Positions 1 through 33,730 of a stretch of 33,730 nucleotides of DNA are shown piece after piece. This stretch comes from a virus. Within the stretch, counting starts at the first letter, position 1; every line of letters begins with the position of its first letter. The position numbers were made by a program, and so were the translations under genes. Location: the IMG/VR virus record IMGVR_UViG_3300025383_000066, positions 1 through 33,730 of that record. One strand, given 5' to 3'. The notes below the pieces were generated by a model. It saw only the letters and a list, made by a program, of their open reading frames with translations, made no database searches and had not been told where the DNA came from.

Positions 1-87
1 CATAGAGTCAAACTTTTTCTCATAATCTTCTACTTTTTGCCAAAGTACGCCATACTTGACAAGGTCAATTGGTGATTCTGTGCTCAT
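1..87 (-). CDS. XhlA-like coiled-coil/membrane protein, partial copy (C-terminus off the window edge)
   Basis: The first 29 codons of a gene that runs off the left edge. The peptide is identical to the start of the complete 78-aa gene at 32799-33035 (MSTESPIDLVKYG...FDSM), although the DNA differs at five third-codon positions. The start codon overlaps the stop of the upstream ejection-protein gene as ATGA, the same geometry as in the other copy. In the complete copy the rest of the protein is a short coiled coil and one membrane span, as in XhlA-type lysis accessory proteins. This is a strain allele or duplicate of that gene; only the edge cuts it. Confidence 0.8.
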   Translation of the reverse strand, partial: MSTESPIDLVKYGVLWQKVEDYEKKFDSM

Positions 88-91
88 GGTT
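1..91. repeat. Diverged direct repeat of 32949-33039 (window-end redundancy)
   Basis: Positions 1-91 match 32949-33039 in the same orientation with five substitutions and no gaps by eye. The match stops abruptly three bases into the upstream gene's last codons (shared ...CATGGTT, then different sequence). All five differences are synonymous in the XhlA-like reading frame. An identical terminal overlap would mean simple circularity; the divergence means two alleles or two copies. Confidence 0.85.
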
Positions 92-2333
92 TCAATAGGT
101 CTTTAATTGGAATAAATCTGCTTTGAGCATTTTCAAAGGCTTGTTTTTCTGCTTGAGCCTGAGTTTCAATAGTTTTCTTAGCTGTTCTTTTTTCAAGATA
201 ATGGCTTGTTGCAAGAGCAGGCAATCCCATTCCATGACCAGCAGTTACTGTTTCAGCAACCACTGGCAATCCTTTATTAACAATAAATTCACCTACTTTT
301 TGCCCAAGTTTCTTTTCTACATTCAATTTCTGAACCGCTGCACCAGGATAACCAGTATTGGTTTTGAAAATATGTACAGCATTATGATAATCTCTTATAT
401 TCTCCATTTCCTCTGGAGAAAATAATCTATTCATCACTTCTTTATTGTCATTCAAAAATGTAGTCAATTTTTCAGGTGTTTTGTCAGACATCTGATTTAA
501 AAAATGAGATTTAATTTCACCAATAGCTTTTTGGGCTTTAGGTTGCAATTCATCAGGCATACTTTTTAAAGTATCAATTACATGAGTAAATTGATCCACA
601 GGCATGCTAGTAATGTTTTGAGGTATTTTCTCAATTTGTACTTTTCTATTTATGCCATTTGGTCCACTAGATTCCAATATATTAGATATTCCTTTTGGAT
701 TATCTAATGTATTTTTTCTTAGTTCAACCAATGCTCTAGCATCTTTATAAAGTGGTGTATCTCCACCAATAGTGTCTAATACATCAGCATCAACAGCTTC
801 TTTTAATGCCCTATGAATACCAGCATTTCCTGGTGACCAAACATTTTTACCATTTAGCCATTTTCTAAATTGTTCAGAAATATGAGCATTAGTAGGCAAT
901 AAATTACCATCTTCATCAAGCATTTTAAGTTCTTGAAGTTTTGCTTTTGATGCTTCAGCTAATTTTGAATTTTCACCTAATGGCAATAATGTTGGATCAT
1001 TTAATACTTGATTTATATGGCTAGTAAAAACAGGAACAGATTTTCCTTGTTCATCTCTAGCATTGTAAATCTCACTTGTCTTTTTATCAAAATAGTTTTC
1101 TAAATCTTTTAGAGGTTGAATAATAGTATTTCCTCTTTTATATATTGAAGATTCATCAAGACCTAATGTTCCACCAGTATCTTTAACTAATTTTTGTTGA
1201 TAAGCATTAATTCTATTTTGCTCATCAGCAAATCTTTCAGACAAGTAGTTACCTAGAGCTGTATCAGTTTTAGATGTCTGGTAATTTGTGGCTCTTTCTT
1301 TTCCTTTACCTTCAATAGCAGATAAATCAGCCTGATGATCTTCACCCAATACTTTTTGAGCTGTTTTAGCTCTAGCATATTGCTCATCCAATGGCAGACC
1401 AGCCTCACCATAATGAACTTCTTTAAACTCTGCCTCTGGAGTTGTAGGTTTGGCAGTCCCCAAATCTTGTACAACTGCTGGAGCATTATCTTCTTGTACA
1501 ACTTGTTGAGTTGTTTCTGCACCAGTTGGATTAGCTTTTTTCTGTTGAAAATCTTGCTCTAATTGTTGAAGATTTTGAGTAATTTCAGGAACTTGTTTTT
1601 GCTCTAATTGCTTTTGAAGTTCAATTCTGACTTTAGGTACTTTTTGACCTATAGCACCAGATATTAGTTTAGCCTCCTCAACAATAGGCTTTGTTACTGC
1701 TTTAGCAACAGGCTTTAATTCTGCTCCAGCTTCAGGAACAGCAAAACTTGCTGTAGTAAGCATAGCTCTAACATCTTGAACAGGCAAACCAGTTTTTTGA
1801 GCAATAAAATCTGCTCCTTTATTGCCATATTCACCAATTACTTGTGTAATTTTGTTAGATAATTCTTGCTTATATGCAGGATCTTCTGTAACACCAAAAA
1901 ACTTACCAACTGGCTTTTCAAACAAAGAACTAACTTTTTGACTTAATTCTTCAGCTTTTTGAGGAGGCATTTGATTAATTTTTGCCCCAACATATGCCAT
2001 ATTTCCTAAAACTGTAGGAACAGGAGAATAAGCAACATCAGCAAGAGATGCCAAGCCTTTGCCTACATCACTTAAAAATCCTGTAACTCTGCCCTTTGGC
2101 TCTGCAGGAGGAGGCTCAGAATAAACATCTAAAACAGCCTTGTGCAAATCAACTGGATGATATATTTCTGGAGTAGAACTAGCTTGGGTTATAGCATCAG
2201 CCATTGGCTGTGTAGGATTAAAAGTAGTCATGCTACTTTTCTTTGGTGCAATTATGTCTTGTGAAGTCTTAGGTTTTTTCCCATAAACCTCATCAACTGC
2301 ATTGTTCATCTCATCTAAACTTAGAATAGCCAT
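84..2333 (-). CDS. P22 gp16-like internal virion/DNA ejection protein
   Basis: A 749-aa protein, last of three consecutive large genes after the tail-completion genes, the slot of P22 gp16 (609 aa), which is packaged in the capsid and injected with the DNA. No catalytic motif is seen. The N-terminal 100 residues contain two similar short segments around DEMNNAVDEVYGKKP and HPVDLHKAVLDVYSEPP. Residues about 230-290 are Gln/Glu/Lys rich and probably helical. A hydrophobic stretch lies near the C-terminus (GLPVVAETVTAGHGMGLPAL). The start overlaps the upstream stop (TAATG) and the stop overlaps the next start (ATGA), so translation is probably coupled. It holds only about one CpG in 2.25 kb. A diverged relative of its C-terminal half lies at 33032-33730. 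Role inferred from position and size, not from sequence identity. Confidence 0.65.
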   Translation of the reverse strand: MAILSLDEMNNAVDEVYGKKPKTSQDIIAPKKSSMTTFNPTQPMADAITQASSTPEIYHPVDLHKAVLDVYSEPPPAEPKGRVTGFLSDVGKGLASLADVAYSPVPTVLGNMAYVGAKINQMPPQKAEELSQKVSSLFEKPVGKFFGVTEDPAYKQELSNKITQVIGEYGNKGADFIAQKTGLPVQDVRAMLTTASFAVPEAGAELKPVAKAVTKPIVEEAKLISGAIGQKVPKVRIELQKQLEQKQVPEITQNLQQLEQDFQQKKANPTGAETTQQVVQEDNAPAVVQDLGTAKPTTPEAEFKEVHYGEAGLPLDEQYARAKTAQKVLGEDHQADLSAIEGKGKERATNYQTSKTDTALGNYLSERFADEQNRINAYQQKLVKDTGGTLGLDESSIYKRGNTIIQPLKDLENYFDKKTSEIYNARDEQGKSVPVFTSHINQVLNDPTLLPLGENSKLAEASKAKLQELKMLDEDGNLLPTNAHISEQFRKWLNGKNVWSPGNAGIHRALKEAVDADVLDTIGGDTPLYKDARALVELRKNTLDNPKGISNILESSGPNGINRKVQIEKIPQNITSMPVDQFTHVIDTLKSMPDELQPKAQKAIGEIKSHFLNQMSDKTPEKLTTFLNDNKEVMNRLFSPEEMENIRDYHNAVHIFKTNTGYPGAAVQKLNVEKKLGQKVGEFIVNKGLPVVAETVTAGHGMGLPALATSHYLEKRTAKKTIETQAQAEKQAFENAQSRFIPIKDLLKP

Positions 2334-3868
2334 TATTGACCACCAGTTACAAGTGAATAAATTTTGTTATATCTTGTGATTAAGTCAGCATAGCCCTTGG
2401 ATTCTGGACCACCCACTGCATCAATCACTTTTCTCAACTCTACTTTATCTTTATTTTTGATAGCATCATAATACTTGAGTGCATCAATATCAGCAACTGA
2501 AGACCATTTTTCTGTGTAATCTCTGCCTGCTAATGGATTGTTTCCTGCTTTTTTAATGGCATTATTCATTCCTATTCCATACAAATCTATTCCAGTTACT
2601 AATGCTCTATTAGTTCTAGCTGTAGCTTTAATTGCATCTGAAGTCCAATTAGTAGTCCCAATTTGCTCTTGAGCAATTGATCTACCTTGGTCTGTGCCTA
2701 GACCAGCTTGTTGTGCAAGATTGCCAGTCTGTAAAGCCATGTAATGACCAAGTTGTTGAAGATTGCTTGCCTCATCAGCTTTCCAAGGAATTGCTGAGTA
2801 CCCACCCCCAAGTTTTGCAATTGCTTGAGCACCCACACCAGTAATAGACTTATCAGCCAAATTAATAATTTGGTTATAGTTGTATGTGCTTTGTGCAACT
2901 GTTTTTCTTTGGTCAATAGTATCAAGTTGTCTTTGTCTTTCTAATTTAACTGTTTCAGGAGTCTCATAAGGAGCTAATCTATTTGGTGCATTAGATGGAG
3001 GTTGATTTACTTGAGGCTGTATTGCCCCTGGTTGCATATTTCCTTTTTGTACTCCACCAGGTTGAGTAATTTGATTTTGATTAACTCCAGCAGGAATAGT
3101 AACTTCACCAAGAATATTGCCTTGTGCATCCTTAACATAAGCAGTTGGATTATTGCTTGCATCAACTCTGCCTGTAGCTTCATATCTTTGACCATAACTT
3201 AATGGTGATGGACTTACAGTTAATCCTCCACCAACAGGAGTTCCTGGTCTTGTTTCAGCAAGATTAGGATTGCCAGTAGCAACTGGCTGAACAGTTCCAC
3301 CAAGATTCTGAAATTGGACATTAGGAAACTTAGATGCAAACTGCTCAGATGGTGATGCAGAACTTCCAGCAACTCTATTTCTTAGTTCCTCATATCTGTT
3401 GTAATCTTTTTTGGTTACTGCATCTTCTAACTGACCAAGCAAATTAGATGGATGTTTTGGCAAGCCTACAGCTTCAGTGCCTTTTCTGATAATATCTAAA
3501 GACCTAGTTAATGCTTTTTGATTTACTTCACCATTTTTATCTACATAATCATCAATTGGAGGCAAAGCATTAATCATTTTTCTTGCATAATCTTCACCAG
3601 AAACAAGATAATTTTGTTTTGCTTGTTGTGCTCCAGTCTGAGCAGTTTCTGTTCTGGCTTCAGCTTCTTTAACAGCTAATGGATTTAATTGTTGTGCTTG
3701 CTCAATAGCCATTTGAGCTTGTTTGAGCTGTAATGGATTTAATTGTTGATTTTGTTGATAGTATTGGATGCCATTGGCAGCATTAACCATCTGTGCAATT
3801 GAATTACCCTGCACAGGATTTGTTTGAATAGGAGTTGGTGTTGCTATTTGAAAAGATTGAATACCCAT
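2333..3868 (-). CDS. P22 gp20-like internal virion/DNA ejection protein
   Basis: A 511-aa protein in the gp20 slot (P22 gp20 is 471 aa), between the gp7-like and gp16-like genes. The first 90 residues are Gln/Asn/Ala rich with a long helical look (QQNQQLNPLQLKQAQMAI and similar). The middle (about 180-310) is Pro/Gly/Gln rich and probably disordered. The C-terminal 200 residues look like a compact helical domain. Such proteins form part of the conduit through which DNA leaves the virion. A good ribosome site (TTAAGGA) precedes the ATG at 3868. Assignment rests on gene order and composition. Confidence 0.6.
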   Translation of the reverse strand: MGIQSFQIATPTPIQTNPVQGNSIAQMVNAANGIQYYQQNQQLNPLQLKQAQMAIEQAQQLNPLAVKEAEARTETAQTGAQQAKQNYLVSGEDYARKMINALPPIDDYVDKNGEVNQKALTRSLDIIRKGTEAVGLPKHPSNLLGQLEDAVTKKDYNRYEELRNRVAGSSASPSEQFASKFPNVQFQNLGGTVQPVATGNPNLAETRPGTPVGGGLTVSPSPLSYGQRYEATGRVDASNNPTAYVKDAQGNILGEVTIPAGVNQNQITQPGGVQKGNMQPGAIQPQVNQPPSNAPNRLAPYETPETVKLERQRQLDTIDQRKTVAQSTYNYNQIINLADKSITGVGAQAIAKLGGGYSAIPWKADEASNLQQLGHYMALQTGNLAQQAGLGTDQGRSIAQEQIGTTNWTSDAIKATARTNRALVTGIDLYGIGMNNAIKKAGNNPLAGRDYTEKWSSVADIDALKYYDAIKNKDKVELRKVIDAVGGPESKGYADLITRYNKIYSLVTGGQ

Positions 3869-3876
3869 ATTTATCC

Positions 3877-4647
3877 TTAATAATTTGGGTTATATGGCTG
3901 TGGTGCTGTTACTTGATAACTTGGGGCTTGATAAGGAGTTTGGAATCCTGTCATGTTAGCAGGAGTGACAGAACTAGCTCCAGCCTGGTTAGCAGGATTT
4001 AACAAAGATGCCAAAGTCAAATTAGAACCTACACTACCAAGACCTCCAGCCAAGGCACTAGCACTTCCTACTGTGCCTGCTGCTTGTGCATTAGCTGCAC
4101 CCACACCCAAATTAGATATATTTGTGGCATTTCCAGTAGAAAGATTAGAAAGGTTAGCCAGGCTTTGTTGACCTATGCCTGCAATGCCTGCTAATTTGTT
4201 ATAAATATTAGTTTGCTGTGCTTGATAATTATTGAAAGCCTGCTGATATGCATTAGATGCATAATCCTCTGCAAATTTAGTTCCTGCTGTATTTATATTA
4301 GAACCACCACCTCCAGCATTTAAAGCCTGGTTTTGAGCACCCAAACCTTGTTGGAGCATAAATTGGTAATTAGGAGCAAGATTACTTTGAAGTTGAGCAG
4401 GACCAAAACTTTGTGTCAAACTAGGTAGTTGTGACTGTAATTGAGCTAAACCTTGTGCTCCTGCTTGAGTATATGGAGTAAATTGAGGAGATAAATTCTG
4501 ATAGTTTTGTTGCAACTGTTGTTGCCCTGCTAATGAAGCATTTGCCTGTGTTTGTGCCGCGCTTTGTGCCGCGTTTGCTTGATTCATAGACCCTATAAGT
4601 CCCAATCCTCCTGCAATTGCTAATCCTGGTCCAATTCCTATAGGCAT
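3877..4647 (-). CDS. P22 gp7-like ejection protein (small, Ala/Gln/Gly/Asn-rich)
   Basis: A 256-aa protein close in size to P22 gp7 (229 aa) and first of the three ejection-protein genes. The N-terminus is a hydrophobic glycine-rich segment (GIGPGLAIAGGLGLIGS, about residues 3-19) followed by an Ala/Gln-rich helical region; the rest is low-complexity Asn/Gln/Gly/Ala with Pro/Tyr/Gln repeats at the C-terminus. That profile, a membrane-active N-terminus plus a flexible body, is typical of small phage DNA-transfer proteins. It is separated from the next gene by 8 bases. Confidence 0.6.
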   Translation of the reverse strand: MPIGIGPGLAIAGGLGLIGSMNQANAAQSAAQTQANASLAGQQQLQQNYQNLSPQFTPYTQAGAQGLAQLQSQLPSLTQSFGPAQLQSNLAPNYQFMLQQGLGAQNQALNAGGGGSNINTAGTKFAEDYASNAYQQAFNNYQAQQTNIYNKLAGIAGIGQQSLANLSNLSTGNATNISNLGVGAANAQAAGTVGSASALAGGLGSVGSNLTLASLLNPANQAGASSVTPANMTGFQTPYQAPSYQVTAPQPYNPNY

Positions 4648-4649
4648 TT

Positions 4650-5000
4650 TTATCCCCTTTGAATTAAAACTTCATCCACTTTGGATGGGTCTTTTTCATC
4701 TGTTGCATGAATACAAAACCATACACAATCCTCCAAGGACTGAATAGAATGGTTTATCCCTGATTTTATTTCAAAACAGTAAGGAGCACTATACATTTCT
4801 TCTGTATTGTCAGTCCTTACTATCACTTTTCCCTTAGCCAAAAGGCTCAAATGGCTGTATTTGTGAGCATGTTGGACAATTACATGGTCTTTTGGCAAAA
4901 CAAATTGCTTGGCATACAAACCATCAGAAAAATGATGAACAATTTGAGGATCAAACTCCATCAAACCTTCATTGGCTTTCAAAATATCAGCTAAATTCAA
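4650..5000 (-). CDS. Cupin-fold protein
   Basis: A 116-aa protein with a single small beta-barrel pattern: HVIVQHAHKYSHLSLLAKG supplies closely spaced histidines of cupin motif 1, and GINHSIQSLEDCVWFCIHAT resembles motif 2. This suggests a metal-binding cupin, although an enzymatic role cannot be read from the sequence. Small cupins are often found among tail genes of podoviruses of aquatic bacteria, where they may be structural or sugar-related. The ATG overlaps the stop of the 81-aa gene upstream by four bases, so it belongs to the virion operon. Confidence 0.6.
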   Translation of the reverse strand: MNLADILKANEGLMEFDPQIVHHFSDGLYAKQFVLPKDHVIVQHAHKYSHLSLLAKGKVIVRTDNTEEMYSAPYCFEIKSGINHSIQSLEDCVWFCIHATDEKDPSKVDEVLIQRG

Positions 5001-5242
5001 AATGTACCCCCTGAAATACCACCTAAAGCAGTCAAAGTGCCTTTTACTATCTCATTTCCATCAATTACTGAGTTTCCAGTAATTTCTTGACTACCTTGAA
5101 TTGTCTGTTGTCCAGTCTTCATACTAACAAAATTAGGACTTTGCAACCAAAGTAGCCAAGGCAAAGCAGGCTGACCAGATGATTGATCTAGAAATGGAAC
5201 TCTCGGCCAGAGTATATTTCCACTAGAGCTTGAAGTAGCCAT
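4997..5242 (-). CDS. Hypothetical virion-operon protein (81 aa)
   Basis: Not recognised as a named family. It is Ser/Gly/Pro rich, with a Trp/Pro/Leu-rich centre (PALPWLLWLQSPNF) and a C-terminus of short turn-rich repeats (TIQGSQEITGNSVIDGNEI) that looks like a small beta-structure. It follows the gp10-like gene directly, the slot where P22 has the tail needle gp26, but it is far shorter than a needle. Start and stop overlap both neighbours (TAATG and ATG within the previous gene), so expression is coupled to the tail genes. Confidence 0.65.
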   Translation of the reverse strand: MATSSSSGNILWPRVPFLDQSSGQPALPWLLWLQSPNFVSMKTGQQTIQGSQEITGNSVIDGNEIVKGTLTALGGISGGTF

Positions 5243-6711
5243 TAGTTTTCACCTTCCTCAGCTTTCAAATTAGCAGAAACAATCACAGCTTTTACTGGAT
5301 CACTAATACTAACTTCATAGATTCTGTCCCTAGCAGTACCTAGTCTTCTCCAAATTGCTCTGTTTCTGTACTTTCCTACAGCTCCAATTGTGCACCAATG
5401 TTCATTGGAATAGGTAGAACCACCATCATTTGACCATCTAAGCATAGCTTGTGGATTTTGACCTTGACCATTTTCTAAACCAACTCCAGGCTGAAACTGT
5501 ATCTGCAATTCAGCAAAATACTGCCTCTGCAAATCAGTGACCAGATGTGGACATCTTCTAAGCCTTCTAATGGTATTCCCTGCTTCTGTATATACAGCAT
5601 TGTCTAATTGGTAGATTTGACCATTTTGATAGTCTCCAACCAAATAAACATTATTAAATATTGCCCCACAATTTGACCTATGTCTATTGAATTGTTGACC
5701 ATCCCAAGAAAGCCATTTATGCCACATTTCTGTAGTTAAATCAAATACCCAGGTAATATTGATAGTTGGAAATGTGACTACATAAAACTCATGACCATCT
5801 AGCTGATAAGTATATGCAACTGCATCAGCTATGTATTGGTTCATTAAAGTCTGTTCTACAGCATGGGTACTGATTCTTTTAAAAGAATAGCCTTGCATGA
5901 CTCCAATAATATTCTGACCTCTGTAGTCTTGGCTAACAAAAGCAAATTGTTCACCAAATCTAGCAACTGAAAAAGGTGCTGCAATACCATGCTGTACAGA
6001 TGTTCCTGTAACCCTTTGAAATGGAAAACTAATAATGCCAGGTATTACATTTCCAACATCTGTCCACATTTCAGCAGTAAATTCACCAAGCAAAAATACT
6101 TGCCTATGATCTACTATAAGTGAAACAAGTGGATCAGGAGCACCATCTTTAGAGCCATAATAAGCATTAGATGATGTGACTAGACCTAGATCAGTGGCAG
6201 CCCAATTTTGTGTACCAGGCTGGTTATAAATAATGTAGTTATCCACAACATCACAGACATTTGCACCCTGCCAAGGACCATCTGTGCTAGGCAAAGTATT
6301 AAATGAATTTTTGCTTGCAACCCAATAATATCTATTAACACCATCAACAATATAAGCATTTAAACCTGTATTGCTCATAATATTGTCTGTGATTGATACT
6401 TGACCTGAGCTAGTTGATAAAGTACCTATTTTGGTAGAAATATATCCATTTGAATAAATAACTGAATAAACAATTGCACCAACAACAATAATTAAATATT
6501 TACCACCAGAGAGTGTTCTCATTCCTCTAACTTGGGCATTATTTAGCTGAAGTATTGAAGTTAGTCCTGGAGTTGGGTATAAAGCAACTACACCTCTACT
6601 TCCAGGAGGCTTTAAAGGATCAATCTCAGGGTAGAAATTGATGCACTCTTGGGCTTCCTGGTAAATGGAGGCCGCTTCATAGCTAGGTCCAACAAAGCCA
6701 AAATCAGCCAT
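5242..6711 (-). CDS. P22 gp10-like tail hub / packaged-DNA stabilisation protein
   Basis: A 489-aa protein (P22 gp10 is 472 aa) that begins with the family hallmark GPSYEAASIYQEAQECINFYPE followed by GSRGVVALYPTPGL. In P22, gp10 binds below the gp4 ring and plugs the portal after packaging. The body is beta-rich with repeated short strands, as expected for a tail-hub propeller. It lies directly after the gp4-like gene (with a small membrane protein between) and before the ejection proteins, the conserved order. Its start lies within the 3' end of the 90-aa gene. Confidence 0.85.
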   Translation of the reverse strand: MADFGFVGPSYEAASIYQEAQECINFYPEIDPLKPPGSRGVVALYPTPGLTSILQLNNAQVRGMRTLSGGKYLIIVVGAIVYSVIYSNGYISTKIGTLSTSSGQVSITDNIMSNTGLNAYIVDGVNRYYWVASKNSFNTLPSTDGPWQGANVCDVVDNYIIYNQPGTQNWAATDLGLVTSSNAYYGSKDGAPDPLVSLIVDHRQVFLLGEFTAEMWTDVGNVIPGIISFPFQRVTGTSVQHGIAAPFSVARFGEQFAFVSQDYRGQNIIGVMQGYSFKRISTHAVEQTLMNQYIADAVAYTYQLDGHEFYVVTFPTINITWVFDLTTEMWHKWLSWDGQQFNRHRSNCGAIFNNVYLVGDYQNGQIYQLDNAVYTEAGNTIRRLRRCPHLVTDLQRQYFAELQIQFQPGVGLENGQGQNPQAMLRWSNDGGSTYSNEHWCTIGAVGKYRNRAIWRRLGTARDRIYEVSISDPVKAVIVSANLKAEEGEN

Positions 6712-6976
6712 TTTTTAGTACTTTAAAGTTGTTCCAAATAATCTCAGCATAAGCAATATCTAATATTGCTAATAACCAATCTTGAGTGACAAAATAATAA
6801 ATAACTGCACAAATCATAATTTTGGCAATCACTAATCCTGCTTTTAATCCAACTTCAGAAAACAACCAAGCCATAATTGGATTAGCTTCATGTCCAACAT
6901 TTGTGGACAAGGCTTTCCAAGTTGTATAAATATCAGCACATTGGAGCAAACAAAAAATAATAAATAAATAAATCAT
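6704..6976 (-). CDS. Small integral membrane protein (90 aa) inside the tail module
   Basis: Translation is best started at 6976 (MIYLFIIF...), which has a strong ribosome site (AAGGGAAAG) and avoids overlap with the gp4-like gene; a longer reading frame to 7069 is less likely. The protein has about three hydrophobic segments: residues 1-14, about 45-65 (GLVIAKIMICAVIYYF) and 68-82. The layout, including NPIMAWLF near residue 35, resembles DUF5658-type membrane proteins of phages and bacteria. A membrane protein between two virion genes is out of place and may serve as a moron, for instance in exclusion or lysis timing; that is inference. Confidence 0.65.
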   Translation of the reverse strand: MIYLFIIFCLLQCADIYTTWKALSTNVGHEANPIMAWLFSEVGLKAGLVIAKIMICAVIYYFVTQDWLLAILDIAYAEIIWNNFKVLKNG

Positions 6977-6986
6977 ATCTTTCCCT

Positions 6987-7964
6987 TTATCTAAAGAAAC
7001 CGCCTGACAAAATCCACCCAGCATCCTTTTGTCTTCCAACCAAAAGTGAGTCTGCATAAGTTGAAACAATTGCTGGGTTCATGTTTGTCCTCTTGATTGT
7101 GGACTTGCTCTGGGCAGCATACTTCATAATCATGGAAATTTGAGTTTGGCTTGCTTTGCCATACATAGGCATTAGTCTTTCAGCCAAACACCATCTCAAA
7201 GCCATGTTGTAGCCTTGAGGCAGATTGATGTTATCAAATTGTGTGGTAAACCTTTGGAAAATTTGGTCTACAAAGATGTGCATTTCCCCTTGGCTGGGGT
7301 TCGGCCACACATAGATATTCCCCAAAGTCTCTGTTGGTTCATAGTAAATTGCCTTCGGCCACGGACCATTCAGAGTCTTCAATCCAATCATCTCATACTG
7401 CTCAATATTGAGCACAGAAACAGGATAATCTAATCCACCATTTGTAATGGGTTGACCATTGGAATAAGTATTAATCCTGACAAAACAAGAATTAAGCCTC
7501 AAAGGTCTTTGATAATATGAATTAATGGTTTCACTTGTTATAGGACTTGTATAAGTCTTATTTAGCAAATAAGTTCCTGCCTCATTTACATTGTTTCCTG
7601 CTCCTGTAAGCATTTGTACAATTGTTGTACCTGATGTAATGCCAGTTCCACTAAGAGTTTGACCAAGAGAAATACCACCAGACTGGATAGAAGTAATAGT
7701 AAGAACATTACCAGTAATACTTCCAGTAAAGATAGCACCAATTTGACCACCTGGACCAATGGTGTATTGAGTCTGCCCAGAAATAACAGGAAATATAATT
7801 TCATTTTTATAAAACACCATCATATCTTCATTAGACCATTGGTCTAACATATCTTGCAACATATCAAAAGCATCTTGAGACGCATCAGCAGTTGGAGTTT
7901 CGCCCGCTTCTAATGCGCCAATATCTTTTAATGCTCTGCTAACTATATCAAGTGGAGTAGTCAT
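6987..7964 (-). CDS. P22 gp4-like tail accessory (head-completion) protein
   Basis: A 325-aa protein with the gp4-type start TPLDIVSRALKDIGALEAGE and ASQDAFDMLQDMLDQWSNE, helices that contact the portal. P22 gp4 is 166 aa. The extra length here is an insertion of about 80 residues rich in Gly/Thr/Ile (about residues 85-150), probably a small beta-domain, before the conserved segment around YPVSVLNIEQYEMIGLK and the C-terminal helical part. gp4 proteins extend the portal and start tail assembly. It precedes the gp10-like gene as in P22. Confidence 0.8.
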   Translation of the reverse strand: MTTPLDIVSRALKDIGALEAGETPTADASQDAFDMLQDMLDQWSNEDMMVFYKNEIIFPVISGQTQYTIGPGGQIGAIFTGSITGNVLTITSIQSGGISLGQTLSGTGITSGTTIVQMLTGAGNNVNEAGTYLLNKTYTSPITSETINSYYQRPLRLNSCFVRINTYSNGQPITNGGLDYPVSVLNIEQYEMIGLKTLNGPWPKAIYYEPTETLGNIYVWPNPSQGEMHIFVDQIFQRFTTQFDNINLPQGYNMALRWCLAERLMPMYGKASQTQISMIMKYAAQSKSTIKRTNMNPAIVSTYADSLLVGRQKDAGWILSGGFFR

Positions 7965-7973
7965 TTTTAATCT

Positions 7974-9716
7974 CTAAACATTATAAGAACCTGTCAATAA
8001 TAAACTTCCTGAAGAAGTTAAACTTTGTGCAGAAAGACTTGATGCAGATGCCATTCCATAAATACTAATAATTTTTGATCCAGCAGAAACATAAGCAACT
8101 ATTTGATTGGTATAAGTAAAATTAGATGCAATAATATTTGCAACAGGATAATCTAAATTTGAATTAGCAGTGTATGGTAATCCTCCAATTTGTATGTTTC
8201 CAGTTGTAGAATTTCCAGTCCAAGTAACATCAATTTGGAAATTAACTGTATTGTTAATTCTTGTGTAATAACCAAATTGTTTTGTATAAGAACCATTTTG
8301 TGAAGTTCCACCAGTGTTTTGTACTATTGGAGTAAATGTGCTAGATTGGTTATACCCTTCTAATGATGATGAAGTTGTACCAATTGCATTATTGTCTGAA
8401 AATTCAATATTAAGTTGACCATAAGTTCCAGCATAATAAGTTGTTGGTATGTTATTAAGCATACAATTTCTAAATCTTATTTTTCCAGAACTCGAATCTA
8501 CTTGTCCTAAATAACCTGAAGCGTTATCAGTTGCTATATAAGCACCAATTACATCAATTGTTCCAACACTTGATGTGTAAAAAACTGCCCCAGTACCATA
8601 TTGTTCAAAATAGCCACCAGATATGAATACTTGAGAAGAACTGGTTTGTACTGCATTAGTTGTATAACCTTCAAAAGAACAATTATTTATGTTAATTGCA
8701 AAACTTTGACCAAGAAAATTAATGCCTATTGGAGCATTTGCAAACTCACAATTATTAAATCTAGTTGCATTACTTCCTTGACCAACATAAATATTCGCAG
8801 ATTGTTGGTAATAACACATTAATTGATCAAAAGTATTCCAATAAGAACCAGCTAAATTGTCGTATGATAATGCAAAAGCATAATTTCCACCATATAAACG
8901 TAATCTTCTAAAAGAACAAAATTCTGCATTATGCCTAACAGTAAAACAATTTCCAGTTGTATTGCTAGTTCCATCAGTTTTGGATTTTAAAATAGTAAGT
9001 TCTTCTATTCTTGTGCAATAAAGATTAGATGCTGTACTTGTTAGTGTGTCTTGAAAAGCATCTCCATTAAACTGTGCAGAAATAATAGAGCCTTCCATTG
9101 TTTCGCCAAGTAAATTAACATAAATTGGAATTGTTAAAGTAGACGAAATTAAATAATTTCCTTTTGGGAAAAAAACTGTTGCTCCATAAGTGGGTATAGC
9201 TAAAGCCGCATTATATGCGGCAGTTAAAGCTGATTGTATAAATGTTGTGCTATCAGTGCTACCAGTTGGATCAGCTCCAAAATCTAAAACACTAATAACT
9301 TCTTGTAATTTAGATTGTACAGTTCTAGTAACTGCATTTGTTCCACCTTCGTTATATCCAACTAATGAAGAACCAGTAGAACCAGCTAAAGTTGTTTTAA
9401 AAGTATTAAATGCAGTTGCATCATTAATTGCTGGAATATTATCATAGCTTCCAACTTGCACAGCAGATGATGTTTGTAATACAAACTTATAAGTAGAACC
9501 AGCTATTAACCAAATTTCATTTGTGGTTCTTCCACTTGCATCTAAAACTATTGGATTTGCATTTGCAACACTACCTGAACTACTTGTATATGTAGCTAAT
9601 TGTGTGGTAGTTCCTGCAGAATAACTATAAAGCAATCCTCCAGCCAAGGGAACACCATTATTATCAAAAAATTGAAATCCTGCGCCTGCAAAAGCAGATA
9701 GATTAACTGTTGTCAT
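7974..9716 (-). CDS. Tailspike with pectate-lyase-type beta-helix
   Basis: A 580-aa receptor-binding protein. Residues 1-100 form a head-binding-type domain (FQFFDNNGVPLAGGLLYSYS, ANPIVLDASGRT, EIWLIAGSTYKFVL), common at the N-terminus of podovirus spikes. After a linker the pectate-lyase-3 motif SVLDFGADPTGSTDSTTFIQ (about 145-165) opens a right-handed beta-helix with typical short repeated turns up to about residue 450; the C-terminal 120 residues look like a trimerisation/beta-sandwich cap. Such spikes bind or cleave surface polysaccharide; catalytic residues cannot be identified here. It lies between gp4-like and fibre genes and has an AT-rich, Asn/Thr/Ser-rich composition. Confidence 0.85.
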   Translation of the reverse strand: MTTVNLSAFAGAGFQFFDNNGVPLAGGLLYSYSAGTTTQLATYTSSSGSVANANPIVLDASGRTTNEIWLIAGSTYKFVLQTSSAVQVGSYDNIPAINDATAFNTFKTTLAGSTGSSLVGYNEGGTNAVTRTVQSKLQEVISVLDFGADPTGSTDSTTFIQSALTAAYNAALAIPTYGATVFFPKGNYLISSTLTIPIYVNLLGETMEGSIISAQFNGDAFQDTLTSTASNLYCTRIEELTILKSKTDGTSNTTGNCFTVRHNAEFCSFRRLRLYGGNYAFALSYDNLAGSYWNTFDQLMCYYQQSANIYVGQGSNATRFNNCEFANAPIGINFLGQSFAININNCSFEGYTTNAVQTSSSQVFISGGYFEQYGTGAVFYTSSVGTIDVIGAYIATDNASGYLGQVDSSSGKIRFRNCMLNNIPTTYYAGTYGQLNIEFSDNNAIGTTSSSLEGYNQSSTFTPIVQNTGGTSQNGSYTKQFGYYTRINNTVNFQIDVTWTGNSTTGNIQIGGLPYTANSNLDYPVANIIASNFTYTNQIVAYVSAGSKIISIYGMASASSLSAQSLTSSGSLLLTGSYNV

Positions 9717-9720
9717 TTTT

Positions 9721-9969
9721 TTAAACCATTATATTTTTGGAATTTTCTTGAAAAGAATTTACTACATCAGTAGTCCATAGTAAATTTGCAATATCTTGAA
9801 TTTTTTTGTCTTGATTAGAAATATCTTGCCCAGGATTACATACCCAACGAAGAAATGATCTGCTTATTTCAACATTGTCATTTAATACAATTTCTGCTTG
9901 ACGAACTTGTAATTGACAATTTTCTAAAATTTCAATTTTGTCAATTATTGTTTTAGTTGATATTGTCAT
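9721..9969 (-). CDS. Hypothetical protein between fibre and tailspike (82 aa)
   Basis: Not recognised. The sequence is helical and charged (TISTKTIIDKIEILENCQLQ) with a C-terminal half containing RSFLRWVCNPGQDISNQD. A ribosome site (TTAAGGA) precedes the ATG at 9969. It has intergenic gaps of 4 and 8 bases to its neighbours, so it is co-transcribed with the receptor-binding genes; a small chaperone or spike-associated protein is possible but is only inference. Confidence 0.6.
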   Translation of the reverse strand: MTISTKTIIDKIEILENCQLQVRQAEIVLNDNVEISRSFLRWVCNPGQDISNQDKKIQDIANLLWTTDVVNSFQENSKNIMV

Positions 9970-9977
9970 ATTAATCC

Positions 9978-11051
9978 TTAAAATGTTGCATGATATTGCA
10001 AAGTAAAAAGTACAGAAGCAGTAGAAAATACAGAATTTAAAACTTGAGCATTACCGTTTATTGTTCTAATATCAACAGTTGTACCTCCAGACAATGCTCT
10101 TACCAATGATGTTGTAAGTGCAGTAGTATTTAATGATCCAATTCCATAATTATTAGTAGCAACAGTAAAAGGTAAACCTGAAAAACTTGCATTATTTGTA
10201 CTTGAAGTTGTTGGATAAGTTATATATGCAAAAACTGTAACTAAATTTCCTATTTTTGTGTAAGTAGCAGAATTAATAGTCAAAGATAAACCAGAACCGC
10301 TATTATCTGCTGGTGTCCAAGAACCTATTTCATAATCATTTAAATTGCTGTTAGTTAAAGAATTACTATTATTAAAAATAATACCTGGATTTGTTCCAGT
10401 AAATGTTAAATTACCTGAAATTGTAGGTGTTGTAATTGTTGGGCTTGTTGCTAAAACATTATTGCCTGTACCAGTATTTGTAACACTTACAAGATTCTTA
10501 CTTGCATCAGTAGCTACTGCACTTGAAGCAGTTAAGCCTGTTAAATTATGTCCAGTAGTTGTTAAAACTCCTGTACTTGGCACAAAACTTAATTTAGTGC
10601 TTGATGTAGTAATTGGGTTATTGCCACTTGTTGCACTAACTAAAGTTGGATAATAAGTAGAAGAACTAGAAGTATTGTCAGTTGTGGCTACATTATTTGC
10701 ATTTGTTGCTGTTCCAACAGATAAAGTAGATTGTGCAACCCAAGTAGGAGCAGATCCATTTGATTCTAATACATAGCCACTTGTGCCAATTCCTAGCTTT
10801 GATAGTGCAGAGCCAGAGGAATAATAAGGCAAATCTCCTGCTGTATAGCTAGTTAAGCCTGTGCCTCCAGCAGTTGTGGGAGTTGTCTTCCAACCAATTA
10901 CTTGTATTGCAGAGCTATTATCTTTATAAAATAGTTTCCCATCAGTATAGTTAATAGCTAACTCACCACTTGCCAAATTACTAGCAGATGGGACATTAGT
11001 GGTAGTACCACTGTTATACAGTATTATTGGAGTGTAATTGGTTTGTGCCAT
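9978..11051 (-). CDS. Tail fibre-like protein with GTSGYVL repeat module (357 aa)
   Basis: A Thr/Ser/Asn/Gly-rich protein. The N-terminus (about 1-50) has a fibre adaptor look, with ASNLASGELAINYTDGKLFY, common in phage fibre and virion proteins that carry the G-E-L-A-I-N motif. Residues about 55-120 hold one copy of the module that is repeated three times in the 601-aa fibre (GTSGYVLESNGSAPTW, STLSVGTATN). The C-terminal 130 residues look like a globular beta-domain (GSWTPADNSGSGLSLTINSA, typical of receptor-binding tips). It lies two bases after the 103-aa gene. Confidence 0.7.
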   Translation of the reverse strand: MAQTNYTPIILYNSGTTTNVPSASNLASGELAINYTDGKLFYKDNSSAIQVIGWKTTPTTAGGTGLTSYTAGDLPYYSSGSALSKLGIGTSGYVLESNGSAPTWVAQSTLSVGTATNANNVATTDNTSSSSTYYPTLVSATSGNNPITTSSTKLSFVPSTGVLTTTGHNLTGLTASSAVATDASKNLVSVTNTGTGNNVLATSPTITTPTISGNLTFTGTNPGIIFNNSNSLTNSNLNDYEIGSWTPADNSGSGLSLTINSATYTKIGNLVTVFAYITYPTTSSTNNASFSGLPFTVATNNYGIGSLNTTALTTSLVRALSGGTTVDIRTINGNAQVLNSVFSTASVLFTLQYHATF

Positions 11052-11053
11052 TT

Positions 11054-11365
11054 TTAGATATTAGGTGTAAAAACTTGAGGCATCCAAGGAGGAATTACAG
11101 CTTGCTTTTCCAATGATTTTAACTGTTCTTGCAGTCTAGAGGTAATAATATTTACCCCATCTTTCATGGTTTCAGCCTCAATCCATTGAGCTACCATTTG
11201 CTCTGTGACTTGCTCAAAAAGTACTTTAATTTCAGGATTTTGAAACCACCAATTGCCTTCAGTTTCTACCTTTTTTTCATCTTCAGTAGCAGTTAAAAAG
11301 TATTTAGCATGGGTAATTAGCCCATTTTCAGCAGAAATTTCTGATATTTTCCATGTGATTTCCAT
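11054..11365 (-). CDS. DUF7936-like virion-operon protein (103 aa)
   Basis: The layout ITWKISEISAENGLITHAKY, a central Trp-rich strand pair, then EQVTEQMVAQWIEAE and a C-terminal helix ending with PPWMP, matches a small family (DUF7936-like, named from memory) usually found next to fibre genes. Function is unknown; a fibre-associated or chaperone role is inferred from position between two fibre genes. Its start codon shares one base with the stop of the 601-aa fibre gene (TAATG). Confidence 0.6.
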   Translation of the reverse strand: MEITWKISEISAENGLITHAKYFLTATEDEKKVETEGNWWFQNPEIKVLFEQVTEQMVAQWIEAETMKDGVNIITSRLQEQLKSLEKQAVIPPWMPQVFTPNI

Positions 11366-13170
11366 TAGAAAGCACCTCCATTAAGTCCATTTGTAATACA
11401 TCCAGTGCTAGGGTAATAGGTTAATTTGGTTGAACTGGTGTATTCAGTTGTTAAATTTCCACTGGTTTGGTTAGCAAAAAGCAAGTATCTTGTGCCTGCT
11501 GTGGTTGTGTCATCAGTTACAGTGGCATAGGCAGTTGGAGTTGTCCAGCTAGGTGCAGATGCTCCATTGCTTGTCAAAACCTGTCCAGTTGTACCATTTG
11601 CCAAGAAAGCAGTTGCTCCAGCACCACTTTGATAAACAATATTGCTTGCCACTCCTCCAGCCAAATTAGTAGCAGTTCCAACTGCCAGACTAGACTGAGC
11701 TGTGTATTGAGGAGCAGATGCACCAGCAGTTAAAACATAGCCTGAAGTTCCAAGACTTAAAAAGCTAGTAGCTCCTGAACCAGTTTGATAAGGAATTGCT
11801 CCTGCTGTGCCATTAGCAATATTTGTTGTAGTTCCAACTGTGAGGCTAGAAGTTGCAACCCAAATAGGAGCAGAAACTGCACCCAAAGTCATCAGTAATG
11901 AGCCAGAAGTGCCAGGACTTAAATAGGCTGTAGTGGCTGACCCAGACTGGTAAGGTAGGGAATATTGAGTTGTTCCAGCCAAGTTACTAGCTGTTGTGGC
12001 TGTATTGGCATTGCCTGTGGTGTTTTGGTTGAATGTCGGCCAGGTAAATGTCCCTGTTGAGAAATTACCAGACTGAGGAGTTCCTAGTATTGGGGTCACA
12101 AAAGTAGGTGATGTAGCTAGTGCTACAACTGTCCCAGAGCCTGTTGTTGAGTAACTTGTACCCCAAGCACTTCCAGTGGAATTAGGTATGCCTGCACCTG
12201 GATAGACCATTGTGCTAGAAGCATTTATTGTGATTGCACTTGAGCCATTATAAGTAGTGCCAGAGCTAAATGTAATATTAGTTCCAGCAGTTAAATTAGC
12301 TAAATTAGAACCAAGTGAAATTCCTGAAATTGTGGAGTTTGTAAGTCCAGAATTAGGAATGGTTGCATTAATTTGGCTTGGTGCAATACTGATTGTGGTA
12401 TTGGTTACAGATGAAACTTGACCAGATGCATTTGTAACAAATACTGGAACACTTGAGGCAGAGCCATAAGTGCCTGCTGTGCCAACTGGGGTAATGCTAA
12501 AAGTGTATGAGCTAAGAGTTAATCCTGTGCCTGCAAAGTAACTTGCTGCACTTGCAAGTTGACTCCAAGTAACAGGATTTGTTCCTAATGTGCCACCACT
12601 TGTAATAGTACAAACCCAGCCAGAGTTTTGCTGAGTTGATCCATTTTGGATAAATGTAAAAGCTGAAATTAAGCTATTCCAAGTATTTGCATCACTTGAT
12701 CTAGCCCAAGCACCTGAAGATGCTACATAAATTCCATTTTGTGATAATGTGCTCTGGTTTTTGACTAAAACCCTGTCATTAGCCAAAGTGGTATAGCCAT
12801 CTATGGTCTGCAATCCAGATAATGTGATGTTAGCTGTGGTTGCAACTGCACATTCAGCCTTAATTGCATAGCCTTGCACAAACATATCCACATAGTTTTT
12901 ATTAACCAGGTCTGTGGGATTACTTGGAGTTGTACTAATTGAGCCTGTTGTGGTGCTAATATTAGTAAAAGCACCTGAAGATGGTGTAACTAGCCCAATA
13001 GATGAGCTATTTATTGTGCTATTTGTGATTGTCAGACCACTCTGAACTGGATTCAAAGTAGCATAAAAAGGCTGTCCTTGCCCTATAAAAGTATTAAAAC
13101 TACCATCTAAATTGAAATATGCCTGAACTGGCAGGATATTTTGGTCAGATGTTAGGGCAGGAGCACTCAT
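11365..13170 (-). CDS. Tail fibre-like protein with ~52-aa tandem repeats (601 aa)
   Basis: The start at 13170 (MSAPALTSDQ) is preferred: it lies 2 bases after the upstream stop, whereas an ATG at 13188 lies inside the upstream gene. Residues about 85-220 contain the pattern PTDLVNKNYVDMFVQG and VATTANITLSGLQTIDGYT, a widespread phage fibre module with a helix and beta-strands. Residues about 385-545 hold three imperfect repeats of 52-54 aa. The C-terminus stops shortly after a repeat-type segment, STKLTYYPSTG, with no large tip domain, so the tip may be supplied by another protein. Fibres of this kind bind the cell surface. Confidence 0.7.
   Translation of the reverse strand: MSAPALTSDQNILPVQAYFNLDGSFNTFIGQGQPFYATLNPVQSGLTITNSTINSSSIGLVTPSSGAFTNISTTTGSISTTPSNPTDLVNKNYVDMFVQGYAIKAECAVATTANITLSGLQTIDGYTTLANDRVLVKNQSTLSQNGIYVASSGAWARSSDANTWNSLISAFTFIQNGSTQQNSGWVCTITSGGTLGTNPVTWSQLASAASYFAGTGLTLSSYTFSITPVGTAGTYGSASSVPVFVTNASGQVSSVTNTTISIAPSQINATIPNSGLTNSTISGISLGSNLANLTAGTNITFSSGTTYNGSSAITINASSTMVYPGAGIPNSTGSAWGTSYSTTGSGTVVALATSPTFVTPILGTPQSGNFSTGTFTWPTFNQNTTGNANTATTASNLAGTTQYSLPYQSGSATTAYLSPGTSGSLLMTLGAVSAPIWVATSSLTVGTTTNIANGTAGAIPYQTGSGATSFLSLGTSGYVLTAGASAPQYTAQSSLAVGTATNLAGGVASNIVYQSGAGATAFLANGTTGQVLTSNGASAPSWTTPTAYATVTDDTTTAGTRYLLFANQTSGNLTTEYTSSTKLTYYPSTGCITNGLNGGAF
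11530..11990 (-). repeat. Three tandem ~52-codon repeats in the fibre gene
   Basis: Three consecutive units share the order N-[LI]-A-G/N, PYQ[ST]G, a G-T-S/T-G turn, SAP and S-[SL]-[TA]-VGT. Boundaries are approximate. A fourth relative is in the 357-aa gene at about 10690-10880, showing exchange or duplication of this module between fibre genes. Confidence 0.65.
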
Positions 13171-13172
13171 AA

Positions 13173-13532
13173 TTAATATGCAATGCAAGTCATGACAATG
13201 ACATCACCAGCAGACATATTTGATGCAAGTCCAGTGGTAATTCCATAGCCAGTTACAGTTACTGATGTTGTAGTGCTTAAAGTCTGTTGCAAAAATAAAC
13301 TTGAACCACTGGTAACATCATTAGCTATACACATCCAGCCATTTGGAGCTGGAGGTAGTGTTAATGTCCCAGATGCCGCTCCCCCTGACCCCACAGTCAC
13401 AGCAAAACAATTTGGACTAACACCCTTAATTGTGGGTGAAGTGCCAAATCCACTTGCTATAACTGGTTGAGTAGAAAAAGTATTAACAGGAACTGTGTTA
13501 GTTGTATTTGTAAAAGCTACTTGGTTTGTCAT
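13173..13532 (-). CDS. Hypothetical virion protein (119 aa), beta-rich
   Basis: Not recognised. A Thr/Ser/Gly/Val-rich protein with no long helices and a hydrophobic ending (AGDVIVMTCIAY). One of three consecutive genes of 107, 117 and 119 aa between coat and fibres, all of similar composition and probable beta structure. Such proteins often decorate the capsid or form short head fibres. The ATG overlaps the stop of the 117-aa gene. Confidence 0.65.
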   Translation of the reverse strand: MTNQVAFTNTTNTVPVNTFSTQPVIASGFGTSPTIKGVSPNCFAVTVGSGGAASGTLTLPPAPNGWMCIANDVTSGSSLFLQQTLSTTTSVTVTGYGITTGLASNMSAGDVIVMTCIAY

Positions 13533-13882
13533 GATTGATCTGCCACAGGCATTACATATAAAGTATTTGCTGTTCCAACTGCACTCAGATTAAATCCATT
13601 AGCAGGAACTGCAATAACAGTAGGCTGAGACATGGAAATACCAAGCACAAATGATGTGCTAGTGTTTCCTGCTGTAGGCAATACTGCTGGAGTTGGAGTG
13701 ATGCTAGTAGGATTTAAAGGAGCAATTGAAATAGCAATAGGTGTAGAGCCAGTATTCAAAAATGCACAATAGTTAATTTGGTCATTGCCAACTGGGACAA
13801 TGCTCAAAGAACTACTTGCAGTTGTTGTTACTGCCACAGCATAGGTTTGCCCTATGGGTCTGTATACACTGGTATTTGCCAT
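13529..13882 (-). CDS. Hypothetical virion protein (117 aa), beta-rich
   Basis: Not recognised by family. The composition is Thr/Ser/Pro/Val rich; segments TASSSLSIVPVGNDQINYCAF and TPIAISIAPLNPTSI suggest a small beta-sandwich. It overlaps the next gene by four bases (ATGA) and follows the 107-aa gene by 2 bases. A decoration or head-fibre protein is the likeliest role, by position. Confidence 0.65.
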   Translation of the reverse strand: MANTSVYRPIGQTYAVAVTTTASSSLSIVPVGNDQINYCAFLNTGSTPIAISIAPLNPTSITPTPAVLPTAGNTSTSFVLGISMSQPTVIAVPANGFNLSAVGTANTLYVMPVADQS

Positions 13883-13884
13883 GA

Positions 13885-14208
13885 TTAGACTGCATTAACA
13901 GGAATTGGACCATCACTTCTGAGCACTTCAACTAGATATGAACCTGATGCTGGAGTTGCTGAAGACCCAGATGTGTTCACAAATTGAATTGTCAAAGTGT
14001 TTGCAGCAGAAACATAGTCATTTGCAATTGCAATGCCTGCTGTTTGAGCACCACCATTGTATGAAACATTGGTAATATCAGTTGTCAAAAGACCAGGTAC
14101 TGTGAAACTTTGTGATGCTGATGTACCAGTTACTGCTGATGGGGTGAGTGAGGGATTTGCTAAGAAATATGCATTTACATTTCCACGCAATATTGTGGTT
14201 GAGGGCAT
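13885..14208 (-). CDS. Hypothetical virion protein (107 aa), beta-rich
   Basis: Not recognised. A Thr/Ser/Ala/Val-rich protein with SASQSFTVPGLLTTDITNVS and a regular strand-turn pattern. It is the first gene after the intrinsic terminator at 14244-14276, with a strong ribosome site (AAAGGAAAAA) before the ATG at 14208. That layout suggests it is expressed by readthrough from the coat genes or from a promoter that I cannot identify in the 90-base gap. Confidence 0.65.
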   Translation of the reverse strand: MPSTTILRGNVNAYFLANPSLTPSAVTGTSASQSFTVPGLLTTDITNVSYNGGAQTAGIAIANDYVSAANTLTIQFVNTSGSSATPASGSYLVEVLRSDGPIPVNAV

Positions 14209-14243
14209 GATTTTTCCTTTAAGATTATTAAATTGTACTGTTT

Positions 14244-14276
14244 AAAAAAGAAAAAGCTACCCCTTTTGGGAGTAGC
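14244..14276 (-). terminator. Intrinsic terminator after coat/decoration genes
   Basis: Read on the minus strand, GCTACTCC and GGGGTAGC form an eight-pair stem (one G-T pair) around a short A-rich loop, followed directly by TTTTTCTTTTTT. It lies 24 bases after the stop of the 148-aa gene. This is the clearest rho-independent terminator in the window and would set the coat and decoration genes apart as a highly expressed unit. Confidence 0.85.
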
Positions 14277-14299
14277 CCTTTCAATTTATTTAGCTTTTT

Positions 14300-14746
14300 T
14301 TAGCTAAAGTCATAACCATAAACATATACATCTCCTGTACCAGTAGCACCAGAGGCAACTGTTACATCAACATATAAAGTTTGGTTGTTATAAGCCAAGC
14401 TAGTTGAACTAGAGTCCAAATAAGCTGTGCCTAAAACTGCTGTTGACAATGCAGAAATTTGTGCAGTTGTCAAAGCACCAAACAAGCTAGATGGTGATCC
14501 AGCATTTGTGGTTGTGATGCCAAGAGCTGTTGATGTTGACAATGAAACTACAGAGCCTGCATTGTTTACATTGGTAACAATCATTTCTTTTGGCAAATAA
14601 GCTGTGGAGTTATTAACTTGCACAGGTGTAAAAGCTACAGCATTAAGGTTCACTCCTTTAGCCACAGCAATCAGGCGCAGAGCCTGGTTTGTTGTGACAT
14701 TACTTGGGTGTGCTGAGACTGTGGTTGCTGGTCCGGGATTACTCAT
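14300..14746 (-). CDS. Probable capsid decoration/head protein (148 aa)
   Basis: A Val/Thr/Ala/Ser-rich protein following the major coat gene by 26 bases and ending just before a strong terminator, so it should be made at levels similar to coat. It has ATTVSAHPSNVTTNQALRLI at the start and a beta-rich C-terminus (SLAYNNQTLYVDVTVASG). No named family is recognised. Stoichiometric expression with coat supports a cement/decoration role, which is inference. Confidence 0.65.
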   Translation of the reverse strand: MSNPGPATTVSAHPSNVTTNQALRLIAVAKGVNLNAVAFTPVQVNNSTAYLPKEMIVTNVNNAGSVVSLSTSTALGITTTNAGSPSSLFGALTTAQISALSTAVLGTAYLDSSSTSLAYNNQTLYVDVTVASGATGTGDVYVYGYDFS

Positions 14747-14772
14747 TTTTTAGTTTCCTTTAAATTAATGGG

Positions 14773-16017
14773 TTAAGCCGCGATTCTGCAAGCAAGTTCT
14801 TGGTACAGGGGTGCCCAGCCATACAACACATCCAGCCTTGTTGGGATGGAATCATTGTTGATGGTGTATTGGCGGACAACACGCATGCTCAAACCAACTT
14901 CCTTATCAGATGCTCTGCCTGCAAAATGGACTCCCTCTGGCAGCTCCAAATCCGCTACCGCTAGGGTAAAGGCATTGCGATGGAAAAGCATGTTCTGTGG
15001 AGACAAAACACCAGTGTTATTGAAAGGAGTAACAGTAGCTGTAGTAGAAGTAGAACCAATGATGATTGAGTTCTGGAACTGACCACCAATGATAACTGCT
15101 GGAGCAACTGTGATGTTTGTAGCACCAGTTCCAACTGTTGTTGTGGACTGAACTACAAAGTTACGCAACTTGCCAGAGCCATAAGCCTGTCTGTTTTGTG
15201 GGTTAGTTGCATATACACCAGCAATTTGGATCACATCACCAGCATTTAATGTGCTTGAAGATGATGCTTTGATCTGAATTGTGGAGTATTGTGACCAACC
15301 AGTTGAGAGGTAACCAACTTGAGCTGTAGTGTCAGCAGAGAGTGTGTTGCCAGAGTAAGAGCCAAAGGTCTGGCTTACAACGTTTTGGTCCAATTTCCAA
15401 TTTGTGCCCGCGCTGTCCCTGCCCATCAGCCCCTTGCGATACTGCTCTGCAATAGCCTCTTGCGGCATGAACAGACCCTTCAAGCTATCAACAATAGTTG
15501 CTGATGTAAAGGGTTCAACAATACAGGCTCTACGGCCATCCCTAGGAGCACCCTCAGCATCCAAGTAAGCACCAGCAGTTAGGTAGGTGATTAAGCCTGT
15601 TGGAGGAGTACCAGCAGTTCCAACAATGTTAGCTGTTTGGAGAGCTGCCATTGTTAAACCATCCCTGTCAATCTTGTTAGCCACTGCGGCCACTGCAGGC
15701 TTCAGCACGCGGTCACTGAACATATCCAGTGATAGTGCAAGGTCTTGCGTAGTAAACTGTGTGTCCACATGGAATTGAGTGGAAAGTGTTACTGGAACTG
15801 AAGTTTCATTGAAGTCTTCAACATTCAGTGCTGGACCAGTTGTACCAATGAACCTACCAGGTCTACGGACATTGACTGTGTTACCAATCTTGCCCCCGAC
15901 CACAGCAAACTGGTCATCATAGTTACGATCCACTTCTGACGAAAATGTCAACTCGTTTTCCAGGACCATCAACGCTTCATTGGTGATCTTGGATATTGTT
16001 AGCAAATTATTTGCCAT
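14773..16017 (-). CDS. Major capsid (coat) protein, P22 gp5-like
   Basis: A 414-aa protein (P22 coat is 430 aa) with the family start, ISKITNEALMVLENELTF, then VDRNYDDQFAVVGGKIGNTV and VNVRRPGRF. It has an HK97 fold by family knowledge. The middle (about residues 230-330) is Ser/Thr/Gly-rich and probably corresponds to the inserted domain. It follows the scaffold gene, the conserved order. Ribosome site AAAAGGAAA precedes the ATG. Unusually for this window it has about 24 CpG in 1.25 kb, several-fold above the portal gene, so its base history differs from its neighbours or selection for expression shapes its codons. Confidence 0.9.
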   Translation of the reverse strand: MANNLLTISKITNEALMVLENELTFSSEVDRNYDDQFAVVGGKIGNTVNVRRPGRFIGTTGPALNVEDFNETSVPVTLSTQFHVDTQFTTQDLALSLDMFSDRVLKPAVAAVANKIDRDGLTMAALQTANIVGTAGTPPTGLITYLTAGAYLDAEGAPRDGRRACIVEPFTSATIVDSLKGLFMPQEAIAEQYRKGLMGRDSAGTNWKLDQNVVSQTFGSYSGNTLSADTTAQVGYLSTGWSQYSTIQIKASSSSTLNAGDVIQIAGVYATNPQNRQAYGSGKLRNFVVQSTTTVGTGATNITVAPAVIIGGQFQNSIIIGSTSTTATVTPFNNTGVLSPQNMLFHRNAFTLAVADLELPEGVHFAGRASDKEVGLSMRVVRQYTINNDSIPTRLDVLYGWAPLYQELACRIAA

Positions 16018-16047
16018 TTTGATTTCCTTTTAAGATTAAAAAATTGT

Positions 16048-16959
16048 TTACCTAATCTTTCCTGCTTTCCTGAGTTCTTTCCATTGCTGAGGTGTACCAT
16101 TAAAATTCCCATTTGAATCTATTGGCACTTCAACATTAGAACCCCCTCTAATAGGATTAATAGGTGCTGGTGCATTGCTCTTTCTCACAGCAGGCTTTTG
16201 TGCTTCAGCAGGCTTGTCAAATCTAGCCTCCAACTTCCCAATCTCTCTCAAGGCACTAATCAAAGACATGCCACTGATTTTTTCAGCTACCTCTGGGTTT
16301 TCTGCAAGATGATAAAGAATCTTTGGTCCTACATCACTTTCCAGAATTGCATCCCTAACTTGGTCTGATACAACTACATCTGAAGATGCAACCATATCAT
16401 CATAGTCTGGTAACTCTGCTTTTGCTTGTTCTAACTTAGATTGCCAAGATGTCATCATCTTTTCTCTCTCAGCTTGAACTTGCTTTTGCTTTTCAGCTAC
16501 ATCTCTATCTTTTAATGCCTTTTCAGTAGAATACTTTGCTAATGCCTTTGCATATTCAAATGCATCAGTAAAGTCACTAGGCTGTGGTTCTTTATCAGGA
16601 TTTTCTGCCACTTGTGGCTTGGATGCCTGCTCCAGTTCCTTTAGCCTGTTTTCTAAAGCCTCTCTTTGTTCCCTTTCCTTTTGAGCCTCAGCTCTGGCAA
16701 GTTCCCTTTCTTTGATGACTTTATCAAACCTCTTTTCAAGTTTGGGCTTTCTAGCACCTTCCTCTGCTGGTTTGGTTTCTTCTTTTGCCTCTGGTAAACT
16801 CTGTTCCTCTTTTGTCTCTGTCAGCTCAGGTTGCTCAACCTCTGGTGAGGGAGTCTCTGCAGGGTCAGGACTAGGGGAATCAGCTAAACCAAGTTTGTTA
16901 GCATAAAAATCACCTGAATTTTCTGAAGTAATTACATTACTTGCTTGTCTATCACTCAT
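16048..16959 (-). CDS. Scaffolding protein, P22 gp8-like
   Basis: Started at the ATG at 16959 (MSDRQASN), which has GAGGAAA five bases upstream; a longer frame to a TTG at 17013 is less likely. The resulting 303 aa equals the length of P22 gp8. The N-terminal third is Glu/Pro rich; residues about 70-140 and 160-190 are Lys/Glu/Arg/Gln-rich coiled coil; the C-terminus ends in a basic helix (TPQQWKELRKAGKIR), as expected for the coat-binding tail of P22-type scaffolds. It guides coat assembly and leaves the procapsid. Located between portal and coat. Confidence 0.85.
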   Translation of the reverse strand: MSDRQASNVITSENSGDFYANKLGLADSPSPDPAETPSPEVEQPELTETKEEQSLPEAKEETKPAEEGARKPKLEKRFDKVIKERELARAEAQKEREQREALENRLKELEQASKPQVAENPDKEPQPSDFTDAFEYAKALAKYSTEKALKDRDVAEKQKQVQAEREKMMTSWQSKLEQAKAELPDYDDMVASSDVVVSDQVRDAILESDVGPKILYHLAENPEVAEKISGMSLISALREIGKLEARFDKPAEAQKPAVRKSNAPAPINPIRGGSNVEVPIDSNGNFNGTPQQWKELRKAGKIR

Positions 16960-17040
16960 GAGTTTCCTCAAGTATTTTGCCTGGTGTGCCTCACCAGTAA
17001 GGTTTGTGGGCAATATAACCCAAAATCATAAGGCTGTCAA

Positions 17041-19146
17041 TTATTGTTGCTGATTGGGCATAATGGACTGGTCAGCCTGTGCAATTGCTTGATACTGCTC
17101 CTGATTTCTCATCTGGATTTCTCTCTCCAGTCTGGCAGTATCCATGTGATGCAATAACATATCTGAAATTGCCTCAATTTCTACCCTGTTCTGGCTAGTT
17201 ATAGCCTTGGTATTTACATCATGGACTCTAGCTTGAAGCATAGATTCTGTATTGTGAGCTTTGGTTGTCTGCCTCATCAACTCTCGCTGAGTCTCAGCCT
17301 GTTGCTTAACTTGCTCAATATCCTGTCTTTGCTTCATAGCCATCTGTAAAGCCTGCAACTGCTGTGTGAGTTGCTGGACTTGAGCCTGACCTTGCTTAAT
17401 CATTAGTTGAGCCTGTGGAGGAATATCAGAGTGCTCATCAATCTGGCTCAGTGGGTTCAGAGCCGCCAACCTATCAGCAATAGTCTCAGCCCCTGGGAAG
17501 TCCATATTCCTGAATACTAAGTCCCCAGCCACATTAAATAGCTCAGGTTTGGCAAGTAAAGGCATCATGGCATCTACTGCCTCTTGTCTCTTACTGTTGT
17601 AGCCTGGACCAGTTTCCATCACCACATCATATTGCCCTACAGTTACATCATTAAGCACTCTGCCCACAGCACTTTGCTCATTAATGGTCAAAAGGTCTGG
17701 CTTTCCATCATCCCCAATAATCCTCATAACCCTTTCAGTGTCATAAATCTTGGGAATTAAGTCTAAAAGTATTTTGCCAACATGGGAAATTGACTTGGTT
17801 AGATTGTCATAAAGGTCAAAATTGGTCAAATCCACTTGCATTTGCTGACCATTCAAAGCCTTGCCAGACATATTGCCTGGGAGTTGCTGTGATGGGTCAT
17901 AGATGCCAATAATGGTTGCCATGTCCTGATTGATCTCTTGGGCAGCAGTCAAAATGCCAGTAGGAGGAGGCTCTGGTTGCATCCTTATTGGAGGAGGAGC
18001 TGGGTTGCCATCAATATCTGTCTGCTTGTATCTTAAAGTAGCCATTGACTTGATGTTGGCACTTGCCCAGTCCAACTCATGACCTTCATCCTGACCCTCA
18101 GCCATGATCCATTTAGCCTTGGGAGCTAATGCCACAGATTCAGTCATGGATGTGACCCAGAAGTTGTACATCCTCTGGGCATCCTTAGCATGTCTAACCA
18201 TGCCAAATTTCTTTCTCTTATCCCCAATCACTACATGCCTGCCATACACAGGGACAATTGGGATGTAGTACCCCGGCCAATCTTTTTCCTCCAGCACTTC
18301 AATTGCTGTTAGCTTTTTCCACTTGATTGTCTTCTTTACACTAGGTCTTTCATCCACAATCTCTAACCCAGCTCTCTTGATTCTTTCAAAAAAGTCCTTG
18401 GAATCAGCAAATTTGGCAGAGCCATCACTTAATAAATAGAGCTTGGCTTTCTCCCTAACTGTGTAAAAGTACTCAGCAACTCTAATATCTTCCCTAGTAA
18501 TCCACTCACTTTGGGTATCTCCAGTGCCTCTGGATGTAAATGAAGTGTCTTGTGCATCTGGGTACATTTCCTTGAACACAGATTTTGGCATCATGGATGT
18601 AATCAGGCATCTTTCTTGGTCTGAACCATCCACTGCAATTGAATTTGGGTCTAAATAGACTGTAAATGGATTATCAATAGGGTCAATAAATAGTTCTTGG
18701 TCAAAAGAGTCCTCTCTCACATATCTGTGGTCAACCCTTAAATATCCCCAGCCCATTCTGACTGCATAGTTATAAGCATTGTCATAAGCATTATCAGCAT
18801 TGGAGTTAACCTCTATGTGCCTAACCATGCCTTGAATAACTTTGGCATCTGCAGCATCCTCCACAGTATTTGTGGCATGAACCCTGATTCTGGGTCTTTG
18901 CTGTCTTTGCTGGTTAGTGACTTGCCTGCAATAGCCATCTAGCTTGTTGATGGTTAAGACTGGTCTGGACTCAAGGTTTCTGCTATTTTGTAGGTCCACC
19001 GGCCACTGATCGCCCCCACTTGCAAACTTCAGGTCCTCTAAAGCCTCCTGCCTATTCATTGTGTCTGCATCATTAGCAAACTTCAGGAACTGCTTTGCCT
19101 CATCTATGATGGGGTCATAATCTGTTTCTAGTGGGTCAAGTGCCAT
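17041..19146 (-). CDS. Portal protein, P22 gp1-like
   Basis: Started at 19146 (MALDPLETD), one base after the terminase stop; an upstream ATG at 19179 (His-rich leader) lies in the terminase gene. The 701 aa match P22 portal (725 aa). Family hallmarks include ALEDLKFASGGDQWP, RPVLTINKLDGYCRQVTNQQ and a long C-terminal coiled-coil of Gln/Ala (about 590-680) that corresponds to the barrel. The portal is the DNA entry dodecamer bound by terminase. I count only 5 CpG in the gene. Confidence 0.92.
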   Translation of the reverse strand: MALDPLETDYDPIIDEAKQFLKFANDADTMNRQEALEDLKFASGGDQWPVDLQNSRNLESRPVLTINKLDGYCRQVTNQQRQQRPRIRVHATNTVEDAADAKVIQGMVRHIEVNSNADNAYDNAYNYAVRMGWGYLRVDHRYVREDSFDQELFIDPIDNPFTVYLDPNSIAVDGSDQERCLITSMMPKSVFKEMYPDAQDTSFTSRGTGDTQSEWITREDIRVAEYFYTVREKAKLYLLSDGSAKFADSKDFFERIKRAGLEIVDERPSVKKTIKWKKLTAIEVLEEKDWPGYYIPIVPVYGRHVVIGDKRKKFGMVRHAKDAQRMYNFWVTSMTESVALAPKAKWIMAEGQDEGHELDWASANIKSMATLRYKQTDIDGNPAPPPIRMQPEPPPTGILTAAQEINQDMATIIGIYDPSQQLPGNMSGKALNGQQMQVDLTNFDLYDNLTKSISHVGKILLDLIPKIYDTERVMRIIGDDGKPDLLTINEQSAVGRVLNDVTVGQYDVVMETGPGYNSKRQEAVDAMMPLLAKPELFNVAGDLVFRNMDFPGAETIADRLAALNPLSQIDEHSDIPPQAQLMIKQGQAQVQQLTQQLQALQMAMKQRQDIEQVKQQAETQRELMRQTTKAHNTESMLQARVHDVNTKAITSQNRVEIEAISDMLLHHMDTARLEREIQMRNQEQYQAIAQADQSIMPNQQQ

Positions 19147-19147
19147 G

Positions 19148-20434
19148 TTATAGTGCCATCCATGATTGTGGTGGTGCATAGTTTACTTGCTTTGGTCTTC
19201 TTGGTCTAGTCTCTTGAACACCTAAAGCAACCATGCGGAAAGCATCAGCTCCATGTGAATACTGGTCATGGAGTGGGTTTTTACTAAAAGCCTTTGTCTC
19301 TGGGTCAACTTCATACTTGTAATGCCTGAGACATTGCAAACCATCATAGCAATTGTCCCTATCAAAAAAGCAATTCCTAAACATGGTTCTGGAAGCATTG
19401 ATAGAGTCCACAATGCTAGTTCTTGGGATTATTTTGGTCTTGAACCCAGCATTTCTGACAATTTCCTCTATGGTTCTGCCCTGTGCTGCCAATGTTTTAT
19501 TCTGTGCATCATGTGGTAGCCAGAGTGTGTCATAGACATAACCAAAGGTCTGCATAAGTGCCAGGTAATGACTCATAGTCTGCTGACTATCCTCTATGTA
19601 CCTAATAAATCTGATTTCCTGAGCTATGAACTGGACAAACCAAATAGATGTGGAATCTGCCCAGCCAAGATCAAACACAGCATGGACTGGCTTGGTAGGG
19701 TCATATCTAACTTTAGTGATTCTTTCCTCCAGCTCTGCCATCTGCATTTCCCTGGCAAATACAGCTCCATCCACAGTCTGCCTGCAAAGTCCTTCCCAAA
19801 CTGTGTTGTAAGCCTCTGGGTCTCTAGATTGTAGAGTTCTCCTCTCATGGTCCAAAACTTCAGGAAACCACGGGTTATCACTCCAGTTAACTTTTTGGGT
19901 AATGCAATTATCAGGCTTATGCAGAATAAATCTTTGGTATGTGGCATCAGACTCTAGTTCTGGGTTCATGGTTATCCAGATTTCTGAATCCTTGGCTCTA
20001 ATAGTAGGAATAAGAATATCCCAGCTTCTTGCTGAGACTGCCTGAGCTTCCTCTACCCAGACAATAGTGCAACCCTCGTAGCTCTTAATATTATGTGGAT
20101 TGTTTTTCAGCCCCACAAAGGCAAACTCAGTCCCATTTGCCCCCCTGATGGAATTCTGGGTAATTTCATAGAACCCAATCAAACCCAGTTCTATGATCTG
20201 GTCACTTAATAGCTTATGAACTGATTGAGATATGGAGTTCTGAAATTCCCTGGCACACAAAATCCTGTGGACTTGCTTTGCACCCAGGATGAGCAGTGCT
20301 CTAGCAACAGACCATGACTTTGCTGAACCCCTGCCCCCAAAGATGCATTTATACCTTGATGGTTGGAACAGGCACTGGAGCTTGACTGGAAACTCAGCCT
20401 TTTTAATAGCTTGGTTAAGTTCACTCTGCTCCAT
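19148..20434 (-). CDS. terL: Terminase large subunit
   Basis: A 428-aa packaging motor of Terminase_3 (PBSX-like) type. Walker A is GGRGSAKS (33-40), Walker B is TIVWVEEA (123-130), with the coupling segment ITMNPEL near 154-160. The RNase H-like nuclease opens at AVFDLGWADS (first Asp at about 255) and closes with HDQYSHGADAFRM near the C-terminus. It cuts concatemers and drives DNA into the head through the portal. It overlaps the small-subunit gene by 14 bases and ends one base before the portal gene. Confidence 0.95.
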   Translation of the reverse strand: MEQSELNQAIKKAEFPVKLQCLFQPSRYKCIFGGRGSAKSWSVARALLILGAKQVHRILCAREFQNSISQSVHKLLSDQIIELGLIGFYEITQNSIRGANGTEFAFVGLKNNPHNIKSYEGCTIVWVEEAQAVSARSWDILIPTIRAKDSEIWITMNPELESDATYQRFILHKPDNCITQKVNWSDNPWFPEVLDHERRTLQSRDPEAYNTVWEGLCRQTVDGAVFAREMQMAELEERITKVRYDPTKPVHAVFDLGWADSTSIWFVQFIAQEIRFIRYIEDSQQTMSHYLALMQTFGYVYDTLWLPHDAQNKTLAAQGRTIEEIVRNAGFKTKIIPRTSIVDSINASRTMFRNCFFDRDNCYDGLQCLRHYKYEVDPETKAFSKNPLHDQYSHGADAFRMVALGVQETRPRRPKQVNYAPPQSWMAL

Positions 20435-20693
20435 CTGGCTTTACAAATGTGACCTGAAGATGAGGCATGATGACATTTCCACTTGCATCTTCAAGAGTTG
20501 TTGCCTGAACTGCCTTCCCATCAATCCTATCCATTAGCTCTCTAATAGCCCAAGGCTCTCCTTCCTCAGCTTTGCTAATCAAGACCTCAGCAATTGCTCT
20601 AGCTCTATGAGGCTCTTGGGAAAGAATCATCCTCAGCTTTTCTTGGAAAAGTCTGCCTTTAGATGAGTTAATATTACCTAATGGAGCACCCAT
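20421..20693 (-). CDS. Probable terminase small subunit
   Basis: A 90-aa protein starting MGAPLGNINSSKGRLFQ, a very common start in short phage proteins placed directly before the large terminase. Helical middle (ARAIAEVLISKAEEGEPWAI) and a conserved-looking MDRIDGKAVQ segment follow. It overlaps terL by 14 bases. DNA recognition for packaging is inferred from location and the family start. No clear ribosome site precedes the ATG (an A-rich tract lies there). Confidence 0.75.
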   Translation of the reverse strand: MGAPLGNINSSKGRLFQEKLRMILSQEPHRARAIAEVLISKAEEGEPWAIRELMDRIDGKAVQATTLEDASGNVIMPHLQVTFVKPDGAE

Positions 20694-20732
20694 ATTGTTT
20701 TTTTGTATAAATAATTGATTTTAATATAACTT

Positions 20733-20924
20733 TTAGTTATTTGTAGGAGTCTCAGGAGCAGGCTCTGCTGATTTCTCAGCTACTGGATTTATTTGAGCTG
20801 GAGCAGGCATTTGCTCATTAGCTTTGTGCATTAATTTCTGCACCAATATTTGCATATCCCTGATTTTGTGCTCAAGGCTAGTAATTATTAAGTTTACGTC
20901 TTGTATTTCATGTTCAAATATCAT
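20733..20924 (-). CDS. Small coiled-coil protein (63 aa)
   Basis: Residues 1-40 form a likely amphipathic coiled coil (EIQDVNLIITSLEHKIRDMQ), followed by a Pro/Ala/Glu tail. A ribosome site (GGAAAG) sits five bases before the ATG, inside the end of the 48-aa gene. No family is recognised. Position directly before the terminase pair. Confidence 0.65.
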   Translation of the reverse strand: MIFEHEIQDVNLIITSLEHKIRDMQILVQKLMHKANEQMPAPAQINPVAEKSAEPAPETPTNN

Positions 20925-21060
20925 TTTTCTTTCCTTGTTTATGTGTTCTACCTGGACCTTTTTTGGTATAGCTTGGGTTTTTGCCTACTTGCCATTTCAT
21001 GAACAAATGCTCATCAAATCCAAGTGCTATTAAGAGATGGACTGCTAGACTAGCTTTCAT
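20914..21060 (-). CDS. Hypothetical 48-aa basic protein
   Basis: A short gene starting at 21060 in an ATGA overlap with the stop of the 47-aa gene and overlapping the 63-aa gene by 11 bases. The N-terminal 20 residues are mildly hydrophobic (MKASLAVHLLIALGFDEHLF), and the C-terminus is Lys/Gly rich (YTKKGPGRTHKQGKKNDI). The two-sided overlap is the main evidence that it is real. Function unknown. Confidence 0.55.
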   Translation of the reverse strand: MKASLAVHLLIALGFDEHLFMKWQVGKNPSYTKKGPGRTHKQGKKNDI

Positions 21061-21200
21061 TTCTTTTTGGCTTTCTTTTCTGCTTCACGTTTAACATTCA
21101 AGGCAATCGCAACAGCTTGTTTTTGTGGTTTACCAGCTTGAATCTCTTTTTCTATGTTTTTACCTACATTTTTTTGTAGTTTTGATTTAATTAATGGCAT
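21057..21200 (-). CDS. DUF6496-like small basic protein (47 aa)
   Basis: The sequence begins MPLIKSKLQKNVGKNI and continues with AGKPQKQAVAIALNVKR, ending in a run of Lys/Ala. This is the pattern of a small conserved protein (DUF6496-like, named from memory) found widely in phages and bacteria, of unknown role, possibly nucleic-acid binding. It overlaps the neighbours on both sides (14 and 4 bases). It carries more CpG than the genes around it. Confidence 0.7.
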   Translation of the reverse strand: MPLIKSKLQKNVGKNIEKEIQAGKPQKQAVAIALNVKREAEKKAKKK

Positions 21201-21405
21201 CTATTTCTCCTCTAGTTTCAACTTTTACTTTTTTTGATCTTTCATCAATTGATCTTCTGTACTCTATATGTCTAAGGCGCTTTTCAATTTCATACTTTTT
21301 GCCTTTTAAATAATTTAATATTTTTTCCTGAGATTGAATAATTTGTTCTACGTATTTAACTTCAGAATTAAGCTCTATTTCTTCTTCAATACGTTCCCAA
21401 CTCAT
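21187..21405 (-). CDS. Coiled-coil protein (72 aa)
   Basis: A highly charged helical protein: WERIEEEIELNSEVKYVEQI and a heptad-like pattern through residue 60. It overlaps the GroES-like gene by four bases (ATGA) and the 47-aa gene by 14. Not recognised beyond the predicted coiled coil. Confidence 0.65.
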   Translation of the reverse strand: MSWERIEEEIELNSEVKYVEQIIQSQEKILNYLKGKKYEIEKRLRHIEYRRSIDERSKKVKVETRGEIDAIN

Positions 21406-21680
21406 TCGACCTCCTCAACGAAACAGACATCTTGCCACGACATGACAAGGAATTTCTCATCCCCGTCCTTAAAATTGTGATATTTCAGGTATTCGTCCTT
21501 GTAGTCTTTGGCTAAAGTCCCAAACCAGACCTTATCCCCTACTTTTAGACCCTCAGCCTCAGCTTCATCACCAACTGCTACTACATGCCCAACTGTATCT
21601 GCCTCAGCAGTCTGGACATATAAAGTGGACTGTATTCTAGGAATAGGTCTAACAATAATCTTGTCTTTTATGGGTTTCAT
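21402..21680 (-). CDS. GroES-like co-chaperonin fold protein (92 aa)
   Basis: The sequence MKPIKDKIIVRPIPRIQSTL, then GHVVAVGDEAEAEGLKVGDKV and a closing SWQDVCFVEE, follows the Cpn10 fold (bacterial GroES begins with a similar IRPLHDRVIV and has VGDxV). The mobile loop region between about residues 16 and 30 is short. Phage Cpn10 homologues, as in T4 gp31, adapt the host GroEL to fold the coat protein. It sits close upstream of the terminase/coat module, consistent with that use. It overlaps the next gene upstream by four bases. Confidence 0.7.
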   Translation of the reverse strand: MKPIKDKIIVRPIPRIQSTLYVQTAEADTVGHVVAVGDEAEAEGLKVGDKVWFGTLAKDYKDEYLKYHNFKDGDEKFLVMSWQDVCFVEEVE

Positions 21681-21937
21681 GGGATTTGCCTCCCACTTAA
21701 TTTTGGTCTGCCAGGCTTTTTCTTTTCTGCCTGGTCAGTTACTGCTGGGTTCATGACAACACCCAGCTCTAAATTGACTTTGGGCAATGTTATTGTGCTT
21801 GGCAATATAGGATTGTGTTCACCACACCAATCTGTGCTATTTCTGTTTTGGAAAGTAGGGTATCTTTTACAAACACCCATGTCCCTAAATCCCTCTTGGG
21901 AAAAATACTTACAAGTCTTACAATGTTGAGCAGTCAA
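21677..21937 (-). CDS. Zinc-ribbon protein with AT-hook-like motif (86 aa, TTG start)
   Basis: A TTG at 21937 is the likely start: AAGGA lies six bases upstream and no in-frame ATG comes before the first cysteines. Cysteines and a histidine (HCKTCKYF, GVCKRYP, DWCGEH) in the first 41 residues suggest one zinc site. The C-terminal KKKPGRPK resembles an AT-hook for minor-groove DNA binding. Possibly a small regulator or DNA-binding protein; function is inferred. First gene after the stem-loop at 21967-22001. Confidence 0.65.
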   Translation of the reverse strand: MTAQHCKTCKYFSQEGFRDMGVCKRYPTFQNRNSTDWCGEHNPILPSTITLPKVNLELGVVMNPAVTDQAEKKKPGRPKLSGRQIP

Positions 21938-21966
21938 TTCAAATCCTTATTATTTGGGTTGATTAG

Positions 21967-22001
21967 AAATACCCCTTAGACCACTAATCTTTGGGGTATT
22001 T
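21967..22001. terminator. Perfect 9-bp stem-loop after the 118-aa gene, possible terminator
   Basis: AAATACCCC (21967-21975) pairs with GGGGTATTT (21993-22001); the loop contains an extra TTAG/CTAA helix. It begins 6 bases after the minus-strand stop at 22008. The plus-strand side is followed by CGCTTTTT; on the minus side the U-rich end is within the stem itself. It may terminate or process the minus-strand early transcript; direction is uncertain. Confidence 0.5.
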
Positions 22002-22007
22002 CGCTTT

Positions 22008-22364
22008 TTACATGCTGTCTTGGATATGTGGTGTTCTCTCATGAACATAGCACTCAGACTCTCTTGAGCCAGTGTTAAATTCACCAGTTCTGCCATCTAC
22101 CTTGCCCATGTGGCTCATGTCTCTAGAACCAATGCTGTCAGCCTTGCCCATAGCAATGCCACCATTTAGAGGTCTTTTGATTTCACCAGTGGTATCAGCA
22201 GAGTCAGCACCCTTGGGCATCTTTTCTCCAGACATGCCTTTTGTGCCTTTCATGCTGTTTGGTCCAGTCATCTTGTCAAAAGACTTTGGTCCCATCTTCT
22301 TTTCACCAGTTGAATCTGATGACTTAGCCCCTTTAGGCTCTTTTTCCATTCCATAATATCCCAT
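22008..22364 (-). CDS. Low-complexity Gly/Lys/Ser/Met-rich protein (118 aa)
   Basis: Started at 22364 (MGYYGMEKEP), which has an AAGGAAC ribosome site; a longer frame to 22400 is not supported. The protein is hydrophilic with repeats such as PKGAKSSDSTGE and PKGADSADTTGE, and many Met-Gly and Lys-Gly steps. It should be disordered. Phages of this type often carry a protein of this look near the packaging genes, of unknown role. No Cys/His cluster or membrane span. Confidence 0.6.
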   Translation of the reverse strand: MGYYGMEKEPKGAKSSDSTGEKKMGPKSFDKMTGPNSMKGTKGMSGEKMPKGADSADTTGEIKRPLNGGIAMGKADSIGSRDMSHMGKVDGRTGEFNTGSRESECYVHERTPHIQDSM

Positions 22365-22400
22365 TTTTTGTTCCTTGCAAGTTAAAAATTGGAGTCTCAA

Positions 22401-22571
22401 TTATCCCAAATCACTATCTCTTGTCAAGTGAATTTTGTTGTTTTGGATAGCTTTTTTGAGCTTTTGATCTTCCTCCTCCCAGATTATATACATCAAAAAA
22501 CACCAAACAACAGTGGCAAAAATAGATGCCCCAATGAATAAAAGTGCAGATATTATGAGTGAATCAGCCAT
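22401..22571 (-). CDS. Single-span membrane protein (56 aa)
   Basis: A short reading frame from the ATG at 22571, inside the end of the 64-aa gene. It starts MADSLIISALLFIGASIFAT and continues VVWCFLMYII, one membrane span (about residues 5-30), then a charged tail WEEEDQKLKK. The 8-base overlap with its neighbour and the clear hydrophobic/charged layout support it. Function unknown. Confidence 0.65.
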   Translation of the reverse strand: MADSLIISALLFIGASIFATVVWCFLMYIIWEEEDQKLKKAIQNNKIHLTRDSDLG

Positions 22572-22758
22572 TTAAATCCTTTGCCAATTTCTCCAGCTCA
22601 GGTCTAAAACCACTGGCATCTACTTCAATTTCCAACAATTTTTTGTATCTTTTGGTCATTAGCTCAATTTCTCTAAGCCTGTAAACAATTTGAATGTCTG
22701 GACATTTTTTGTAAAGTGCCTGGAGTTGCAGCTTTCTTTGGGTTAATAGTTCAATCAT
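22564..22758 (-). CDS. Helical hypothetical protein (64 aa)
   Basis: A charged, Leu-rich helical protein: MIELLTQRKLQLQALYKK, then YRLREIELMTKRYKKLLEIE. It overlaps the 98-aa gene by 8 bases and the 56-aa gene by 8. Not recognised. Confidence 0.6.
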   Translation of the reverse strand: MIELLTQRKLQLQALYKKCPDIQIVYRLREIELMTKRYKKLLEIEVDASGFRPELEKLAKDLNG

Positions 22759-23047
22759 TTTTATAGGGTCTGGTTGCTTTCAGTTTCTGGGTTGTGCCAT
22801 CAAATACAAATTCAATATTATGTTTCCCAGTCTTGGAAAACTCCAAATAGTCTCCAGCAACTCCTAATTTAAACACCACATTAGCTGAAACTGCAAAATC
22901 AGTCTTTTCTTCGGGTTTTAGCCTATATTCATGTTTTTCATACCACAATGGCTCACCCATATCTTCCCATTGTCCGTTTTTGTCTTTCCATTGAATTTCA
23001 GCCCCATCTGCCCATTTTTTAATCAATTCTGAGTGTTTATGTTTCAT
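22751..23047 (-). CDS. Hypothetical phage protein with WADGAEIQW motif (98 aa)
   Basis: The N-terminal 45 residues (SELIKKWADGAEIQWKDKNG, then LWYEKHEYRLKPEE) match a small beta-domain widespread in phage hypothetical proteins, where a tryptophan-rich strand pair is followed by EYRIKP. The remainder is beta-rich. Function unknown. Start overlaps the previous gene's stop. Confidence 0.65.
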   Translation of the reverse strand: MKHKHSELIKKWADGAEIQWKDKNGQWEDMGEPLWYEKHEYRLKPEEKTDFAVSANVVFKLGVAGDYLEFSKTGKHNIEFVFDGTTQKLKATRPYKND

Positions 23048-23343
23048 GTGTTTTTTTCCTTCAATTTAGCTTCTATTGCTTTTGCTAATTTAGTTGGAAA
23101 ACCTGCGTTTTTTATTACCAAATCAACAATTTGCTCATTAGTTAACCCTACCCATTCTTTAGTTTGTAGTGTAATTGCTTTATTTATTGCATCAACAAGC
23201 CATGAAGGTGGAGCTAATTCTGCTGACATTCCATTATTTGCAAGATATGCAGACCATCTACCAATACATTCCCATAAATGAGATACAGGCTCATCCTGCT
23301 CTTGCTTTAGTGCTTCCTCTTCCCATTGTTCTTCTGTTTTCAT
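23044..23343 (-). CDS. Hypothetical protein (99 aa)
   Basis: An acidic, helical protein starting KTEEQWEEEALKQEQDEPVS and including GLTNEQIVDLVIKNAG, a short segment seen repeatedly in phage hypotheticals. ATGA overlaps on both sides (with the 34-aa and 98-aa genes) make it part of a translationally coupled chain. No function assigned. Confidence 0.6.
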   Translation of the reverse strand: MKTEEQWEEEALKQEQDEPVSHLWECIGRWSAYLANNGMSAELAPPSWLVDAINKAITLQTKEWVGLTNEQIVDLVIKNAGFPTKLAKAIEAKLKEKNT

Positions 23344-23444
23344 GTGGTCAATTCCTTAAGTTCCTTAATTATTAAATATGCACAAATAAATATAACAAAT
23401 AGTGCCACTACATTGATTGTGAGTTCAATTAGTATTTCATTCAT
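23340..23444 (-). CDS. Mini-membrane protein (34 aa)
   Basis: A very short gene from the ATG at 23444 to a stop overlapping the next start as ATGA. Residues 5-27 are almost wholly hydrophobic (LIELTINVVALFVIFICAYL) and are followed by a charged tail KELKELTT. The overlap with the next gene, the single clean span and lack of alternative use of this stretch support it. Function unknown. Confidence 0.5.
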   Translation of the reverse strand: MNEILIELTINVVALFVIFICAYLIIKELKELTT

Positions 23445-23471
23445 TCTTGTTTCTTTATTTTTATGGAATTT

Positions 23472-23603
23472 TCATAAATATCTTTCAATTGCTTTTAGGA
23501 GTTTATTTGAATGATATGCCATTAAATCCATCAATCTACCAACTGACTTTACAAAACCTTTGTCCCTTCTGGTCATCTGTCTACGCCATACCCTAATCTT
23601 CAT
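23472..23603 (-). CDS. Basic mini-protein (43 aa)
   Basis: Starts at 23603 with GGGG six bases upstream and overlaps the end of the 58-aa gene by 11 bases. It is rich in Arg/Lys and Met (MKIRVWRRQMTRRDKGFVKS). It may bind nucleic acid; nothing more can be said. Confidence 0.45.
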   Translation of the reverse strand: MKIRVWRRQMTRRDKGFVKSVGRLMDLMAYHSNKLLKAIERYL

Positions 23604-23769
23604 TCTTGTCCCCTTTATCCCTCGTAGCTCCAAACATGCACATAAAGCAACACCAAGGAGATATGTAGTACATACACAGACCTATCGTGATTACCAAGAT
23701 GGCGTTGTAGATATACATACAAATGGTTTCGACAGAGTAGTCAGTAAAAATTATTTCTTCTTTAGTCAT
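23593..23769 (-). CDS. Cys-rich single-span membrane protein (58 aa)
   Basis: Starts at 23769 with GAGG six bases upstream, two bases after the preceding gene. A hydrophobic region (about 15-45) includes YNAILVITIGLCMYYI and the cysteine-rich CCFMCM, then a charged tail (RDKGDKNED). Probably one membrane span with cysteines near the membrane face. CpG is more frequent here than in most of the window. Unknown role. Confidence 0.55.
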   Translation of the reverse strand: MTKEEIIFTDYSVETICMYIYNAILVITIGLCMYYISPWCCFMCMFGATRDKGDKNED

Positions 23770-23771
23770 TA

Positions 23772-23996
23772 TTATCCTCTGTTAGCAATAATTATTTTCA
23801 TAGTTTGCTCTTGTGCTTCATACAAAGGCTTTGCACAATCTTTGCATAGTTGAGCATTTAATCCTTGCCAATGAAATGAAAACATTCTGTGTGTTTTTGG
23901 AAATTCCATTCCTGGATAATCACTACACTCATAAACTTCTGTATCAAGCGTTTTATTACACACGTCACAAATGTGTTCGTAAGTTAGCTTAATCAT
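23772..23996 (-). CDS. Zinc-binding small protein (74 aa)
   Basis: Two CxxC pairs, CDVC at residues 10-13 and CKDC near 56, with the sequence between them (about 45 aa) containing FSFHWQGLNAQLC. This is the pattern of a treble-clef/zinc-ribbon domain. The role is unknown. Its start overlaps the stop of the 72-aa gene (ATGA). Confidence 0.65.
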   Translation of the reverse strand: MIKLTYEHICDVCNKTLDTEVYECSDYPGMEFPKTHRMFSFHWQGLNAQLCKDCAKPLYEAQEQTMKIIIANRG

Positions 23997-24211
23997 TCTT
24001 GTCCCCTTGCTCTAATTGCGTCGACACAATAATCAGCACCTTCGCCCATAAATTCGTATCGACCAAGTCCACGAAACCAGTCATCACGCAGTTCTTCACA
24101 TATCTTTGCACATTCCTCACGTTCGTCTTCAGCAATAGCATCAACTATTGTGCGTACCATGCCTTCACTAAAGTGTTCTAAAAGTATTTGTACCGCTGTA
24201 TCTTTAATCAT
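23993..24211 (-). CDS. Hypothetical protein (72 aa), CpG-rich gene
   Basis: A helical acidic protein (IVDAIAEDEREECAKICEEL, then GADYCVDAIRARGQE), a pattern frequent in short phage proteins. Its DNA holds many CpG (for example at 24018-24130) and CGN arginine codons that the neighbours avoid, which suggests recent acquisition. It overlaps both neighbours by four bases. Confidence 0.6.
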   Translation of the reverse strand: MIKDTAVQILLEHFSEGMVRTIVDAIAEDEREECAKICEELRDDWFRGLGRYEFMGEGADYCVDAIRARGQE

Positions 24212-24567
24212 ATAGCCCTCATCACTCTTTGTTGTTTGCCAGAATTACCTTTCCTAGTCTCGCCAGTAGCCTCTATAAAGCCTTTTCTGAGAAGTGGTGC
24301 ATATCTAGCAGTGATTGAGCTATATCTATGCTTTGGGAACATATCTAGCACTTCATCAGAAATACATCCTCTTTCCCCAAAAGACTTAATAGCCTCATAG
24401 ACAATTTCCTCCAGTTTAGTTGTGTCCACAGTCTGAGCTGATGCTTTGGATGTCTCTGGGTCAGTTTTTCTGGCTAACATCTTGGACTCAGTGCCAAAGT
24501 GCCTGCTTAATAAACCAGAGCTGTTAAACATTTCATTTATTTGGTCAAAAATCGTAATTTGTTTCAT
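24208..24567 (-). CDS. Winged-helix-type protein (119 aa)
   Basis: The segment LARKTDPETSKASAQTVDTT followed by VYEAIKSFGERGCISDEVLD, then YSSITARYAPLLRKGFIE and GETRKGNSGKQQRV, describes a DNA-binding winged helix: helices and a Ser-Ser-Ile-Thr-Ala-Arg recognition segment, then a basic wing. It is a common phage protein whose function is probably regulatory. Ribosome site TTAAGGAAAAA precedes the ATG at 24567. Confidence 0.7.
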   Translation of the reverse strand: MKQITIFDQINEMFNSSGLLSRHFGTESKMLARKTDPETSKASAQTVDTTKLEEIVYEAIKSFGERGCISDEVLDMFPKHRYSSITARYAPLLRKGFIEATGETRKGNSGKQQRVMRAI

Positions 24568-24592
24568 AATTTTTCCTTAATGTAAATATAAA

Positions 24593-24674
24593 TTGGGAGG
24601 CTCACATAAAGCAGTGTTTGTACAAGTTTCATTCTCTAAATCCAAGCAAGGCGCTAACCCTTACCACCTCCCAA
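24593..24674. other. Non-coding segment framed by an 8-bp inverted repeat
   Basis: TTGGGAGG (24593-24600) and CCTCCCAA (24667-24674) are perfect inverted repeats 66 bases apart. Within, AAGG and CCTT (24648-24662) can form a small 4-bp, 7-base-loop hairpin. The overall size and shape recall a tRNA cloverleaf, but no T-arm or consistent anticodon stem was found on either strand. It occupies the only larger gap (about 110 bases) in the recombination operon. A structured leader or degenerate tRNA are both possible. Confidence 0.45.
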
Positions 24675-24678
24675 AACC

Positions 24679-24915
24679 TTAAAATCCTATGTCATCATCC
24701 TTTTTGTCAAAGCTAATTGTTCTCTCCTTTGGAGGATTAATCCATGCCCAGCCAGACCAAGGAGGGTCACAAACTGGGATTGAGTCTATCTTAAGCATGT
24801 GTCCTTGTGGTGTGTCAATAATAGACCCAAGCCTATGATATTTGTTCTTTTTGTTGCCATCCTTATCTGTGTATGTGCCAACAATGGTGCTAAGTTCTGA
24901 GATTACTTTAGACAT
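24679..24915 (-). CDS. Hypothetical recombination-operon protein (78 aa)
   Basis: The layout ELSTIVGTYTDKDGNKKNKY followed by HRLGSIIDT and WSGWAWINPP is a recurring short phage protein located next to annealing-protein and exonuclease genes. Its role is unknown; the strand-rich look would fit a small nucleic-acid-binding fold, which is inference. It overlaps the exonuclease gene by 8 bases. Confidence 0.6.
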   Translation of the reverse strand: MSKVISELSTIVGTYTDKDGNKKNKYHRLGSIIDTPQGHMLKIDSIPVCDPPWSGWAWINPPKERTISFDKKDDDIGF

Positions 24916-25534
24916 TTAAGTTCCTTAATTTATTTACTTTATCTTCTAGCTCTTTTAAAAACTGGATTACTTCAGTCTCTAATTCAGCCAAATATGCTTG
25001 ATCCAAGTCAACTCTTTTGCAAAAAAGTTGAAGATTCTCAGGCATCCTGGGGTCATAGCTCACAAAGTCACACCAGTTAGTCTGTGTGCAACCCATTTGC
25101 CATGTCATTTGGGTAATGTACTTGCTGGGCACTTTGCCAGATAACAAAGTATCAACGTGTGTGGCTGTGTTTGGGCATTTAATCTCCAACAATCCCCCAT
25201 CAACCAAGCCATCTGGACTTGCACCAGACATTTCAATTCTGGGATGCTGGACAAATCCTACTTGGTTAACCATGCAGTTGTACTTGACCTCATAGCTTGC
25301 CCTAGCCAATGGCTCAGTCTCAGTCCCCCACTGCATAGCAGAGTTGCTAAAAGACTCACCAGGCTTGCCTGTAAGCCTTTCACATAGCAATTGAGCCATA
25401 TAGTTATCTCTGCTTGTGGAATAGCCTGATTTGGTCTTTGCTACTATGTCTGCAACTCTAGATGCTGTGACCTTTCCAAGTCTAGCCTGAAACCATGCTT
25501 CTCCCCCTTGCTCCATATCATGCAAATTTTCCAT
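24908..25534 (-). CDS. YqaJ/lambda-exonuclease family nuclease
   Basis: A 208-aa PD-(D/E)XK exonuclease. The start QGGEAWFQARLGKVTASRVAD is the YqaJ hallmark; catalytic candidates are Glu in WGTETEP (about 72-74), Asp108 in GASPDG and Glu117/Lys119 in LLEIKCP. It resects DNA ends to give single strands for the Erf protein. In many phages erf and exo are adjacent; here an HNH endonuclease gene lies between them and its stop overlaps this start. Confidence 0.9.
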   Translation of the reverse strand: MENLHDMEQGGEAWFQARLGKVTASRVADIVAKTKSGYSTSRDNYMAQLLCERLTGKPGESFSNSAMQWGTETEPLARASYEVKYNCMVNQVGFVQHPRIEMSGASPDGLVDGGLLEIKCPNTATHVDTLLSGKVPSKYITQMTWQMGCTQTNWCDFVSYDPRMPENLQLFCKRVDLDQAYLAELETEVIQFLKELEDKVNKLRNLNV

Positions 25535-26015
25535 AAAGTTCTTTCCTTTTTAATTTATAAACATTTTCAGCTTCAATTGATGTATCAAATACTCCCAAAT
25601 GAAGTTGCTTTCCGTAATAACTAATTCTTGCTTGAAATTTTCCATTTGGAGTATTTCTTACACCCATTGGCAAATTAATCTTGCGTTTTCTTTTTTTATG
25701 ATTCCAAGCATTTTCAATAACTGTTGCTTCTCTTAAATTTTCAATTCTGTCATCAAGAGAATTACCATTTATATGATCTATACAAGGTTTAGGTAATTTT
25801 CCATAAACATAAAAAAATATTAATCTTCCTCGTTTATATTTTTTATTGTTTATTTTTATTACCCAATAATCTTTATTTTTTGAATTTTGAGCACATCCAG
25901 CTTCAATGCCATTTAATCTTTTATGGTGTTTAGAAACATTTTTCCAAAAAACTTTTCCGTTTTCAGGATAAATATAAAACAAATTTGTAAGTTGATCTTT
26001 AGTTAAATTTTCCAT
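25518..26015 (-). mobile_element. Free-standing HNH homing endonuclease with AP2 domain
   Basis: A 165-aa protein. Residues 79-98 (IDHINGNSLDDRIENLREAT) are the HNH_3 signature, with a further Asn about 102. Residues 118-165 (GVRNTPNGKFQARISYYG, then LGVFDTS and EAENVYKLKRKELYG) form the AP2-type DNA-binding domain. Genes of this class move by cutting allelic sites. It lies between erf and the exonuclease, is more A/T rich than its neighbours and lacks a ribosome site. Both it and the exonuclease begin with ATGGAAAATTT, so the insertion may have copied the start of the exonuclease gene. Confidence 0.88.
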
Positions 26016-26051
26016 TTAATTATTATATCAAACAAACAACCCTTGTTTCCA

Positions 26052-26633
26052 TTATTTAGCCTCCAGTTTTTTCTTCATTTTGTCTTTTACAGCAATTACC
26101 TTAAGTTGCCATTGTTTGTCACCATCAGTGGCTGCAATTGCTTTTACAAAGTTTTTTTGCAACTCAGCTAAATCTTGGCTCTGAGCTATTGCCTCTAGCC
26201 AATCAACCATTTCAGACTCATTTACATTTGATTTTGGCTCTGGCTTTCTGGATGCCATGTTGCCATCATCATCTTCTGGGGCTATGCCACAGGCACTCAT
26301 CAGGGAATAGCGCCTTGCATAGGTCAAAGCAGAACCATAACCCTGTGGGTCTTGTTTGCTTGCTGGTACATGCAAAACACCACACTCCAAAGTCTCCCCA
26401 GATTCATGCAGAAATATGGTTTCTACACTTACTCCAGTTGCATTTTCATATAGCTTTTGCATCATTCCTATGCCATTGTTATTTAAGGCATCAATTACAG
26501 CCTCCACACAGGCTGAAAGGTCTGCATATTTGGATTTGAAATGTGGATTAGTGCTGGACTTCAGAGCTGGTCCAAACTCTTTCTGTGCCTTTACAAATGC
26601 TGTTGCTATTAACTTTCCACCTTGATTAGTCAT
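26052..26633 (-). CDS. erf: Erf-family single-strand annealing protein
   Basis: Started at 26633 (MTNQGGKLI): GGGGA lies just upstream and the ATG overlaps the previous stop (ATGA); an ATG 12 bases earlier is less likely. The 193 aa show the Erf core from ALKSSTNPHFKSKYADLS and the strong motif QGYGSALTYARRYSLMSACG followed by acidic PEDDDGN. It anneals complementary strands in recombination-dependent replication and repair, working with the YqaJ exonuclease downstream. Confidence 0.92.
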   Translation of the reverse strand: MTNQGGKLIATAFVKAQKEFGPALKSSTNPHFKSKYADLSACVEAVIDALNNNGIGMMQKLYENATGVSVETIFLHESGETLECGVLHVPASKQDPQGYGSALTYARRYSLMSACGIAPEDDDGNMASRKPEPKSNVNESEMVDWLEAIAQSQDLAELQKNFVKAIAATDGDKQWQLKVIAVKDKMKKKLEAK

Positions 26634-26827
26634 AATGTTCCCCATGTAAATAAAATAAATAAAATAAATGCAATAACAAAGCAGGCTATGATTACCATTT
26701 TGTCTTCCTTATCAAAGCCTTCTTGCTCAAAGTTTGGCTCTGGATGCTCAGGAAATGCCTCAGCTAGTGTTCTTGGAAATGTTTTTGTTGTGGGATTAAT
26801 ATTCCCTTTTCTGAATTTAATTGTCAT
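26630..26827 (-). CDS. C-tail-anchored membrane protein (65 aa)
   Basis: Started at 26827 (MTIKFRKGN), in an 11-base overlap with the 62-aa gene; the longer frame to 26923 mostly overlaps that gene in another frame. Residues 1-42 are polar with TFPRTLAEAFPEHPEP, and residues 44-62 (MVIIACFVIAFILFILFTW) form a C-terminal span. The last bases overlap the erf start as ATGA. Unknown role. Confidence 0.6.
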   Translation of the reverse strand: MTIKFRKGNINPTTKTFPRTLAEAFPEHPEPNFEQEGFDKEDKMVIIACFVIAFILFILFTWGTL

Positions 26828-27005
26828 CTTCAAAGTCCTCTGGTTCGCAATTTGGGCATCCTGGATGGTCAGGGTCTTGACAGTGTGGATGTGCAAAATA
26901 ATGACTTCTATACTGCTTCTCAAAAAAGTCCCTAGCCCTTAATTCTGCAACTTCAGGGTCTTCATCATAGTCACCATCTGGTTCATAAAATGATCTATTG
27001 CTCAT
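26817..27005 (-). CDS. Acidic His/Cys-rich protein (62 aa), first leftward gene
   Basis: The first gene of the leftward operon, with a good ribosome site (TTAAGGAAAC) before the ATG at 27005. Asp/Glu rich, with HPHCQDPDHPGCPNCEP near the C-terminus offering His/Cys metal ligands. Small acidic early proteins of phages often block host factors, but nothing specific can be claimed. Confidence 0.6.
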   Translation of the reverse strand: MSNRSFYEPDGDYDEDPEVAELRARDFFEKQYRSHYFAHPHCQDPDHPGCPNCEPEDFEDDN

Positions 27006-27037
27006 AATGTTTCCTTAATTTAGTCTTAATTTAAAAA

Positions 27038-27057
27038 TATCAGTTGCTGTCCTGATA
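27038..27057. promoter_or_regulatory. Operator-like palindrome TATCAG-N8-CTGATA
   Basis: Perfect 6-bp half-sites separated by eight bases, a span of 20 bp suited to a dimeric helix-turn-helix protein. It lies about 33 bases before the leftward start codon, where a bound protein would affect leftward transcription. The Cro-like protein encoded next to it is the natural candidate ligand. Confidence 0.5.
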
Positions 27058-27066
27058 GCCCTTATG

Positions 27067-27082
27067 GTAAATGAAAATTTAC
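27067..27082. promoter_or_regulatory. Palindrome GTAAAT-GAAA-ATTTAC
   Basis: A perfect 6-bp inverted repeat around GAAA, ten bases after the first palindrome. It could be a second operator or an RNA hairpin with a GAAA tetraloop on the plus strand. Its half-site differs from the first, so the two are probably not bound by the same protein. Confidence 0.4.
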
Positions 27083-27155
27083 ATTATTTTGTTGGTAGTA
27101 TCCCTAACACCACAAAAATAGTTAAATTTGTCAATAAATGTGTACAATAAGCAAC

Positions 27156-27323
27156 ATGACAAAAGAAAGAGCCATATTACTTGCAGGAACACCAGCCAAA
27201 CTAGCCAAACTTTTAGGAGTTACTAGGCAGGCTGTGAACAATTGGGATGAGATACCCAAAGGCAGGCTATGGCAGTTAAGAGTTTTAAAGCCTGAATGGT
27301 TTGATGAGCTATTAAGATTTTGA
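27156..27323 (+). CDS. Cro/YdaS-like helix-turn-helix regulator (55 aa)
   Basis: Starts MTKERAILLAGTPAKLAKLL, with the helix-turn-helix TPAKLAKLLGVTRQAVNNWD (about 12-31) and a short C-terminal tail. Size and position as the first rightward gene fit Cro-type regulators. An ATG 18 bases upstream is possible but adds residues unlike the family; neither start has a ribosome site. It probably binds the palindromes just upstream. No CI-type partner is present in the window. Confidence 0.75.
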   Translation: MTKERAILLAGTPAKLAKLLGVTRQAVNNWDEIPKGRLWQLRVLKPEWFDELLRF

Positions 27324-27427
27324 TGTAGAATATTTTGAAACTGGGCTAGATAGGGATTGATCCCCCTTTCGAAAAGAGTACTCCCCTCCTGCCTTAGTTT
27401 CTTTTCTGGGAGTAACGCGGAGCATTT
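27324..27427 (+). other. Structured leader before the replication gene
   Basis: 104 bases without a gene. GGGA-TTGA-TCCC makes a small hairpin, and ACTCCC can pair with GGGAGT about 23 bases on. The ribosome site GGAG (before the ATG at 27428) lies just after that repeat and could also pair with upstream CTCC, so the structure might modulate initiator translation. No tRNA fits. Confidence 0.35.
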
Positions 27428-28129
27428 ATGAGAATAAAGAATTGGACTAAATTTCAGCATTTCAAGGACAGGAAACCACCCTGGGTCAAACTGTATCGTG
27501 ACCTTTTGGATGACATAGACTGGCATGAACTTGACCCTTTGTCAGCAAAAGTTCTTTGTATGCTTTGGCTTATTGCCTCTGAAGATGATGGAAATATACC
27601 TGAACTAAAAACACTTAGTTTTAGACTTAGATTGCCATTAAAGACTACTAAAGATTGCTTATCCAAATTAAATCACTGGCTGATACATGATGATATCAAT
27701 GTGATATCAAAAGGATATCAACATGATGGTCTAGAGACAGAGACAGAGACAGAGACAGAGACAGAGACAGAGTTAGAGAAAGAGAAAGAGACAGAGGTAA
27801 AGACAAAAGCCTCAAGGCTTTCCCCAAACTGGAAATTATCTGAGTCTGATTACAATTTTTGCAAATCAGAAAGACCAGACCTTGATCCACAAAAAATAGC
27901 TGAATTTTTCAAAGACTATTGGATTTCAAAATCTAAAGATGCAAGCAAAACTGACTGGTCAGCAACTTGGAGAAATTGGGTTAGAAGACAGGACATTTCT
28001 AAAAACAAGCAAAAATCCTTTTACCAAAGTGATTTAGAAATTAAAAAAGCTAGACATGATGAAATGGTAGGGAAAACCAGAAGACCAACTATTGACATAA
28101 CCCCAAATGACATATTGGAGCTGAAATGA
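27428..28129 (+). CDS. Replication initiator (lambda O-like / DnaD-like organisation)
   Basis: A 233-aa protein. The N-terminal 90 residues (KPPWVKLYRDLLDDIDWHEL, then LWLIASEDDGNIP and LSFRLRL) match winged-helix domains of phage replisome organisers. A Glu-Thr repeat linker (about 102-124) follows, and the C-terminal part (WKLSESDYNFCKSERPDLD and FKDYWISKSKDASKTDWSAT) resembles the DnaT/helicase-loader-binding region. The gene itself contains a three-copy iteron array, as lambda O contains its origin. It is followed by a four-base overlap with the 115-aa gene. Confidence 0.82.
   Translation: MRIKNWTKFQHFKDRKPPWVKLYRDLLDDIDWHELDPLSAKVLCMLWLIASEDDGNIPELKTLSFRLRLPLKTTKDCLSKLNHWLIHDDINVISKGYQHDGLETETETETETETELEKEKETEVKTKASRLSPNWKLSESDYNFCKSERPDLDPQKIAEFFKDYWISKSKDASKTDWSATWRNWVRRQDISKNKQKSFYQSDLEIKKARHDEMVGKTRRPTIDITPNDILELK
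27685..27728 (+). other. Candidate replication origin: three GATATCAA iterons
   Basis: GATATCAA occurs at 27692, 27703 and 27714, exactly 11 bases apart, so all three lie on one helix face. ACATGATG flanks the block at 27685-27692 and 27721-27728. The three copies fall in three different reading frames of the initiator gene, so they are not a by-product of a protein repeat. Lambda-type origins also sit in the initiator gene between its two domains. Confidence 0.6.
27734..27769 (+). repeat. Six tandem GAGACA hexamers
   Basis: Six perfect copies of GAGACA, encoding a Glu-Thr repeat, start six bases after the iteron block; degenerate copies continue to about 27797. Slippage could change the copy number in steps of two residues without breaking the frame. 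It forms the linker between initiator domains and gives a purine-rich tract next to the candidate origin. Confidence 0.85.
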
Positions 28130-28473
28130 GCCTACCCATAGAAGTTATTAACAAGGTTTTTTTAAGACTTTCCAACACCTATGGATCAAGTTGGGATTCT
28201 ATGTGGGCATTAAATGATATCCATGAAGTCAAAGAATTATGGGCTGAACAACTCTATCATTTTGATGGTAGATGGGAATGTTTTAAATGGGCTTTTGAAA
28301 ATTTGCCTGAAAGACCTCCAAATTTAATTCAGTTTAAAAAATTATTGATGGAATGTCCAAAACTAAGACCTGAAGTACAGGCTTATCTTCCACCTCCTGC
28401 TGGTGTCCCCCCACCACCTGAAATTAAAGAACAAATTGATGCCCTAATTAAACAATTTAAATTTAGGATTTAA
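28126..28473 (+). CDS. Replication-associated protein (115 aa), lambda P position
   Basis: The sequence IEVINKVFLRLSNTYGSSWD, MWALNDIHEVKELWAEQLYH and WAFENLPERPPNLIQFKKLL describes a conserved phage family usually directly downstream of an initiator gene. It is placed where lambda has the helicase loader P, but is much shorter and lacks an ATPase motif. A Pro-rich segment (AYLPPPAGVPPPPE) precedes the C-terminal helix. The ATG overlaps the initiator stop. Confidence 0.65.
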   Translation: MSLPIEVINKVFLRLSNTYGSSWDSMWALNDIHEVKELWAEQLYHFDGRWECFKWAFENLPERPPNLIQFKKLLMECPKLRPEVQAYLPPPAGVPPPPEIKEQIDALIKQFKFRI

Positions 28474-28475
28474 TT

Positions 28476-28718
28476 ATGAAATATGATTTATTTGGTGAAA
28501 TTATTACAGCTCAGGCTGAATGGCAAGATATGCCAGAATTTGTACAGGAAGACCTTACCCCTTATAGAGTCCTTAATGTCAGGTTCAGAAATGAGCAAGA
28601 TGTCCAAAAGTTTGCTGAGTTGATGGGTCAAAAGATTACCCCCAAACTCAAAACAATCTGGTTTCCCTATGCAGAACCTAGAGCTGTAGCTCATTTGAGG
28701 TATGTGGATGAATCCTAA
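28476..28718 (+). CDS. Conserved partner protein of the glycosyltransferase (80 aa)
   Basis: The layout WQDMPEFVQEDLTPYRVLNV, then QDVQKFAELMGQKIT and KTIWFPYAE, is a small domain that I recall next to TET-associated glycosyltransferase genes in several phages. It is alpha/beta with no clear catalytic residues. Its stop overlaps the glycosyltransferase start by 11 bases, so the two products are probably made together and may act as a complex; that is inference. Confidence 0.65.
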   Translation: MKYDLFGEIITAQAEWQDMPEFVQEDLTPYRVLNVRFRNEQDVQKFAELMGQKITPKLKTIWFPYAEPRAVAHLRYVDES

Positions 28719-29565
28719 ATATCCAATTTACATTGTTTCTAAAGGCAGAGCTGATTCCAGATTGACTAGCAAAGCATTAGAGAAAATGAATTGTCTTTAT
28801 TACATTGTGGTTGAGGAACAAGAATTTGACATTTATGCCAAGGTCATAGACCCAGCCAAAATCCTTATCTTGCCACAAAAGTATTTGGATGAGTATGACA
28901 TTTTTGATAATCTTGGCAGTACCAAGAGCAAAGGACCAGGAGCTGCAAGAAACTTTGCCTGGGAACATTCCATTAGTCTTGGTGCTCACAGGCACTGGGT
29001 CATGGATGACAATATTGAAAACTTTTGCAGGCTAAACAGAAACAGAATGGTGAGATGCCACTGCCCAACAATTTTTAGATGTGCTGAGGATTTTGTTGAT
29101 AGATACACTAATGTTTATATTTCAGGATTTAACTATGATTTTTTTGTCTTGGCTAAAGCATTACATCCACCTTTTGTCATGAACACCAGGATTTATTCCT
29201 GCTTGCTAATCCAGAATGACATACCCTACAGATGGAGAGGTAGATACAATGAAGATACAGATTTAAGCCTCAGAGTGCTCAAGGATGGATTCTGCACCAT
29301 CCAATTTAATGCTTTTCTCCAGCAAAAAGCTACAACTCAGACCCTAAAAGGAGGCAATACTGATGCTTTCTATGCCAAAGAGGGAACTTTACCCAAGAGC
29401 CAAATGCTTGTGGATATGCACCCAGATGTGGCTAAAGTGGTCTGGAAATTCAACAGACACCATCATGAAGTGAACTACAGAAAGTTCAAAGCAAACCAGT
29501 TAATTAGAAAAGAGGGATTAGTAGTAAAACCTGGCATTAATAACTATGGGATGAAATTAATATGA
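28708..29565 (+). CDS. TET-associated glycosyltransferase (TAGT family)
   Basis: Started at the ATG at 28708 (MNPKYPIYIVSKGR), seven bases after GAGG; the ATG at 28702 is too close to it. The 285 aa show the family start YPIYIVSKGRADSRLTSKAL, a GT-A-like core with HRHWVMDDNIENF (DxD-type metal site) and RYNEDTDLSLRVLKDG, and a C-terminal DMHPDVAKVVWKFNRHHHEV. By family knowledge these enzymes add sugars to modified DNA bases made by TET/JBP dioxygenases. No TET gene or cytosine methyltransferase is visible in the window. Probably protects phage DNA from restriction. Confidence 0.82.
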   Translation: MNPKYPIYIVSKGRADSRLTSKALEKMNCLYYIVVEEQEFDIYAKVIDPAKILILPQKYLDEYDIFDNLGSTKSKGPGAARNFAWEHSISLGAHRHWVMDDNIENFCRLNRNRMVRCHCPTIFRCAEDFVDRYTNVYISGFNYDFFVLAKALHPPFVMNTRIYSCLLIQNDIPYRWRGRYNEDTDLSLRVLKDGFCTIQFNAFLQQKATTQTLKGGNTDAFYAKEGTLPKSQMLVDMHPDVAKVVWKFNRHHHEVNYRKFKANQLIRKEGLVVKPGINNYGMKLI

Positions 29566-29870
29566 GTGAATTTAAAACTATTTGGCAACCAGTTCCATCT
29601 TGGGACAATATGGTAAAAGATAGATTAACCACAAAATTCCCTATAGCAGAAAGGTTGCCAAAATCAACCAGAAAGACTAAGGAGCTATTTAAATGCGAAA
29701 AGTTAGGTGTATGTAGTCCATCAGACAAAACTTGTTCAAAATGCCCAAATAAGAAAGCTATTAAAGTTTCTAAAAGTTTGCCTTTGGTTAATCACTTTCC
29801 TAGAATTTACAATAATTTGGGATCAAAATATTCAAATGAAATGAGGAAATGGATTATAGAAAATGTTTGA
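29562..29870 (+). CDS. Cys-rich phage protein (102 aa)
   Basis: Four cysteines in LFKCEKLGVCSPSDKTCSKC (about 43-62) form a probable zinc site; the flanks are basic. The start overlaps the glycosyltransferase stop as ATGA. The C-terminal YNNLGSKYSNEMRKWIIEN is helical. Not recognised; being coupled to the glycosyltransferase it may belong to the same modification module. Confidence 0.6.
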   Translation: MSEFKTIWQPVPSWDNMVKDRLTTKFPIAERLPKSTRKTKELFKCEKLGVCSPSDKTCSKCPNKKAIKVSKSLPLVNHFPRIYNNLGSKYSNEMRKWIIENV

Positions 29871-30057
29871 TTGGGATGCTGAATATCAAAAAATAATCAA
29901 ATTTTATGCTGAACTTGCTTTAAGAGATGGATGGATTGAATATGTTAGATATTCAGTTAAACAGAAACAAGAAACAGAACCCTTGTTAAAAAACTTGGCA
30001 AAAGATGTGGCTCAAAAGATTAAGGAATTACAAAATGAGAACAGCAAGCAGGATTGA
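29863..30057 (+). CDS. Helical hypothetical protein (64 aa)
   Basis: A charged helical protein (FDWDAEYQKIIKFYAELALR, then GWIEYVRYSVKQKQETEP). The GWIEYVRYSVKQ segment is seen in small phage proteins near nuclease genes. Overlaps both neighbours. Function unknown. Confidence 0.55.
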   Translation: MFDWDAEYQKIIKFYAELALRDGWIEYVRYSVKQKQETEPLLKNLAKDVAQKIKELQNENSKQD

Positions 30058-30316
30058 TAATAACCAAAAAGCTATTGTGGAGGCTCTCAGAGCTGTTGGA
30101 GCTACTGTTTACCATATAAAAGAGCCTTGTGACCTTTTAGTTGGCTATCATGGTCAGACCTTGCTTATGGAGGTCAAAAACTTAGACAATTCTTATGGCA
30201 AAAAAGGATTTAATGCAAACCAAAAGCATTTTGCTGAAAATTGGAAAGGAGGAGCTTTTTGCCTTGTAGATAGCATTGAATCAGCTCTCAGAATGTTAAA
30301 CATAATGGTTGATTAA
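30035..30316 (+). CDS. VRR-NUC-type nuclease (93 aa)
   Basis: Started at 30035 (MRTASRIDNN), with AAGGA eight bases upstream. The short PD-(D/E)XK core is visible: IVEALRAVGATVYHIKEPCD places the Asp at 33, and LLMEVKN gives Glu46 and Lys48; GYHGQ joins them. Such stand-alone VRR-NUC proteins of phages are thought to cut branched DNA. It is in a block with ninB and another nuclease, which fits late-replication DNA processing. Confidence 0.78.
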   Translation: MRTASRIDNNQKAIVEALRAVGATVYHIKEPCDLLVGYHGQTLLMEVKNLDNSYGKKGFNANQKHFAENWKGGAFCLVDSIESALRMLNIMVD

Positions 30317-30317
30317 T

Positions 30318-30731
30318 ATGCAATACAAACTTGTTAATCCCCAGCAAGGTTCAGCTCTAATGAAAACCTTGTGGGCAAAAATGAAAACAGCATTGGAATT
30401 AGGGAAAACCCTAGTTCTTAATGTCCAGGAGGAAACCAGGACACATGACCAAAATGCCAAATTCCATGCAATTATTGCTGACATTGCAAAGCAGGCAGAG
30501 CATTATGGAGCTAAGTGGGATGTGGAGAGCTGGAAAAGATTTTTAATAGACCAATTTGCCTCAGAAACAGGGCTGAGAGCTTTCAAGGTAGCTCCATCCT
30601 TAGATGGGTATAGGATTGTGCAATTGGGGCTTCAGAGCCGTTCTTTTACCAAAGACCAAGCCAGTCAATTTGTGGACTGGTTAGAGGCTTGGTGTGCTCA
30701 GAAAGGAATTGAACTTGAAAGCAAACCCTAA
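30318..30731 (+). CDS. ninB: NinB recombination protein
   Basis: Started at 30318 (MQYKLVNPQQ), one base after the nuclease stop. The 137-aa protein shows the NinB pattern ETRTHDQNAKFHAIIADIAK, then WDVESWKRFLIDQFASETG and a C-terminal FTKDQASQFVDWLEAWCAQK. Lambda NinB (Orf) loads recombination proteins onto single-stranded DNA coated by SSB. Here it probably supports the Erf/YqaJ system encoded on the other strand. Confidence 0.9.
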   Translation: MQYKLVNPQQGSALMKTLWAKMKTALELGKTLVLNVQEETRTHDQNAKFHAIIADIAKQAEHYGAKWDVESWKRFLIDQFASETGLRAFKVAPSLDGYRIVQLGLQSRSFTKDQASQFVDWLEAWCAQKGIELESKP

Positions 30732-31071
30732 AAGGCAATATGTTAGAAGTACCAAACTTTTAAACAATATTAGATACTTACACTGCCATGCCTGTGGTGC
30801 TGATGACCAGACAATAGTGGGTGCTCACTCCAATAGCTTTGCACATGGAAAGGGCAGGGGAATAAAGGCTGATGACAATATGGTTGCTGCACTGTGCTGG
30901 GACTGCCACCATGCCTTAGACCAAGGACATTATCTAAATAAAGAGGAAAAGGAACAGTTTTGGATGGATGCCCATTTGAGGACTGTGTTTAGCCTGATAA
31001 AGGCTGACCTCTGGCCGTCCTCTGTTCCCCTGCCCCAAACCTACCTAGACTACCAAAACAAGCTAAATTAG
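30715..31071 (+). CDS. YbcO-like/HNH-type nuclease (118 aa, likely TTG start)
   Basis: The TTG at 30715 lies seven bases after AGGA and is preferred to the GTG at 30694; no ATG is available before the conserved part. The core HCHACGADDQTIVGAHSNSF and ALCWDCHHALDQG gives two CxxC pairs and His residues, a treble-clef (HNH/His-Me) nuclease like YbcO (DUF1364). It overlaps ninB by 17 bases. Its stop codon overlaps the stop of the convergent 55-aa gene. Confidence 0.72.
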   Translation: MKANPKRQYVRSTKLLNNIRYLHCHACGADDQTIVGAHSNSFAHGKGRGIKADDNMVAALCWDCHHALDQGHYLNKEEKEQFWMDAHLRTVFSLIKADLWPSSVPLPQTYLDYQNKLN

Positions 31072-31073
31072 CT
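31061..31073. terminator. Palindrome covering both convergent stop codons (weak bidirectional terminator candidate)
   Basis: AGCTAA-A-TTAGCT spans the overlapped stops of the plus (31069-31071) and minus (31068-31070) genes. T-rich runs follow on each side (CTTTTCT and TTGTTTTGG). The stem is short with almost no loop, so strength is doubtful. Rightward and lysis transcripts meet here. Confidence 0.35.
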
Positions 31074-31235
31074 CTTTTCTGGATGTGCCTTTTCCATAGG
31101 CAGATGCTCATGCTTTTTGAGCTTGTCTTCTAGCCTATGCAACTCATGCTCAGTCTTCTTTTCATGCTCTCTCAAAACCACATAATGTGATTTGGGAGAC
31201 TCATAAGTTTTGCCTGTAATTTTAAAGTTTTTCAT
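31068..31235 (-). CDS. Charged helical protein at the end of the lysis operon (55 aa)
   Basis: A short gene from the ATG at 31235, in an ATGA overlap with the endolysin stop. It begins MKNFKITGKTYESPKSHYVV and continues as a His/Lys/Glu-rich helix (LREHEKKTEHELHRLEDKLK). It may be a coiled coil. Overlap at both ends and clean composition support it. Unknown role in or after lysis. Confidence 0.6.
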   Translation of the reverse strand: MKNFKITGKTYESPKSHYVVLREHEKKTEHELHRLEDKLKKHEHLPMEKAHPEKS

Positions 31236-31651
31236 GCTATTTTCTTTCCTTCTTGAAGTTCAGCTAATGATAGTCCACCAGTGTATTGGAAATGTGCCAT
31301 CTCTTTAAAGTGAATCCATTTGCCTGCCCACTCTAGACCAGCTTGTTCACCTAATTCACCTATTGTTGCCCAAACTGGGTGACTTCCATCCCAATCAGCT
31401 TTTCCATTAACAAGAGGCACAACATCAACAGCACACCTATAGTTATGGAAAGACTCACCCCCTTTAGCATTTGTAACAATTCTTCCTTCTGTGGTTCTAC
31501 CTTGAGCATATAGTGCATCCTGGCTTTCATTATCCCTATATGTAGATGTAACCAACAAGTCAATGCCAGAATGTTGGCAAGCCTTAATAAAATCTTCAAC
31601 CTTTGCTTTAACTTCAGGTAGTAACTCATCTAAATTCCTTGAATTAATCAT
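31232..31651 (-). CDS. Endolysin, M15-type peptidase (L-Ala-D-Glu/D-Ala-D-Ala peptidase)
   Basis: A 139-aa protein. TSTYRDNESQDALYAQGRT is the M15 (VanY/Ply500-like) entry; zinc ligands are in SFHNYRCAVDVV (S-x-H-x4-A-x-D) and the C-terminal IHFKEMAHFQY (Glu and His). It cleaves peptidoglycan cross-link peptides. The ATG overlaps the holin stop. No signal peptide, so release through the holin is expected. Confidence 0.9.
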   Translation of the reverse strand: MINSRNLDELLPEVKAKVEDFIKACQHSGIDLLVTSTYRDNESQDALYAQGRTTEGRIVTNAKGGESFHNYRCAVDVVPLVNGKADWDGSHPVWATIGELGEQAGLEWAGKWIHFKEMAHFQYTGGLSLAELQEGKKIA

Positions 31652-32148
31652 TTTTCCTCCATAGGTGTTGATTTATGTAGCATTGCATCCTTGGCTTGTG
31701 AGCCTGCACTAGACCCAAAATAGAAACTCATGATAGCAGTCCAGGCTGTGCCAAGACTACCTAACATAAGTAGTAATGCATCTGATGTCTTGAATGTCTC
31801 CATCATCAATCCTACCAAGATACCAAAAAACCCTAATGTGACCATAATAGCCAAGGCTGGAGGAATAAATGAGTGAGTATTTGTTTGCATGTCCCTGGCT
31901 GACTTTCTGTCTTGGACTGCCAGTTGTTCGAAATCTAAACCCAATTCTTGTGCCTTTGCCTTAAGAGCTATCTCTGCTTGCTGGACACTTGCTATCTGGT
32001 CAGCAGTTAGTTTGCCATCATCAAGCATTTTTTTGGCATCATCTTGGGATATACCAAGAACTTTAGAGACTGCTTCATAGGCTAGACCCCCAAGAGGTCC
32101 TCCAATAGCTGTGGCAATAGTAGGTGCAATAGTTTTTAACCAATCCAT
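31648..32148 (-). CDS. Holin, GTA 3TM-type
   Basis: A 166-aa protein with strong ribosome site AGGAG five bases before the ATG. The N-terminal half is amphipathic with DFEQLAVQDRKSARDMQ before two spans (about 93-116 PPALAIMVTLGFFGILVGLM and 123-145 ALLLMLGSLGTAWTAIMSFY). This order matches the 3TM holin family of gene-transfer agents and phages. It forms the membrane lesion for the endolysin encoded next. Confidence 0.8.
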   Translation of the reverse strand: MDWLKTIAPTIATAIGGPLGGLAYEAVSKVLGISQDDAKKMLDDGKLTADQIASVQQAEIALKAKAQELGLDFEQLAVQDRKSARDMQTNTHSFIPPALAIMVTLGFFGILVGLMMETFKTSDALLLMLGSLGTAWTAIMSFYFGSSAGSQAKDAMLHKSTPMEEK

Positions 32149-32156
32149 ATTAACTC

Positions 32157-32421
32157 CTAGTTACAGTATCTTGGTGAATACCCTGTTTCCTGAAAAATTT
32201 TATAACACTCATATTCTTTGCTATCTGGCTTAAATTTCTTTTGAAACTCAATATGCCACTGCTCCTCTACTTTACTTCTTTGATAATCCCAGTGTATGTA
32301 ATACATCAAGCCTGCAACTGTGATGATGACCACCAAGATTGCAATACATATTGCAACTCTAAAATTCCATTTCTCTCTGTTTCTTTTTTTTCTGTAAGAC
32401 TCTTGCTCATCCTTTTTTTTT
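32157..32421 (-). CDS. -1-frame continuation of the lysis-cassette protein (membrane span)
   Basis: After the A9 run the -1 frame stays open for 85 codons to a stop at 32157, nine bases before the holin start. The peptide begins KDEQESYRKKRNREKWNF and contains one membrane span (VAICIAILVVIITVAGLMYY), then a soluble tail ending in SPRYCN. There is no usable start codon before the span in this frame, so it is made, if at all, by frameshift from the upstream frame. Relatives known to me appear to carry a C-terminal membrane span in one frame, which favours this as the true ending. The fusion would be 213 aa. Confidence 0.65.
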
Positions 32422-32797
32422 GAGCCTGTTCATATTTAGACTTGTCTTTCTCAAGTCTTGCTCTTTCCTCTTGGAAATCTGTCCACAAAGCACCTAGTTC
32501 TGGAGGAGCTTCATAAGTTAAGAGTTGCCTTAAATCATACTCAGCCTGCTGGAGTTGCTTTTTCTTGATGACATTCTCAAGAGCCTGGGCTTTTATGCTT
32601 TTGCCTTTTGGAGGATTCTTTTCTTTTTCTTTTAATTCTTTGTGGGCATTTTCTTGATGGTCAAAGAAATTGCCAACTCCCTCACTTAGCTCTGCATAAA
32701 TGCCATAAACTTCTTTTCCAACATTTTTAGCATCTTTGTAGATTGCCACCCCTTGCTTGATGGCACTCACAGCAGAGATGGCAAGCATGAAAGGCAT
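32306..32797 (-). CDS. Lysis-cassette coiled-coil protein, 0-frame product (163 aa)
   Basis: The first 128 residues are helical and charged: an N-terminal hydrophobic helix (MPFMLAISAVSAIKQGVAIY), NPPKGKSIKAQALENVIKKK and QAEYDLRQLLTYEAPPELGA, then Lys/Glu/Gln-rich helix up to the A9 run at 32413-32421. After the run the 0 frame adds 35 residues with no obvious structure (ending SWWSSSQLQA). It follows the XhlA-like gene by one base and precedes the holin. The family is unnamed to me. The frameshift is described separately. Confidence 0.7.
   Translation of the reverse strand: MPFMLAISAVSAIKQGVAIYKDAKNVGKEVYGIYAELSEGVGNFFDHQENAHKELKEKEKNPPKGKSIKAQALENVIKKKQLQQAEYDLRQLLTYEAPPELGALWTDFQEERARLEKDKSKYEQAQKKRMSKSLTEKKETERNGILELQYVLQSWWSSSQLQA
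32413..32421 (-). promoter_or_regulatory. A9 slippery run, candidate -1 frameshift site
   Basis: On the minus strand, C-AAAAAAAAA-GG. In 0 frame it reads CAA AAA AAA AGG, giving the classic heptamer A AAA AAA; a -1 slip continues as AAG GAT GAG. It is the point where the membrane-spanning continuation joins the upstream protein. A sequencing or assembly indel, or a real mutation, would look the same. Confidence 0.6.
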
Positions 32798-32798
32798 G

Positions 32799-33035
32799 TT
32801 ATTTCAAATTCACATAGTGAGAAATGAAACCAATAAAGCTAGATAGTCCTGAAACAACCATCATGCCTACCCAAAACCCACCCCTAGACTTATCAGCCAT
32901 AGAAACAAGTTTTTCAATAGATAACTCAAGTTTGTCTATTTTTCTTTCCATAGAATCAAACTTTTTTTCATAATCTTCTACTTTTTGCCAAAGTACTCCA
33001 TATTTGACAAGGTCAATTGGTGATTCTGTACTCAT
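32799..33035 (-). CDS. XhlA-like coiled-coil/membrane protein (78 aa), complete copy
   Basis: Residues 12-48 form a coiled coil (LWQKVEDYEKKFDSMERKID and LELSIEKLVSM), and residues 53-75 (GFWVGMMVVSGLSSFIGFIS) one membrane span. This is the layout of XhlA-type proteins, which pair with holins in lysis. It opens the lysis cassette, and its start overlaps the ejection-protein stop as ATGA. A second, partial copy sits at the other window end. Confidence 0.78.
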   Translation of the reverse strand: MSTESPIDLVKYGVLWQKVEDYEKKFDSMERKIDKLELSIEKLVSMADKSRGGFWVGMMVVSGLSSFIGFISHYVNLK

Positions 33036-33039
33036 GGTT
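32949..33039. repeat. Diverged direct repeat of 1-91
   Basis: The second member of the pair described for 1-91: 86 of 91 bases identical, five synonymous third-position changes, and loss of similarity right at the junction with the upstream gene. Confidence 0.85.
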
Positions 33040-33730
33040 GTTCCTTAGTAAGTCCACCTAATTTATTTCTTTGTTCATTTGCAAAAGAATTTTTATCAAA
33101 TTTTTCTTTAAACTTTTTAGCCATTGATACAGGATATGCAGATAAACCACCAGTTTTTGCAGATAATGCTTTTTCGCCTAAAGTTAATAAACCATTTGCA
33201 GCAAAATCACCTAACATTGCACTGTAAGTATTTGAATGACTAAATGTACCAGCATCAGGTTTACCAATTTTGCTGTTTAAAAGCCCTATTTCAGTTACAT
33301 CTTGCATAGCTTCTGGTGATAATGCTTCTTTTAAAATAGGTTTATTATTTCTTAAAAAATCGCCAAATTGATCTGATTTAACTCTTGATTCATTTGCATT
33401 AGTTAATACTTTTTTAGCTCTATCTAATTCACCATAAGTAATTGCTTCATGAGCAATATGATCTTCTGGTAATTCAGCTTTTAAACGTCTAATTGCTTCA
33501 GGTGTAGCAGTAGAAACATATTGTCTATGAAATTTTGCCGCATTTAAACTTTCACCTTGTGATGTACCACCTTCTAAATCTTTACCTTCTCCTATTGCTT
33601 TAGCATAGGCTGGATTAGAATCAATTACATCAAATCTTTCTTTTGCTGTTGCTTTTGCATCTTTAAGTAATGGATATAAAGGCGCAGCATCTTCTGTTAA
33701 TTCCATATTATTAAGATGCTCTCTAGTTAA
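33032..33730 (-). CDS. gp16-like ejection protein, second allele, N-terminus off the edge
   Basis: An open frame from the right edge through LTREHLNN and the ATG at 33706, ending KLGGLTKEQP. The frame has no stop before the edge, so it is the C-terminal part of a longer gene. It is collinear with the C-terminus of the 749-aa protein: an early PLYP/PLYKDA segment, a middle STATPEAIRRLKAELPED versus TSMPVDQFTHVIDTLKSMPD, and FLRNNKPILKEALSPEAM versus FLNDNKEVMNRLFSPEEM, then they diverge. It has about five CpG in 0.7 kb against about one in 2.25 kb, so its history differs. Confidence 0.7.
   Translation of the reverse strand, partial: LTREHLNNMELTEDAAPLYPLLKDAKATAKERFDVIDSNPAYAKAIGEGKDLEGGTSQGESLNAAKFHRQYVSTATPEAIRRLKAELPEDHIAHEAITYGELDRAKKVLTNANESRVKSDQFGDFLRNNKPILKEALSPEAMQDVTEIGLLNSKIGKPDAGTFSHSNTYSAMLGDFAANGLLTLGEKALSAKTGGLSAYPVSMAKKFKEKFDKNSFANEQRNKLGGLTKEQP

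Follow-up and report, generated by a model that had tools for sequence, protein, structure and literature searches.

Among the systems closest to the one described here are genes in which slippage on a homopolymer gives products of different length. The dnaX gene of Thermus thermophilus, which encodes a cellular DNA polymerase subunit, carries nine A in the coding sense strand; its templated frame specifies the long product and slippage truncates it (PMC5009743, PMC1088944). In Citrobacter rodentium, a poly-A run of eleven splits the gene of the envelope protein TssM, and slippage on this run leads to two TssM forms of different length in the absence of ribosomal stimulators (PMC4256274). Functional length variants also arise from homopolymer slippage in the plasmid-borne Shigella T3SS secretion genes spa13, mxiE, spa33 and mxiA (cited in PMC5009743 and PMC4256274). 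For the bacterial polymerase, efficient in vivo slippage is reported at nine A or T (PMC5009743), and runs of this length are selected against in many bacterial genomes (PMC1088944). For tailed phages, the mentions of transcriptional slippage that were found, for a tape measure gene, a methyltransferase gene and a topoisomerase, are suggestions only. In the open-access literature, subscription journals being mostly outside the search, no description of slippage control over a lysis-module gene in a dsDNA phage was found.

Two forms of one protein are also known from phage lambda. The tail assembly chaperones G and GT share their N part, and the longer one is a -1 extension obtained by a ribosomal shift. 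The holin and antiholin S105 and S107 are made from two start codons, and both forms reside in the membrane.

Here, we describe a phage gene in the window, that is, the whole stretch of 33,730 nucleotides of viral DNA that was analysed, in which a run of nine A (A9) separates a helical domain from a membrane span. The run is of the same length and in the same strand as that of T. thermophilus dnaX; however, slippage would be needed here for the long, anchored product, and the gene belongs to a phage rather than to a cell. No resemblance to the plasmid-borne Shigella genes was noticed. Unlike in tssM, where A11 occurs in a single bacterial gene, A9 recurs here throughout a family of phages, and without the shift no part of the membrane anchor would be made. 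As with lambda G and GT, a short and a long form would share their N part, but the gene lies in the lysis cassette of a P22-like genome; as with S105 and S107, one lysis-cassette protein would occur as two forms in a ratio. Slippage of the copying machinery at A9 probably provides the phage with one protein in two forms, free and anchored in the membrane.

The split gene and its reading frames

The features of the locus are given in Table 1. As the preliminary description had reported, the 163-aa frame contains A9 and the -1 frame is open with a membrane span. Frame 0 reads on for 35 residues beyond the run to its stop at 32306-32308, while the -1 frame ends with the TAG at 32157-32159, leaving a gap of eight bases, rather than the nine first counted, to the ATG of the next gene (32148). 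When joined at A9, the two parts give a fusion of 213 aa in which the -1 part begins at residue 127 and the Kyte-Doolittle maximum falls on the predicted span. The 163-aa product contained no hydrophobic stretch above 1.5 on the same scale. Ordinary ORF calling gives the 163-aa ORF only at this locus, and the anchored form is missed.

Table 1. Positions of the features discussed, in the window unless another locus is named.
Feature	Position	Strand	Basis or remark
Frame-0 ORF, 163 aa: helical N domain (residues 1-128) and 35-residue tail	32306..32797	(-)	
Proposed slippage site, A9; frame-0 register CAA AAA AAA AGG	32413..32421	(-)	
-1 frame part: basic linker, membrane span, tail with two conserved Cys	32157..32420	(-)	
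Predicted membrane span, fusion residues 148-166, VAICIAILVVIITVAGLMY	32301..32357	(-)	Kyte-Doolittle 2.86; model of single-frame relative
TGA in -1 frame, eight bases before A9	32430..32432	(-)	Upstream-open lengths in relatives
TGA in third frame, just past the run	32407..32409	(-)	
78-aa coiled-coil and membrane-span protein, directly upstream	32799..33035	(-)	Weak XhlA-like match: phrog_1193 hemolysin, E 0.0027
166-aa hydrophobic protein, holin position	31648..32148	(-)	phrog_1544, unknown function
M15-type peptidase endolysin	31232..31651	(-)	PF13539 E 4e-11; phrog_2649 endolysin E 5e-31
55-aa protein, motif SPKSHYVVLREHEKKTE	31068..31235	(-)	Many related lysis cassettes also end with it
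Endolysin-exchange examples	L101 3571-5152; L084 3653-4673; L188 3651-4160		
Manatee Spring type loci	L221-L248, L286, L292-L299; MW202462 5949-6757		

The TGA in the -1 frame is the upstream limit for the place of the frame change. The early stop in the third frame is common among the relatives without being universal. The 35-residue tail had been described as structureless: its length stands, but the model gave a helix of modest confidence, which, having been made without related sequences, says little.

Dinucleotide shuffles of the window gave an expectation of 4.7 A9 runs against the one observed. The occurrence of a single A9 is therefore unremarkable by chance, and its conservation alone counts as evidence. 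A second run, A8 at 32384-32391, lies 21 bases beyond A9 on the minus strand; it seems irrelevant as a site, since it is interrupted in many relatives and not conserved.

Conservation of the run among relatives

Relatives were collected by profile and single-protein scans of viral metagenome contigs, which gave 268 loci with both parts of the gene, 155 of them distinct at the DNA level. The C part lay in the -1 frame relative to the N part in 138 of the 155 distinct genes, and these split genes carried exactly A9 in all cases except one (137/138; A10 in L107). The same fusion was encoded in a single frame without a long run in 16 of the 155. The remaining gene, L072 (2995-3642), is a natural A10 variant with one uninterrupted frame. 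The first scan had given 56 loci, and in every one of them the C part was in the -1 frame, with identities of 39-100%. Runs of at least nine occurred at this site in 127 of 133 distinct loci, and elsewhere in 690 kb there were five. A conserved homopolymer of about nine or more A or T at the frame transition, as in programmed transcriptional slippage genes, was therefore present. The comparison of homologues that the preliminary description had called for thus found both the run and the -1 frame kept.

These counts bear on two explanations at the DNA level. The first is an artefact of sequencing or assembly, or else a mutation that has recently disabled the gene. Homopolymers are error-prone in general, and nothing further speaks for it; the same run was present in 137 distinct genes from many metagenomes, the C part was conserved in the -1 frame, and selection acts on both frames, as described below. 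This explanation is refuted by these three observations and has practically no probability. A base gained or lost in the run, which had been raised from the outset, is likewise rejected as a general explanation by the 138 split genes.

The second is a phase-variation or hypermutable switch, in which populations would mix A9 (off) and A10 (on) genomes. L072 fits such a switch, as it is A10 and uninterrupted while A9 and the shift are present in L151 and L152, its nearest relatives, with 99% identity in the best-matching segment. However, one uninterrupted A10 gene stands against 137 A9 genes, on-forms would be expected to be common if mutation were the main switch, and the C part is strongly selected in A9 genomes. 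We consider a DNA switch very unlikely indeed. That reversion to A10 would restore one frame yet was seen once in 155 genes suggests that a soluble fraction may be wanted.

Two further observations were made among the loci. In L028 (3001-3727), two segments that overlap and differ in frame both matched the N part, a picture resembling a partial tandem duplication or a chimeric assembly. The gene was also found on a single prokaryote genome contig (L115, from a MAG named Bacteroidetes).

Selection on the two frames

Selection was measured as pairwise pN/pS. In frame 0, the N part gave 0.30. The C part gave 0.41 in the -1 frame, which shows coding selection in the new frame; both parts are under selection. 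Over the stretch that overlaps the frame-0 tail, the -1 frame gave 0.68, while the tail itself, at 0.99, showed no coding selection and resembled the third frame (0.94). The length of the tail varied among genes, from 22 to 47 codons in most. Given these ratios and this variable length, the frame-0 tail is a by-product and the -1 frame is a real coding sequence. With 138 of 155 distinct genes split and both frames selected, the earlier proposal of a programmed shift that joins the helical domain to the membrane span is upheld.

The place of the change could be narrowed further. In L123 and L124 the stop of the -1 frame abuts the run and the frame-0 stop follows within one codon after it, which means that the frame can change only within the run.

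A further possibility is that the two parts are separate proteins, the -1 ORF being started internally and never joined to the N domain. An ATG or TTG does occur in the -1 frame soon after the run in some relatives; however, the position of such internal starts was not conserved among the loci listed, and the single-frame relatives make the joined protein. Two unjoined proteins are accordingly very unlikely.

Polymerase or ribosome

The family repeats the same site more than a hundred times in nature and includes two codon phases, one A10 variant and relatives with a single frame; such a set allows polymerase and ribosomal slippage to be told apart by comparison. The codon phase xAA AAA AAA AGN, with CAA or GAA first, was found in 120 genes, where the outer codons supply two A before and one after. 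The phase xTA AAA AAA AAG, with TTA or CTA first, was found in 17 genes, where they supply one and two. The A supplied by the outer codons sums to three in both phases, and to four in one case; a phase switch consists of one A lost on one side and one gained on the other, the length of nine being kept. The A8 combination, which would still contain the slippery A AAA AAA, was found in none of the 138 split genes. Lysine codons elsewhere in these genes are AAG in 42% of cases, and the run is never interrupted by AAG.

In -1 ribosomal frameshifting, tandem tRNA-Lys would slip on A AAA AAA or A AAA AAG, as in dnaX or lambda G/GT, and a uniform mRNA would give the same two products. A heptamer of the X XXY YYZ type, A7 or A6G in the right phase, is present in every site (A AAA AAA in CAA AAA AAA AGG, and A AAA AAG in the xTA phase), so that ribosomes could shift there, and stimulator-free -1 shifting is known for some tailed phages (PMC5009743). 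Seven A would suffice for such a shift, but nine or ten were present in 138 of 138 split genes and the length of nine was maintained through the phase switch. The stimulators that are usual, though not universal, for ribosomal shifting were also not consistently found: downstream RNA structure showed no consistent excess (mean z -0.08) and no conserved stem, and a Shine-Dalgarno-like sequence lay upstream in only 6 of 45 sites. We regard ribosomal frameshifting as unlikely, although it keeps some weight as the main rival; polymerase and ribosomal slippage may also both act at one site (PMC5009743).

The preliminary description had assigned the sequence to the established heptamer type of dnaX. 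This assignment was not sustained. A AAA AAG of dnaX has AAG as a frame-0 codon while A AAA AAA is followed here by AGG; conservation concerns nine A in a row, in either of two phases, without a consistent downstream structure or Shine-Dalgarno-like stimulator.

Because the homopolymer length of nine is conserved rather than a codon heptamer, and because consistent stimulators were not found, slippage by RNA polymerase is favoured over ribosomal frameshifting, and we hold with fair confidence that A9 is a programmed transcriptional slippage site. Against a polymerase, the length of nine might partly reflect a need at the protein level for three lysines at the joint.

The proposed mechanism would run as follows. 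RNA polymerase would slip on A9 while transcribing, so that part of the mRNA acquires one extra A. The templated A9 mRNA would give the 163-aa soluble helical protein. In A10 mRNA, the -1 frame would be in register and a 213-aa protein would be made, whose helix continues into the membrane span and whose short tail, with two conserved cysteines, would probably be periplasmic according to the inferred topology. A8 or A11 mRNA would meet a stop right after the run, in the window, and would give a further short soluble form. One gene would in this way yield free and anchored forms of one domain, in a ratio set by slippage. If true, phages can decide the membrane anchoring of a protein by slippage.

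Protein family and lysis cassette

The fusion gave a weak profile match to PHROG 32327, of unknown function, which covers residues 6-171 and spans the joint (E 0.0011). It was the sole PHROG match; no Pfam match above the cut-off, no known holin or antiholin family in Pfam or PHROG and no PDB match with E below 0.001 were found, and the significant viral matches were uncharacterised phage proteins. The predicted model of the uninterrupted relative L072 was all helical (pLDDT 81), with a single helix, residues 100-179, that extends through the joint and the membrane span.

The placement of the gene in a lysis cassette was borne out, as the M15 endolysin lies downstream and matches to holins, Rz-like spanins and endolysins were found in related loci. 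Counterparts of 70-78 aa of the upstream 78-aa protein occur in most of the related cassettes listed, and the positional counterpart of the 166-aa protein in L033 matches a holin family. The 55-aa protein had no family match in Pfam or PHROG. The endolysin beside the split gene is swapped between families (M15 peptidase and others), and an Rz-like spanin may be present or absent, while the split gene itself is retained; examples are given in Table 1.

A role in lysis is suggested by this neighbourhood. From gene order and topology, we suggest that the split gene encodes a regulator or partner, in free and anchored forms, of the adjoining holin; this is the most likely role and the least certain step of the proposal. 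A fixed product ratio and a control of lysis timing, both raised in the preliminary description, are possible. The full reading, namely that slippage of the host RNA polymerase at A9 sets the soluble to anchored ratio of a lysis-module protein in an uncultured tailed phage lineage, is possible and is put forward tentatively. If it holds, transcription fidelity itself would set part of the lysis programme.

The P22-like character of the genome is given by portal, coat and terminase matches. A TET-associated glycosyltransferase is also encoded (28702-29565; PF20691, E 8.5e-46), which suggests modified bases in the phage DNA.

Origin of the split gene

Single-frame relatives with a C-terminal membrane span are widespread and include the L084 group, the L249 group (about 267 aa), the L342 group (216 aa) and the Manatee Spring type, with an anchored protein of about 221 aa. 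A search for cultured relatives returned no more than two records, both from the Manatee Spring metagenome, at about 25% identity. In the L249 group and the Manatee Spring type, the frame-0 C end was the region that aligned with the C part of the window (hhalign 93%). Given this alignment and the wide occurrence of single-frame anchored relatives, the anchored protein seems ancestral and the split seems to be a derived way of making soluble and anchored forms, as far as the sequences indicate.

The full-length tree needs one change for the A9 trait, and the N-domain tree with outgroups needs two, a gain followed by a loss in the L084 group. A single clade for the trait was not rejected by the AU test (p 0.23).

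In a locus of another group (L290, from 2001), the N part stops after 162 aa, and a 107-codon +1 frame with a membrane span follows. The locus has no long A run and represents either real recoding or an assembly error.

A second ORF was observed in the Manatee Spring type. It lies in the -1 frame and contains a membrane span. In 16 of the 16 loci examined, it either overlaps the single-frame gene at its 3' end or adjoins it there, and it ends 122-170 bases beyond the frame-0 stop. Descent of the C part of the window from this separate ORF is less likely, as hhalign gave 73% for it against 93% for the frame-0 C end.
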